From contig JAHEBQ010000010.1 of assembly GCA_024642205.1 (NCBI GenBank), forward strand, positions 1-64,000: 64,000 nt of DNA, read 5' to 3'. This document shows, one piece after another, positions 1 through 64,000 of the stretch (its first letter is position 1; each line of letters opens with the position of its first letter). The position numbers and the translations under genes were made by a program. The stretch is from Planctomycetaceae bacterium. GTDB lineage: Bacteria > Planctomycetota > Planctomycetia > Pirellulales > Pirellulaceae. The notes beneath the pieces are model-generated. The model saw nothing but the letters and a program-made list of their open reading frames with translations, did not search any database and was not told the origin of the DNA.

Positions 1-198
1 CCTGGTGCCAGCGGTCAAATCAAAAACAACGTGGCGTCAACTGGCAGTTCCAGATCGACGATGCCCGCTTGAAACTGAACTCTCTCTACCCAAAAATCAA
101 ATCTTGACACTGCACTAGGCTTTCAGCGAAAACGGCCCATTGGGAATATCGAAAGCTGCCACCAGGCAACCGAGTCTCTTTGAAACCGACCCTTGTGA

Positions 199-1239
199 TC
201 ATGCCTCCAATCGCAAGATCAGATGGACTATCCGTTTCTCAACATGGTCCGCCGACTCAAAACTCCTGCCCTCCAACAAAATCCAGTTGAGCCAATTCAA
301 GCCCCCCAGAAACGCCGCAGATTGGTCCAGGTCGAAAACCAACCGGATTTCCTTGGGGCTGAGCTGTCGGTATTTCGAATAAAAGTCCATCGCCATCTGC
401 CAGCGATCGGGCTGATGACTGACGAGGCTTCCCAGCACACGGGACAAATCCAGTGCGACGTTGTCGATCTGCATGGCTCCAAAATCGATGATCCCCGTCA
501 GCACGTCACCGGTGAACAAAAGGTGGTCGTGCCAAACGTCTCGGATCACCGGTTGAACCGGAAACACCTCTCGCGTCATCGGTTCAAGCCTGCCAGCCAA
601 CTGGTTGGCGTACGCGACTCCCTTGCCAACCACAATCCGCCGAAGATGTTGCACACATTCCAACTCGTGTTCCGTATTGGCTCTGCCTAGGTTCTCGATC
701 TGTGCACCGGCGTTTTGCAATGCCAATAACCGCGCGGCCGCGTTTCTTGATTTTTGAAAACCAAGGTTGACCTGAGCCGACGCGAGATGGAACTTTGCCA
801 AGCCGGACATGACGCCTTGGAGCCGCCGATCGTTTGGATCCCGTTCAAAGTCCGCGATGCCGGGCATCCAGGGGGCAAGCTCCCAAAAAAAGCTGCCGGC
901 ATGTACGAATCGTTCTCCCGATTTTGTCTCGATCGGCGCTGCGACAAACGGGCAGTCATGGCTGCTCGCGTGAGCCAAAACAAGGTTGATCCAGTCAAGT
1001 CGCTCCCGGTCGGGATGCGACAACGGCCAACGGCGCAGGCACCAGGTCTGGGTGGACGTGTTGACCTTCCAGATCTGGGCTCCACTGAATCCGCCCGCTC
1101 CGCCGAGATAATCGAGGTCCTTGACTTCAGAAATCGCGTATTGCTTCAGAATAGTTTTGGCGATCGACAGACGTTTGACCCTTACGTTAGTCGCGGGGCC
1201 GCGAAACGACGACTGAAATGTTTTGCCCGCCGAACCCAA
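199..1239 (-). CDS. APH/homoserine-kinase-like phosphotransferase
   Basis: Protein of 346 residues with an aminoglycoside-phosphotransferase (APH) type kinase fold, substrate unknown. The catalytic loop reads IRDVWHDHLLF and is followed by GIIDFG, matching the family pattern of catalytic Asp plus DFG Asp; the usual Asn of the loop (D-x-W-x-x-N) is His here. The start is a TTG that overlaps the end of the upstream KAS gene by 53 bases. I see no ATG, GTG or TTG between it and the conserved N-lobe, so the overlap is probably real, or a rarer start codon is used. It is the last gene of the dehydratase/ACP/dehydratase/KAS cluster, which suggests translational coupling and possibly phosphorylation of a product of that cluster; that role is inference. 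A true antibiotic kinase is less likely. Confidence 0.7.
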   Translation of the reverse strand: MGSAGKTFQSSFRGPATNVRVKRLSIAKTILKQYAISEVKDLDYLGGAGGFSGAQIWKVNTSTQTWCLRRWPLSHPDRERLDWINLVLAHASSHDCPFVAAPIETKSGERFVHAGSFFWELAPWMPGIADFERDPNDRRLQGVMSGLAKFHLASAQVNLGFQKSRNAAARLLALQNAGAQIENLGRANTEHELECVQHLRRIVVGKGVAYANQLAGRLEPMTREVFPVQPVIRDVWHDHLLFTGDVLTGIIDFGAMQIDNVALDLSRVLGSLVSHQPDRWQMAMDFYSKYRQLSPKEIRLVFDLDQSAAFLGGLNWLNWILLEGRSFESADHVEKRIVHLILRLEA

Positions 1240-2488
1240 AGCTATTGGTCAACGCCATATTGCATTCGGCTTCGCGAGCGACGTTGGGAATATAGTCAAG
1301 ATCGCAAAGTGGATCAGGATTCTCGTAATTGATCGTCGGGGGAAGCACATTGTCACGAATTGCCATCAGGCAGACGATCAATTCCGTCGCACCGGCTGCC
1401 GCGATCAGGTGACCCATCATGCTCTTTGTACTTGAGATCGGCGTCTTCATCGCATTTTCGCCAAACACTTCCCGACAGGCCCTGGTTTCAACTTTATCGT
1501 TCACCGTAGTGCTGGTTCCGTGCGCGTTGACATAGTCGATTTGCTCAGGGGAAATTCCGGCATCATTAAGAGCCATTCTCATGCAACCTATTGCTCCCCT
1601 TCCTTCAGGGTGAATATCGGTAACTCGATAGGCATCAGCAGTCGATCCGTACCCGATGATTTCGCCCCAAATGTGAGCCCCGCGGGCCTTGGCGCGCTCA
1701 TACTCTTCAAGGACAACCATCGCGGCACCTTCACCAAGCACGAAACCGTCGCGCAACCGGTCAAACGGCCGCGAGGCGCCTTCGGGGTTCTCGTTATTAG
1801 TCGAAAGCGCCGTCAACAGGTTGAAACCAGTTACGCCAAATGGATGGATCATACTATGGGTTCCACCCGACAACATCACGTCTGCTTCACCGCGACGTAT
1901 GATCTCGGTTGCTTCGCCGACAGCTTGATTGCTTGCTGCACAAGCCGTCAGGCAGTTCGCATTGGGACCCTGGGCGTTGAACAGGCTCGCGACGTGGCCG
2001 ACCGGCATGTTTGGCTCCTGTTCAAGTTCGACGACCGGGTTAAGCGTATCAAGCCCGGCACGCGTGAATTTGACCAGATCCAGATTGCCTTCCGCGTCAA
2101 GCGATGTCGCCATCATCGACGCAAATGACATGAAGTCCTGATTCCCTTCTCCACTACCCATGTAGACGCCGAATCGACGCGGATCCTGAATGGAATCCCC
2201 AACGCCGGAAGCGTTAAAAGCCTGAAGGGCAGCGCCAGCAGCGAACTTTGTGTGTCGTCCCCGGAACTTCCACAGTTCCGGGTCATCGACGACGTCCGCG
2301 ATGTCCCAGTTCTTGATTTCTGCGGAGATGCGAGTTGGAAACTTGCTGGCGTCGAAAATTGTGGTATAGCCGACGCCCGATTTACCTTCCTTGATCGCTG
2401 CCCAAACCGTTTCGATGTCATTTCCTAGCGGGTTGATCACGCCGACACCAGTTACCACCACTCGGCGACGTCGATTGGATGCAATCAT
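1187..2488 (-). CDS. beta-ketoacyl-ACP synthase II (FabF-like)
   Basis: Condensing enzyme that joins malonyl-ACP to an acyl-ACP, 433 residues, close to usual KAS II length. The thiolase-fold triad is visible: active Cys183 in TACAASNQAVGEA, His in HGTSTTVND, and His in SMMGHLIAAAGA. The N-terminus RRRVVVTGVGVINPLG is typical. I chose ATG at 2488, which has GGGAG about eight bases upstream, rather than the GTG six codons earlier. It follows an ACP gene and two FabZ-type genes on the same strand, so it probably works with that ACP. The genome is likely to hold a separate housekeeping fabF, and this copy may serve a special lipid or polyketide. Confidence 0.88.
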   Translation of the reverse strand: MIASNRRRRVVVTGVGVINPLGNDIETVWAAIKEGKSGVGYTTIFDASKFPTRISAEIKNWDIADVVDDPELWKFRGRHTKFAAGAALQAFNASGVGDSIQDPRRFGVYMGSGEGNQDFMSFASMMATSLDAEGNLDLVKFTRAGLDTLNPVVELEQEPNMPVGHVASLFNAQGPNANCLTACAASNQAVGEATEIIRRGEADVMLSGGTHSMIHPFGVTGFNLLTALSTNNENPEGASRPFDRLRDGFVLGEGAAMVVLEEYERAKARGAHIWGEIIGYGSTADAYRVTDIHPEGRGAIGCMRMALNDAGISPEQIDYVNAHGTSTTVNDKVETRACREVFGENAMKTPISSTKSMMGHLIAAAGATELIVCLMAIRDNVLPPTINYENPDPLCDLDYIPNVAREAECNMALTNSFGFGGQNISVVVSRPRD

Positions 2489-2733
2489 TTCGGACTCCCG
2501 TACCACTCAAAAGACACGATTTACTGGGGCTGTCAATTCTACTGCGTTGGCATGCCATGCCACAGGTGCTGAACCGGCAACGAGCCCGGTTTTGGCATGT
2601 ATCGAGACACCGCTCGGCAATTGACCTGCTGGCAACCATGAGCTTGCATTGCAGACGGAAAACGCCGGAGGCGGCCACCGGCATCGGTGAATCCGATTCC
2701 CAACCACCTTGGCGGGATCGAAGCTGTAACTCG

Positions 2734-3276
2734 TTAACCGCCTATCTTCAAGTAGGCCCACTCGGCCTGGACCATGTGTTCGGGAATCTGGACTGGAGAC
2801 CCATCCGGATAGACTCCGACTTCGAACAAGCGGAGGATCCGTATCATTCTACAAAACTGCGCAGGTTCAAACAGCTCGACATTCTCAAACCGCTCATCGT
2901 CGAGACTGGCAAACATCAAGTCGATCTCACCCTGTAGCCGATCGCCAACGTGCGAGGTGCCTTGGACCACTGCCCCGTTACCCCCCTGGGTGCGCAGCTT
3001 TACCCGGTAAGTTAACGTATCGCCAGGATACGCTTCAAAATAAAACTTGCTATTGGTGATTTTTGCCAGGACGACGCGATCCTTGAAATCAGTCATCTGG
3101 CTCAGCAGCAATCCTCCGGTCTGCGCAAGCCCTTCTATGATCAACGACGGCGGAAAAAAGGTCCGCCCCGGCGCGTACTCGTCCACTGGTTCTTCACTCA
3201 AGCTGACGCTTTTAACGGCGGTCGCCGATTGGCCACTGACAAATTCAGTAAACCGATCAATCCAAAACCATCGCAT
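2734..3276 (-). CDS. FabZ-like hot-dog protein lacking the catalytic His
   Basis: Protein of 180 residues with the FabA/FabZ hot-dog fold. The active-site segment EYAPGRTFFPPSLIIEGLAQ aligns without gaps to the FabZ segment HFPGKPIFPGVLILEAMAQ. The catalytic His is replaced by Tyr, while the Glu on the central helix is kept. It may therefore be a non-dehydrating partner subunit or have another activity on ACP-bound chains. It lies between the ACP gene and the KAS gene, all on the minus strand. The ATG at 3276 fits the domain start. Family assignment is good; lack of dehydratase activity is inference from one residue. Confidence 0.75.
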   Translation of the reverse strand: MRWFWIDRFTEFVSGQSATAVKSVSLSEEPVDEYAPGRTFFPPSLIIEGLAQTGGLLLSQMTDFKDRVVLAKITNSKFYFEAYPGDTLTYRVKLRTQGGNGAVVQGTSHVGDRLQGEIDLMFASLDDERFENVELFEPAQFCRMIRILRLFEVGVYPDGSPVQIPEHMVQAEWAYLKIGG

Positions 3277-3371
3277 TGGAGTATTGCTCAGACAAAAACT
3301 GGACTAGTGAACAAATCAAGGCCCATGCGGCTTGCCGCTCATGGACCTCATGAAAATCTCTCAGCTAATGA

Positions 3372-3755
3372 CTAGCTCGTCTTCGTTTCAACGTACTTGC
3401 AAAGATCTTTTACGGTCAACAAGTTGCCAAAGTCCTGAACCAGTGGGTTGGCTTCGAATTTCGTAAGATCGGCAAACGGCATTCGAGCTTTGAGTTTTTC
3501 CAATCCATCGGCGGTCACTTTGCCATCATTGATGTATTCCGTATTGGTCAAAATGTCATCGGGAAAGAGCTCGTCCCGGGGAATCGTAATTCCGAAGGCC
3601 TTTTCCAATTTGAAGACAATGTCCAGGAAATCGATGGACTCAGCACCAAGATCGCCAACCATAGTTGCTTCTTCAGTCACTTCGTCATCATCGACACCCA
3701 AGGCATCAACCAGGGCTTCTTTGACTTTACCAAACACCTCTGCGTTTACGGGCAT
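3372..3755 (-). CDS. acyl carrier protein, C-terminally extended
   Basis: Carrier protein of 127 residues. The phosphopantetheine site is Ser40 in GDLGAESIDFLDIVF, a classical D-S-(I/L) motif, preceded by the acidic loop DDDEVTEEATM. Typical ACPs have about 78 residues; this one continues for some 45 more after helix III, ending in a segment rich in Lys and Phe. I chose ATG at 3755, which has a GAGAG box upstream, instead of the in-frame start 20 codons earlier. It lies between two FabZ-type genes and is probably the dedicated carrier for this small cluster. Confidence 0.88.
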   Translation of the reverse strand: MPVNAEVFGKVKEALVDALGVDDDEVTEEATMVGDLGAESIDFLDIVFKLEKAFGITIPRDELFPDDILTNTEYINDGKVTADGLEKLKARMPFADLTKFEANPLVQDFGNLLTVKDLCKYVETKTS

Positions 3756-3833
3756 TCGAAACTCTCTCTGTGTGAAACTGCTTTGTAAATGTGGTTTGTA
3801 GCGAAGTTGAATCACGATGCTACATTCGTTTCG

Positions 3834-4367
3834 TTAACTGGTTGCCACTGGTTCTCCCAGTAACTGGGAAAGATCCTGCTGATCAAACTGAGTGCAGAGT
3901 CTTCGGAAAAACGACCGGTATTTGAAGTTCATGTATCGGTCAACCGCTGGATCCACGCCGTCTCGATCAGCCAGGTTAAACGTATCAAGAACAAGTCGGC
4001 CGCTGGTGGCGGGCTTTCCGTTGACCGTTCCGGAAACCTTCAAGTTGGTAATGGAGTCCTGCACTTTGTGGATCTCGGCAACAACCAAAAGCGAATCGCC
4101 AGGCTGCACAAACCCCTGAAACTTGAGACTTTTGGTTTCACGCAACACGACGCTTGAATATTTAAAATCGTGACAGGCGCGAACCAACCACATACTTGTC
4201 TGGAACATCGACTCCAGCATCAACACGCCGGGCATAATCGGAAATCGAGGAAAATGATCTTCCAAGTAGTCTTCCGAAAGCGACAAGCATTTCACTGCCG
4301 AGATCGATTTACCTTTCTCCAGCGTCATTATTCTGTCGAGCTGGGAGAAACGCATAAACGGAACCAT
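3834..4367 (-). CDS. FabZ-type 3-hydroxyacyl-ACP dehydratase
   Basis: Hot-dog dehydratase that would remove water from 3-hydroxyacyl-ACP. The full active-site motif is present: DHFPRFPIMPGVLMLESM, with both the catalytic His and the helix Glu. It is about 177 residues from the ATG at 4367; an in-frame TTG upstream and an ATG four codons later are alternatives. It is the first gene of the minus-strand cluster dehydratase, ACP, dehydratase-like, KAS II, kinase. The 296 bases between it and the divergent ptsI must hold the promoter. The C-terminal 40 residues go beyond the usual FabZ length. Confidence 0.8.
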   Translation of the reverse strand: MVPFMRFSQLDRIMTLEKGKSISAVKCLSLSEDYLEDHFPRFPIMPGVLMLESMFQTSMWLVRACHDFKYSSVVLRETKSLKFQGFVQPGDSLLVVAEIHKVQDSITNLKVSGTVNGKPATSGRLVLDTFNLADRDGVDPAVDRYMNFKYRSFFRRLCTQFDQQDLSQLLGEPVATS

Positions 4368-4663
4368 AACCTGGAATGTATCGATCGTTTGGCATCCCTG
4401 CGATGCCCTCACCAATCGACCCAAATGTAACAAAATGGATGTTTTACCTCAACAACAGATATGCGGCCGACAGGCCAATTTCAGCAGTTAAATGCCGTGA
4501 TTTCACCACCTCTGTCGAGTGAACGTGGCGGAATAGGGTTTCTCCGGTTTAACAAGGTCGTCAGATTGCCGGATGGAGGTTTCTGCCACGCCGCCAATCG
4601 GGCATGTTGGCTCTACTTTTGAGCTCCATATCAAAATTACGACAAATCTGATAGGATCTGGAA

Positions 4664-6421
4664 ATGCGACGAGGAATAGCTGTCTCACCGGGAGTCGCGA
4701 TTGGTACCGCTTACGTGATTCACCAGATTTTCGTAAATCCTGATACCAAGCGCCTCGAAGACTCCGAAATCACCGCCGAACTGGCAAACTACGAGACGGC
4801 TCGTGATAAAGCCGGTGCGGATCTTCGTGCCCTGGAGCGGAAGGTCGAAGCCCAGGTTGGCCACGAGGAAGCCTCCATTTTTGCCGTTCACCAATCTATC
4901 CTTCGGGACGCGGCGTTTACCAACAAGATTCGCAACTGGATCGTCGACGACAAAATGAATGCCGCGGCGGCGCTGCATCGGTTGCTGGGCGAATACACCA
5001 CGTTGTTTGCACGTACCAACGATGAGTATCTGCAGGAACGGTTGAACGACGTTCGCGACGTGATCATCCGATTGGGCGGTCATCTCAACGACGCTCAAAA
5101 ACCGGAAACCGGGTCCATTCATGGCCCGCTGATTGTCGTGGCTGACGAATTGTTGCCATCCCAGGTCGTGGCACTCGGCAACATGGACGTTCACGGGATT
5201 GTCACCCAAAAAGGTAGCCAGACGAGCCACGCGGCGATTGTCGCCCGGTCCCGCGGTATCCCCGCAGTCTCCGGAATCCCGGGAATCATTCGGAGAGTCA
5301 AAACCGGCGACACGATCGTGGTTGATGGCCGAGATGGCCATGTCGAAATCAACCCGAATTCGGAAACACTTAAGGCATTCAAAAAACTCGAACGCGAGTT
5401 CTTCGACCTCAAGGACAAGCTGGCAGCCAATCGTGACATGCCCGCCCTCACGTCTGACAAGTGTGAGTTGCGACTGCAGGGCAACATCAACGGCGTCCCA
5501 GATGCCAAAGCCGCTTGTGCAATGGGCGCTTCGGGAATCGGACTTTATCGGACGGAATACCTTTACCTGACGCACGCCAGCGTTCCCGATGAAGATGAAC
5601 AGTACGAAACCTATCGCGACATCGTTGCCGCCAGCCCCAACCACAACGTGACGATCCGTACGCTCGATATCGGCGGCGACAAAACAGTTGCCTATCTGGG
5701 TCATGACCACAAAGAAGCCAATCCATTCATGGGCTGGCGCAGCATCCGGTTGTCGTTTGAACATCCGGAGTTTTTCAACACCCAAATCCGTGCGATTATT
5801 CGAGCCGCCAGCGAATTTCCGCAAGGCACGGTGCGGTTGATGTTCCCCATGGTAACCACCGTTGAAGAAATTCGAAAACTTCGCAGCATGGTCCGTCGTG
5901 CCTACAAGACACTGAACTCGCGGGGGATCAAGACAAAAGAAGTCCCCATCGGGATGATGCTCGAAGTGCCCGCCGCCGCCGTTTCGATCAGTACCATGAT
6001 CGATCTGGTCGATTTCGTTTCCGTTGGCTCGAACGACCTTGTCCAGTACCTGATGGCTGCCGACCGTGATAATCCAAAGGTTGCGCACCTTTGCCAGCCA
6101 CTTGCGCCGCCGGTCCTAATCGTGCTGAAAAACGTGATTGAAGTCTGCAATCAAGCCAACATTCCGATCACCGTTTGTGGGGAAATGGCGGGAATGCCCC
6201 GGGCGTTTGTGTTGTTATTGGGTATGGGGTTGAGGCGGTTCAGCATGAGCCCGGCGTTTGTACCGTCGATCAAGAAGCTGGCCAGCAAGATTTCGATCGA
6301 AGAGGCGGAAAGAATCGTTACGACCGTGATGGAGTTTAAGACAACCGCCCAGGTCAACAAATTCATGGCTCGTCTGCTCGAACGCATTGCCCCCGACTTG
6401 AAAATGCTTTCGAGCGATTGA
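4664..6421 (+). CDS. ptsI: phosphoenolpyruvate-protein phosphotransferase (PTS enzyme I)
   Basis: Enzyme I autophosphorylates from PEP and passes the phosphate to HPr. It has 585 residues, the usual length. The phospho-accepting His is His189 in GSQTSHAAIVARSRGIPAVSG, the same number as in E. coli. The PEP-binding barrel follows, with GIGLYRTEYL, RTLDIGGDK, SVGSNDLVQY and the late active-site Cys in CGEMAGM. ATG at 4664 has an AGGA-like box upstream. HPr and EII genes are not adjacent, so whether it serves sugar uptake or only regulation cannot be told here. It converges with the GT87 gene only 29 bases downstream. Confidence 0.95.
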   Translation: MRRGIAVSPGVAIGTAYVIHQIFVNPDTKRLEDSEITAELANYETARDKAGADLRALERKVEAQVGHEEASIFAVHQSILRDAAFTNKIRNWIVDDKMNAAAALHRLLGEYTTLFARTNDEYLQERLNDVRDVIIRLGGHLNDAQKPETGSIHGPLIVVADELLPSQVVALGNMDVHGIVTQKGSQTSHAAIVARSRGIPAVSGIPGIIRRVKTGDTIVVDGRDGHVEINPNSETLKAFKKLEREFFDLKDKLAANRDMPALTSDKCELRLQGNINGVPDAKAACAMGASGIGLYRTEYLYLTHASVPDEDEQYETYRDIVAASPNHNVTIRTLDIGGDKTVAYLGHDHKEANPFMGWRSIRLSFEHPEFFNTQIRAIIRAASEFPQGTVRLMFPMVTTVEEIRKLRSMVRRAYKTLNSRGIKTKEVPIGMMLEVPAAAVSISTMIDLVDFVSVGSNDLVQYLMAADRDNPKVAHLCQPLAPPVLIVLKNVIEVCNQANIPITVCGEMAGMPRAFVLLLGMGLRRFSMSPAFVPSIKKLASKISIEEAERIVTTVMEFKTTAQVNKFMARLLERIAPDLKMLSSD

Positions 6422-6450
6422 CACCGAAATTGGCCGACCATGTTTTGATT

Positions 6451-7752
6451 TCAATCGGCAACGCTGTCAGGACATTGCTCGTCGCCTGAGCGATCCCATC
6501 CAAGCAACACCAATGCTGCCGTCATCAAGAAAATGCTGGGCTGGATCTGAATCACAGTCGCGATCTGCGAAAACATGCCCGCCAAAACAAAAATTCCCAA
6601 CCACACAATCCCGAGACTCCGGTCAACCAGGTTGGCCCGCCATGCTCCGGGAGCGAACGTGGAAATAACCAACAACATCGGCAGCAATAACACTGTCAGG
6701 TCGTAGCCATAAAAGTGTGGACTCAGCAGAACCATCGCCACAGACATCGCCGCAAACTGACGGGAGAATCGGGGCGAGCCAGTTTCAATCCTGCCTTGCA
6801 TGACGCGCCACAGCAACCCGACAATCAACAGCGACAACCCGGCAGCAATCATCTTGACACTGCTCGCCGTTAGCCAACCGAAGGTCAACTGCGCGGCCCC
6901 CCAAAGGCTGTTTGAATCGGCCAGCTGATAGCCGCCCGTCTGAACATATTCACCCATTCCCGAAACCACACCCGCGTAGTCGCGAATCAACCGGGGATGA
7001 TTCAACCAGGAACAGCAAAATACAACAACGACGACGGCCAAGGCGCCAAGCGCGAATTTCCACTGACGCTTGAGCAGCATCGTCAGCCCAATCAAAACCC
7101 CCAAATGCGGTTTGAACACGATCAGTCCAAACACTGTCCCCGCCAAAAATGGACGATTCCGGTGTAAGAGCACAAACGTTGCGCTGAGGATCAGCAGCAG
7201 ATACGTCGACTTTTGTCCCATGTTGAAGCAGTTCAACAAAGGCACGAAAACCAGGGAACCGACAAAGCAACGCCCGAAAACCGGCTGACAGGGTGGATAG
7301 TATCGGAACAGCAGGAATCCGCTGATCGAGAACGCCAGTCCGGAAAGTACCGCCCAGATGATGGACGACACCGGATAGCGGAAACGTGACAACGGCCGAA
7401 GCGAAGCATAGTAGAACGGCGGATACACCATCGGAAAGTACTCGTCTTCCGGCCAATCGAATCCGACCATGCTCGAATCATGCTGGAATGCCTGGACGTA
7501 CTCGAGGTCGTAGAGCTTGTTTTCCTCGCCCCGTTCAAACAACTTCGCACCAACCCATTCCTGCAAAAAATCTCCTCCCAGCGGCGACGTTCTCATCCCA
7601 TCAACGGATTTGAAATTTGGAGAAAAGCACAGAACCAGGCCAATGAAAACAAGCGGCAGGGCCAGGATCAACCAGGGAGTTGGGGGCTGTCGTTTCGCCG
7701 GATCAAGATGCTCGGCGAACGCACCTCCCTCAGCGTTTTTCGAATGGTTCAT
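6451..7752 (-). CDS. GT87-family (DUF2029) polytopic membrane glycosyltransferase
   Basis: Membrane protein of 433 residues with about ten hydrophobic segments, for example WLILALPLVFIGLVLCF near the start and LGIVWLGIFVLAGMFSQ near the end. After the first segment comes GGDFLQEWVGAKLF, the pattern with an acidic residue in the first loop that is typical of GT87/DUF2029 proteins. Aromatic loop motifs PMVYPPFYYA and FKPHLGVLIGL also fit. These enzymes usually move sugar from a polyprenyl-phosphate donor. The ATG at 7752 was preferred to a start 95 codons earlier because the extra sequence is low-complexity and runs into the thioredoxin terminator. The acceptor is unknown. Confidence 0.8.
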   Translation of the reverse strand: MNHSKNAEGGAFAEHLDPAKRQPPTPWLILALPLVFIGLVLCFSPNFKSVDGMRTSPLGGDFLQEWVGAKLFERGEENKLYDLEYVQAFQHDSSMVGFDWPEDEYFPMVYPPFYYASLRPLSRFRYPVSSIIWAVLSGLAFSISGFLLFRYYPPCQPVFGRCFVGSLVFVPLLNCFNMGQKSTYLLLILSATFVLLHRNRPFLAGTVFGLIVFKPHLGVLIGLTMLLKRQWKFALGALAVVVVVFCCSWLNHPRLIRDYAGVVSGMGEYVQTGGYQLADSNSLWGAAQLTFGWLTASSVKMIAAGLSLLIVGLLWRVMQGRIETGSPRFSRQFAAMSVAMVLLSPHFYGYDLTVLLLPMLLVISTFAPGAWRANLVDRSLGIVWLGIFVLAGMFSQIATVIQIQPSIFLMTAALVLLGWDRSGDEQCPDSVAD

Positions 7753-7994
7753 TCGCGGGTTCGCTATTGGTTCAAATTTGGCGATCGGGTCGTGCCGCCC
7801 ACAGGATAACCGACGCAAGCACCAAAACGAATGCCGATCTTCGCCCGGAGTATCGCTTGCCCCGCGACGGTTTGAATGGGTTAACGGCCGCGGAACCTGT
7901 GCGTGAGTGCTGTTTCGCCGCAAGAATATCGACGCCAAGAATATCCACGGCCGATGAGCCATTCGCCGCACCAGAAAGAACGGTTCAAATGCGC

Positions 7995-8021
7995 AAAAAA
8001 AACCCCCATCTGAAATGGAGG
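7995..8021 (-). terminator. rho-independent terminator of the thioredoxin gene
   Basis: On the minus strand a 7-bp stem (CCTCCAT with ATGGGGG, one G-T pair) closes a 5-base loop and runs into eight T residues. It starts 32 bases after the thioredoxin stop codon. The rest of the 7753-8052 interval shows no coding sequence that I can support. Confidence 0.75.
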
Positions 8022-8052
8022 CTGGAAATCGTTGCAATTCTGCTGGACGCCG

Positions 8053-8379
8053 TTAGTGAGACGCTCCATGACTGTCGAGAACTTTTTGAAGATCACCTTT
8101 ATCTTTGTAACCCTGAATTCGCTCGACGACCTCACCCGCTTTGAAGACAAGCATGGTTGGGACTGCCGAGATACCGTACTGAACGGCAAGCTCCATGTGG
8201 TCACCCACATTCACTTTGCCGACCCCGGCGTTTCCTGCATTGTCGATCGCAAGTTCATCAATGACTGGACCCAGTCTTTTGCAAGGTGGTCAGCCCTCGG
8301 ACCAGAAATCAACCAGAACAGGTTTTTCAGCACCCAGCACCTCGGTTTCAAATGTCTCTTTTGTAAATTCAACTGCCAT
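8053..8379 (-). CDS. thioredoxin with in-frame TGA (selenocysteine) at the active site
   Basis: Thioredoxin of 108 residues, counting the TGA as a residue. The frame runs from ATG at 8379 to TAA at 8053. The sequence around the active site is VDFWSEG-U-PPCK, where U30 is TGA at 8292-8290 and Cys33 is the resolving Cys. The downstream frame is intact and typical: LGPVIDELA, then the cis-Pro motif ISAVPTMLVF, then the last helix. Standard gene callers split or miss it because of the TGA. A hairpin like a bacterial SECIS follows the TGA, and the gene has a clear promoter and terminator, so it is unlikely to be a decayed pseudogene. Alternatives are a sequencing error at a TGC/TGT codon or a recent nonsense mutation. 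Selenocysteine insertion needs selA, selB, selC and selD elsewhere in the genome. Confidence 0.82.
8263..8292 (-). promoter_or_regulatory. SECIS-like element after the thioredoxin TGA
   Basis: The TGA (8292-8290) is followed, after 13 bases, by a 5-bp perfect stem GACTG/CAGTC (8276-8272 with 8267-8263) closed by a GGTC loop. From the TGA to the GGTC there are exactly 18 bases. From memory, E. coli fdhF also has 18 bases between its UGA and the GGUC apical loop recognised by SelB. An outer GCAA/TTGC pairing may extend the stem. Confidence 0.75.
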
Positions 8380-8486
8380 GATCTCTCCCAAATCTAATGT
8401 GATCGTTACCCAAGCTGAGTCGTATTCCTGTGCTTTATGCCAGGCCAAATTGTATTGCCAATCGCCCACTCATCATTTGCAGTGCG

Positions 8487-8514
8487 ATTTTATCCCTCGA
8501 CACCGGATCGTCAA
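8487..8514 (-). promoter_or_regulatory. sigma-70 type promoter for the thioredoxin gene
   Basis: On the minus strand TTGACG (8514-8509) and TAAAAT (8492-8487) are separated by 16 bases. Transcription would start near 8480, about 100 bases before the thioredoxin ATG. Confidence 0.6.
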
Positions 8515-8652
8515 CAAGCAGCCATTTTCGCCAACAAAACGCCTGGAAGCAGATAAATTTTGCCAATTTTCGTCGGGTTGACATCTGCCACACTTGTGAA
8601 TGACGGCGCGAGCCCTGAATCCTTACAGATCCCTTTGAAACTCACTCGCAGC

Positions 8653-10734
8653 CTACATGGCAAAACTCTGAGCAACCTCCGGGGGTGCCGGGGCATATTC
8701 CATCGGCTCCATCGAACTCCCTGCCCTGCCCTGCGACAACGATCGCATTGCACTGGAATAACCGAACAATTCTGCCAACGGGGCTTGGGCGACAATCGTC
8801 GTTGTTTCGAGATGCGTGTCGGTGCTGACGATCTGTGCCCGGCGTTGAGCCAGGTCACCCACGAATTCGCCGTAATAATCTTCCGGTGTTGTAATCGTCA
8901 GTTTCATGATCGGCTCCAGCAACATCGGTGAAGCAGCGCGTAGGGCCTTTTCAAACGCTTCGCCGGCGGCAATCGAAAACGCCATGGGAGTCGATTCTTC
9001 GGTGGTCTCTGCATCCAACAACGTCACGCGAATTTTTGCCAGGGGAAAGCTGCCGATCGATCCTCCACCCTCGCCGCGAGCCTTGATCTCATCCTTGACG
9101 GATTGAACCATCTCCGCTGGCATCGCATCGACAGGTAGCCGGCTGCGAATTGACACACCTGATTCGACGTTTTCGTCCGGCTCCATTCGAAGTTTGACCT
9201 TGGCGAACAACTGAATGCCGTTGACCAACCGGTGACACTCGCCAGTGACTTCCACTGCCTTGCTGATTGTCTCACGGTAAGAAACGCGGGGCTTGTGCAC
9301 TTTGACGTTGAGGTTGAAATCTCGCAGTAACCGGTTTTTGATGACTTCCAGATGAAGCTCACCCATTCCCGCAATCAACGTCTGTCCGGTGTCTTCGTTT
9401 TCTTTTGCCTTGAAGGTTGGATCCTGTTTCTTGAGCAGTTCGAGAACTTCACCAAGCTTGTTTCGATCGGCTGTCGACTCTGGCTCAATCGCCATTTCGA
9501 TCACCGTTTCCGGAAACTCAATTGGCTCCAGCAGGATCGGTGCCTTTTGGTCGCAGAGCGTATCGCCGGTGACAGCAAACCTGGGTCCGATCACGCCAAC
9601 GATTTCCCCACAGGTAACCTCGTCGAGCTGACCATCTCGCTCTTTTTTGGTCGCGTGGAGCTGCCAGAGCTGGGCCGCGTTTTCTTTTTTGTCCTTCGAC
9701 GGGCAAAAGACACGCGAGTTGCTCTTGAGGGATCCCGAGTAGATTCTGACCCAGTACAGGTCGCCGGTTTTGGCTGGCAAAATCTTGAAAACCAAACCGC
9801 AAAATGGCTCTTCCGGATCCGGCTTGCGAGTTTCCGGTTGATCCGGATCGCGTGGATTGCAGCCGACGACCGGCGGACGATCAAGCGGGCTGGGCAGGTA
9901 GTGCTTCACGCCGTCGAGAACACCCTGCACACCGATGCCGTGAAGTGCAGAGCCGCAAACAACCGGGGTGATCTTGCCTTCAATGGTTGCCTGCCGAACG
10001 GTTTGCCGAATCAGTTCATTAGGGATTGGCTTTCCCTCAAACGCCAGCTCGGTCATCTCGGCGTTGAAATCGTACAGCGCTTCCAGCAGCTGCTCGCGGG
10101 CAAACTGGGATTCGTCTTCCAGCTCGGCCGGGATCGGAGACTCTATCTGTTTCTTGCCTTCGTCTTCGAAAGTTACGAATCGCATCTTCACCAGGTCAAT
10201 CAAACCACGGAAAGGATTGTTGACGTGGGCCGGTCCAAGTCCAACGGGAATCTGAAGTGCAACCGGATTTGCCCCAAGACGATTCTTGATCTCGTTAAAC
10301 ACGCGTTCAAATCCCGCGCCTTCCCGGTCAAGTTTATTGATGAAAGCAATTCGCGGAACACCGTATTTGTTGGCTTGCCGCCAAACAGTTTCGCTTTGCG
10401 CTTCGACCCCCTCGCGGGCACTGAACACGACAACGGCACCATCAAGTACCCTCAGACTGCGCTCCACTTCGGCAGTAAAGTCAACGTGACCCGGCGTGTC
10501 CAACAAGTTGATGTGAACGTCTTTCCAGTCGAATGTCACGCAGGCCGAATAGATCGTGATTCCACGTTCCTGTTCTTCCTGGTCGTCGTCGGTTGTGGTC
10601 GTTCCACTGTCGACCTTACCAACGCGGTGTTTCGCACCACTGAGAAACAACATGCGTTCCGTCACGGTCGTTTTTCCCGCGTCGATGTGCGCGATGATTC
10701 CGATGTTTCGCAGGTTTTGAAGTTTACGAGCCAT
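8653..10734 (-). CDS. fusA: elongation factor G (possibly spdEFG type)
   Basis: Translocase GTPase of 693 residues, the normal EF-G length. G motifs are clear: AHIDAGKTT near residue 17, switch I EQERGITI, DTPGHVDF, and NKLD; domains II to V follow, with the domain IV segment RVSYRETISKAV. The sequence before switch I, GKVDSGTTTTDDDQEEQERGITI, differs from E. coli, and NPVALQIPVGLG followed by FRGLIDL recalls mitochondrial EF-G1 and the spdEFG group known from spirochaetes, planctomycetes and deltaproteobacteria. That subgroup call is inference. It is the last gene after rpsL and rpsG, but a terminator hairpin separates it from rpsG, so it may have its own promoter or depend on read-through. 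Confidence 0.93.
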   Translation of the reverse strand: MARKLQNLRNIGIIAHIDAGKTTVTERMLFLSGAKHRVGKVDSGTTTTDDDQEEQERGITIYSACVTFDWKDVHINLLDTPGHVDFTAEVERSLRVLDGAVVVFSAREGVEAQSETVWRQANKYGVPRIAFINKLDREGAGFERVFNEIKNRLGANPVALQIPVGLGPAHVNNPFRGLIDLVKMRFVTFEDEGKKQIESPIPAELEDESQFAREQLLEALYDFNAEMTELAFEGKPIPNELIRQTVRQATIEGKITPVVCGSALHGIGVQGVLDGVKHYLPSPLDRPPVVGCNPRDPDQPETRKPDPEEPFCGLVFKILPAKTGDLYWVRIYSGSLKSNSRVFCPSKDKKENAAQLWQLHATKKERDGQLDEVTCGEIVGVIGPRFAVTGDTLCDQKAPILLEPIEFPETVIEMAIEPESTADRNKLGEVLELLKKQDPTFKAKENEDTGQTLIAGMGELHLEVIKNRLLRDFNLNVKVHKPRVSYRETISKAVEVTGECHRLVNGIQLFAKVKLRMEPDENVESGVSIRSRLPVDAMPAEMVQSVKDEIKARGEGGGSIGSFPLAKIRVTLLDAETTEESTPMAFSIAAGEAFEKALRAASPMLLEPIMKLTITTPEDYYGEFVGDLAQRRAQIVSTDTHLETTTIVAQAPLAELFGYSSAMRSLSQGRAGSSMEPMEYAPAPPEVAQSFAM

Positions 10735-10878
10735 GATGGTTTAACGCGGCTGTCCGTGTTGCGTTGATGAACGATCCCAACGCCCAAGCGCTGGGGGTCA
10801 CGTCGAGGTTCGTCGCTCACCCTGGGGTGGTTTCTCATCCCGGCAGCGATGAAGAACCCGGATTTCTATTTAGCGCAT

Positions 10879-10911
10879 AAAAAAACCGCTTCGTGAAAGG
10901 ACAAAGCGGTT
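10879..10911 (-). terminator. rho-independent terminator after rpsG
   Basis: Minus-strand hairpin with stem AACCGCTT/AAGCGGTT, a loop of about 12 bases, then seven T residues. It begins 17 bases after the rpsG stop and lies before fusA, so it ends or attenuates the long ribosomal transcript here. Confidence 0.75.
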
Positions 10912-10927
10912 GGCAAATCATTCATTA

Positions 10928-11398
10928 TCACCAGGCGAAGTGAGAAAAAGCCTTGTTTGCTTCCGCCATTCGATGCGTGTTTTCGCGCTTGGTCATCGCC
11001 ACACCCTCACGGTTGTAAGCGGCCACCAATTCATCCGCCAGCCGCATGTGGGTCGGTCGGCCCTTCTTGTCGCGAATCGCCGTCAGCATCCAGCGGATCG
11101 CCAGCGACTGTTGTCGACTCCGACTGACCTGCATCGGGACCTGGTACGAGGCACCACCGACCCGTTTTGAGCGAACTTCGATGTGCGGCTTGACGTTTTC
11201 CACAGCAGTCGTGAAAACTTCTATCGGCGCTACGTCCGGCACACGATTCTTGATTTCGTCGAGAGCGTTGTAGAACACCCCCTGCGCGGTCGTCTTCTTG
11301 CCGTCCCACATCAAGCAATTGATGAACTTACTCGCCAGGATCGAATCGAATTTCGGGTCCGGTTTCAACTGAGTTCGACTTGCAGTAATTCTTCCCAT
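10928..11398 (-). CDS. rpsG: 30S ribosomal protein S7
   Basis: Primary 16S rRNA-binding protein of the small-subunit head, 156 residues, the usual bacterial length. Conserved segments include [39 protein letters not shown] and the Arg-rich [12 protein letters not shown]. The N-terminus [10 protein letters not shown] differs from the common MPRR start, but the ATG at 11398 is well placed, 69 bases after rpsL. Order rpsL-rpsG-fusA is the classical str arrangement. A terminator follows the gene. Confidence 0.97.
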
Positions 11399-11467
11399 GG
11401 TATGTCTGTTTTATTCGTTTTTCTGGTGGCTATGAAAGATGTATCCCAATCTGATCGTTACCGAGCG

Positions 11468-11833
11468 CTATTTCTTCGCGCCATAGCGACTGCGTGACTG
11501 CTTTCGTTTTTCCACTCCCAATGTGTCCTGGGCACCGCGGACGACCTGGTATCGAACACCGGGCAAATCGCGAACACGCCCGCCGCGAACGAGAACAATC
11601 GAGTGTTCCTGCAGGTTGTGACCTTCTCCGGGAATGTAAACCGTCACTTCTTTGCCATTGGAAAGTCGAACACGGGTAATTTTCCGAAGCGCGGAATTTG
11701 GCTTCTTCGGGGTCATCGTACGGACTTGCAAACAGACACCCTGTTTCTGCGGGCATCGTTCCAAGACGGGAGCCTTGGTGAACTTGCGTTTCTTTTTCCG
11801 TCCCTTACGGAGGAGCTGGTTAATCGTAGGCAT
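11468..11833 (-). CDS. rpsL: 30S ribosomal protein S12
   Basis: Decoding-centre protein of 121 residues. The start [15 protein letters not shown] and the segments [11 protein letters not shown] and [12 protein letters not shown] are diagnostic. Lys43 is kept, but position 88, which is Lys in nearly all bacteria, is Arg (codon CGC). In E. coli and mycobacteria Lys-to-Arg at this position gives streptomycin resistance. The gene is the first of the str part, about 300 bases downstream of rpoC and on the same strand, so the beta and str operons are contiguous. Confidence 0.97.
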
Positions 11834-12129
11834 TCGTTCTTCTATCTATCCAGGCGCTACTTTTTGAGCGGCGCTATTTGTTCCAGGTGAATTCTCATCC
11901 GGGCCACTTGCATCAAACACAGGTGGAAGCCCGTAAAATTAATGGTTTGGTTTAAAATGTCAACCTCAAATTGTCATTTCGAGGCTGGATTTGGACCCGA
12001 CAAACGGCCTTTCCGGCGCCGATCGCCTCCGATAAGCTCCGACGCTTGATCCCTCGCTTTTATTTCAGGATTAACCGTCCGCAGCTTGCGACTCTCTCGC
12101 CACATCAGCCCCGGAATGCCCGATTCCTC

Positions 12130-17580
<5,451 letters not shown>

Positions 17581-17736
17581 AAATTCACCTGCTCCTTTTT
17601 TATTTTTGAACCGGGATGTTTTTTGTTTCGGGAAAGCGTATTCAAGCCAGGCTAAGCTTCTGCAACGCAGGCAGGCGTCGTGGTTTGACGCTCCGTCAGG
17701 CAACGCCCTGCGCGTCGCCTGACCAGGTCGGTGGCT

Positions 17737-20700
17737 TTAGCCACGTCGTTTTTCCAATTGCATATTGAGTGCAAGACCGCGAATTTCGTTCGTCAAGACA
17801 TCGAAGCTCGCCGGAGTTCCGGCTTCCAGGGTGTTCTCGCCTTTGACCATCGACTCGTAGATCTTCGTACGCCCTTCGACGTCATCGCTTTTGACGGTCA
17901 ACAACTCCTGTAATATGTAAGCCGCTCCATAGGCTTCCAGCGCCCAGACTTCCATCTCTCCAAAACGCTGACCGCCGAACCGGGCCTTTCCACCCAGCGG
18001 CTGCTGCGTAATCAACGAGTAGGGTCCCGTGCTTCGCGCGTGGACCTTGTCGTCGACCAGGTGGTGCAACTTCAGCATGTAGATGTAACCGACGGTCGTT
18101 TCCTGGGTGCAGGGCATCCCCGTTCGGCCATCGTAAAGCGTGTGCTTCCCATGGCGTGGCAAGCCAGCTTCGGCAAGACAGTCATTAATCTCACTTTCCG
18201 ACGCACCGTCAAACACAGGCGTGATCGCCTGGAAGCCAAGCTTGGAACCTGCCCAGCCAAGGTGAGTCTCGAGAATCTGACCAACGTTCATCCGCGATGG
18301 AACACCCAACGGATTCAACATGATCTGAATCGGTGTGCCGTCTTCGAGATAGGGCATGTCTTCGACAGGAAGAATTTTGGAAATCACACCCTTGTTGCCG
18401 TGACGCCCAGCCATTTTGTCGCCAACGGAAATGGTTCGCTTGGTCGCAATGTAGATCTTGACCATCTGCAGAACGCCACTGCGAAGCTCGTCGCCGCGCT
18501 TCATGCTGTTGACTGTCCGGTCGCGGGCATCGATCGTTTTCTCAACCAGCGGCCAATGCTCTTTGAAGATGGTTTCGATCTGATTGATTTTGTCGTCGCT
18601 ACGCAGCGAACCGGTCACGGAGGCAAGCCGGAAATTCGCCGCCTTTTCGCTTACGAATTTCGGATCCTGATCCCGCACCAAGGGTGTGTCGTCTTCGTCC
18701 GTGAGCGTCTTTCCAGCCACTTTTTCAATTTCGGAGATCATTTCACCAAACACCCTGGCGATCTCTTCATTGCCATCGGCCTCGGCGGCTTTCAGGTCCT
18801 TCTCGAAGACTTTTCGTTCTTCTTCCGAAAGGCTCATCCGGCGAGAAAATCGCTGGGTGTCGATGACGATGCCCTCGATGCCAGAGGAAACCTCGAGTGA
18901 GTCATTCTTGACATCTTCACCTGCACGGCCAAAAATCGCGTGGAGCAATTTCTCTTCCGGAGTCAACTCGGTTTTCGATTTCGGCGAAACCTTACCAACG
19001 AGAATATCTCCTGGCTTGACGTAGCTACCCACCTGGATCACGCCGTTCTCGTCGAGATTCCGAAGCGCCTTTTCACTGACATTGGGGATGTCCCGCGTGA
19101 ATTCCTCTCGACCAAGCTTGGTCTCGCGAACCTCAACGTCAAACTCTTCGATGTGAATTGAGGTGTATGTGTCGTTCTTGACCAGTTCTTCGCTGATGAT
19201 GATCGCATCTTCATAGTTACAACCATCAAACGACATAAAGCCGACCAACACGTTTCGCCCCAGGGCGAGCTGGCCTTTGTAGGTTGCGGCACCATCTGCC
19301 AGAACATCGTTCTTTTCGACTTTCTGACCAGGCACGACCAGCGGTTTCTGGTTTTGACAAGTCCGCTCGTTCAAGCCGACGTACTTTTTTAAGTCGTAAA
19401 CGTCGGTACCGACCTCGATCCGGGTCGAATCAACGTACGTCACTTTTCCGGCTCGCCGGGCACGGACCAGCATGCTGGAGTTTTCCGCGACGCTGACTTC
19501 CATTCCCGTTCCGACAATCGGCGGCTCGGCGACCAGCAACGGAACCGCCTGACGCTGCATGTTGGAGCCCATCAACGCACGGTTGGCGTCGTCATGCTCC
19601 AGGAACGGAATCAAACCGGCTGACACTCCAACCATCTGGGAGGGAGCGATATCCATGAACCGGATATCATCCGGGTTGGCCAATTCAAAGTCAGCCTTGA
19701 AGCGCGCGATAATCGCTCCACCCAACTGCTTGTTACCAACGATATGGCCATCTTCAACTTTGGTATCAGCCGGAGCAACAAACTCTTCCGTCTCTTCGTC
19801 GGCACGGAGCCAGGCGACTTCGTCGGTGACTTTGCCCTTTCGAACCACGGCATAAGGCGTAACCAGGAATCCGTAGTCATCGACACTCGCGTAAATGGCA
19901 AGACTGGAAATCAAACCAATGTTCGTGCCTTCCGGCGTTTCAATCGGACAGATCCGACCGTAATGGGAAATATGAACATCGCGAACTTCAAAGCCCGCTC
20001 GTTTTCGATTCAAACCACCCGGACCCAAAGCGGACAGACGACGCTCATGCGTCAATTGCGACAACGGATTGGTCTGGTCGACGACCTGTGAAAGCTCACC
20101 TCGACCAAAGAAGTACTCAATCGCCGCCGAAATGCTCTTCGGGTTGACGAGACTCCGCGGTGTCATGTCATCCTGCTCCTTGAGACTCATCCGTTCCTGC
20201 ACGGTTCGTCGAAGCTTCAGGAATCCCTTTCGAAGTTCGTCGCAAGCAAGTTCGTCGATCGTTCGCAAGCGGCGATTACCCAAGTGGTCAATATCATCGA
20301 CATGGGCACTTCCACCGGGAGTCGACAACTCAAGGATATACTTCATCGACGCCAGAATGTCTTCGGGTCGTAGCGTCATTTCCTTTTCAGAGGCGCCCAG
20401 GTTCAGCTTCCGGTTGATCCGGAAACGGCCGACCCGACCCAAGCGATATCGATTGGAGTCAAAGAATTTTTCGTGGAACAGCGTTCGGGCTTTTTCCAGG
20501 GCAGGCGGGTTACCCGGCCGAAGCCGCTGATAAATCCGCAACAACGCCTCTTCATGACTGGAAGTCGCGTCTTCCAACAGCGAGTTGAAGATCAACGGAG
20601 ACCGTGGTGCGGGCATGATCTCACAAACCTTGACGCCCGCCGAACAAATCGTCTCCGCGGCGTCCTGGGTGATTTTCTGACCGACTTCGACGATGATCTC

Positions 20701-21471
20701 GCCGGCTCGGTTACTGGTACCAGGATAAACAATATCATCGACGGCAACCTTGCCTTCCAGCTTGACGGCACTCCGCCGGTCGACGACTTTCACCTTGGCG
20801 GTGTCGTAGAACGCGCGGAGGATCGCGGAGTCCTCACCGTACTTCGGATCCATCGCCCGCAACAATGTCAACGCCGAAAACTTTCCACTTTGATCGATTC
20901 GGACGGTCAACGTGTCTTTCTTCGTCGCGTTGATTTCAATCCAGCTTCCTCGTTCCGGAATGACGCGACAACTCGGAAGCTTGCGATCGGACGTCGTGTC
21001 AGCCTCCATGACAAAGTCGATTCCCGGGCTTCGATGAAGCTGGCTGACGACGACACGCTCAGCACCATTGATGATGAACTCGCCACCGCCGAGCATGATT
21101 GGAATATCGCCCAGGAATACCTCTTCTTCGACAGGCTGCTCTTTTTCCAATCGCAACCAGACACGGAACGGCTGACCATAGGTCAGTCGAAGCTGTCGGC
21201 ATTCCGCAGGCGTATAACGTGGCTTACCCAGCTCGTAGCGAACATAGCTGAGTTGAAGCTTTTTGTCATAGCTTTCAATGGGAAAAATTTCCTGAAGCAC
21301 GCCTTCAATTCCCTGCAGCTTGCGCTTCTCCATCGGAACATCCGTCTGAAGAAAAGCCTGATAGCTGTGGGTTTGAATCTTGGTAAGATCGGGCGGAACC
21401 TGGTAATTCCGACCGCTTCCAAACACGCGAACTTTTTCTGGTGCTAATCGTCGCTCAACTGGGGTTGCCAT
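17737..21471 (-). CDS. rpoB: RNA polymerase beta subunit
   Basis: Second-largest polymerase subunit, 1244 residues, shorter than the E. coli protein because lineage-specific insertions are absent. Landmarks are [21 protein letters not shown], the rifampicin-region segment [25 protein letters not shown]-like [12 protein letters not shown], and [11 protein letters not shown]. In the rifampicin region the main contact residues (Ser512, Gln513, Asp516, His526, Arg529, Ser531 in E. coli numbers) are kept, so I do not predict intrinsic rifampicin resistance from it. ATG at 21471 gives a good N-terminus. A long, apparently non-coding stretch separates it from rplL upstream. Confidence 0.97.
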
Positions 21472-22004
21472 AAGCGCAGAATCTCCGGTATCAGATCAGG
21501 CGAGTAAGTGATGTTTCAATCGATGTCGCAATGTCCATCGCAGACGCACGCGACTTCCATTGACTGGGCAGGGACGTTCTGGTACTAATCGCCAAACCAG
21601 CGAACCGGGTTTCCGACGCAGCGGTTTGCCGTTCAGCGCGCACCAAATCCACACACCAATCCTGGAACTTGCAAAAATGTCCAAGCGTGCGATTCGAGAG
21701 CATACAGTTCCCTGAATTGGTCAACGCAATTCGAACCCATTTCGTGGGACACGATCCGGATTGCATTCGACTGGTAAACGAACAACACATTTATTGGATT
21801 GGCTGAGCCCCAATCAGGGACAGCCCCAACTGGGGACAATCAAAGGCTCAATGCGCCGCGGAGCCATCCTTTTCCAAAGCGCTTGACCTTTTGGATTCAG
21901 GCCGCAATTCTTTTCACGGCCGGCAATGCCATTTCAACGAGCGAAATGCACGTTGAAATGACCAGCTATCTGGCCCATTACCGGGCTCAAGACCTGCGCT
22001 CCGA
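21472..22004. other. 533-base rplL-rpoB spacer with inverted repeats
   Basis: I see no convincing gene here. On the minus strand a CCCCAGTTGGGG palindrome sits next to CCCTGATTGGGG (about 21805-21840), able to form alternative hairpins. In E. coli the shorter rplL-rpoB spacer holds an attenuator and an RNase III site, so a similar role is possible. Confidence 0.5.
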
Positions 22005-22412
22005 CTACTTGATTTCGATGCTTCCACCGGCCGCTTCGACATCGGCTTTGATCTTGTCGGCATCTTCTTTCGAAACCGCTTCCTTCAAAGTTGCCGGGCA
22101 ACCTTCGACCATCTTCTTGGCATCCATCAGCGAGGCTCCGGTGATGGTCTTGACCACCTTCACGACATCAAGCTTCTTATCACCGAATCCAGTCAAAATA
22201 ACGTCAAATTCAGTCTGCGCTTCCGCGGGAGCATCGCCGGCACCAGCAGCGGCAGCGACCATCACGGCACCGCCAGCGGCGGCTTTGATTCCGTGCTCGT
22301 TTTCGAGGTAGTCACTCAGCTCTTTGGCTTGCTTGAGTGTCATTTCAGCGATTGCATCGCCAAGTTTTTTTGCATCGGCTGAGTATTCTACGGTTGCTGT
22401 ATCTTCGGACAT
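22005..22412 (-). CDS. rplL: 50S ribosomal protein L7/L12
   Basis: Stalk protein of 135 residues that recruits translation GTPases. The N-terminal dimerisation helix region (AIAEMTLKQAKELSDYLE), the Ala-rich hinge, and the C-terminal domain with FDVILTGFGDKKLDVVKVV and GASLMDAKKMVEG are typical. ATG at 22412 was preferred to the GTG three codons upstream. It follows rplJ by 186 bases and precedes the long spacer before rpoB. Confidence 0.96.
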   Translation of the reverse strand: MSEDTATVEYSADAKKLGDAIAEMTLKQAKELSDYLENEHGIKAAAGGAVMVAAAAGAGDAPAEAQTEFDVILTGFGDKKLDVVKVVKTITGASLMDAKKMVEGCPATLKEAVSKEDADKIKADVEAAGGSIEIK

Positions 22413-22598
22413 TGGAGTCACCCTTTCGTATCATCGAGCGGCGAGGCTGCGGGACCCCCCCACTCAAAATTCATTATCAAATTCACCAATTTTTTGCACT
22501 TACCGTTTCCTGGATTAACCCAAAAAACGCCTGCTTTCGACTTGCCGACTCCGCGATTTGGCAACCGAACTCTATTTCTACGGCAACGCCGTTGATTT

Positions 22599-23120
22599 CT
22601 ATTCTTTTTCGCCAAGCTGCTTGATCTGACCGGCCAATCGACCGCCGGGGCCAGCCAACTGGGCCGCCAGGTTCGCACCAGGACCAAGAATCTGGCCCAC
22701 CAGCAAACTGAGCTGCTCGGCACGACTTGGCCACTTGCTGATCTCCTTGACACGCTCCGGTGTCAACTGCTCCCCGTCCATGACTCCACCACGGGCTTCG
22801 AATTTTTCGAATGCCGCGGAATCCTTATCCAATTCTGTCACTTCCTTGACCAATGTGACAAAATCCTCCGAACCCCAGAGCACCGCGTGGGATCCTTCGA
22901 TCCCCTCGAACGCAGGCGCCAACGAGGTGCCTTCGGTGGCCCGGCGGGCCAGGCTGTTTTTGATAACCATCATCCCAATGCCCTTCTCTCGAAGGCGCTT
23001 GCGGAGGTCGGTTGACGTAATCGCATCCATCCCAATGACATCAGCAAGGACACAATCCGTAACGCCATCCAATCGACCGGCGAGATCCCTGGACAACAAA
23101 TCTTTTACGAACTTACTCAT
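22599..23120 (-). CDS. rplJ: 50S ribosomal protein L10
   Basis: Base of the L7/L12 stalk, 173 residues. The N-terminal part binds 23S rRNA (TDLRKRLREKGIGMMVIKNSLARRA) and the C-terminal helix that carries L12 dimers (ILGPGANLAAQLAGPGGRLAGQI) is present. It lies between rplA and rplL as in most bacteria. L10 commonly represses its own mRNA; the 85 bases after rplA are short for a full leader, and I could not define one. Confidence 0.95.
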   Translation of the reverse strand: MSKFVKDLLSRDLAGRLDGVTDCVLADVIGMDAITSTDLRKRLREKGIGMMVIKNSLARRATEGTSLAPAFEGIEGSHAVLWGSEDFVTLVKEVTELDKDSAAFEKFEARGGVMDGEQLTPERVKEISKWPSRAEQLSLLVGQILGPGANLAAQLAGPGGRLAGQIKQLGEKE

Positions 23121-23205
23121 GGCTTCTACTTTACTTCGTTACGTTTTTATGCAAACTGTCTGTCCGGTTTTTCAACCACCGAACCGATGACAACCAACAG
23201 ACCGA

Positions 23206-23880
23206 CTAGGCTGCCAGCAGAACCCCGGGACTCATCGTCGCGGCCAGCGAGATATTCTTGACGTAGTTACCCTTGCAGGCACTTGGCTTCAGGGATTCAA
23301 CGTACTTCAAAAAGGCACTGACATTGTCCTGAATCTGCTCGGGAGAAAAACTCAAGCGACCCAGAACCGCATGAACATTTCCGCCGTTATCATTCCGGAA
23401 CTCGACCTTGCCGGCCTTGTATTCCTGAACCGCCTTCGCGACATCCGGGGTCACGGTTCCGGCACGCGGTGACGGCATCAAGCTTCGCGGACCCAGAACA
23501 CGACCCAACGGCCCGACGACCCCCATCATGTCGGGGGACGCGATGCAAACGTCGAAATCAAGCCAACCGCCGCTGATCTTTTTTGCCAGATCTTCCTGAC
23601 CGACTTCATCGGCACCAGCCGCTCTCGCGGCATCGGCAGCAGCATCTTTGGCAAACACCACCACTCGTTGCGTTTTTCCAATCCCGTGCGGCAACACGAT
23701 GGACCCGCGAACAATCTGATCTGCCTGCTTCGGATCAACCCCGAGATTCATGTGAATCTCAATCGTTTGATCAAACTTCGTACCACCAAACCCCTTCAGA
23801 ATCTCAATCGCCTGGGGCAAATCAACCGGTTGCGCAGGGACCTTGGTGAGCAATCCTCTGTATCGCTTTGAACGCTTCAT
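23206..23880 (-). CDS. rplA: 50S ribosomal protein L1
   Basis: Protein of the L1 stalk next to the E site, 224 residues. The signature [25 protein letters not shown] is complete apart from usual variation, and [14 protein letters not shown] near the C-terminal part matches. ATG at 23880 follows rplK by about 87 bases. In many bacteria L1 represses the rplK-rplA mRNA. Confidence 0.96.
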
Positions 23881-23967
23881 GACAACTCAACTTTATTCTT
23901 TTAAACGCCTAATCAAAACGCTCGACGTCGTGTCCCTACCCGTCCAGCACCAACGAAACCAGCCAAA

Positions 23968-24393
23968 CTAACCGACAACATCGATCCCCATGCTTCGAGC
24001 AGTCCCTTCAATCATGCGGCAAGCATGATCCAGGTCACGAGCATTCAGATCTTCCTTTTTCTTCTCGCATATCTCTTCAATCTGCTTGCGGGTCACCGTG
24101 GCAACCTTGTCGCGATTAGGAACACCGGAACCTTTGGCGATACCGGCAGCCATCTTCAGCATGGAAGCAGCCGGAGGACTTTTCGTGATAAACTCAAAAG
24201 TACGATCACTGTAGACCGTCACCACGACCGGAATCGGAGTCCCGGCATACTCCTTGGTTCGATCATTAAACTGCTGAACAAACTGACCAAGGTTAATCCC
24301 GTAACGCCCCAACGACGTACCAACCGGTGGCGCTGGAGTCGCCTGACCACCCGGCACCTGAAATTTTGCTTCACCCGTAACTTGCTTCGCCAT
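23968..24393 (-). CDS. rplK: 50S ribosomal protein L11
   Basis: GTPase-centre protein of 141 residues. The Pro-rich N-terminal segment [15 protein letters not shown] and the C-terminal rRNA-binding domain with [17 protein letters not shown] are diagnostic. It follows nusG directly on the same strand, as in the usual secE-nusG-rplK-rplA order. Confidence 0.97.
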
Positions 24394-24440
24394 AACCTAT
24401 TCTTCTTTTCTTTTCCAAAGAGCAACCGACCCGTCGATGC

Positions 24441-25343
24441 CTAAATGTTCTCAACGTGCCAGTGATCCAACTCGACCGGGTTGGGTCGACCAAAAATGTT
24501 AATCATCACGGTGATGCGACCATTTCGCTCATCAACTGCCGAGACTTCACCCTCGTGATTCTGAAAATAGCCTTCCTTAACCCGCACACGATCACCCACC
24601 TTGAAGGGGATCGCCGTTTTTATGTTTTCTTCACCGTCCTCTTCGACGTCCGGCTTGGTGGTGGCGATGATCCGGGCAATTTCTTCCGATGAAAGCGGCG
24701 CCGGCTTGCCGGCAGCTCCAGTAAAATCACCAATTCCAGACGTTTCCCGAACAAGAAACCACGAGTCATCATTGATCGCCATATTCACGACGATATAACC
24801 AGGGTACAGCTTTCGCTTGGTAATTCGCTGCTTTCCAGCCTTGTTGAACTCCCGCACATCCTCAGTCGGCACCAACACCTCACCAAAATAGTGCTCCAAC
24901 CCAGCGACCTTGACCCGTCGCTTGAGAGCATCGCAAATGGAATTCTCGCGGTTCACCTGAACCTTCAAAATATACCAGCTCATCTCAGCCTGATCGCCGT
25001 CAGCGACTAACGACTCATCGACAAACTCTTCAATGGGCGAAACATCCTCATCCTCGTCATACGCCTCTCCACCTTCATCATCCTCTTCGACCATATCGGC
25101 GGCCGAGAACCCAAACCTGTTTAACTCCTCTTCAACTTCCGCCGACTCTGGCTCATCCATTTCGGACGATCCAATCCCGTCAGCACCAATCACCCCTGCA
25201 TCTGCAATGACACCAGAAGCCGATTCCGAGGCTGCGCGGACCGAACCCCCGGACTCGACGCTGGCCGAATCGCCACCTGCCTCAGAAGCCTGTCCTTCTG
25301 GCGACTCCAGAGATTCGCTGGAAACTACCTCTTCTTCCGTCAT
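24441..25343 (-). CDS. nusG: transcription factor NusG with acidic N-terminal extension
   Basis: NusG binds RNA polymerase and couples it to Rho or ribosomes. The normal NusG starts near residue 121 (MSWYILKVQVNRENS), followed by GYIVVNMAINDDSWFLVRE and the KOW domain PFKVGDRVRVKEG. Before it lie about 120 residues very rich in Glu, Asp, Ser and Gly, with almost no Lys or Arg. I chose ATG at 25343, just after a GGTGGAG box; the internal ATG at 24983 could give a standard-length NusG of about 180 residues. It begins nine bases after the secE stop. Confidence 0.93.
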   Translation of the reverse strand: MTEEEVVSSESLESPEGQASEAGGDSASVESGGSVRAASESASGVIADAGVIGADGIGSSEMDEPESAEVEEELNRFGFSAADMVEEDDEGGEAYDEDEDVSPIEEFVDESLVADGDQAEMSWYILKVQVNRENSICDALKRRVKVAGLEHYFGEVLVPTEDVREFNKAGKQRITKRKLYPGYIVVNMAINDDSWFLVRETSGIGDFTGAAGKPAPLSSEEIARIIATTKPDVEEDGEENIKTAIPFKVGDRVRVKEGYFQNHEGEVSAVDERNGRITVMINIFGRPNPVELDHWHVENI

Positions 25344-25351
25344 CGCTCCAC

Positions 25352-25849
25352 CTATCGCCAACCAAAGAACCTGAGAATCATAACGAAGAACGATTCATTC
25401 TCGGAATAACGAATACCAATTGCTTCGAACACGACCGTCCAAACCGCATCAAACAAAAACAGGAATGCGGCCATTGAAAAAATGACAAAAATCACCACCA
25501 GCGAAGCATTCCACAACTCATTGCGCGTCGGCCACGAGACCTTGTTCATCTCGGCTTCTACGGCAATCAAAAAATCCGCGAAGACAGAGTAATTAACCAC
25601 CCGGTAGGCAAACCAAGCCATCAAGGCAGCCAAAGCGACCATCACCAGATAACCACCGGCACCCAAATCACTCAGGAACGCCGAACGCTTGACCTCCCAA
25701 GCGACCAGACAGCCCAAAAGCGCAACCGTCAAAAAAGTCACCTGGCGGACAATCCTCCCCTGGTTCGGTTTATATAAACCAAACTGGAAAAGCTCCAACC
25801 AGAACCCTCCACGCCCGGGCTCCTGCTTTTGTTTTGCCATCGAACTCAT
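25352..25849 (-). CDS. secE: protein translocase subunit SecE
   Basis: Membrane subunit of the SecYEG channel, 165 residues. Three hydrophobic segments are visible: VTFLTVALLGCLVAW, GGYLVMVALAALMAWFAY, and LVVIFVIFSMAAFLFLF. The SecE signature EMNKVSWPTRNEL stands before the last one. Many bacteria have a single-span SecE of about 60 residues; this is the longer form. ATG at 25849 has AGAGGTG upstream. It sits between tRNA-Trp and nusG. Confidence 0.93.
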   Translation of the reverse strand: MSSMAKQKQEPGRGGFWLELFQFGLYKPNQGRIVRQVTFLTVALLGCLVAWEVKRSAFLSDLGAGGYLVMVALAALMAWFAYRVVNYSVFADFLIAVEAEMNKVSWPTRNELWNASLVVIFVIFSMAAFLFLFDAVWTVVFEAIGIRYSENESFFVMILRFFGWR

Positions 25850-25950
25850 AAGCACCTCTCAAGCAGCCTCACCTGACCACCGTCCTGGCGCCCAACCTGA
25901 AACCGCAACCATTTTTCAAACACCAAGACCCACGGAACGAGACGACCAAA

Positions 25951-26026
25951 TGGCAGGGGCGGAGGGACTCGAACCCGCAACCGCTGGTTTTGGAAACCAG
26001 TGCTCTACCAATTGAGCTACACCCCT
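25951..26026 (-). tRNA. tRNA-Trp (CCA anticodon)
   Basis: Cloverleaf with acceptor AGGGGTG/CGCCCCT, D-arm TAGCTCAATTGGTAGAGC, anticodon arm CTGGTTTCCAAAACCAG (anticodon CCA) and T-arm GTTCGAGTC. The 3' CCA end is encoded, unlike the other four tRNAs here. It lies between tuf and secE. Confidence 0.95.
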
Positions 26027-26192
26027 CCGTTTGACCCGAGAGCCTGCCCAATCTCCTCGCGAAACCAAACAAGACCCAAGCTCTGCCCTTAAATCGCCGG
26101 AAAGCGTCGCGCGAGAACCACACGACGCTTACCTACTTGTAAACATCAAGCCAACAACGAGAGGCTCACCGCGGCCAGCCAAAACCGTCAAG

Positions 26193-27389
26193 CTAGTCAG
26201 TGATCTTGGTCACCACACCGGAACCGACCGTACGTCCACCTTCGCGAATCGCGAAACGAACACCATCGTCAATCGCAATCGGCTTTTGCAGCTCAACCGA
26301 AATCTTCACATTGTCGCCCGGCATGCACATCTCGGCCTCAACCAGACTTGCCGTGCCTGTGACGTCGGTGGTTCGAAAGTAAAACTGAGGACGATAGCCG
26401 CTAAAGAATGGAGTGTGACGCCCACCCTCATCCTTACTCAAGCAGTAAATCTCTGCCTCAAACTTCGAATGCGGCTTAATCGAGCCAGGCTTGGCCAACA
26501 CCTGACCACGCTGAATCTCTTCACGCTTGACACCGCGCAAAAGGCAACCGACGTTGTCGCCAGCGCGACCTTCATCGAGAATCTTGCGGAACATCTCAAC
26601 ACCGGTACAAGTCGTCTTACGCGGCGCTTCTTCGAGGCCGATAATTTCGACCTCTTCACCCGTTCGCAAAACACCCCGCTCAATTCGACCCGTAGCCACA
26701 GTACCACGACCCTCGATCGAGAAAACGTCTTCGATCGCCATCAAGAAAGGCTTGTCCTCTTCACGCTTCGGCTCAGGGATATAGCTGTCGATCGCGTCCA
26801 TCAACTCGCCAATGCACTTGGCAGCCTCTTCGTTCGTTGGATCATTCAAAGCAGGCAACGCACTGCCCCGCACGATCGGAAGATTGTCACCATCAAAGTC
26901 GTACTTACTGAGAAGCTCACGAACCTCCATCTCAACCAACTCCAACAACTCCTCATCATCAACAAGGTCACACTTGTTGAGAAAGACGACCAGAGCCGGA
27001 ACATCCACCTGACGCGCGAGCAACACGTGCTCTTTCGTCTGCGGCATCGGACCATCAGCAGCCGACACAACCAGAATGGCGCCGTCCATCTGGGCCGCAC
27101 CGGTAATCATGTTTTTCACAAAGTCAGCGTGACCCGGACAGTCAATATGCGCATAGTGACGACTCGCCGTTTCGTACTCGACGTGAGCTACCGCAATCGT
27201 CACCGTTTTAGTTGCATCCCGAACCGTTCCACCCTTGGCGATATCCGAATAATTCTTCGCCTTGGCCAATCCTTTTGCAGCCTGAACCGCAAGAATTGCC
27301 GCAGTGGTAGTTGTTTTACCATGGTCAATATGCCCAATGGTTCCGACGTTCACGTGCGGTTTAGTCCGCTTAAATTCTTCCTTGGCCAT
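26193..27389 (-). CDS. tuf: elongation factor Tu
   Basis: GTPase of 398 residues that delivers aminoacyl-tRNA. G1 [14 protein letters not shown]3 DCPGHADF and G4 NKCD are standard. The switch I region is not: where E. coli has EEKARGITINTSHVEY this protein has [17 protein letters not shown], so only the final Thr-Ile of RGITI is kept. Domains 2 and 3 look normal ([30 protein letters not shown]). It lies between tRNA-Thr(GGU) and tRNA-Trp, an arrangement also known in E. coli (thrT-tufB). Confidence 0.97.
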
Positions 27390-27489
27390 ACCTTCTTATT
27401 ACCTGTCTTCTGTTTTATTCTCAACAACCAAGTTAAAAATCGACTCAACACACCTGCCAAAGCAAGTCGCCAAGCCGAACCACAATCAG

Positions 27490-27561
<72 letters not shown>

Positions 27562-27604
27562 GAAGCCCGAATTCATTGAGCCCAAATCCTATCAATTTCC
27601 AAAT

Positions 27605-27676
<72 letters not shown>

Positions 27677-27917
27677 TAATTACAACACGCAGCAGCTCCT
27701 GCCTGCCATAACTAACTGACCCATTAATGTAACAACTTGGGCGAAAACCCCAATGACAACTGGGCAAAAAAAACAAATTCAGGGAACATTTTCCCCCACC
27801 ACCATCAATTTCTCAGCCTTTCACACGTGAAAAGCACTCGAAATGACGGATCCAACGACCTCGACCGACAAAATTAAACTCCAACCAGCCAAATCCAACC
27901 CAGCAACCGCAAGCAAG

Positions 27918-27999
27918 TGGGGGGTGCAGGATTCGAACCTGCGAAGGCATAGCCAACAGATTTACAGTCTGTCCCGTTTGACCGCTTCGGTAACCCCCC
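27918..27999 (-). tRNA. tRNA-Tyr (GTA anticodon)
   Basis: Class II tRNA of 82 bases with a long variable arm. Acceptor GGGGGGT/ACCCCCC, anticodon arm CAGACTGTAAATCTG (anticodon GTA), T-loop TTCGAAT. CCA is not encoded. Confidence 0.95.
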
Positions 28000-28137
28000 A
28001 AACTCGAAGTCAGAACTCGATCGCCAAGCAAAAACCGGGAAAATACCGATTGAAACCTGGAAAACCGCCCCGCAACCCACAATTAGCCCACTCTACAACG
28101 ACCTGCATGGATAGCCAGAGACGAACCCTTGGATAAA

Positions 28138-28210
28138 AGCCGGCGGAGGGACTTGAACCCACGACCTGCTGTTTACAAAACAGCTGCTCTGCCAACTGAG
28201 CTACGCCGGC
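28138..28210 (-). tRNA. tRNA-Thr (TGT anticodon)
   Basis: Acceptor GCCGGCG/CGCCGGC, anticodon arm with CTGTTTTGTAAACAG (anticodon TGT), T-loop TTCAAGT. CCA is not encoded. It is the first gene of the Thr-Tyr-Gly-Thr-tuf transcript. Confidence 0.95.
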
Positions 28211-28229
28211 ACAGAGTTGGAGCCGGATA

Positions 28230-28257
28230 AATATATCGAAATCCAATTGCCCTGCAA
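28230..28257 (-). promoter_or_regulatory. promoter of the tRNA-tuf transcript
   Basis: Minus-strand TTGCAG (28257-28252) and TATATT (28235-28230) with 16 bases between. The -10 ends 20 bases before tRNA-Thr, and the bases after it are GC-rich (CCGGCT), as in stringently controlled promoters. Confidence 0.6.
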
Positions 28258-28470
28258 TACGAATTGACAGGAATTCGAACATTGCGTTCGTCGGATTCCC
28301 ACCGACCAGATGACGATTCCATTGGAAAACCAACGTCTGAGCGGGAGGCAACGATTGCAGCTTTGTCGCTGGCCATAGCGGGGTCGCATTATTCGCGGCT
28401 AACCAAGTCTTGGATCAAACCCGCTGCCCAGGATGACCGCGAAGTTCAACATCCTGGTCCGTTCCAACGA

Positions 28471-29403
28471 CTAATCGTCCAGAGGATGCCTGGCAGGTGC
28501 CGGTTCCTTGTTGGCTTTTTGAGGCTCCACCTCAACCCCATCGACCCATTTCGGAGGACCTTTGACGACAAGTGTGCCCGCAATCAAGTCGCCCACGCGG
28601 CGCCGATCGGACCGAATCGATGCGACAAATACTTCGATCAGCAAAGCCAACGGGATCAGGAACAGAAAATTCCGAAGAAACGACTGCTGGGCACCGATCG
28701 GCTTTCCCGTCACCGCGTCGACGACTCGGCATCCCGTGATCCACTTGCCGAAGCTGACACCAGCGAATGAATCCTTCAAGACCCAATAGATCATCAAGAA
28801 CGGAGCCCCAATCCAAAAGCCAATCAAGATGCCGGCTCCAAGCCGACTGAAGATTTGATTTCCGCCAAACTCCGACGCCATCAGGCTAATCCCCAATGCC
28901 AAGAACATCGTTGGTGAAAGATCAATCAGAAATCCCCATTCTCGACGTCGGGCAATCGACACCAGATCGCCTCCGGAAATCGCGGTCGACCAGCGCGGAC
29001 CCCCAGCGGGATCCCATAGGCTGGAAGGTGAACTCAAAGCACTCAACTCCCCTGGCGAGCGGCTTGCCGCAGAATTCGAATCGAAAACCGATTCTCGGCT
29101 GCGGATCACCGCGTACGACAATAACAACGCTCCGGAGACCAGATAACAAAAACCAACAAAAATTGGCTGGACCATTAAAACCTGGCGGAAACCGAGTCGA
29201 CGGCCTGGAATCATCCACCCATTCATCACGACACTGAATAGGAGATGCGACGCGGGAATTACGATCAAAGCCATGACGGCGAACGCGATGAACACCGGCT
29301 TGCCGGATTGTCTTCGCCAGGTACCGGCAAAGGCAACCACCACGAACCCGATTAGAATTTGAAAGAAGTCGGACAGGTACGCCAGATAGATATAGCTCTG
29401 CAT
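28471..29403 (-). CDS. RDD-domain membrane protein
   Basis: Membrane protein of 310 residues from ATG at 29403; the reading frame is open further upstream to a TTG at 29589, so the start is uncertain. The N-terminal half has several hydrophobic segments (FFQILIGFVVVAFAG, VFIAFAVMALIVIPASHLLF). The C-terminal half is an RDD domain: paired helices, then FGKWITGCRVVDAVTGKPIG and RRRVGDLIAGTLVV. RDD proteins are poorly understood; some act in ion transport. It follows the sigma-factor gene on the same strand, 207 bases downstream of that gene's stop. Confidence 0.75.
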   Translation of the reverse strand: MQSYIYLAYLSDFFQILIGFVVVAFAGTWRRQSGKPVFIAFAVMALIVIPASHLLFSVVMNGWMIPGRRLGFRQVLMVQPIFVGFCYLVSGALLLSYAVIRSRESVFDSNSAASRSPGELSALSSPSSLWDPAGGPRWSTAISGGDLVSIARRREWGFLIDLSPTMFLALGISLMASEFGGNQIFSRLGAGILIGFWIGAPFLMIYWVLKDSFAGVSFGKWITGCRVVDAVTGKPIGAQQSFLRNFLFLIPLALLIEVFVASIRSDRRRVGDLIAGTLVVKGPPKWVDGVEVEPQKANKEPAPARHPLDD

Positions 29404-29610
29404 CGGATGCCAGTGGTTGAACTCTCCTGGACCAGTTTCCTCATGATCCGGTTCATGACGCCACAGGTTCGGGGTAGGGTCCGATTTTAAGTCAACCACC
29501 GGGGCAAATGAACCGGCAGAAACCGGACAAACAAAAAGCCAGCCACTTTCGTGACCGGCATTCTGTTCGTTCTGGTCCGGGCGACTCAATTCCGCGTCGA
29601 AAACGTGTCG

Positions 29611-31308
29611 CTAATTGTCGGACCCCAGCTCCAGCATTCCTTCTGGCAGGTCAATATTGTCTTCCCGAGCCGCGATTCGGAGCTTGTTAAGCGCCCGGGC
29701 TTCAATCTGGCGAATCCGCTCCTTGGTGACACCGAGTTGTTCTCCAACCTCTTTGAGCGTTTGCGGCTCCTGGCTGTAGTCCAATCCGAATCGACTGATG
29801 ATGATCTGCTGTTCGCGGTGATCGAGTGATTCCAGAATATTATCCACCTGTTGTTTGCGTCGGTCCTGCTCCGACTCCAGCAAGTAACGATCGGTTCGCT
29901 GATCGGCCTTGGCAAGGAATACTTCTTCCGAGGTCGGTCGAAAGCGATCTCGCTGCTTGAATTCCCCCGGGATGGTCCGGGCGAAATTCTTCATAATCGC
30001 CCAACTGGAATAGGTGCTGAACTTGTTGCCACGCGAGTAGTCGAACTTCTCTACCGCACGAATCAGCGACATATTTCCATCACTGACCAATTGGAAGAAG
30101 TCTTCGTTGGCCGCAACGTGGCGCTTGGCGATCGAAACCACCAGACGCAGGTTCGCCTGGACAATCCGGTTCTTGATTTTCACCGCTTCATCATAGAGCC
30201 TCTCAATGTCGTCCATTTCGGACGATTTGGCTTTGGACGGGTCGAGCTTCTCGCGCAACCGGCTGGCCTGGAATTTGAGGAAGTTGTACTTGCGGAACAG
30301 ATACTGCTCCTGTTCGCGGGTCAGTAACGCGACATCGTAAAGTGACGCCAGGTACCGGGGCAAACCGGCCGGCGGCTTGGTACGCCGCGTCTTGACCTCC
30401 GGTTCAGGCATCTCGGCGTGCACGATCCGGTTTTCCGCGGCCTTGCGATGGAATTCCGGATTATCCATGAAATCCAGCGGCAATTCCATGATCAGATTCG
30501 CCCGGACCTCGTTAATCACGCGATAGATCGTTGTCTTGGTTCGGCAATACCGCTTGGCAATCGACTCGGCTGACTTGCCGGCAACAAAATCCGCGTAGAC
30601 CCTTTCCTTCATCTCAAGATTCAACGGCCCCGATTGGTCCGGAAACACAGCAATGGTCGGATTTTCACTGTCAAACTGTTTGATCGTATAGCGTATCGTT
30701 TCGACGCTGCGCTCCATGTGTTTGGAAATTCGTCGAGTCACCTCGGCCGGGCATCCACCGGCTTTTGCCAAGCGACGGGCCCGTTCGATGATCTCGTCTT
30801 TGTCATACTTGGTCAGCTGACTGAATCGCTCGCCACGTTTGACCTTGTCGCGATTGCGTTTGACAAATTGGTCGACGCTGGAGTGCAGGAACCCGACTCG
30901 CCGGCGTCCCCCGTTGAAAATGAACTTGCGGCTAACAAGCCCTTGCTGTCGCCAACGAGAAATTGTCTTGGTCGAAACGTTGAACATCTTGCTGAGATCT
31001 TCGACCGTATGGACCGGTTGACCAAACTCTTCAGCGCGGACGTTGGCTGAATCTGACAGGTCTTCGACCAAACAATGGAGATCGTGCCGCAGGTTTTCTC
31101 CACTGATTTTCACGATGGGCGAATTCTCCGGCCTGAACCCGGTGATCCGGAAACAGACGAACTCAAAGTTATAGTCACGATCAAGCTGTATATCGCGGAG
31201 CAGTTTCTCCGCGCAATCAACCTGCTCTATTTTCTTGTCACGTGGCGCAAACCGAACTTGCTGATCTCGCAGTTCTCGGATCGAATCACATTTGTAATCG
31301 GTGTGCAT
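29611..31308 (-). CDS. sigma-70 family factor with N-terminal excisionase-like HTH
   Basis: Protein of 565 residues from ATG at 31308, which has GAAGG upstream. The C-terminal half carries sigma region 2 (IVQANLRLVVSIAKRH, KFDYSRGNKFSTYSSWAIMKNFAR) and region 4 with its helix-turn-helix (EVGEQLGVTKERIRQIEARALNKLR). Region 3 between them is very short and region 1.1 is not seen. The N-terminal half has a MerR/excisionase-like HTH (TVEDLSKMFNVSTKTISRWRQQG, about residues 110-135) followed by a wing, and a second HTH-like stretch (SAESIAKRYCRTKTTIYRVI). It may sense or bind DNA besides the promoter. It is an alternative sigma rather than canonical RpoD, because the region 2.4 aromatic pattern differs. 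Confidence 0.88.
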   Translation of the reverse strand: MHTDYKCDSIRELRDQQVRFAPRDKKIEQVDCAEKLLRDIQLDRDYNFEFVCFRITGFRPENSPIVKISGENLRHDLHCLVEDLSDSANVRAEEFGQPVHTVEDLSKMFNVSTKTISRWRQQGLVSRKFIFNGGRRRVGFLHSSVDQFVKRNRDKVKRGERFSQLTKYDKDEIIERARRLAKAGGCPAEVTRRISKHMERSVETIRYTIKQFDSENPTIAVFPDQSGPLNLEMKERVYADFVAGKSAESIAKRYCRTKTTIYRVINEVRANLIMELPLDFMDNPEFHRKAAENRIVHAEMPEPEVKTRRTKPPAGLPRYLASLYDVALLTREQEQYLFRKYNFLKFQASRLREKLDPSKAKSSEMDDIERLYDEAVKIKNRIVQANLRLVVSIAKRHVAANEDFFQLVSDGNMSLIRAVEKFDYSRGNKFSTYSSWAIMKNFARTIPGEFKQRDRFRPTSEEVFLAKADQRTDRYLLESEQDRRKQQVDNILESLDHREQQIIISRFGLDYSQEPQTLKEVGEQLGVTKERIRQIEARALNKLRIAAREDNIDLPEGMLELGSDN

Positions 31309-31849
31309 AACTGGCCTTCTCTCTCTCGTTCCCGCGATCCGGCATGGGGTAATTTGTTGAGTCAACAAGCCACTCCAGGACACGGCTCAAGGTTCCTAAC
31401 TTCGACGATCCTCCTGATCAAGTAAACCGATTGAACGTCAATGTTCCTCGGCATTGAATACGGGCCAAACGGACGTTAGTTCGTTTGATCCGACTCGTGC
31501 AGTTCGTTTGTCGGACCTGGTGAGTAACTGTGAACCCTCACGTTGGCCAACATTTGCTAGCAGTACAACCGCAGTTTTTGCGGAACCAGCACAGATTAAG
31601 TACTGCAAACGATGTTCCAAGTTCGCGGTTACGGCTCCGGATTTCATTGTTCGTACGGTATTTACCGCACAATTCCGTTTTTTTGCTTTCTGATGAATGA
31701 CGAATTGGCATGGCAAAGATTTCGGTTCGAGACGAGTTTGTTCGATTTGAGACGAGTTTTGGTCGATTCTTGAACAAACCGTGGCGGGTTGGGAACACTG
31801 CCGGTCTGCCGTTCGTTCGCTCAAATCATTCGCTTTCTTGGATAGAATA
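31309..31849. other. 541-base divergent intergenic region
   Basis: Lies between the divergent sigma-factor gene and a secreted-protein gene. Apart from a 20-bp tandem repeat near the right end I see no gene or clear structure. Confidence 0.5.
31721..31760. repeat. tandem 20-bp direct repeat
   Basis: Two adjacent units differ at 3 of 20 positions; the shared core is TTGAGACGAGTTT (first unit TCGAGACGAGTTT). The 20-bp period is close to two helix turns and it lies 90 bases before the start codon at 31850, so it could be an operator. Confidence 0.6.
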
Positions 31850-33259
31850 ATGGGAATCTCTCGACTTTTTCCGGCTCAAGGCAAATGCGCCGGGATTTGC
31901 GCTGTTGCGTTGATAGTTTTTGCGACCACTGGTTGGGCCCAGGAAAAGACCGACCTGGAAATCAACTTTGCCCGCAATTCCCAAGTCCGCGTAGCATGCG
32001 ATTTCTCGCATTCGGGTCGAGTGATTGTGGACAATGAGGACGAAGACAAAATGACTTCGTTGCCCTTAGATGTAAACGCAAAGATTACTTTTTTTCAACG
32101 CACAACTAGCGAAGAACAGACAATTCGTTTTTTTGAAACCGCGACCGGCCAGATCAAACTCGAAAAAGGAACGACGGCTCCAACGCTTTCCCCAGAAAAT
32201 CGACTGATCGTTGCCAGGTTAAAAGACAATCCGGGCGAATTGGTGGAGATGGCTTCCATGGACGGCACATTGGAACAGGCTGAACTGGAGCTAATTCAAA
32301 ACCAGGCCGATCCGATGACGCTGGCTGCCGTATTCAACAAAACCGGTGTCAAGGAAGGTGAGAAGTGGATTCCGTCGAAGACGGCCCTGGCCAAGTTGCT
32401 TCGTGTCCACGAAATCAAAGAATCCGATGTGTATTTGCTGCTGAAAGACGTCGACAAAAATTCCGCCCGCGTTTACCTCATGGGTTCACTTGATGCCAAA
32501 GTGGCTGATGTTACGACTCAGATGGAGATCAGCGGAATCGCCATCATTGACCAGAATTCCAGGTCGCTTTCAAACCTGAAACTGGGCATTCGTGAAACGC
32601 GGCCCCCGGGGCAAATCGTTCCCGGTTTTGAAGGCAAAACCAAGATTGATGTTCGAATCACCGAAGCCAGTACACCTGAGCTATCCAGCGAGGCTTTGGC
32701 CAAGACAACCCGAAACAGGAAGATTCGCCAGCGGGTCAAATGGCAATCCCAAGCGGGTCGCTTCACCGTCAACTTTGAACCGCGTTGGAAAATGATTGCA
32801 ACGGACGAAGACGCTGCCATCCTGCGTTTCATCGATGGAGATGAACTGTTGGCGCAATGCAACATTGTACAGCTTCCGTCGCGACCGGCGGACAACCCGT
32901 TAACGCTGGAAACCTACAAGACAGAAGTCGGCAAGATTCTGGCTGCTGATGAGAACGCCAGTTTGATTAGCGCCACCAGCGTGCCGACACTTGCGGGCCA
33001 TGCGGCTTTGCGGGTGGTGGTTGCAGGCGAAGAGGATGGGTTGCCCGTCAATTGGTTCTACTATCACGTTTCGAGTGAAGACGGTCGGCAAGTGACGTTG
33101 GTCTTTACGATGGCCAAGTCGGTTGCCAAGCGTGTCACGGCGTTCGCAACTCAACTGGTCAATGAGTTTGAATTCCAACCGCTTCCCAAAAAGGTTGCTT
33201 CCACCAATAGCGACGAATCAGACTTGCCAAGCAAGCCGGCGACAACGAAGCAACGATAG
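31850..33259 (+). CDS. secreted protein of unknown function
   Basis: Protein of 469 residues. Residues 1-31 form a signal peptide (basic start, then AGICAVALIVFATTGWAQ, cleavage after AQ likely). The mature part is beta-rich without motifs that I recognise; it contains a middle stretch with ITFFQRTTSEEQTIRFFETA and a C-terminal domain (FTVNFEPRWKMIATDEDAA onward to NEFEFQPL) that resembles proteins described only as planctomycete hypothetical. I chose ATG at 31850 over an upstream in-frame start because the signal peptide begins there. It is a single gene with a terminator downstream. Confidence 0.75.
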   Translation: MGISRLFPAQGKCAGICAVALIVFATTGWAQEKTDLEINFARNSQVRVACDFSHSGRVIVDNEDEDKMTSLPLDVNAKITFFQRTTSEEQTIRFFETATGQIKLEKGTTAPTLSPENRLIVARLKDNPGELVEMASMDGTLEQAELELIQNQADPMTLAAVFNKTGVKEGEKWIPSKTALAKLLRVHEIKESDVYLLLKDVDKNSARVYLMGSLDAKVADVTTQMEISGIAIIDQNSRSLSNLKLGIRETRPPGQIVPGFEGKTKIDVRITEASTPELSSEALAKTTRNRKIRQRVKWQSQAGRFTVNFEPRWKMIATDEDAAILRFIDGDELLAQCNIVQLPSRPADNPLTLETYKTEVGKILAADENASLISATSVPTLAGHAALRVVVAGEEDGLPVNWFYYHVSSEDGRQVTLVFTMAKSVAKRVTAFATQLVNEFEFQPLPKKVASTNSDESDLPSKPATTKQR

Positions 33260-33311
33260 TTGAAGTTCGACCACCCGGGGAATCTGCTCTTGCCAATCTT
33301 GCGGTAAACTG

Positions 33312-33346
33312 AACCACCCTTCCCCGTTTGGGGCGGGTGGTTTTTC
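33312..33346 (+). terminator. rho-independent terminator
   Basis: Stem AACCACCC/GGGTGGTT with an inner CCCC/GGGG pairing, followed by a T-run, 52 bases after the secreted-protein stop. Confidence 0.75.
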
Positions 33347-33442
33347 GTTTGCCGTTAGCCGTGCTCCCGAGCCTACCACTTGAGTTCCGGTTCGAGCATC
33401 GGTTAGGTTGGGCGAGACAAAATCAAATTCCAAGGCCAAAAC

Positions 33443-34267
33443 ATGCTAGATCTGTTTGACAAAATCCAGGAGTCGGTTGCATATATCCGTTCGCAATGGT
33501 CGGAAAAACCCCGGGCGGGAATCATTCTGGGAACAGGGCTCGGTCCCCTGGTTGAGAAAATCGAAATCGCCGCCTCGATTGACTACGGAGATATCCCGAA
33601 TTTTCCCCGATCAACGGCACTCTCCCACAAGGGACGCTTGGTTTGCGGCTCACTCAACGGCCTGCCCGTCGTCGCGATGGAAGGCCGAATCCACATGTAC
33701 GAAGGCTATCCCCTCAAAGAAATCACACTTCCGATCCGTGTCATCAAAGCGATGGGGGCCGAATTGCTGGTTTGCTCCAATGCGGTCGGTGGACTTAATC
33801 CGTATTACCAAAAAGGTGACATCATGTTGATTGAAGATCAAATCAACTTGATGGGAGACAATCCACTGATTGGTATTAACGATGATCGACTGGGGCCGCG
33901 TTTTCCCGACATGAGTCAGCCATACTCGCATGAACTGATCGACCGCGCTCTACGAATCGCCCGGGCCGAAGACATTGTCGCCCACAAAGGCGTTTTGGTT
34001 GCAGTCGCTGGGCCGAACCTTGAAACGAGGGCGGAATATCGCTTCCTGCGTACCATTGGATCCGACGTGGTGGGAATGTCGACGATCCCCGAAGTCATTG
34101 TCGCCGTCCACGCGGGCTTGCGCGTCGTCGGGTTTTCCGTCGTCACCGATATGTGCCTGGCCGATGCGCTTGAGCCAGCCGACGCGCACGAAATCGTGAA
34201 AGTTGCCAACGCTGCCGAGCCGAAATTATCGAAACTGATCATGGGTGTCCTCGCTGGAGAGCATTGA
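33443..34267 (+). CDS. purine nucleoside phosphorylase, Asp-type
   Basis: Trimeric-type PNP of 274 residues that cleaves purine nucleosides with phosphate. Conserved segments: GIILGTGLGPL (phosphate loop), GRIHMYEGYP, CSNAVGG, NLETRAEYR with Glu194, and GMSTIPEVIVA. The residue that matches human Asn243 is Asp236 in FSVVTDMCLAD. In human PNP the N243D change lets the enzyme accept 6-aminopurines, and methylthioadenosine phosphorylases have Asp here. So this copy may act on adenosine-type substrates; this is inference. A paralogue with Asn lies two genes downstream. Confidence 0.9.
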   Translation: MLDLFDKIQESVAYIRSQWSEKPRAGIILGTGLGPLVEKIEIAASIDYGDIPNFPRSTALSHKGRLVCGSLNGLPVVAMEGRIHMYEGYPLKEITLPIRVIKAMGAELLVCSNAVGGLNPYYQKGDIMLIEDQINLMGDNPLIGINDDRLGPRFPDMSQPYSHELIDRALRIARAEDIVAHKGVLVAVAGPNLETRAEYRFLRTIGSDVVGMSTIPEVIVAVHAGLRVVGFSVVTDMCLADALEPADAHEIVKVANAAEPKLSKLIMGVLAGEH

Positions 34268-34316
34268 TTGCTCCTGGATCCAAGAAAAACACAAAAGAAT
34301 TTCAAGAAAGGTCTTC

Positions 34317-35165
34317 ATGAATCGCTCAGTCACACGACTTCACCCTTCGTGTCAACTAAGTCGACCCCTGGTCCATTTGTTTGGATTGACCCTGATTTGC
34401 CTGGCAAACCTTGTTTCCTCGGGATGCAATCAGACCCAGCCAACCGAGTCGGCGACGCCCGGTTCCACCGTCAGCCCTGCCACCGCAATCAAGACGTTCA
34501 AAACCACCCCGTCCGTTGATACGTCTCCCGGCAAAACGACTCGGGAGCATACCGTTGCTCAACCGATCGAAGACCAACCGGCCATGAACGATCCGGCGTT
34601 CCACGCGGGGCTGGTTCAGGCAATCGATGACTATCTTGAGTATCCGTTGGTCAACTCGGTTGCCATCGAAGCCCCCGCAGATTGTCGACCGCCAAACAGT
34701 GAATCCCGCCCGATGATGAGTCACAGCGATCACGAATCGACCCACGGTCGCAAGCTTTACTATCTGTTCGTCAAAGACATCACTCACTACCTGAGCCAAG
34801 ACGGAACACCGTCTCCGGAAGGGCAAGTCCTCGTCAAGGAATCATGGACATCCAAGGCTTCCAATCCTGGGGCCCGGAACATGCGAAATCATGCATCGGG
34901 CGCACGAATCAACCCGCGTCTGACCGTTGGAGACGAGGTGGTTGAAATCGGCAAACGACAAGACTTGTTTGTCATGATGAAACTCGCCGCAGATACGGCC
35001 AATACCGACCAAGGCTGGGTCTACGGGGTTATTGATCCCAATACCGAGGAAGTGATCGCCTCAGGCAAAGTTTCTTCCTGCATGCGTTGCCATGAAGATG
35101 CCAGGAACGATCGACTGTTTGGGCCCGCATTCGGCCAACAACCCCTGGCTGAGGCTTCTCGCTGA
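34317..35165 (+). CDS. P460-like monohaem cytochrome c lipoprotein
   Basis: Exported protein of 282 residues. The signal peptide ends in a lipobox (NLVSSGC), so it is probably lipid-anchored. A Pro/Thr-rich linker follows. The C-terminal half resembles cytochrome P460: GQVLVKESW, FVMMKLAADT, DQGWVYGVIDP, and a single haem c motif CMRCH with Cys255, Cys258 and His259. Members of this family oxidise hydroxylamine or have unknown redox roles. ATG at 34317 has AAGG upstream. It lies between two PNP genes, and the downstream PNP starts only 59 bases later, so all three may be co-transcribed. Confidence 0.75.
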   Translation: MNRSVTRLHPSCQLSRPLVHLFGLTLICLANLVSSGCNQTQPTESATPGSTVSPATAIKTFKTTPSVDTSPGKTTREHTVAQPIEDQPAMNDPAFHAGLVQAIDDYLEYPLVNSVAIEAPADCRPPNSESRPMMSHSDHESTHGRKLYYLFVKDITHYLSQDGTPSPEGQVLVKESWTSKASNPGARNMRNHASGARINPRLTVGDEVVEIGKRQDLFVMMKLAADTANTDQGWVYGVIDPNTEEVIASGKVSSCMRCHEDARNDRLFGPAFGQQPLAEASR

Positions 35166-35224
35166 CGATTGACGGCAACCAGGCCTGTCACTCGTACGAG
35201 AGGGTTCGCAAACTTGCATCGTCC

Positions 35225-36076
35225 ATGGAATCAGACACGACCAACACCGAATCCGACCCTCTGGACTTTCAAGCCCGGATTCGGGACGGCGTCCATTTCG
35301 TTCGCAGTCGTTGGAATCGGTCGCCCCGCTTCGGCATTATCCTGGGAACCGGTGCCGGCCAGGTCGCTGCTGAAATCGCAGCGGAACGGTCGATTCCGTA
35401 TGGTGACATCCCTCACTTTCCCCGCAGCACAGCGACGGGGCACAAAGGGCAATTTGTTTGTGGCCGACTTGCTGGAGCCGATGTCATTGCGATGGACGGC
35501 CGGTTCCACCTCTACGAAGGCTATCCTGTCGATCAGGCGACGCTTGCCATTCATGTAATGCGTGAATTGGGAGTCGAAATCCTGTTTGTCAGTAACGCGT
35601 CAGGCGGGATCAATCCGAATTTCTCCAGTGGTGAGATCATGTTGATCGAAAGTCACATTGATTTCATGTATCGGTCGACGGTGAATTTGGCCGCTCCGCT
35701 TACTTGCAGCCGCCCGACTCTGAGGAGCGATGCCTACGACAAAGAGCTGATCGAACAGGCCAGGCGATGTGCACGCACCCAAGGCTTTGTTGTCCACCAG
35801 GGCGTTTATGCCGCCATGCTCGGCCCAAACTATGAAACACGCGCTGAATATCGGTTGCTGAAAAAAGTCGGAGGAGATGTGGCCGGGATGTCGACCGTTC
35901 CTGAAGTCGCCGTCGCCGGACGATACGGAATGCGCGTCCTGGGAATGTCAATTATTTCGAATGTCGCCAAACCAGATGTGCTCGAGGCGACATCCGGGCA
36001 AGAAGTCATTGACGCGGCGGCGGTTGCGGCCCCCAACCTCAAAACGATTGTTGTCAATGCAATTCAATTGAATTGA
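35225..36076 (+). CDS. purine nucleoside phosphorylase, Asn-type
   Basis: Second PNP of 283 residues, clearly homologous to the one at 33443: GIILGTGAGQV, GRFHLYEGYP, VSNASGG, NYETRAEYR with Glu204, GMSTVPEVAVA. The residue matching human Asn243 is Asn246 in MSIISNVAKPD, as in classical inosine/guanosine phosphorylases. The two paralogues therefore seem to divide 6-oxo and 6-amino purines. ATG at 35225. It follows the cytochrome gene by 59 bases. Confidence 0.9.
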   Translation: MESDTTNTESDPLDFQARIRDGVHFVRSRWNRSPRFGIILGTGAGQVAAEIAAERSIPYGDIPHFPRSTATGHKGQFVCGRLAGADVIAMDGRFHLYEGYPVDQATLAIHVMRELGVEILFVSNASGGINPNFSSGEIMLIESHIDFMYRSTVNLAAPLTCSRPTLRSDAYDKELIEQARRCARTQGFVVHQGVYAAMLGPNYETRAEYRLLKKVGGDVAGMSTVPEVAVAGRYGMRVLGMSIISNVAKPDVLEATSGQEVIDAAAVAAPNLKTIVVNAIQLN

Positions 36077-36366
36077 GTGAGGATGCCGGCCATGGGTCGG
36101 TTGACGTGACCGGGTCAACGTCGTTCCCGAAACGTGATTGCCTGGTGGGTCATCTTGAAACGACGGGTCTCAACCATCGGATTTGCATTTGAAAAAAGTG
36201 ACCGCTCCCCTGACGCCTCCCTCGAATTCAGGCGAGCAACCGCAGAATGAACCGTTCGGTCGCATTTGCTAGCAGCCAATTTCATCTAGGTTGTAATTCC
36301 TCGAACTGATAAGCTCCTTTCCACGTACACTTGTACGCAAAAAGGCTTTGATTCAAGGAAGATGAA

Positions 36367-37527
36367 ATGCTTAATGGCTGGATGAAAACGGTTTTATTAT
36401 TTTCTTGCGCCACTATTGTCTGTCCCATCAACGGATACGCCATAGTCCAAGTCGCAACGAACCAGGCAACCGCGGTCCAGCAACAGAATCGCCAGTACAA
36501 CACGCCGCAGTTGACTCCTGAACAGTTGGCCGCTCAGCAGCGTGCTGCCCTGGAATCCCGGGTACAACAACAGCAGGCGCAACAAGCCTACGCAAATCGC
36601 GACGATTCACAACAATCAACTGCATCTAACCAAGGCGCCCAGGTCTTTCCCGGCGAACTCGCAAATCCTCCGCGGATTATTCAACCAGCCGGTTTTCCGC
36701 TGGAGCCAGCCCACGTCAAATACGTGAATGACCTGCTGGATTACTGGGAAAACAACAGCAAGAAAGTCGAGAAATACAAATGTGATTTTCTGCGCTATGA
36801 ATATGACACCGACAGTGTTAACTGGCGCGACCCGCAGTCCAATCGATTAGCCGCCCACAAAATCACGCAGGGTGAGATTCGATTTGCCGCACCCGATCGC
36901 GCGCGGTACGAAACCACAAAAGTCATGCAGTTTTTCAAGCCACCACAACAACCAGGGGATCAAGCCGAATACAAGGAAGCCGACGATCAAACCGCCCAAG
37001 AGCGCTGGATTTGCGATGGCAAGAGTCTGTTCGACTTCGATTTTACCACCAAACGACTTTACGAAACAAAGATTCCACCGGAAATGCAAGGCAATGTCGC
37101 AGAGAGCCCATTGCCATTCATCTTTGGGGCCGAAAAGAAAGTCATCCTGGACCGCTATTGGGTTCGCTCGGTCACTCCCAACGGCGTCGAAAATGAATAT
37201 TGGCTCGAGTTGTTTCCCAAACAAACCAAGGACGCACGGAATTATTCCAAGATCGAAGTCATTATCGCCAAAGAGGATTTTCTCCCCAAAGCGATGCACC
37301 TCTACTCGGCGGGTTATGACCCCAGCAAAGGAAACGAGAACAGCCGCTACTTCCTGTTCGAAAACCGTGAAGTCAACAGTCAGTTGGCCAAGTTTCAGGA
37401 TTTCTTCGGCGGATTCGTTCGGCCTCGTGTTCCTTTCGGCTGGGAACGCGTCGATACCCAGGTCGGCGTGCCTCAGCGACAGGCCGCCTCGCCTGCAGGA
37501 CAACCATCGGAGACCAATCGAAAGTAG
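36367..37527 (+). CDS. secreted TIGR03009-type planctomycete protein
   Basis: Protein of 386 residues with a signal peptide (MLNGWMKTVLLFSCATIV, then polar). A Gln-rich stretch (residues about 35-90) follows. The domain from about residue 115, with YVNDLLDYWENNSKKVEKYKCDF, GEIRFAAPDRARYE and ERWICDGKSLFDFDF, fits the planctomycete domain TIGR03009 as I remember it; its fold may resemble outer-membrane lipoprotein carriers. ATG at 36367 has AAGGAAG upstream. Function unknown. Confidence 0.78.
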   Translation: MLNGWMKTVLLFSCATIVCPINGYAIVQVATNQATAVQQQNRQYNTPQLTPEQLAAQQRAALESRVQQQQAQQAYANRDDSQQSTASNQGAQVFPGELANPPRIIQPAGFPLEPAHVKYVNDLLDYWENNSKKVEKYKCDFLRYEYDTDSVNWRDPQSNRLAAHKITQGEIRFAAPDRARYETTKVMQFFKPPQQPGDQAEYKEADDQTAQERWICDGKSLFDFDFTTKRLYETKIPPEMQGNVAESPLPFIFGAEKKVILDRYWVRSVTPNGVENEYWLELFPKQTKDARNYSKIEVIIAKEDFLPKAMHLYSAGYDPSKGNENSRYFLFENREVNSQLAKFQDFFGGFVRPRVPFGWERVDTQVGVPQRQAASPAGQPSETNRK

Positions 37528-37753
37528 TTTAGAACGTTAATCGAATCGGCTGAAGCGATCGTGTCATCCGAACCAGGCGGGTGTCGACCTAGGGTCGTGG
37601 CAATGTGCAAGATCGAAACGGCTGGTTCAGTTATTATTCAGCTCGTCGCCAGTGGCAAAAGGGTCACCTCAGCATCAGGTACTCGGAAGGAATCCAAGGT
37701 TCACAGAGCCTGTGATCGCCTTCGACTCTGTCCGGATGTACGTCTCTCCCCGG

Positions 37754-38770
37754 TTACGACTTGACGATCGAAGCCCAATAGCCGATCGCCATCCCAACCA
37801 GCAATCCCACGCCATGCGCCCAGTTGCCAACGCTGGATCCAAAGCCGATCCCGGCCCGCATTTCTGATGGAATCATGCAAAAGAAAAGCCAACCAATCAG
37901 TATGATCACCGTCGATTGGGTTAACCGGTATCCAAACTTGGGATCGTAGGTCGATTTCATCCAGATGAAACCGAACAAACCGTATACCACTCCGGACATC
38001 CCTCCAAATGCAGTGATCAAGACGCCGCTTTGAAGTACAGCAGGACTGCTTCCGCCGATTTTCGCTGGAACAGCGCATTGAAACACGCAGGAAATTACTG
38101 CGATCACCAGTACCAGCAAACCAAATCTCAGCGTGCCATACCGGTGTTCGATCAATGTTCCAAACTGGAAAAACCAAATCATGTTAAACAGCAGGTGGAT
38201 GATCCCATAATGGATAAAAATCGCCGTAAACAGCCTCCAGATTTCTCCTCGGCGAATGCTCGCAAACCGAACGCGCAGGTCGTCATAGTTGCCTTGCGAC
38301 TCGAGGATCAAAGTTCTGCCGATGGGCGGTGACACGGAAACGAACTGCAATGCCCGGTAGACCGGGTGGTCGAAACCAACCCCACCCTCCTTTCCCAGGT
38401 TTTCTCCAAACCCGGTCAGCAGGCTGACGATAGCGCAAACGACGATCAAGATCATCGTCAACGGGCGGCGTTTGGGCAGGACGCCACCGGAAACCTGGAC
38501 GATCTTTTTTTGGATCTGCTGGCGTTTTCTTTCTTCCTCTCGGGCCAGCGTTTTTGCCTGCTGCATCGAACCCGAGTACTTCGCGTCATTCGGATTGGAT
38601 TTGAATGCATCCAGTTCCGTCAACGCCTCGGAAAAACAGTCTTCGTCTTTCACCCAGATTTCTGACTTTCCAGCGTCCTGATCAACCTGGGTTTCGATTC
38701 CTTTTACCAACAGGAAAGCCGTGAAATACTTCGCCTGTTGCGGGTCGTCCAATTCGCCAATGAGTCGCAT
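37754..38770 (-). CDS. rhomboid-family intramembrane serine protease (GlpG-like)
   Basis: Protein of 338 residues. The N-terminal 85 residues look like the GlpG cytoplasmic NRho domain (DDPQQAKYFTAFLLVKGIETQV, EIWVKDED). A charged linker follows, then six or more membrane segments. Rhomboid motifs: HYGIIHLLFNMIWFFQFG, the catalytic Ser in GGMSGVVYGLFGF, and the catalytic His in NWAHGVGLLVG. ATG at 38770 gives exactly the GlpG-type N-terminus; an earlier in-frame start is possible but adds 88 unlikely residues. It is divergent from the GAF-HlyD gene. Confidence 0.9.
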   Translation of the reverse strand: MRLIGELDDPQQAKYFTAFLLVKGIETQVDQDAGKSEIWVKDEDCFSEALTELDAFKSNPNDAKYSGSMQQAKTLAREEERKRQQIQKKIVQVSGGVLPKRRPLTMILIVVCAIVSLLTGFGENLGKEGGVGFDHPVYRALQFVSVSPPIGRTLILESQGNYDDLRVRFASIRRGEIWRLFTAIFIHYGIIHLLFNMIWFFQFGTLIEHRYGTLRFGLLVLVIAVISCVFQCAVPAKIGGSSPAVLQSGVLITAFGGMSGVVYGLFGFIWMKSTYDPKFGYRLTQSTVIILIGWLFFCMIPSEMRAGIGFGSSVGNWAHGVGLLVGMAIGYWASIVKS

Positions 38771-39040
38771 GAATGAAACCAAATCAAAAGTGATAGTTGT
38801 TTTGTGATTGACGCCATTTTGAGCTCCCTTGCAACAGCAACCGCGGCGAACCATTTCCACGTCGGCGACTGCGATCAGCCCACCCATGCTGTCAAATTCA
38901 CCCAAACGCTCAACGATGATTGCTGTCAGCCGACAATCGAGGTTGTCAAAGCTGGCGATTTCCGGGAAAGTCCCCCACCGATTATCACGCAAAGATGGTG
39001 TAACTGTCCATCGGCAATCAAGAACGAACCACACTTTTCG

Positions 39041-41224
39041 ATGTCACAAGACTCAACCAGACAAACCGAAGTCGATCCAGTGGTCGATTCGAACGATCGG
39101 GCGAATTCTGATTCGGTCCCCGATCCTCCTTCCAAAGAATACCCCAGCCGGTTTGAGAAGCGGGTTTCGGACTCGAGTCGCGGTCCATCTGGCGATGAAG
39201 TTGATCCCCAGTTGGTCGACCAGACCAAAAACCAGATCCGATCCTTGGTGCAGGAAATCGCTGAACTGGCAAAATCCGATTGCTCGGTGGACGATTTCCA
39301 TGAGGGCTTTTTGACACGAACAACCAGTGCCCTGGCTTCGATCGGTGGAGCGATATGGATTCGTGAATCAGCCGAAGAACCGTTGAAGCTTCATTACCAT
39401 ATCAACTTCAAAAAAACAAAACTCGGCAAGGACAAGAAAGCACAGGCAAGCCATGGGCGGTTGCTCAAGAAACTTGCCGACAACGGTGAGCCGACGCTGG
39501 TTGGTCCTGATTCGGGTTCGGCCCGTGATGAGCTACCCGGCAATCCAACGGAGTACCTGTTGATTGTCGGACCGTTGAAAATCGACAACGTCACCATTGG
39601 ATTGGTTGAGATCTTTCAACGACCCGGTGCCGGCCCGACGACTCAGCGTGGTTACCTGCGTTTCCTGATACAGATGTGCGAGATCGCCAGTGACTTTCTC
39701 CGCAACCAGCGAATTCGCTCGTTTGGCCAACAACAGGCGATGTGGCAACAGCTTGAACAATTTATCCGCATCGTGCATCAAGGTCTGGATACCGAACAAA
39801 CCGTTTACGCAATCGCCAACGAAGGACGCCGATTGATCGATTGCGATCGAGCCAGTGTGGCTATCGGAACAGGTCGACAATGTCGCATTAAAGCCGTCAG
39901 TGGTCTTGATTCAATCGAACGACGTGCCGAACAGGTCAAAAAGCTCGGCTCACTGGCCGCGACGGTTATCCGGGCTGGACAACCGTTGTGGTACACCGGT
40001 GACGACGCGGACCTCCCACCTCAAATCGAACAGAAGCTGCACGAATATGTGGACAAATCGCACACGAAAATGCTGGCGATCATTCCACTGGTCGAATCGG
40101 TTCCCGACCTCGAAAACCAGAAACGAACCCGGTCGCAAAAATCAAAGCCGCTGGGCGCCTTGATCATCGAGCAGTTAACGGACTCGCGAGTGACACCAGC
40201 CCTGGAAAAACGGGCAGAAATTGTCGTTCAGCACGGCCAGGCAGCATTGACCAACGCCGCTGAACATAACAGCATTTTTCTGATGCCGGTTTGGAAAGCG
40301 ATCGGCAAACTCACTGCGGTTTACCAGGTCGGAAATCGCGCCAAGACGCTGGCAGTCATGGCCGCAATAGGTTCAGCACTGACGTTTCTTGCCTGCTTTC
40401 CCTATCCGTTCGGGCTGGGAGCCAAGGGAAGTCTGATCCCCGAACGACAGCACGAAGTGTTCGCAAAAGTCGACGGGACCATGGAAGCAATTTTTGTCTC
40501 GGATGACGGCGACACGATGGTACAACTCGGCCAACCGCTGGCTCAAATGAAGAACAGCGACATCGAATTGGCAATTGATCAAATCAGGGGTGAAATCGCA
40601 GTTCAGGAAGCCGAAAAGAACTCAAACCTGCAGCTTCAAAACCGAAGCGACCTGACCCAATTTGAATTGGTTGAAGTCAACAGCAAGATTGCCCAGGCCA
40701 ACAAGACGATCGAGTTTTTATACAAGGAGTTGCAGATCCGGTTGCTCGAGCAACAACTCCTGGTCATCACCAGCCCAGCCAATGGCCGAGTGATCAACTG
40801 GAATGCCCGGCAGAACCTGATGCATCGCCCCGTTACGCGCGGGCAAAACCTGATGACAGTGGTGGACCCCAACACGAACTGGTTAATCGAACTGGAAATG
40901 CCTGAACGGCGACTTGCTCATCTGATCGATGCCAAACGCAGAAACAACAGCCCGCTCAAGGTCACGTTTGGTTTGGTTTCCAACCCGGGGACCGAATACA
41001 CGGGCGAGCTTCTCGATATCGACGAAAAACTTGACGTTTATTCGGATGAAGGCAATACAGCGCTGGTTCGGGTCACGTTTCCCAACGATTCGATCGACCC
41101 GCAGTTGCTACGGTCCGAAACACGTGTCACGGCGAAAGTCCAGTGTGGCACCCGATCCATCGGCTATGTGATTTTCCACGAGATGTTCGAGACGGTACAA
41201 TCAGGCTTGATGTTCTGGTTCTAG
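39041..41224 (+). CDS. GAF-domain HlyD-like membrane adaptor
   Basis: Protein of 727 residues from ATG at 39041. Residues about 85-395 form two GAF-like regions (TTSALASIGGAIWI, LLIVGPLKIDNVTIGLVEI; then AIANEGRRLIDCDRASVAI, LGALIIEQLTD). One membrane segment follows near residue 440 (LAVMAAIGSALTFLACF). The C-terminal part is a periplasmic adaptor: QHEVFAKVDGTMEAIFV (lipoyl-like), a coiled coil, then NLMTVVDPNTNWLIELEMPE. So a cytoplasmic sensor domain is joined to an efflux-type adaptor. It is followed at 15 bases by a DUF456 gene and then by another HlyD-like gene. Confidence 0.82.
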   Translation: MSQDSTRQTEVDPVVDSNDRANSDSVPDPPSKEYPSRFEKRVSDSSRGPSGDEVDPQLVDQTKNQIRSLVQEIAELAKSDCSVDDFHEGFLTRTTSALASIGGAIWIRESAEEPLKLHYHINFKKTKLGKDKKAQASHGRLLKKLADNGEPTLVGPDSGSARDELPGNPTEYLLIVGPLKIDNVTIGLVEIFQRPGAGPTTQRGYLRFLIQMCEIASDFLRNQRIRSFGQQQAMWQQLEQFIRIVHQGLDTEQTVYAIANEGRRLIDCDRASVAIGTGRQCRIKAVSGLDSIERRAEQVKKLGSLAATVIRAGQPLWYTGDDADLPPQIEQKLHEYVDKSHTKMLAIIPLVESVPDLENQKRTRSQKSKPLGALIIEQLTDSRVTPALEKRAEIVVQHGQAALTNAAEHNSIFLMPVWKAIGKLTAVYQVGNRAKTLAVMAAIGSALTFLACFPYPFGLGAKGSLIPERQHEVFAKVDGTMEAIFVSDDGDTMVQLGQPLAQMKNSDIELAIDQIRGEIAVQEAEKNSNLQLQNRSDLTQFELVEVNSKIAQANKTIEFLYKELQIRLLEQQLLVITSPANGRVINWNARQNLMHRPVTRGQNLMTVVDPNTNWLIELEMPERRLAHLIDAKRRNNSPLKVTFGLVSNPGTEYTGELLDIDEKLDVYSDEGNTALVRVTFPNDSIDPQLLRSETRVTAKVQCGTRSIGYVIFHEMFETVQSGLMFWF

Positions 41225-41239
41225 AATCCCGGCTCGATC

Positions 41240-41779
41240 ATGATTTATGTCTGGTTAACTCTATTTATCCTCCTCGTACTCTCTTTCTGGCTGCTCAACC
41301 TGTTTGGGTTGCCTGGAAATTGGTGTATCGTTGCAGTCAGCTTGATCTGGATGTTATTCGGACCCGTTGACTACCGGTTTTCCTGGATCGTCGTGGTTGC
41401 GTTGGCCGGGCTGGCGTTGATCGGAGAAGCCATCGAATTTGGAGCTTCGGTACTGGGGACAAAAAAACTCGGTGGCTCGGGGCGCGGAGCTACCCTTTCG
41501 GTCATCGGATCGGTCGTTGGGGGAATCGCTGGCGCAATCCTGGGGATTCCAGTACCGATTCCGCTGGTTGGCATGTTGATCGGATCGGTCTTGTTTGCCG
41601 CGGTCGGTGCCTGGATTGGTGCGACAATTGGGGAAAAATGGACCGGAAAATCAACCAAAGAAAGCGTCCAGATCGGAGGAGCCGCGTTCGTTGGACGACT
41701 GTTGGGCACGATCGGAAAAATAGCCGTAGGATCTTCCATGGTTGTGCTGGCAATCGCCGCTCCTTTCTATTTTTCCTGA
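41240..41779 (+). CDS. DUF456 membrane protein
   Basis: Small membrane protein of 179 residues. Hydrophobic segments alternate with Gly-rich helices (GSVVGGIAGAILGIPVPIP, GMLIGSVLFAAVGAWIGA), the arrangement typical of DUF456. The first segment holds NLFGLPGNW, also a DUF456 mark. Function unknown; placed between two HlyD-like adaptor genes in what is probably one operon. Confidence 0.82.
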   Translation: MIYVWLTLFILLVLSFWLLNLFGLPGNWCIVAVSLIWMLFGPVDYRFSWIVVVALAGLALIGEAIEFGASVLGTKKLGGSGRGATLSVIGSVVGGIAGAILGIPVPIPLVGMLIGSVLFAAVGAWIGATIGEKWTGKSTKESVQIGGAAFVGRLLGTIGKIAVGSSMVVLAIAAPFYFS

Positions 41780-41965
41780 AACCGGAACCAATTCTACGCA
41801 ACTCTGTCTAATTTTCTCCGCACCAGATACATTGCTAGCTCGTATAGTTCTGGGAATGCCCCCCGAAAAGGCCGCTAAATATCTTGTCAGCAAGTGCCGA
41901 TTCTGGTGATAACGACGATATTTCCTCTCGTTTTGCCAACGCAAAACAGTATTGAATGGTTAATT

Positions 41966-43252
41966 ATGATCAACAGTCCAGCAGTCCGGTTTTTTCGCCA
42001 ATTTCTAATTGTTGGTGCCGTCGTCGTTTCCACTGGCAGTTACATCCAGGGCCAGACCTCGGGCGGAAACTTTGATGCGCCGAATGTGAGTCCGACATCA
42101 CCTCATTCCAATCAACAAACCGAATTCAATTCACTTCCGTTTCGCGCAGTCAAGCCAACGACCGAGGGCTTTGGAAGCAAGCCTCCCATCCGGCTTACGA
42201 GCCCCAGCCAACCGCCACAAGAGCAGCCATTGGGACAGACAGGATTACGCTCTTTCAGCGGACCGACATCGACGGTGCCTGGCGATTCAAACCAGTTTGG
42301 TTCTGCAAAAACCACTCAGGTTTTGGCGCGACCTGCCGGTTTTCGGAACACCCAATCGAGTTCACAGGAATCCCAAGGTAGCCAGCCAATTCCCGAGTAT
42401 GTTGATTTGGAAAATTGCACCGTCAATTTCATTGATGATATCTTGCTGCCCGCGCAGGAAAGCGGCGTCATCAAATTGTTGGAAGTCAAAGAAGGCGAAT
42501 ATGTTCCGGCGGGAACAAAAGTTTGCCAAATCGACGATGAACTGTACTTAAGCCTGCTTGATCAGGCCAAGCTTCGATATGAAATGGCGACGGAAGCTGC
42601 GGACGATTCGACCGCCATCGAAGCCGCTGAAAAAAAATACAAGGTCGCATCAATCGAGGCCAAAAAAACATCTGACCTGGCTGACAAAGGGTCCAAGTCC
42701 GAGTCGGATCGATTGATGGCCGTCTATACCAAAGAGATCGCATCTCTCGAGCGTGTAAAAGCGGTCAACGACAAGGAAAAAGCGGAACTCGAAAAACGTC
42801 TCGAGGCCGCTCGCTACATGGAAGTTGAAACCCACATTCGCAGACATGTGCTTCAATCCGATTTCGATGCCTACGTGATCAAGATTCTGAAAAAGCCGCA
42901 GGAATATGTTCAACAAGGCGAAGAAGTGATGCGCATTGCCCGGATGGATCGACTTTGGGTCCAGGGAACGGTCGACATCGCCAATTTGAACCCGGATGAA
43001 GTACTCAACCGGCCAGTGACTGTTACGGTGGCACGTGCCCGCGGTGAACAGACAACGTTTGAAGGCAAGATCACGAGAGTCGGACTCGAACGGCAAGGAC
43101 TCACGCGTTACATGGTCAAAGCCGAAGTCAACAATCGTCCCATTGGAAAACACTGGGTGCTACAACCTCTCAGCACGGTTCAGATGAGAATTCACCTCGA
43201 TCGTGAATCCCCGCAGACTGCCCATTCGGCTCCGCAGCCAAACCAGGATTGA
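41966..43252 (+). CDS. HlyD/MFP-family periplasmic adaptor
   Basis: Protein of 428 residues with an N-terminal signal or anchor (FLIVGAVVVSTGSYIQG), a Pro/Gln-rich linker, then an adaptor core: VIKLLEVKEGEYVPAGTKVC (lipoyl-like half), a long coiled coil with many Lys and Glu (about 42590-42830), the second half FDAYVIKILKKPQEYVQQGE, and the beta-barrel part RLWVQGTVDIANLNPDEVL. No inner-membrane pump or outer-membrane channel gene is adjacent. I chose ATG at 41966. Confidence 0.82.
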   Translation: MINSPAVRFFRQFLIVGAVVVSTGSYIQGQTSGGNFDAPNVSPTSPHSNQQTEFNSLPFRAVKPTTEGFGSKPPIRLTSPSQPPQEQPLGQTGLRSFSGPTSTVPGDSNQFGSAKTTQVLARPAGFRNTQSSSQESQGSQPIPEYVDLENCTVNFIDDILLPAQESGVIKLLEVKEGEYVPAGTKVCQIDDELYLSLLDQAKLRYEMATEAADDSTAIEAAEKKYKVASIEAKKTSDLADKGSKSESDRLMAVYTKEIASLERVKAVNDKEKAELEKRLEAARYMEVETHIRRHVLQSDFDAYVIKILKKPQEYVQQGEEVMRIARMDRLWVQGTVDIANLNPDEVLNRPVTVTVARARGEQTTFEGKITRVGLERQGLTRYMVKAEVNNRPIGKHWVLQPLSTVQMRIHLDRESPQTAHSAPQPNQD

Positions 43253-43370
43253 TCCGCTGATCATTGACAGCGACCGAGAGAAACTGACGGCTCGTTCGAT
43301 TCTCGTATTCAGGTCCGTTTCGAGATCTGTTCGTCAGGTTGAGAAACGACGTTGTCAGTCATTGGCTGGC

Positions 43371-44060
43371 TTATCGTGGGCACAGCCTCGCGACATCTGC
43401 GGAAATGGCCTGCCAGGACCTGCTTGAAGCCAGATGAATTTGATTGAATTCAAGTTCAATACCCAGATACTGGTCCGGCGAAAATTGCTTACGCAGCCAA
43501 GTCGTCAACCCATCGGCAGCGCCCCGATACGGATAGTTTCTCCTGACTTTCAAACCTGGCCGTTGCCGTGAAATTTCGTCCGACCAGCGACGACAAAACA
43601 CCTTTTCCGTTTGGCGTCGCGGATCGTACAGTAAGCCGATATCAGCATTTCGGACTTCTCCGTGAAGTTTGGGCGTAAAACTGTGAATCGAAAGATGCAC
43701 CACGGGCTGGGTGGAACTAACATGCTCGGCGATCCACTGGTGAACCGCGTTTCGGTGGGGAAAATAGAACTTTGCCAGGATCGCGTTTTTTTGACTGTCG
43801 CTCAGGTCCCTTGTGAACTCGGAAAACAAATTGGCGTGCCCGAGCGAACGGTTAGGTTCGACCAGTAACCGCGTGGCATTCGTCTGGAACAACGGGGGAT
43901 GAGGCCTGAGTTCACGCTTGAAGATTTTCGCCACAAGCAACGCACCGGGATCCCAGCCACGGTGACCGGCCAGAACCTTTCCCTTTCCACGGAAGCAGTT
44001 GTGATAGGCAGCCGGCACGCGATTGGAAGCATGTTCACAGGTGAGAATCAGTTTCATCAT
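43371..44060 (-). CDS. N-formylglutamate amidohydrolase-like protein
   Basis: Protein of 229 residues of the FGase (HutG-like) family. Segments LILTCEHASNRVPAAY, GWDPGALLVAKIF, VEPNRSLGHANLFSEF, VHLSIHSFTPKLHGEVRNADIGLLYDPRR and LGIELEFNQIHL match that family. Such enzymes hydrolyse N-acyl or amide bonds of glutamate-like substrates. Since it is the last gene of a peptidase, ATP-grasp ligase, carboxylate-amine ligase operon, the substrate is more likely a glutamyl or amino-acyl amide made there than formylglutamate from histidine breakdown; this is inference. It starts 15 bases after the preceding stop. Confidence 0.85.
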   Translation of the reverse strand: MMKLILTCEHASNRVPAAYHNCFRGKGKVLAGHRGWDPGALLVAKIFKRELRPHPPLFQTNATRLLVEPNRSLGHANLFSEFTRDLSDSQKNAILAKFYFPHRNAVHQWIAEHVSSTQPVVHLSIHSFTPKLHGEVRNADIGLLYDPRRQTEKVFCRRWSDEISRQRPGLKVRRNYPYRGAADGLTTWLRKQFSPDQYLGIELEFNQIHLASSRSWQAISADVARLCPR

Positions 44061-44075
44061 CCGTTTTGGTCCGAC

Positions 44076-45314
44076 CTAACGAAACGCTTCACCAACCAGC
44101 AGGCAGCGACTCAACCGTTGATATACTTCCAGCAAGTGCGGTTGACTCAGGTCGTTGCCTGCCGCCCGTTCAATGCGAGAAGCCAGGCTACCATGCTGCA
44201 GGATAAAATCCAACGCGGGCCGAAATGACACCAGCATCGGCTCATAGATTTCGGCCACGGACAACAAATGCTTCCAGAGGTCCCCCGCCGAAATTGAACC
44301 TGACAGGATCCCGAACTGCCGCAAGAAACCTGGATCTTCAATCACCGTTGATTCAGCCTCTCGCGAAATCGAATTCAGCAGACTCGATAGCGACTCGGTA
44401 GTCACGAGTTTTTGAGAATCAAGGGACTGCCAATGGCCAGCCACCAGGGCCTTCAGGACTCCGACCGCCGCAACACAGATCGCGATATCAGCACGCGGAA
44501 ATTCCTGCACATCCATCACACGAATTTCAATCGAGCCGCGGTCAAAACGGGCAATCGCCCCCCGAGAATTCAAAAAATTTGCATCAAAGACATCCTTCGT
44601 GTTGTAGGGCGCTATTGCTTCCTCCAAGCCCCGAAAGATCTGTTGCCGGTAAGTCACTTCGTCAAAAATCGCTTCCGGGACGATCTGACCAGTCAAGAAA
44701 GGGACTCGCGCGCAGGCGCCTCGCACTGCCTGCATCCGCATGTCACGCCAATCGCCCAGGCGACGATCCATGATCGGAGAACTTGCGCTCAGGGCTGGCA
44801 AAATCGGCAGCAGGATTCGCACCGCAGCATGCAAGCAGGAGAATTCTTCCTCGGTGGCAAACGGCAAATTCAAGTGCACCGATTGTACGTTTGCCCAACC
44901 ATGCCGGAAACAACCAAATACATCATGATAGGCTTGATAGACCTCGGCGTAGTCGTGCGGCCACAGCACCGTCTCAATTGCTGGATCCATCCAGGGGTGC
45001 ATCCCGGTAGGCAACAAGCGAATTCCGATGGCGTCGAGCGAGGCTTGAATTTCACACACCGCTTGCTGAAACGAATCCGCTAACGCTACCAGATCGGAGT
45101 TTGGCATCGTTCCTTTCAGCTCAATCACGTGCAACGCCAGTTCATTGCTCCACGTAATCGGGCCCGCTTCAAAATCACTTGTTGGTTTTCCCGCGGCGGC
45201 CTCGAGCAAACGATCTGCGACTGCCTTTACGTCCAGGGATTGCCGATCAACGAGCATGTATTCCAGCTCGATTCCGAACGCCTCAAACAGTGACCAGCGC
45301 ATTCGTTTATTCAT
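44076..45314 (-). CDS. GCS2-type carboxylate-amine ligase
   Basis: Protein of 412 residues related to glutamate-cysteine ligase type 2 and YbdK. Marks are FEAFGIELEYMLVDR at the N-terminus, ELALHVIELKG, TGMHPW, VQSVHLNLPF and FDRGSIEIRVMDVQEFP. These enzymes make an amide from a carboxylate and an amine with ATP. Its ATG at 45314 overlaps the TGA of the ATP-grasp gene in an ATGA, which indicates translational coupling. A longer in-frame start lies inside the previous gene and is unlikely. Substrates unknown. Confidence 0.88.
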   Translation of the reverse strand: MNKRMRWSLFEAFGIELEYMLVDRQSLDVKAVADRLLEAAAGKPTSDFEAGPITWSNELALHVIELKGTMPNSDLVALADSFQQAVCEIQASLDAIGIRLLPTGMHPWMDPAIETVLWPHDYAEVYQAYHDVFGCFRHGWANVQSVHLNLPFATEEEFSCLHAAVRILLPILPALSASSPIMDRRLGDWRDMRMQAVRGACARVPFLTGQIVPEAIFDEVTYRQQIFRGLEEAIAPYNTKDVFDANFLNSRGAIARFDRGSIEIRVMDVQEFPRADIAICVAAVGVLKALVAGHWQSLDSQKLVTTESLSSLLNSISREAESTVIEDPGFLRQFGILSGSISAGDLWKHLLSVAEIYEPMLVSFRPALDFILQHGSLASRIERAAGNDLSQPHLLEVYQRLSRCLLVGEAFR

Positions 45315-46777
45315 GCCATGTTCTCTGCTGACCTGCCGCGTTCCAATCGTCGCAAGAATGACTCCATCACACGCCAATACAGATCATCGCGAAGAACCGC
45401 GTCTTCGATACCCGTATCGATATTCGGATTGTCATTGACTTCGATCACCACAAAATTTCCGTCGGTTTCCTTGATATCCACGCCGTAAAGACCGTCCCCA
45501 ATCAAATCCGCGGCTTTTTGAGCCAGCGCGACGGCTTTACGCGGCGCCAGTTCAACCGGTAGCGTTTCGCATTTTCCGTATTTGTTTTTTTTGCCGGACT
45601 GGTTGATGATCTGCCAATGCCCACGCGCCATATGGTACTTGCATGCATATAGCGGGCGCCGATCCAAAATCCCGATTCGCCAGTCAAATTCGGTCAGCGT
45701 GTATTGTTGCGCGACCACCAGTTCGGAGTCCGCAAAATAGATCTCCAGCTGATCCGCCAGTTCTTGATCCGTTTCAACCTTGGTCACGCCTTTTGAAAAC
45801 GCGCTGTCGGGGCGTTTGAGAACGACAGGGAAGCCCAGCTGCTGGGCGATCTGATCGGCATTTCCCCGATGAGCGACAATGGTTTTTGGCGTGGACAGTT
45901 TCGCCTTTTCGAGGAGTTCCGCCAGATAGACCTTGTTCGAACACAGCAGGATCGATCGCGGGTCATCGATAACGACCATCCCTTCTCTTTGTGCTCGGCG
46001 CGCCAGACGGTAAGTATGGTGATTGACGGCCGTCGTTTCGCGAATGAACAGGGCATCGAATTCCAGCAATCGACCGGAGTCTTCGGCGGTAATCAATTGT
46101 GCTGCGATTCCCAGGCTCGCCGCCGCCTTGATCATTTTCTGCAGTGCTTTCCCGTCGGAAGGAGCCATATCGCCTTCATCCGGATTATGCAGTATCGCCA
46201 GATCAAACCGAATCGAATTTTTCTTGGCTTTACTCCCACCCTGAGTAAAATGCCTCTGAGCCTGCTGCGAGACAAATGACCGGTGAGATTCGGGTACATC
46301 CTGCAAACCAATCGCGTTCAACGACGCCAACCGCCATTTCTTGGTTTTCCTGAACTCGAATCGCAACAGGGGAGCCTGGAACAGATTGGATAATTCTCGG
46401 GCCAGACGATTGTAGCGATCCGACAGGTTGCGTCCAAAATAGACACTCAGCGAAAATCGATCGGACTTCAGTGGTGCCAGTGATTTGTTTATCAACTCGG
46501 ACAATTCGGGAGGCTCCAATTGAACTCCCTGACTCTGCTCAAGATCCTGGATCGTCACCACACTTGGAAACGGCCGATGGCCGCGGGCTTCGGCCAATAA
46601 CGATACATAGTAACCCAGGGTTTGATATTTATAGGAGTGCGCGAGATTGTAGACCTTCACGTTGCGGCGTCGGTTCCATTCGCTGCTCGTCAAATACTCG
46701 CGCGGGTCCACGGATTCGACGTTTGGAATTTTTGCAATCCAATCGTGCTGTTTGTCAGTAACAATGACGATAGCCAT
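45311..46777 (-). CDS. RimK-type ATP-grasp ligase with RLAN-like N-terminal domain
   Basis: Protein of 488 residues. The first about 190 residues resemble the RimK-like ATP-grasp N-terminal (RLAN) domain (VYNLAHSYKYQTLGYYVSLL, FGRNLSDRYNRLARELSNLF). The ATP-grasp part follows: GFPVVLKRPDSAFSKGVTKV, QQYTLTEFDWRIGILDRRPLYACKY, GDGLYGVDIKE and the metal-binding VIEVNDNPNIDTGIED. RimK enzymes add glutamate or other amino acids to a carboxylate. The gene starts four bases after the C39-like peptidase and overlaps the GCS2 gene, so the four genes form one tight operon. Confidence 0.88.
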   Translation of the reverse strand: MAIVIVTDKQHDWIAKIPNVESVDPREYLTSSEWNRRRNVKVYNLAHSYKYQTLGYYVSLLAEARGHRPFPSVVTIQDLEQSQGVQLEPPELSELINKSLAPLKSDRFSLSVYFGRNLSDRYNRLARELSNLFQAPLLRFEFRKTKKWRLASLNAIGLQDVPESHRSFVSQQAQRHFTQGGSKAKKNSIRFDLAILHNPDEGDMAPSDGKALQKMIKAAASLGIAAQLITAEDSGRLLEFDALFIRETTAVNHHTYRLARRAQREGMVVIDDPRSILLCSNKVYLAELLEKAKLSTPKTIVAHRGNADQIAQQLGFPVVLKRPDSAFSKGVTKVETDQELADQLEIYFADSELVVAQQYTLTEFDWRIGILDRRPLYACKYHMARGHWQIINQSGKKNKYGKCETLPVELAPRKAVALAQKAADLIGDGLYGVDIKETDGNFVVIEVNDNPNIDTGIEDAVLRDDLYWRVMESFLRRLERGRSAENMA

Positions 46778-46781
46778 GGCG

Positions 46782-47507
46782 TTATTTCGGTTGAATCACC
46801 AACAAGTTAGAGTCATAAGTCACGATTCCCAGGAGAATCGCAGTCGCGACATGGTCAATGGAGGACCAATAGTTTTTTTCGGGCGATTTTGGGTTGGGGT
46901 GCAAAGGGTCGGAGATCAAGACGGAATCCGCGGCCGAGTCAAAGCCATTCAAGATTACGAAATGCCCGACCGGATTTCCACCGACATCGTCTGGCACACC
47001 GCTGATCCCGTTTTCGTTGGGAGGGTGAGGACGCTCGCGTGCCTCTTGATAGAGGAACGTCGCGCTAACGCCAGCCAGCACGGGCAGGTTAGCAACCATG
47101 TGCTGCCGAATCAGTTCCCGTTCGAGCGGCTGCATGAGGATTTCACCGCCCAATTCCAGGAATCGCAGATAACACTCGGTCGCAATGGTAAGCCGTGAAC
47201 CGACTTCACCTTTGATCTTGTTTTGTAATCGTAGTCGCTCCGGCAAATCAACCACCGTTTGAAACCAGGTCGGATCAAAGACCCGCACGTTGTACGTAAA
47301 GATCTTTGCCGCGTAACCACGCTCGCGGGCATGGCACGCCAGTTGAACTGCGAGGGTACCGCCGTTCTCGAGCTGGGGCAATTCGGACATGATTTGGGCA
47401 ACCGTAACCTGGTCGTTCCAGAATTTGTACAGCGCCTGCAAACACGTTGCCCCACAGGCTGAGTCTGTCGGCTGGGGCTCGATATCAATGGGAAGGGTCA
47501 GTTTCAT
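46782..47507 (-). CDS. C39-like (papain-fold) cysteine peptidase
   Basis: Protein of 241 residues. The catalytic Cys stands in SACGATCLQALYKFW near the N-terminus, with Gln-containing DSACG context, and the later His in GHFVILNGFD and Asp in ISDPLHPN complete a papain-like triad. There is no signal peptide and no transporter domain, so it is probably cytoplasmic, unlike bacteriocin C39 peptidases. It is the first gene of the peptidase-ligase operon and may release or trim a substrate for the ligases. Confidence 0.78.
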   Translation of the reverse strand: MKLTLPIDIEPQPTDSACGATCLQALYKFWNDQVTVAQIMSELPQLENGGTLAVQLACHARERGYAAKIFTYNVRVFDPTWFQTVVDLPERLRLQNKIKGEVGSRLTIATECYLRFLELGGEILMQPLERELIRQHMVANLPVLAGVSATFLYQEARERPHPPNENGISGVPDDVGGNPVGHFVILNGFDSAADSVLISDPLHPNPKSPEKNYWSSIDHVATAILLGIVTYDSNLLVIQPK

Positions 47508-47976
47508 GGAAGTGAATTAGAATCTGTAATCTACCTTTTTGGCAGTGGGAGTTGGCATGAACCTGCTGATGGGACCAAGCGGCGAAAGGAAATCAACGTT
47601 CGATTGAACGCCAGTGCCGACGTGGCAACAACCCGGACAATTGGTTCCGTCGGTACCGTTCAGACTTTCGACCCGGGAAACGCAGGAGAGTTAGTTGTCG
47701 ATTCCGGCATTTGCCGCTGTGGTTCCAATTGTCAATCTCCCCCCAAGACCCGCCATGCCATTCGGCTACAGAGGAAGCATTGAGACAATGGATGGGTAGC
47801 ACCGACTCGTCCAGGGATTGCCTGACTTGGTGCCGTCTACCGTTTCTTGTACAAATTCCAAAATGTACCATTGTCAAAACTTCCGGCGGCTGTAGACTTC
47901 CTGACAGATAGCAGATTGGTTGATAACCAATAGAGATCTGACCAAAACTCGTTTCCGGCGTTCCATTGCCATCCCC
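47508..47976. other. 469-base intergenic region
   Basis: Lies upstream of the C39-like gene and of a small plus-strand gene. Only short, poorly supported reading frames are seen. It must hold the operon promoter, but I could not choose one. Confidence 0.4.
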
Positions 47977-48399
47977 ATGAACCGTTCCCCTTTCTGGTTG
48001 ATTTGTTTAGCAGCAACAGTGGTTTGGTCGGGCGCGTTCGTTTGGTTCTGCGGCTCAGACATTCTGCCAAACGGACTCAGGAACGACAGGCCCACACGCG
48101 TCACTCGATGTGAACCTGCGGCAGCCGGTTTGAGCAATGTCTCTGACCGAATCAATCGGACGGTCTGGGTACGGTCGAATCACGACAATCGCGGTGAATT
48201 TGATCGTCCCGACGATTCGTTGGGGTTATCCGGTAACCGAAGGAACCCGAGACTCGGCTGGGATTCATTTGTCGCTGGTTCATCCGATATGTGTCGGCTG
48301 ATTGTCGACAGGGTTCACAGGCAACCGGTTTTCAAATGCGATGTGTCTCCCGCCAGAAAAAGCACCTTGGTATCTCTCCGGGTCCGCTTGCAGGTCTAA
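47977..48399 (+). CDS. small signal-anchored hypothetical protein
   Basis: Possible protein of 140 residues. The start MNRSPFWLICLAATVVWSG is a good signal peptide or anchor, and the rest is polar with many Arg, Asn and Asp residues and no known motif. No clear ribosome-binding site precedes the ATG at 47977, so it may not be expressed. Confidence 0.35.
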   Translation: MNRSPFWLICLAATVVWSGAFVWFCGSDILPNGLRNDRPTRVTRCEPAAAGLSNVSDRINRTVWVRSNHDNRGEFDRPDDSLGLSGNRRNPRLGWDSFVAGSSDMCRLIVDRVHRQPVFKCDVSPARKSTLVSLRVRLQV

Positions 48400-48520
48400 A
48401 CGAAAATTTGATACGCCATTTGCGCTTCAATATTTTGTTTTGTTCCATCGATCTGCGCTTGATTTTTCGTCTTCTTAAGGGCACGTAAAAAGGGCGCGTA
48501 ACCTGCAAGGAATTCAAATC

Positions 48521-49126
48521 ATGAGTCACAAACATCGTTCACCAAGTAAAGCATTTTCGCCTTCGACCACGAGCAAATCCGGCACGGGTCGCGAATCCAG
48601 TGACGTGGCTGCAACCAACCGGCACTTTTTCGCGCTCGTTGAACAAGGCGATTATGACCGTGCTCTTGCTTCTTTGGCCGCCAACGGCCATGGCAGCCAA
48701 TTTCCCAACGAGAAGGCAATCTGCCTGATGCGACTTGGTCGTTTTCCGGAAGCAATCGACACGTTGAGAAAAGCCGTTCTTGGCTCCAACTGTGCCTGGA
48801 TGCGTGACGATGTCCCCGTGATCTATAAGACCAATCTTGCCACCGCATTGTTGCTTGGTGGACATCCGGCTGGCTGCAAATCAATCCTGAATGAACTCGA
48901 TGACGAATCGCTGCCTGCCGTCATTCGCATTCGTTCTGTCATCAGAGATTGGGAGAAAAGCCTTTCGTTGTGGCAACGCGCAAATTGGCATTGGCTGGGA
49001 CTCGAACCACAGAATCGACCTGTCAAGTTCGACGGTGTGATTGGCGAGTTCGAGCATTCCCCGGTTTCATTGCCACGGACTCCTTTTCCCGCCAAACCAG
49101 GACCATGCATGAAGACTGCTGTTTGA
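48521..49126 (+). CDS. TPR-like hypothetical protein
   Basis: Protein of 201 residues. After a Ser-rich start, residues about 30-130 form helix pairs like tetratricopeptide repeats (NRHFFALVEQGDYDRALASL, EKAICLMRLGRFPEAIDTLRKAV, TNLATALLLGGHPAGCKSIL). The C-terminal 50 residues are Pro-rich. ATG at 48521 has AAGGA upstream. There is no signal peptide. It is convergent with the STN-like gene. The TPR-like part suggests protein binding. Confidence 0.65.
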   Translation: MSHKHRSPSKAFSPSTTSKSGTGRESSDVAATNRHFFALVEQGDYDRALASLAANGHGSQFPNEKAICLMRLGRFPEAIDTLRKAVLGSNCAWMRDDVPVIYKTNLATALLLGGHPAGCKSILNELDDESLPAVIRIRSVIRDWEKSLSLWQRANWHWLGLEPQNRPVKFDGVIGEFEHSPVSLPRTPFPAKPGPCMKTAV

Positions 49127-49163
49127 GTAGATCCCGGAAGCAACAACCGGGATCGGCCGGATG

Positions 49164-50210
49164 CTACCTGACAGAAATCCACAAAAATGGTCTGGCGTTT
49201 TCATCGACCCTGATTTCGTAGGAAAGACCTGGCTCCGATTGGTTCAAGACTCTCGAAACCGCGACGAGCAAGGCAACCTTTTTTTCGACAAGTGTGACTT
49301 TGACTTCGGAAAGTTCAACCCCGTTGCGCGCAAACGTATTGTGATCGTAGAAAAACGGCACACCCGACTTTTTCTCGATTGCGTCCAGCACCGAGTCCAG
49401 GGGGAAATTGCGGATCTCGATCGGAATCTGATCAAACAAAGTTGGCGCCGCGGCAACGGGTGGCCGATCAATCGGCCACCCAATTGGCCAGTTTTCTTCG
49501 CTGGAACGGGAATCCAGCAGGTGGATTTCCAGGGATTTTCCCTGTTCTCTTTTGGGTTCGACAACGACCCCAAGCGGGCGAACAATGGCGGCCAACGCCG
49601 TCCCGATGGAGATCCCCTTGAGTTCGTCGGCTATCTTTTCCTCACCGCTGACCGCGGCGCGGGCGGTTGGATCCAAGATGACCTTCAATCCCGTCTGCCT
49701 GAACAGTTTTCCAATCACATCACCGGCATTGAGGCCGACCGTGCTGAACTCAACTGGTTTGGAAAATATTGCGTGCAAGTCAACTAGCTGTTCGGACGTC
49801 AATCCAAATGCTTTCTTTTCCGCCAAAGCAACTTTGGCTCCATCGTCGCGGAACTTCTGAAGCAATGCCCGAATGCCCGCCTGGTCACCCATCGAAAAAC
49901 TGCCCCCGGGGAGCTTCAGCTGGTTCCCGACGATGTATCCGGTCACCCGAACGATCGTTGAGTTGGAAAGCTGATTCTCTTCAATCGCCGGCGTTCCCGG
50001 CCGCGCTGTTTTCGAAAGCACTTTGTCAGCTCCCACATTCTGAAGCATTTGAAGCCAATTCTGTTGCGTGCCGACCGGCGCCCGCGAATCAGCAGACACT
50101 TCCAGGTAGACCATCCGCCGCTTCGTTGCTGGTTGGCCACAAGCCAAATCGGCGAAGGCCAGCCACAGGACCACCAGGACAAGAAATGAAATTTCGAATC
50201 GGATTCGCAT
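49164..50210 (-). CDS. secreted protein with STN-like repeats
   Basis: Protein of 348 residues with a signal peptide (FEISFLVLVVLWLAFADLA). Two later segments have the pattern of secretin/TonB short N-terminal (STN) domains: VEFSTVGLNAGDVIGKLFRQTG and IEIRNFPLDSVLDAIEKKSG. No secretin barrel follows. It could bind a partner in the periplasm. ATG at 50210 starts the signal peptide; an in-frame start 30 codons earlier is less likely. Confidence 0.65.
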   Translation of the reverse strand: MRIRFEISFLVLVVLWLAFADLACGQPATKRRMVYLEVSADSRAPVGTQQNWLQMLQNVGADKVLSKTARPGTPAIEENQLSNSTIVRVTGYIVGNQLKLPGGSFSMGDQAGIRALLQKFRDDGAKVALAEKKAFGLTSEQLVDLHAIFSKPVEFSTVGLNAGDVIGKLFRQTGLKVILDPTARAAVSGEEKIADELKGISIGTALAAIVRPLGVVVEPKREQGKSLEIHLLDSRSSEENWPIGWPIDRPPVAAAPTLFDQIPIEIRNFPLDSVLDAIEKKSGVPFFYDHNTFARNGVELSEVKVTLVEKKVALLVAVSRVLNQSEPGLSYEIRVDENARPFLWISVR

Positions 50211-50401
50211 CGAATTTACTTTCGCAATGTGCGGCCCGGACCAACCCGTCGCGCCAGCAGGGAACATACCTTTCTGCGCAAGTCGCTCGCGCCACTGCAC
50301 CCTGGGAGTCGGACTAACCCGCCAGCATTGAAACTACAAAACCAGCTTCCGTGGACCATTGTTGCCTGCCACCGGCCTGCGGCAAGTGGAATCGAACTCA
50401 C

Positions 50402-51325
50402 CTAATCCGAAACGCCGTAGCGACCGATGCAGTAAATCGCGTTAATCAGGTCCTTGACGCCAATCTTTTTGCCTTCGTCGTATCCGCGACTGTCATAGGA
50501 GATTGGGACTTCGACAAAGCGGTAACCCCGGCGAGCGAGTTTGGCGGTGATCTCAGGCTCAATCCCAAATCGATCCTGTTCGATTTGAATGTCCTTGATG
50601 ACGTCCCGATTAAAAGCCTTGTAACAGGTTTCCATATCGGTCAGTTTGAGACCGCTGAAAAGGTTGGATGCGCCTGTCAGGATTGCATTGCCCGCGCGAT
50701 GCACCCACGACTCATCCTGGCGCTCGTCGCCGATGAATCTGGAACCGTAAACAACATCGGCTTCGTCTCGCAAAAGCGGCTGAATCAAGCGGGGAATGTC
50801 GCGCGGGTCATATTCCAAATCCGCGTCCTGGACGACGACGATGTCGCCGGTCACGTGCTGGAATCCCGTTCGCAGCGCCGCGCCTTTGCCTTGATTCCTG
50901 TCTTGGAGCAGAACGGTCACGTTTCTCATGCCAACCAGTTTCTTCAGAATCTCGCGTGTTCCATCGGTACTGAAGTCATCTACGATAACCAACTCAAGGT
51001 TCAGCGGGAGTGCCGCAACCCGGGTGAGAATACGTCCGATCGTGTTCCGTTCGTTGTATACGGGAATCACGACCGACAGCAAATAGTCCGTTCGTTGACT
51101 GGCGTTCTGACCGGAATTGGCTGACTGGTATTCGGATAGCTCATCACGAACCAGTTCCACACAACCGTCGATCCGGTTCAGCACTTGATCGAGATATTCG
51201 GACTCCGGTGGAGCCGGCTTTGACCGATCAGTGGTCGACTGATCTGGCGGCATCGGCCCCGTCGAGGCCGACAGGTCCGCAGAAAACGTTGAAAGCGATT
51301 CGGAGCCAGGATTGGAATGGTTCAC
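50402..51325 (-). CDS. family 2 glycosyltransferase (DPM1-like)
   Basis: Protein of about 307 residues. After a poorly conserved N-terminal stretch of some 80 residues comes a GT2 GT-A domain: LSVVIPVYNERNTIGRIL, LVIVDDFSTDGTREIL, NQGKGAALRTGF, DADLEYDP (metal site), VVYGSRFIGD, and KAFNRDVIKDI. There are no membrane segments. It resembles polyprenyl-phosphate sugar transferases that load the lipid donors used by GT-C enzymes such as GT87. The start is uncertain: GTG at 51325 is chosen; the frame is open to TTG at 51385. Confidence 0.85.
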   Translation of the reverse strand: MNHSNPGSESLSTFSADLSASTGPMPPDQSTTDRSKPAPPESEYLDQVLNRIDGCVELVRDELSEYQSANSGQNASQRTDYLLSVVIPVYNERNTIGRILTRVAALPLNLELVIVDDFSTDGTREILKKLVGMRNVTVLLQDRNQGKGAALRTGFQHVTGDIVVVQDADLEYDPRDIPRLIQPLLRDEADVVYGSRFIGDERQDESWVHRAGNAILTGASNLFSGLKLTDMETCYKAFNRDVIKDIQIEQDRFGIEPEITAKLARRGYRFVEVPISYDSRGYDEGKKIGVKDLINAIYCIGRYGVSD

Positions 51326-51385
51326 AGTAATCTCAACCTCAATAAACGATTTGCCACCTTCCAGTTTTCGGAATTCTGGCACCAA

Positions 51386-51687
51386 ATCGTGACTTGCAGG
51401 CCTGCCTTGTCAATTATACGAGTTTGATCCCCGGCAACGCGAACGATCGGCAATCCAATCCGGACAATCGGACAAACGCAGAGGTCAGCATTGGCAAACC
51501 TTGCGTTTCAAACCGATTTTCGGGAACACGGGTCGTGGCGAGTTTGGAATGCGCGGCCAAGCAACCGGGGCTTTCCCAGATCAGTCTCCGGTTTCCGGGC
51601 CATGAGGCACCCGAAAACCGGCGGTTGCTCTGCCGTTATTCGAAAACTGGGTCAGAACCGGAGGTGTGACGTCCGATCATTGGCGAC
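51386..51687. other. 302-base intergenic region
   Basis: Between the GT2 gene and the nrdB terminator. I see no gene or strong structure in it. Confidence 0.4.
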
Positions 51688-51717
51688 AAAAAAAGCCACC
51701 GCAGTAACCGCAGTGGC
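51688..51717 (-). terminator. rho-independent terminator after nrdB
   Basis: Minus-strand hairpin with a 9-bp stem (GCCACTGCG with TGCGGTGGC, two G-T pairs) and loop GTTAC, then seven T residues, about 48 bases after the nrdB stop. Confidence 0.8.
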
Positions 51718-51764
51718 CAGATTTGTTCGTCGGATCAAGCCCGTTGACCGACGGTCGATCTCGA

Positions 51765-52817
51765 CTAATCCCAGGCGAGTTTGCCGCCAGTCTGGTATTC
51801 GGTGACCCGGGTTTCGAAAAAATTCTTTTCTTTGGCCAGATCCATTGTCTCGCTCATCCAGGGAAATGGGTTCTTGCTGTTGTACTGGACTGGCAGGCCG
51901 ATTCGCTCCAGGCGACGGTCGGCAACGTGCTGAACGTAATCGCGGAACAATTCAGCGTTCAAACCCAGCACGCCATTGGGAAGGCAATCCTCCGCGTAGG
52001 CAATTTCCAGTTCAACAGACTCGCGGACGCGATTGACCATCTGTTGCTGGAATTCGGGGGTCCACAATTCGGGATTCTCAGACTTGATGCCGTTGATCAA
52101 ATCGATACCGAAGTTCAGGTGAATCGACTCGTCCCGGAGAATGTACTGGAACTGTTCACCGATCCCCTTCATCAGGTTTCGTCGATGAAACGAGAGGATC
52201 ATCACAAATCCTGTGTAAAAGAAAATCCCCTCCATGATAAGGTAAAATCCGATCAAGTTCTTCAGAAATGCCTGGGCACCTTCAAAAGTCTCGGTCGTAA
52301 ACCCAGGTTCCAAAATCTCCCGGGTCAGTTCCATTTCAAACTCGTCTTTTCGGGCGATTGCAGGAACCTCGTTGTACATATTGAAGACTTCGCCTTCATT
52401 CAGGCCAAGACTCTCGACAACATACAGAAAGGTATGAGAGTGAACCGCTTCTTCGAACGCCTGACGCAGAAGGTACTGCCTGCATTCGGCGTTGGTCACG
52501 TGCTTGAAGACCGCCAGTACCAGGTTGTTCCCGACCAGGCTTTCCGCCGTTGAGAAAAACCCGAGGTTGCGCATGATCACCCGTTTTTCATCAGCCGTCA
52601 GCAGATTTGATTTCCAAATCTCAATATCTTTATGCATCGCCACTTCGGTTGGCATCCAGTGATTGGCACAACCATTGTCATAATGCTCCCAAGCCCATTT
52701 GTACTTGAGCGGCATCAGCTGATTCACGTCAACCTCCTGGCAGTTGATCAGACGTTTTTCACTGGCTTCAACTCGCTTGGCGGTACCGGTCGCTGTTTCT
52801 CGAATATCTGTTGCCAT
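51765..52817 (-). CDS. nrdB: ribonucleotide reductase R2 subunit, class Ic type
   Basis: Radical-generating subunit of 350 residues. Metal ligands, by the motifs, are Glu92 (STAESLVG), Glu123 and His126 ([10 protein letters not shown]), Glu196 (IMEGIFF), Glu230 and His233 (RDESIHLNF). The residue that carries the radical Tyr in E. coli is Phe130, and the Asp84 ligand of E. coli is Glu92. Every one of these positions is offset by three from the Chlamydia trachomatis class Ic R2 (Glu89, Glu120, His123, Phe127, Glu193, Glu227, His230, from memory). So a Mn/Fe cofactor instead of a tyrosyl radical is expected. It lies 273 bases downstream of nrdA. Confidence 0.93.
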
Positions 52818-53090
52818 TGTTTGCGACTCCTTGCAAAAAAATGATGTTTGATAGATGAAAGTCAGTTTGAATCGAAGCTCGTTGTTTCACGAAGGATCGT
52901 TGACCTGCGGACAACCGCGACCATCGCGATCAAACAACGACAAGCGAAAACTCAAACCAGGCATTTTCGCTCACCACGTCCTGTTCCCTCGATTTCCAGT
53001 CTCCAGTCGACGACTGTTGAAAACGGAAGGATGAGTGATCGGCCCGCTTGACTTGCACAGCGTGCGACGGGCCGACACCCATATTTCAAC

Positions 53091-55904
53091 CTATTGACAC
53101 GCTTCACAATCCGGATTGTCGATGCTGCATTGCTGGACCTCCACTTGTCGCTCGACGGAAATGTCAGCCGACATGCTGGCGTTTTTCATCCAGCGAGGTT
53201 GAACTCCGAACTTGTTGATGTCGACCGTCGATTTCTCGACCTGTGTCGCTCCCATGGATCGAAGATAGTAGGTCGTCTTCAAACCGGACTGCCAAGCCAA
53301 CCGATACATCTCGTCCAGCCGACGACCGCTCGGCTTATCCAGGTACAGGTTGAGCGATTGTCCCATATCGATCCATTTTTGTCTTCGACTGGCGCAACGG
53401 ATGATCCAGCTGGGATCGATTTCAAACGCCGTCGCATACCGGCCTTTGATATCTTCAGGCAGATTCGGAATCTCGCCCAAAGCACCGTCGTAATATTTGA
53501 TTTTCTCAAGCATGTTGTCATTCCACAGACCGCGTTGCTTGAGTTCGTTTACCAACTTGACGTTGATTTGCACAAATTCACCCGAGAGATTGCTTTTCAC
53601 AAACAGGTGTTTGTAGGTCGGTTCGATCGACTGAGTGACACCGACGATCGTCGAGATGGTTGCCGTCGGCGCGATCGCCATTACGTTGCTGTTACGAATT
53701 CCGTGTTTGGCGACCATGGCACGAACCAGGTCCCAATCCATGGACGAGCTTTGATCCATGTCGATCGGCATGCCGCGTTCTTTTTCCAGCAAGGCAACAG
53801 TGTCAATCGGCAGCAGCCCGCGATCCCACTTGGAGCCCGGATAGGTTGAATAGGTCCCGCGCTCTGCGGCCAACTTGCTGGACGCGGAGATTGCGAAATA
53901 CGAGATCGCTTCCATGCTGGAGTCCGCAAACTCAACCGCCGCTTCGCTCGCATAGCTGATTCCGCACGCAGACAAGGCGTCCTGGAATCCCATCAGCCCC
54001 AAACCAATCGGGCGATGTCGCTGATTCGCATTTTTCGCTTCGGGCGTCGGATAGAAGTTGATATCAATCACATTGTCAAGCATCCGTACCGCCGTGTTGA
54101 CGGTCTCTTCCAACTTTTCGAGATCGAGTTTCCCCCCGGTTACGTGGTTCAACATGTTGATCGAACCCAGGTTGCAGACCGCGATCTCATCCGCCGACGT
54201 ATTCAACAGGATTTCGGTACACAGGTTGCTGCTATGGACCACTCCGGTGTGATCCTGTGGCGAACGAACATTCGACGGATCCTTGAACGTGATCCATGGA
54301 TGGCCGGTTTCGAACACTCGCGTCAACATTTTTCGCCACAAATCCACGGCTGGCACCGTGCGCGTCAACTTGAGCTGACCCTCGGCTGCCATCTGCTCGT
54401 AGTGCTCGTAGCGTTCTTCAAACGCCTTTCCGTAAAGATCGTGCAGATCGGGCGTTTCATCTGGACTGAACAGCGTCCAGTTTTTTTCTTCGACAACCCG
54501 TTTCATGAACAAATCGGGAATCCAGTTCGCCGTATGCATGTCATGGGTTCGACGACGTTCGTCGCCAGTATTCTTGCGGAGGTCGAGAAACTCTTCCACA
54601 TCCAGATGCCATGATTCGAGATAGGAGCAGACCGCGCCTTTGCGTTTGCCACCCTGATTCACAGCGACAGCGGTATCACTCACCACTTTCAGGAATGGAA
54701 TCACACCCTGGCTTTGACCATTGGTCCCTTTGATATGCGAGTTGGTCGCCCGAATATTGGTCCAGTCGTTTCCGAGTCCGCCAGCCCATTTCGACAGCTT
54801 CGCGTTGTCGCCAATGGCTTTGAAAATACTGTCGAGATCATCCGAAACGGTGCTCAAGTAACAGGAGCTCAACTGGGGATGCAACGTACCCGAGTTAAAC
54901 AGGGTAGGCGTTGCTGACGTGAATCGAAACGTCGAAAGGATGTTGTAGAATTCGATCGCTCGATCTGTCTTGTTCGCTTCCTGAATCGCCAGGCCCATTG
55001 CGACGCGCATCCAGAAATATTGCGGGGCTTCAAATCGACGTCCGTCGATATGCAACAGGTATCGGTCATAAATCGTCTGAAGACCGAGGTAGGGAAACAA
55101 CTCGTCGCGACTGGGTTCGATCGCATCAGCCAGTTTTTCTAGATCAAAGGATGTCAACTCGGGCGAAATCCGACCTGCCTCGATTCCAGTCGAAACGAAG
55201 TCCGCAAACTTGTCACGATACAGCTCAGCCAGGTCTCCGTTGGTAGCGGATTTTCCGAGCGATTCGCGATAAATAATATTCAACACCAGTCGACCGGCAA
55301 CCGTGTCATATTCCGGATCTCTTTCAATGCGAGCCCGTGCGGCCAGCACCATTGAGCGACCAATTTCCTTGGGAGTGATGCCGTTGAAAAACTGCTTCTC
55401 GACTTCTTCCAACAACTCGGTCGAAGAACAGGCCTCGTCAAGCCCCTCACAGGCTTCATCCACCTGGCTTCGCAAACGATCAAAATCCAGGTTTTCCAAC
55501 TGACCATCCCGATTGACCAGAGTGTCCGGGAATGGCTCACTGCTTTCCATTCGCTCTTCAGCGCGAAGCTGCCGAATCTTGCTATGTTCGGCCCGATATA
55601 AAATGTATCGGCGGGCGATCGAGAAATACTCTGCCTTCATCAATTGACGCTCAACGACGTCCTGAATGTGCTCGACGGTCACGCCTTCATCCGTCATGGC
55701 TTCTGTTTGAACTTCCGCCACAACCGCTTGCGTGATGCCGTCAATTTCCGCCAACAACTCACGGCCGAGCTGGCCGACATCTGTTATGTTCTTGTCGGCA
55801 CAAAATGCCTTTTGGACCGCCGTCGTGATCAAAACCGGATCGAACGACAAGATGCGCCCGTCCCGTTTCTTGACATTCATTTCTTGCTCAGTCGCTTTCA
55901 ACAT
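53091..55904 (-). CDS. nrdA: ribonucleotide reductase catalytic subunit R1
   Basis: Reductase of 937 residues, longer than the 761 of E. coli. An N-terminal ATP-cone ([21 protein letters not shown]) is followed by another stretch of about 100 residues that could be a second, degenerate cone ([19 protein letters not shown]). Catalytic Cys residues stand in [16 protein letters not shown] and [10 protein letters not shown]. The radical-transfer and substrate loops are typical ([11 protein letters not shown]). The C-terminus ends in DCEACQ, the redox-active Cys pair. ATG at 55904 has GGAG upstream. NrdR-like boxes overlap its likely promoter. Confidence 0.95.
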
Positions 55905-56376
55905 TCCTTCGTACTCCCGTTAGCTTGATGTCCATGACTTGCCGGGCCCACCCAGGACCCGAACTGTCTCTTTATGCCAAACCAATGACAATCGGGATCC
56001 AAAACCCGACGTTGCACGCACTCGAATCAACCCACCTGAAACGAATCTCGTAACATTGGTTCCTTCGGAGCAGCATCTTCGAAACGAATGACTCAGTTGG
56101 TCACCCAAATTGAAATCGATCCTTCGATCGCGACAGCCGTCGATAAACAGGCTTCCGTGCCGCTTTCTGAAAATCCTCCCGGTCGCCAAAAACACAACCG
56201 AAAGTCCTTTTGATCCATGATTTCGTGAAGATGGGTTTCGTCTGCCCGATGCAATCTCCTTTATTGCCACCCTCATCGCACTAAACCTGAAAATTGGACA
56301 TCCAACCCCAATCCCCAAAGGGTCCCTGATTGGTTGTCAGGATGCTTCAGTTCGTAGCCTTCAAAAAGTGGCGGGA

Positions 56377-56423
56377 GCCCAATATATCGACATCAGCCAT
56401 TCTGTCAACACAAAATGTTGTGC
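56377..56423 (-). promoter_or_regulatory. tandem NrdR-like boxes
   Basis: Two 16-bp sites whose starts are 31 bp apart. The site at 56408-56423, ACACAAAATGTTGTGC, matches the NrdR consensus acaCwAtATaTwGtgt at 13 of 16 positions. The one at 56377-56392, GCCCAATATATCGACA, matches the central ten (CAATATATCG) at nine positions. They overlap the -35 and -10 of the promoter below. Confidence 0.65.
56381..56408 (-). promoter_or_regulatory. promoter directed towards nrdA
   Basis: Minus-strand TTGACA (56408-56403) and TATATT (56386-56381) separated by 16 bases. It points to nrdA, 477 bases away. Confidence 0.6.
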
Positions 56424-56821
56424 TTTATTGTGCTTGCAATTATATCGATCGCGGCGAGAAAAGTCTTCACGAAAACTTGCACAACTCCGCCAGAAAGCCG
56501 TTTCAACCCGGTTTCTCGAGCCTCATCGAGAGATGACTCAATGGCAAATACTTCGTGCTAGCATCGGCGCGGCAAGCCACCACTACTAGTCTCTGGCACG
56601 GTCCAACAAGCCGTCCAGTTCGGAAATGACACAGGATCGCCTGCGTGCCCGAGCTGTCCGACGAAATTCCAGAATTCGGCAAGCTTGTTTTTCAGAGTTG
56701 GTTTCAAATCTCGAACCTGAGGATCGAATCCAGGTTTCCGAAAAAACCGATGTCAATCAAACTTAGCCAAATCAAGCCAATTGGATAGAATAACGGCAAC
56801 CCACGACTCCAGAACCTTGGT

Positions 56822-57604
56822 ATGGCCACGAACTCTCCCCGCAACAACCTGCTCAGAATTGTCCAACAGAGACAGTATACGCAATCCCAGCGTGCTGAAT
56901 CGGCAAAGTCAGTTTACCGGTATATGCTGACCAACTCCCGCTTCGTTCGAACCGGTAATTTCAGGGATATTTGCAGCTCCGATCTGGGACTCCTGTTTCA
57001 AATTACGGACGAGTGTTTCTTTGAAGGGGAAGTGGGGCGATTGTGCGAACAACAGGCGAATCGGCCCCTCGCATTTCGGCTCTCCACTCGCATGACCTCG
57101 GCCGGGGGCATGACCACAATGCAAACGTCGAATCATCTTCGAAACCCGACAACTGAGTTTGAAATCGCCATCGCGACAACGCCATTGTTCGCCACATTCA
57201 GTCACGAACCGACGGCCGTGGTCAGTGGGGTAATTTGCCAGGACCGGCTAGAAGCCTTGCAGCGGATCATGGAACACGAAATGGTCCACTTGATCGAGAT
57301 GATGCTCTGGAAGGATTCCAATTGTTCGGCCAAACCGTTCAAGAATATCGTGAAGCGGTTTTTTGGTCACACAGCCTCAAACCACCAGTTGCTGACACCG
57401 CGCGATGTTGCCAGAAAACGACTGGGCATTTTGCCTGGCGATCAAGTTACTTTTACTGCGGAAGGGCAAAACCTCAAGGGTCACGTCAACCGGATTACCA
57501 AACGGGCGACGATCCTGGTTCCCACCCCACAGGGGACACTTTACGATGACGGACGCAGGTATCAAAAATACTATGTCCCACTGAACCGGCTGAAACGTGC
57601 CTGA
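56822..57604 (+). CDS. SprT-like metalloprotease-fold protein
   Basis: Protein of 260 residues. A SprT-like zinc site is visible: His152-Glu153-x-x-His156 in MEHEMVHLIEMMLW, with a possible third ligand in the later segment VKRFFGHTASNHQ. The last about 70 residues (RKRLGILPGDQVTFTAEGQNLKGHVNRI) look like a small beta-barrel of KOW or SH3 type that may bind nucleic acid. No signal peptide is seen, so it is probably cytoplasmic. ATG at 56822. Eukaryotic SPRTN degrades DNA-crosslinked proteins; a like role here is only a guess. Confidence 0.7.
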   Translation: MATNSPRNNLLRIVQQRQYTQSQRAESAKSVYRYMLTNSRFVRTGNFRDICSSDLGLLFQITDECFFEGEVGRLCEQQANRPLAFRLSTRMTSAGGMTTMQTSNHLRNPTTEFEIAIATTPLFATFSHEPTAVVSGVICQDRLEALQRIMEHEMVHLIEMMLWKDSNCSAKPFKNIVKRFFGHTASNHQLLTPRDVARKRLGILPGDQVTFTAEGQNLKGHVNRITKRATILVPTPQGTLYDDGRRYQKYYVPLNRLKRA

Positions 57605-57866
57605 AACGACGCTGGAAGACAGGACCGATACTCCCTACAGGTCGATCGCACTGGCTGTCAACGAAGTACAGCATGACGACGCCGTCGACAGTTGTTTGAT
57701 CAAGCCATCGCTGATCGCCTTTTGAAGGTCGATCTCGGCTTTTCGGGGTTCGACAAAACCAGTCGGTAGCCACCGAAATTCCATACCGATCTTGAATACC
57801 GTTGAATCGGTCATTGATTGCAGAACCGGAAACCCGATGGATGCCAGTTGCTTTTGAGAAAAGGTC

Positions 57867-57900
57867 AAAAAAAAACACCGAATGTTTTCGCATTCGGTGT
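57867..57900 (-). terminator. rho-independent terminator
   Basis: Minus-strand stem ACACCGAATG/CATTCGGTGT with loop CGAAAA, then nine T residues, 24 bases after the stop of the secreted protein below. The rest of 57605-57924 shows no supported gene. Confidence 0.85.
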
Positions 57901-57924
57901 TCAAATTTTGCAGTTCAGCTACGG

Positions 57925-59094
57925 TTATGGATCGACTGGAGAAGTCGGTGGTGGATTGCCACCATTGTTATCTGCCAAGGCAATAATTCCAAGTGTCAAC
58001 CCGGCAATACCCAGCAAACGGCCACCACCCCCAATGCCACCAGCTCCGCCACCACAACCACCACAGGTTGAACAGGACTGAGCAGTTGCTCCGCAGGCGC
58101 CACCGCATGCAACGTTTTCTCCTGCATACTCAATCGGCAACATCGCTGAGTTATCGTATACGATTGACTCGGCAGGTTGAACCGCAACGGCATCTTGAGG
58201 ATCGACAAGATAAACTTCGAGACCTCCCGTTTCGACGGGCTCTGCTGTCGAAACGTAGATAACCGAACCGGACGACAATTGTGTCTGAGCGTCTGAATAA
58301 TCAACCGCTTCAAAAGCAACCACCGCGACACCTTGATAGCCAACGGCGACGAACGCGTAAACGCCAGGCTTCATGTCGGGAATGGCATATTCACCCAATT
58401 CATTGATCATCGCCGACTTGACAGAAACACCATCCTTGAGGATGTAAACCAACGTATCCTGGGGATTAATTTTGGCATCCTTGGGCAACAACACGCGACC
58501 GGTCATTACGCCGTCTTTCAAAACGACTCGGTTCGCGATTTTTTCATCCATCTGGTCTTTGTCCGGTGCCGCATTCAACGACTTGGGATGCGAAGCTGCT
58601 TCATCAAGCATGCTAATAACACTTGGAAGATATTCGCTTGAGACCGCGACAGCCTCCAGAAACTCGTCGTATTTCTCTGAGTTATTGGGAACAACTCGAA
58701 CACTATAGGCAGCAAATCCATTGTCACCCGATGCAACGAACGAATAAACACCCTCGGGAACATCTTTCACCGAGAATGCTCCTTCAGAATCAGAAATTCC
58801 ACTGGCAACGGTCTTCCCGTTTTTCACCAATCGAACATTCAAGCCGGAAACCCCATTGGCCTTCGAGCTGGAATCCAAAGAAACAACTCGGCCGTCCACT
58901 CCACCTTCGCGATTCAGCGCAACGGTATGAATGCCGTGTTTCCCTGTGTCTTGAAATGCTTCGCTAGTCTCCGTCCCGACCGTAATGGGTGAGGACTGGA
59001 CTATTTGAAGGTGGGCCGACGCGGCAGCTGTCGCTACCAACGGTAATGCCAACAATACCAAACCGAATTTAATCGACTTCCAACTACTGTTCAT
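57925..59094 (-). CDS. secreted protein with carboxypeptidase-regulatory-like domains
   Basis: Protein of 389 residues. The signal peptide is FGLVLLALPLVATAAASA. Two beta-sandwich domains of the CarboxypepD_reg or SpaA type follow: VDGRVVSLDSSSKANGVSGL with FSVKDVPEGVYSFVASG, and MTGRVLLPKDAKINPQDT with YAIPDMKPGVYAFVAVG. Near the C-terminus a Cys/Gly-rich stretch (CGGACGATAQSCSTCGGCGGG) precedes a hydrophobic segment (LLGIAGLTLGIIALA) and a Pro-rich end, which could form a surface anchor. The gene has its own terminator, and an AT-rich region lies upstream. Confidence 0.72.
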   Translation of the reverse strand: MNSSWKSIKFGLVLLALPLVATAAASAHLQIVQSSPITVGTETSEAFQDTGKHGIHTVALNREGGVDGRVVSLDSSSKANGVSGLNVRLVKNGKTVASGISDSEGAFSVKDVPEGVYSFVASGDNGFAAYSVRVVPNNSEKYDEFLEAVAVSSEYLPSVISMLDEAASHPKSLNAAPDKDQMDEKIANRVVLKDGVMTGRVLLPKDAKINPQDTLVYILKDGVSVKSAMINELGEYAIPDMKPGVYAFVAVGYQGVAVVAFEAVDYSDAQTQLSSGSVIYVSTAEPVETGGLEVYLVDPQDAVAVQPAESIVYDNSAMLPIEYAGENVACGGACGATAQSCSTCGGCGGGAGGIGGGGRLLGIAGLTLGIIALADNNGGNPPPTSPVDP

Positions 59095-59337
59095 AGTATT
59101 TTACCAATCTACGCTGCAAAACTTGAGGAGCTGTTTTTAATTATTATCAGGACTTCAACGATAAAACCGAACTGTTTTAGACCAAGTATCGATTCAAATC
59201 GAAGGACTCCAACGCCTAAGATACTTACCCAAACAAGCGAAGTCAAGAACTTTCGGATTAACATTTAGAAACAAATAGGCAATTTAGGAAAGATCTATCC
59301 TAATCCAAGAATAGGTCAAAAAACTCAACAAAAACGA

Positions 59338-60240
59338 CTATTTTGATCGATTTGGCCGTTTTGAGATAACTCCGACCTCCGGAGAACTGGCTGACGCATA
59401 CCTCGATTTCGGGATTCTCCCGCTAAGGTACGCCAATCGACCAGCTTGGACGCCAAACCGCATGGCCCGCGCCATTTTGACTGGATCTTCCGCCTTGGCT
59501 ACCGCCGTATTTAATAAAACAGCGTCAAACCCAAGCTCCATCGCCACCGCGACATCGCTGGCCGTGCCGACCCCCGCATCGATAATCACAGGATAATCCG
59601 GGTCACCGCGTTTCAGATCGTCCAAAATAATCTGCAGGCTGTTTTGGTTGATCACACCAAGTCCGGAACCGATGGGGCTTCCCGCCGGCATCACACTCGT
59701 TGCACCCGCATCTTTCAATCGTCTCGCAACAATCGGATCATCGCTGGAATAACACATCACCTGGAATCCTTCGGACACCAGGGTTTCGGTTGCTTTGAGC
59801 AATTCAATTGGATCGGGCAACAGAGTTCGGCTATCGCCAAGCACTTCCAGTTTCACCCAGTCCGCGCCCGGGTTTTCCAATCCTTTCAGGATTTCACGCC
59901 CCATGCGTGCACACCGAACCGCCGTATCGGCGTCATAACATCCCGCAGTGTTGGGCAACAATATATATCGTTCAGGATCGACAAAATCCAAAATATTCCG
60001 GCCAGAACTGTCGTGGAGACGTTCGCGACGCACGGCAATGGTGACACATTGCGTACTTGCAGCTTCCAGCGACTCCTTCATGATTTCAAATGAATCGTAT
60101 TTGCCTGAGCCCAAGATCAAGCGACTTTGAAACTTATGATTGCCAACACGAAAGAGATCGATTGCGTTCGGTTTTTCGGCAGTTGGGTTGCCAACGGCAT
60201 CGCCCCGGAATTCGGTTTTCTGCGATTGGTCAGTCAACAT
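59338..60240 (-). CDS. thiG: thiazole synthase ThiG
   Basis: Forms the thiazole ring of thiamin from deoxyxylulose phosphate, ThiS thiocarboxylate and an imine. Length 300 residues, with about 25 extra at the N-terminus. Motifs: [25 protein letters not shown], the active-site Lys in WVKLEVLGD, and [14 protein letters not shown] and [20 protein letters not shown]. Its ATG overlaps the thiS stop by one base (TAATG), so the two are coupled. Other thi genes are not in this window, and I found no TPP riboswitch. Confidence 0.95.
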
Positions 60241-60443
60241 TAGCCGCCTCCAACAAGTGTTACGATTTCCAAAACATCACCTGACACGATCCTGGTTTGA
60301 TGATGCCTGTCACGGGGAAGGATCTGCTGGTTGATTTCAATCGCAATCGCCCGCGTGTTCATTTGTAATTCCACCAGCAAATCCGCAATGGACAAGCCGG
60401 TTTTAAAAGCACGTTTTTCGCCATTTATCGTCACTTCAATCAC
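60240..60443 (-). CDS. thiS: sulfur carrier ThiS
   Basis: Ubiquitin-like sulfur carrier of 67 residues. The C-terminal Gly-Gly needed for adenylation and thiocarboxylate formation is present (LVGGG). The central [13 protein letters not shown] is typical. The start is GTG. It overlaps thiG by one base. Confidence 0.93.
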
Positions 60444-60602
60444 GCCGAATCTCGCTCAAGAAAAAACAACAAAACGTCAGAAAAACGCAACCAAAACAGC
60501 CTGCAACAAGGCGAAATTCTATACTTGTGTGATTAAAAAAGAAAACAGGCCGATGGTGAAAAACAGGGTTCAACCCAGAGCCAAATGTTTCTTGTGGGTG
60601 GA

Positions 60603-61562
60603 TCAGAAACTCTCAGCCATGTCGCGAGCATGATAGCTGCTGCGGACAAACGGCCCGCTGGCGACTTTCTTGAAGCCCATGTTTTTGGCTTTTTGGCCTA
60701 GCTTGGCAAATTCGTCGGGTGGTACGTAACGCACGACGGGCAGATACCGATCCAACGATGGCTGCAGGTACTGACCCAACGTCAGGAAGTCGCAGCCTAC
60801 ATCCAGTAAATCAGAAAGGACATCCAATAGCTCTTCGTGAGTCTCTCCCAAGCCCAACATCAAACCGCTTTTGGTTTTGACCGCCGGGTTGAGTTCCTTG
60901 ACCCGTTTTAGCAGACCCAATGTCCAACGGTAATCCGACTTGGGGCCTCGAACACGACGATAAAGCCGGGGAACGGTTTCGGTGTTATGGTTGAAGACTT
61001 CGGGAACGGCTTCCACCACCCGGTCCAACGCCGATTTGTTGTGGACAAAGTCCGGCGTCAACACTTCCACGGTTGCACCCGTTTTCTCGCGGACTGCAAT
61101 CACACATTGATAAAAATGATCCGCTCCTCCATCCGGCAAATCATCGCGTGTTACCGAGGTAATCACGACATGTTTCAGCCCCAATCGATAGGCCGCCTCC
61201 GCAACTCGGGCCGGTTCATCCAACTCCAGGGCTTCCGGTCGGCCGCGTCCAACGGCACAGAAACCGCAGGGCCGCGTACACGTATTTCCCAAAATCATGA
61301 AAGTCGCGGTTTGCTGCGAGTAGCACTCCATCCGGTTGGGGCATTTGGCGTTGTCACAAACCGTTTCCAGATTCAACTCGTCCAGCAGTTTAGCGGTCGA
61401 ACCAACACTGTTTCCCTTGGGAACCTGGCGTTTCAGCCATTTCGGAAGCCGACTTGGAGATGCCGCGGCAGCCGGATCCGTACCAGTCGATCCACATGAT
61501 CCTCCGCCGCACGACCGACCTGCTGCAGCGGAAGCCGCATTAATGATTGGCAACTCACTCAT
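60603..61562 (-). CDS. lipA: lipoyl synthase
   Basis: Radical SAM enzyme that inserts two sulfurs into octanoyl-lipoyl domains, 319 residues. The auxiliary cluster motif is CDNAKCPNRMEC and the radical SAM motif is CTRPCGFC. Later segments VITSVTRDDLPDGGADHF and SGLMLGLGE are conserved. The N-terminus has a Gly/Cys-rich stretch (RSCGGGSCGSTG) not usual in this family. ATG at 61562 has GAGG six bases upstream; an in-frame start 57 codons earlier is rejected. It lies alone on the minus strand; lipB is not seen. Confidence 0.95.
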   Translation of the reverse strand: MSELPIINAASAAAGRSCGGGSCGSTGTDPAAAASPSRLPKWLKRQVPKGNSVGSTAKLLDELNLETVCDNAKCPNRMECYSQQTATFMILGNTCTRPCGFCAVGRGRPEALELDEPARVAEAAYRLGLKHVVITSVTRDDLPDGGADHFYQCVIAVREKTGATVEVLTPDFVHNKSALDRVVEAVPEVFNHNTETVPRLYRRVRGPKSDYRWTLGLLKRVKELNPAVKTKSGLMLGLGETHEELLDVLSDLLDVGCDFLTLGQYLQPSLDRYLPVVRYVPPDEFAKLGQKAKNMGFKKVASGPFVRSSYHARDMAESF

Positions 61563-61876
61563 CAAAAACCTCGCCCGCGTTATTACAAAACGTTCGACAA
61601 CCGAACGTTTCCACCAAAAACCGATTGCACCGCGCATCGACAACCAAGCCGTTTTGAATGAAGATTCAGGCAAGGCAAAAAGTGCCCCGCCCGCCCTGGC
61701 CTGTCTATTCATGACTGCCGGTGGAACGGTCAATGATCAAATCGCGAATCTCATTCTAGACCTGGGTCTCGTGCACGACCAGAGACAGGAGACGACGGCC
61801 CGGCAATCCTGACAAGTGTGTACGCTGGCCACGATCTCGTGTAGATTTCTGAATTGCCGTTTCCCGATTCACTGCC

Positions 61877-62389
61877 ATGAATGCCAAAAAGAAAAACAAG
61901 AAGAAAGCCGACAAGAAGTCCGCATCTGCGGATCAAAGCAAGGTAATCTGCGAGAACCGAAAAGCACGGCATCGTTTCGAGATTCTCGAACAAGTCGAAT
62001 GTGGCGTCATGCTGATCGGCAGCGAGGTCAAAAGTCTCCGCGATGGAAATATCTCGCTGAACGAAGCCTACGTACGAGTTGAGAAGAAAGAGCTGTGGCT
62101 TATCGGGGCGGACATCGCGGAATACCGTCAAGCCAGTTTCTGGAACCACAAACCCAAACGTGCTCGCAAATTGCTGGTCCATCGGCGAGAGCTGGACAAA
62201 CTTTCGGCCAAAGCATTTGAAAAAGGCCTGACGCTGGTGCCACTGCGAATGTACTTCAATTCACGTGGAATCGTAAAAGTGACCGTCGCGGTCGGCCGCG
62301 GAAAAAACCTTCATGATAAACGCCAAACATTAAAAGACGCCGATAACAAACGGCGTCTGAACCGCGAGATGCGAGACCGAGGCAGGTGA
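61877..62389 (+). CDS. smpB: SsrA-binding protein SmpB
   Basis: tmRNA partner in ribosome rescue, 170 residues, with a Lys-rich N-terminal tail of about 20. Conserved parts: NRKARHRFEILEQVECGVMLIGSEVKSLR, NHKPKRARKLLVHRREL, LTLVPLRMYFNSRG and the C-terminal VAVGRGKNLHDKRQTLK. ATG at 61877. A terminator follows. The ssrA gene is not in the window. Confidence 0.95.
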   Translation: MNAKKKNKKKADKKSASADQSKVICENRKARHRFEILEQVECGVMLIGSEVKSLRDGNISLNEAYVRVEKKELWLIGADIAEYRQASFWNHKPKRARKLLVHRRELDKLSAKAFEKGLTLVPLRMYFNSRGIVKVTVAVGRGKNLHDKRQTLKDADNKRRLNREMRDRGR

Positions 62390-62476
62390 CCAGCTCAGTC
62401 ATCCATTCCCCAGGACCCCGGCCTTCAACCGAGACCGGAGTTGATTTCCAGAATTCTGGGGAACCGCCGAACTAAC

Positions 62477-62500
62477 TCGGGCGACTCGCCCGATTTATTT
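62477..62500 (+). terminator. terminator after smpB
   Basis: Perfect 7-bp stem TCGGGCG/CGCCCGA with loop ACT, followed by a T-rich tail (TTTATTTT). It could also serve the convergent gene. Confidence 0.65.
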
Positions 62501-62516
62501 TGGCGACCCGCCCGAA

Positions 62517-63044
62517 TTACTTGTCACCCTTGGCGTCGTCATCATCGCCTTCGTCGTCGTCATCATCCTCGTGATCATCGTCGTCACCTTCCTGGTGTTG
62601 ATCACCGTGGTCATGATCGTCGTCGACATCCTGTTTGAGCTTGCAGCAAATTGGTGAACCTTTGGCCAAGCCGCACTTTTCACAGGTAACATTGCTTTCC
62701 GCACAGCAATCCTCGGTCCCTTTAAGAAAACCACATTTCTTACAGTAGATTCCGCGTTCGGCCGGCTTGACGCCGGTGCAACACAGCGGAGTTCCTGCTT
62801 GCATCCCACATTTTTCACATTTTTCCATTTTGCAACAATCAAGACATCGCGCACAACAACCGCATTTGGCGCATAAATCATCCTTTCGAACCACTTTCGT
62901 TTTCGCCGCAATGGAAGCGGCTTCGGAAGTCATGTCGGACAACGATTTTCCGTTATTTTGACTCGCGGTCTTTTCGTATTGATCGCATCCCAGGAAAACG
63001 CAGCACATGAGAGTTGCCGCAAACAGGGTCGTAAATGTCTTCAT
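62517..63044 (-). CDS. Cys-rich lipoprotein with acidic His/Asp tail
   Basis: Protein of about 175 residues. The signal peptide ends in FLGC (Cys20), a likely lipidation site. After a short linker comes a Cys-rich part with a knot of CAKCGCCARCLDCC and three units of the form C-x2-C-G-x3-G-(T/S)-x2-C-C: CEKCGMQAGTPLCC, CKKCGFLKGTEDCC and CEKCGLAKGSPICC. The last 35 residues are almost all Asp, Glu, His and Gly. Metal binding in the periplasm is likely; the metal is unknown. ATG at 63044 has GGTGGAG upstream. I know no named family. Confidence 0.78.
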   Translation of the reverse strand: MKTFTTLFAATLMCCVFLGCDQYEKTASQNNGKSLSDMTSEAASIAAKTKVVRKDDLCAKCGCCARCLDCCKMEKCEKCGMQAGTPLCCTGVKPAERGIYCKKCGFLKGTEDCCAESNVTCEKCGLAKGSPICCKLKQDVDDDHDHGDQHQEGDDDDHEDDDDDEGDDDDAKGDK

Positions 63045-63285
63045 TATCGATCTCCACCTTCGTGAAATTGAGAAAGTCCAGTCGCGCCAGATGCCGGGCC
63101 AGCTACATCGCCCATTGTCGCATTGAACCAGTCGGTTGCAAGTGTCTACCCTTTTTGTTCTCAATCACACCAAAAACCGATTGTGAACCACGCACCGGTT
63201 CTGGTCGTAGGAGCAATTCCAGATTACGCTTTGCGTCTGTACGATCAATTCCCAGTCTCACCCATTCGGCCGACTCCCGTTAGCG

Positions 63286-63969
63286 ATGCTTAAGCTGGAA
63301 AACATCAAGAAAAGCTTTCTCCAGCCCGACAAGAAACGGGTTCCGATTCTGGATATCCCGACCTTTGAGATCGGCGCCGGTGAGCAGGTCGTCTTGATTG
63401 GCCCCAGTGGATGTGGCAAAACGACAATGTTGCACACCATCGCTGGAATTACCCAGCCCGATTCTGGCAACGTCTTTCTGGACCACGTGGAACTGACACG
63501 ATACTCGGAAGCTGCCCGCGATCGAATCCGCGCCGACAAACTGGGCTACGTCTTCCAGACGTTCAATCTGCTACCGGGATTCTCGGCCTACGAAAACGTG
63601 ATGCTCGGAATGACATTTGCGAGCAAGAAGAAATCCCCCGAACGCGCCCGCAAGCTTCTGGATCAAGTCGGACTCAGCCACCGCTTGCATAACAAACCAA
63701 ATCAACTTTCCGTTGGCGAACAACAACGGGTCGCCGTGGCCCGCGCGCTGGCCAACCGGCCTGCCCTGCTCCTGGCCGATGAGCCAACCGCCAATGTCGA
63801 CCCGGGCAATCAACAACAGATTGTGGACCTGATCAAGGCCAGCTGCCGATCCGAAAACATTGCGCTCCTGATTGTGACACACTCGATGGAAGTCGCGGAA
63901 CAATTTGAACGAGTGGATCGACTTGACGAACTCAATCTTGTCGTCAGTCATGCGAAAGCCGCGTCCTAG
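63286..63969 (+). CDS. ABC transporter ATP-binding protein (LolD/MacB type)
   Basis: ATPase of 227 residues. Walker A is GPSGCGKTT, the Q-loop is YVFQTFNLLPGFSAYENV, the signature is LSVGEQQRVAVARAL, and Walker B is LLLADEPTANVD. The Q-loop context is that of the LolD/MacB/FtsE group, which works with FtsX-like permeases in lipoprotein or substrate export. The stop lies 31 bases before the window end; a permease gene probably follows. ATG at 63286. Confidence 0.92.
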   Translation: MLKLENIKKSFLQPDKKRVPILDIPTFEIGAGEQVVLIGPSGCGKTTMLHTIAGITQPDSGNVFLDHVELTRYSEAARDRIRADKLGYVFQTFNLLPGFSAYENVMLGMTFASKKKSPERARKLLDQVGLSHRLHNKPNQLSVGEQQRVAVARALANRPALLLADEPTANVDPGNQQQIVDLIKASCRSENIALLIVTHSMEVAEQFERVDRLDELNLVVSHAKAAS

Positions 63970-64000
63970 AGAATCCCAATCCTGAACTCCTGATAATGAC

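Follow-up and report, generated by a model that had tools for sequence, protein, structure and literature searches.

A TrxA-type thioredoxin with a predicted active-site selenocysteine in uncultured marine Pirellulaceae

The window, a stretch of 64,000 nucleotides from a draft genome of a Planctomycetaceae bacterium, contains a TrxA-type thioredoxin gene with TGA where the codon for the first active-site Cys would be expected. Sequence comparison suggests, with a probability of about 95%, that this codon is decoded as selenocysteine (Sec) through SelB and a hairpin, and that the protein descends from a Cys-containing ancestor. In the mechanism proposed, SelB carrying Sec-tRNA(Sec) would decode UGA30 after being recruited by a hairpin with a GGUC loop, which is located past the UGA within the coding sequence, and the Sec-tRNA would be supplied through SelA and SelD. 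The product would be a cytosolic TrxA-type thioredoxin with Sec as its nucleophilic active-site residue; the U30 selenolate would attack substrate disulfides, C33 would resolve the mixed selenenyl-sulfide, and thioredoxin reductase would recharge the Sec thioredoxin.

The gene had initially been described as a complete thioredoxin frame in which TGA replaces the first active-site Cys, a description borne out by translation, Pfam and alignment (Table 1). The frame starts with ATG, ends with TAA and has a single internal TGA, codon 30, in the context FWSEG-U-PPCK, which gives the motif G-U-P-P-C. With C substituted at the TGA, residues 3-102 match the Pfam Thioredoxin domain (PF00085) at 2.4e-24, a domain that spans the entire length of the U30 protein, and the match to TIGR01068 reaches 95.3 bits, 1.5 below the curated cut-off of 96.8. 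An automatic pipeline that applies the standard code would stop this thioredoxin at residue 29. As for the clear promoter and terminator that had also been attributed to the gene, a terminator-like hairpin with a T run is indeed present (two such sites in the region, 1.0 expected), whereas the promoter is a weak consensus match and less clear than claimed (one sigma-70-like site found, 0.5 expected by chance).

Table 1. Features of the thioredoxin locus in the window.
Feature	Positions	Strand	Basis or remark
trxA-type thioredoxin gene, 108 residues, U30, GUPPC active site	8053..8379	minus	frame and domain matches
TGA, predicted Sec codon, position of first active-site Cys	8290..8292	minus	alignment with homologues
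TGC codon, resolving Cys33	8281..8283	minus	invariant in 12-row alignment
SECIS-type hairpin GACTG-GGTC-CAGTC, loop 8271-8268	8263..8276	minus	GGTC 18 nt past TGA
GGGAGAG, putative Shine-Dalgarno-like site, immediately 5' of ATG	8383..8389	minus	by eye
Sigma-70-like promoter match, weak	8487..8514	minus	~108 nt 5' of ATG
Terminator-like hairpin and T run	8001..8023	minus	3' of thioredoxin gene
fusA-like (EF-G) gene, upstream, conserved neighbour	8653..10734	minus	synteny
GT87 glycosyltransferase gene, downstream, conserved neighbour, start tentative	6451..7773	minus	synteny
ptsI-like gene, conserved neighbour	4664..6421	plus	synteny

Sec is generally a feature of accessory enzymes. Here the Sec thioredoxin probably serves as the principal TrxA. 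In five genomes of the genus (G007, G008, G017, G018 and G020), which are drafts 91-93% complete so that a gene could be missed in any one of them, no PF00085 match other than the Sec gene (76-79 bits) exceeds 47 bits, and the next matches, at 42-47 bits, belong to frames of 571-582 aa. The top-scoring Cys paralogue of G000 (C151, 93 bits) has the motif WCPPC and an N-terminal CxxC stretch, and we take it to be TrxC-like. Thioredoxin reductase (TIGR01292) is found above the cut-off in six of the eight genomes searched; in G000 it appears as two pieces (281 and 59 bits) below the cut-off, and the same search gave no strong match in G018. A bolder view, to which we would give slightly less than even odds, is that the sole TrxA of the window's clade has become a selenoprotein, not backed up by any Cys TrxA, that core disulfide metabolism is selenium-dependent there, and that Cys, Sec and reverted GCPPC thioredoxins form a natural series within the genus. 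If this is true, such a series would let both the cost and the benefit of Sec be measured, and a Sec-only housekeeping thioredoxin in a marine planctomycete clade would make basic redox metabolism dependent on the availability of selenium. The Cys relatives and the apparent reversions make it possible to test directly what lies behind the gain and loss of Sec.

Selenium-dependent full-length decoding is a general property of UGA/Sec decoding, and the codon could in part be a selenium-sensing switch, with Sec decoded mainly in selenium-replete cells and termination turning the thioredoxin off in all others. The separate Cys TrxC-like protein kept by G000 would fit such an arrangement, but the five close relatives described above have no other strong stand-alone thioredoxin match to serve as a fallback, and the switch seems an unlikely explanation.

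The machinery for Sec decoding of UGA30 is encoded in the same genome, a 6.83-Mb draft of 158 contigs that is 92% complete and carries the window in contig C15. A check for selA, selB, selC and selD, proposed in the initial annotation, located all four above their cut-offs: the tRNA-Sec on C54 (66.7 bits, reported by ARAGORN as tRNA-SeC with anticodon tca), SelB on C9 (380 bits, in a search limited to this genome), SelA on C125 (574.7 bits) and SelD on C148 (354 bits), the last with a TGA of its own in SCAGUAGK. Of the 28 genus members, 24 have tRNA-Sec above the cut-off, 22 SelA and all of them SelD, and each of the 17 genomes found, among the matches listed, to have a TGA thioredoxin has a tRNA-Sec above the cut-off. 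Three of the latter (G002, G003 and G019) have no SelA above the cut-off, perhaps due to assembly gaps. The genus members with no tRNA-Sec above the cut-off (G004, G022, G024 and G027) are drafts 71-88% complete; among the matches listed, the first three have no thioredoxin homologue at 1e-27 and G027 has no TGA in its thioredoxin copies. G027 has SelA and a TGA-bearing SelD, yet no tRNA-Sec above the cut-off. With regard to SelD itself, the best match is a frame of 733-792 aa with no TGA in 24 of the 28 genomes, and a frame carrying one TGA, 367-394 aa long, in G000, G022, G024 and G027.

Bacterial SECIS elements are hairpins situated shortly past the UGA with a G in the apical loop, and the thioredoxin hairpin has this form; its 5-bp stem, its GGTC loop and the 18 nt from TGA to GGTC are as the initial annotation had them. 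Under a strict rule, which demands a stem of at least 5 Watson-Crick pairs and a loop of 4-6 containing GGTC, a hairpin follows 4 of the 2416 TGA trinucleotides on both strands of the window, and the thioredoxin TGA itself is followed by one. Synonymous recoding of the window peptide yields the hairpin in 9990 of 200000 trials (5%), therefore its presence in a single sequence is weak evidence, and it is the conservation that carries weight.

A perfect 5-bp stem with GGTC at the fixed offset is found in 13 of the 17 Sec copies and in none of the 20 Cys copies. The stem is GACTG/CAGTC in 11 Sec copies and AACTG/CAGTT in the two from a second genus (G076 and G178), where the outer pair is A-T versus G-C in the genus of the window, a compensatory change. 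The remaining Sec copies (L032, L034, L039 and L057) form 3-4 pairs with loops AGTC, AGCC or GCTC, and their SECIS is uncertain. Furthermore, in a comparison of five diverged Sec copies (L017, L021, L027, L028 and L059), where an amino acid is shared, the codon is shared too in 38 of 46 comparisons within the hairpin versus 224 of 542 outside, and the top five of 67 five-codon windows by conservation all overlap it. When 42 nt are folded to minimum free energy, the window sequence forms the hairpin; in most Sec relatives it is not the minimum-energy structure under such unconstrained folding, which is why the fixed-register comparison was used instead. The Rfam model RF00031 (SECIS_1) gave no match in the genome and none in any of 14 controls, hence it is uninformative, and in the region Rfam matched nothing but unrelated families, all below threshold, which says nothing on bacterial SECIS. 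L061 (G087) was excluded from the hairpin comparison and from the tree described below.

GGTC hairpins also occur past the TGA of other genes of this genome. The selD gene and three genes for TlpA-like lipoproteins (motifs WUGPC, WUGPC and WUPPC), which were picked because a TGA had already been seen in them and do not constitute a survey, have 6-bp stems with a GGTC loop 31-32 nt past the TGA; in two of the three TlpA-like genes the hairpin is not the minimum-energy structure under unconstrained folding. Since such hairpins follow these TGA codons and are rare after the TGAs of the window, GGTC looks like the loop recognised by the SelB of this organism. These genes also bear on the idea that the TGA is read as some other amino acid, by near-cognate readthrough or under a changed code, with no involvement of selenium. 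The frame is open on both sides of the TGA, as this would require, but tRNA-Sec(TCA), SelA, SelB and SelD are all present, and the TGA, which stands at a Cys position, has a GGTC hairpin after it like those of the four other TGA genes; all this makes such a reading very improbable.

TlpA-like lipoproteins with an in-frame TGA in WUGPC or WUPPC were observed in the genome of the window (L150, L151 and L152, on C115, C149 and C74) and also in G005 (L154) and G017 (L155). All five have GGTC-loop hairpins of 6-8 bp and are candidate selenoproteins beyond thioredoxin. At least one further thioredoxin-fold match with one TGA was present in each of the eight genomes searched, and a lipoprotein-like thioredoxin of G025 (L157, C1:2030574-2030852) has its TGA in WUGPC without a strict-rule GGTC hairpin.

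Relatives of the window's Sec-type thioredoxin were collected from a 147-genome search and a 241-genome family search, nearly all of the genomes compared being drafts. Among the matches listed, a TGA thioredoxin occurs in at least 15 of the 28 genomes of the genus (G000-G003, G006-G008, G015-G020, G023 and G025) and in the two genomes of the second genus, and nine genus members with tRNA-Sec have none (G005, G009-G014, G021 and G026). In a scan of named genomes, codon 30 is TGA at 12 of 79 loci, a Cys codon at 65 and not covered at two; the 12 are from MAGs of Mariniblastus, Pirellulaceae, Planctomycetaceae or Planctomycetota, and several are, judged by their length, the same contigs as loci of the first set. 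In the alignment the UGA pairs with the catalytic Cys of the homologues and forms a UxxC motif, GUPPC and also SUGPC and TUGPC. Alignment with Cys homologues and inspection of related species, both suggested at the outset, showed that in each of the 17 Sec copies found the TGA lines up with the first active-site Cys, and that the TGA and the frame downstream of it are both kept. That the TGA is a nonsense mutation or a sequencing error in a decaying pseudogene, as its meaning of stop in the standard code and the draft state of the genome would allow, can practically be dismissed, because 17 genomes from two genera share this TGA with the frame intact beyond it, the codon in every case occupying the position of the catalytic Cys, and 13 of them have a perfect hairpin, in agreement with the initial judgement that decay was unlikely. 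Several other copies with stops were dropped as Sec candidates: those of G025 and G074 flagged with one TAA and one TAG, respectively, and a second G087 copy flagged with one TGA have Cys at codon 30, as do L104 and L138, in which the stop is elsewhere in the aligned stretch.

The history of the Sec residue was addressed with a maximum-likelihood tree of 37 thioredoxins from which the active-site columns had been deleted. The tree splits 16 WCGPC sequences from a Sec-type clade of 17 Sec and 4 Cys members with support of 97/95, it clusters Sec-type copies regardless of their genomic location, and the Sec/Cys label changes 4 times on it versus 12.5 in shuffles. Most simply, an ordinary Cys thioredoxin would have gained Sec once and then reverted to Cys three times, on a tree whose root is not fixed, several of whose inner branches are weak, and whose starred branches force just two changes. 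The four Cys members of the Sec-type clade have GCPPC and not WCGPC, which fits reversions. L070-L084 were not added to these comparisons, as many of them are, by length, the same contigs as loci of the G-numbered genomes.

The order fusA-trx-GT87 is conserved in nine genomes of the window's clade (L017-L025), and ptsI follows in the window as well as in eight longer named loci (L070-L076 and L078), the two flanking genes being presumably fusA (EF-G) and ptsI. In G076 and G178, the trx gene adjoins ptsI and fabF. In G005, G011, G026 and G027, fusA and ptsI flank a Cys WCGPC trx, and in G010 and G021 such a trx adjoins ptsI. The flanks covered of the Sec-type loci L077, L079-L084 and L162-L164 contain none of the eight neighbour genes tried. 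In addition, G002 and G006 each carry a Sec copy and a WCGPC copy, the latter (L165 and L166) also with none of the eight in the flanks covered. A simple in-place change from Cys to Sec for the whole clade is weakened by these off-locus Sec copies, by the dual copies of G002 and G006, and by the tree. For the window's clade, in which the Sec form occupies the fusA-trx-ptsI locus, the off-locus and dual-type cases leave in-place conversion plausible, not proven, the alternative being duplication and replacement at the fusA-ptsI locus. Among the Sec-type or reverted genes off the fusA locus, L079, L080 and L162 and L081-L084 have shared neighbours, which we take to be FdhD-like (three loci) or glutamate-synthase-subunit-like (four loci). 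Elsewhere in the window, an rpoC-like gene (12130-17703, minus strand, 1857 aa) has a C-terminal extension of approximately four helix-hairpin-helix repeats, with HHH_5 matched in 4 stretches along with DUF4332 and others at about residues 1500-1820.

The Sec-thioredoxin kind itself is established, and what is new here is a well supported branch of it in uncultured marine planctomycetes, with a distinctive distribution and locus history. The primary biochemical paper on Sec-thioredoxin is reportedly that of Kim 2015. Sec-thioredoxin is listed for Geobacter, Anaeromyxobacter, Carboxydothermus and Treponema denticola (PMC1794560) and is placed above the 'predicted' part of tables (PMC9312934, PMC13188914), and thioredoxin is counted among the prominent marine selenoproteins in the Global Ocean Sampling survey, with a UxxC 'Trx-like 1' family of 321 sequences that may well include relatives of the window gene (PMC2398784). 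Planctomycete selenoproteins and sel genes have also been published (PMC4807772). The initial annotation had called Sec in thioredoxin rare and its use in planctomycetes of interest; it is uncommon, but a listed UxxC family and published planctomycete Sec use make a Sec thioredoxin here less surprising. No report of a planctomycete Sec-thioredoxin was found in the titles and the beginnings of abstracts of the papers listed by the literature searches.

To conclude, the window's protein shares with the known Sec-thioredoxin family (UxxC, PF00085) the thioredoxin domain, an in-frame UGA, and Sec, here predicted, as the first active-site residue. It differs from the listed members, going by their descriptions, in its occurrence in Pirellulaceae and in its GUPPC, SUGPC or TUGPC motifs, and it is the only strong stand-alone thioredoxin match in five genomes. 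The WCGPC TrxA of the genus belongs to the same domain family and, in the six genomes with sufficient flanks, to the same fusA/ptsI neighbourhood, but it has Cys in place of Sec, keeps the Trp before the motif, and has no GGTC hairpin. The match of the hairpin to E. coli fdhF in spacing and loop, claimed in the initial annotation, holds against the K-12 record, where the in-frame TGA is codon 140. Both elements lie inside the coding sequence directly past the UGA, with GGTC in the apical loop 18 nt away; the thioredoxin stem is a short, plain one of 5 bp, whereas that of fdhF, which fails the strict hairpin rule, is longer and interrupted.
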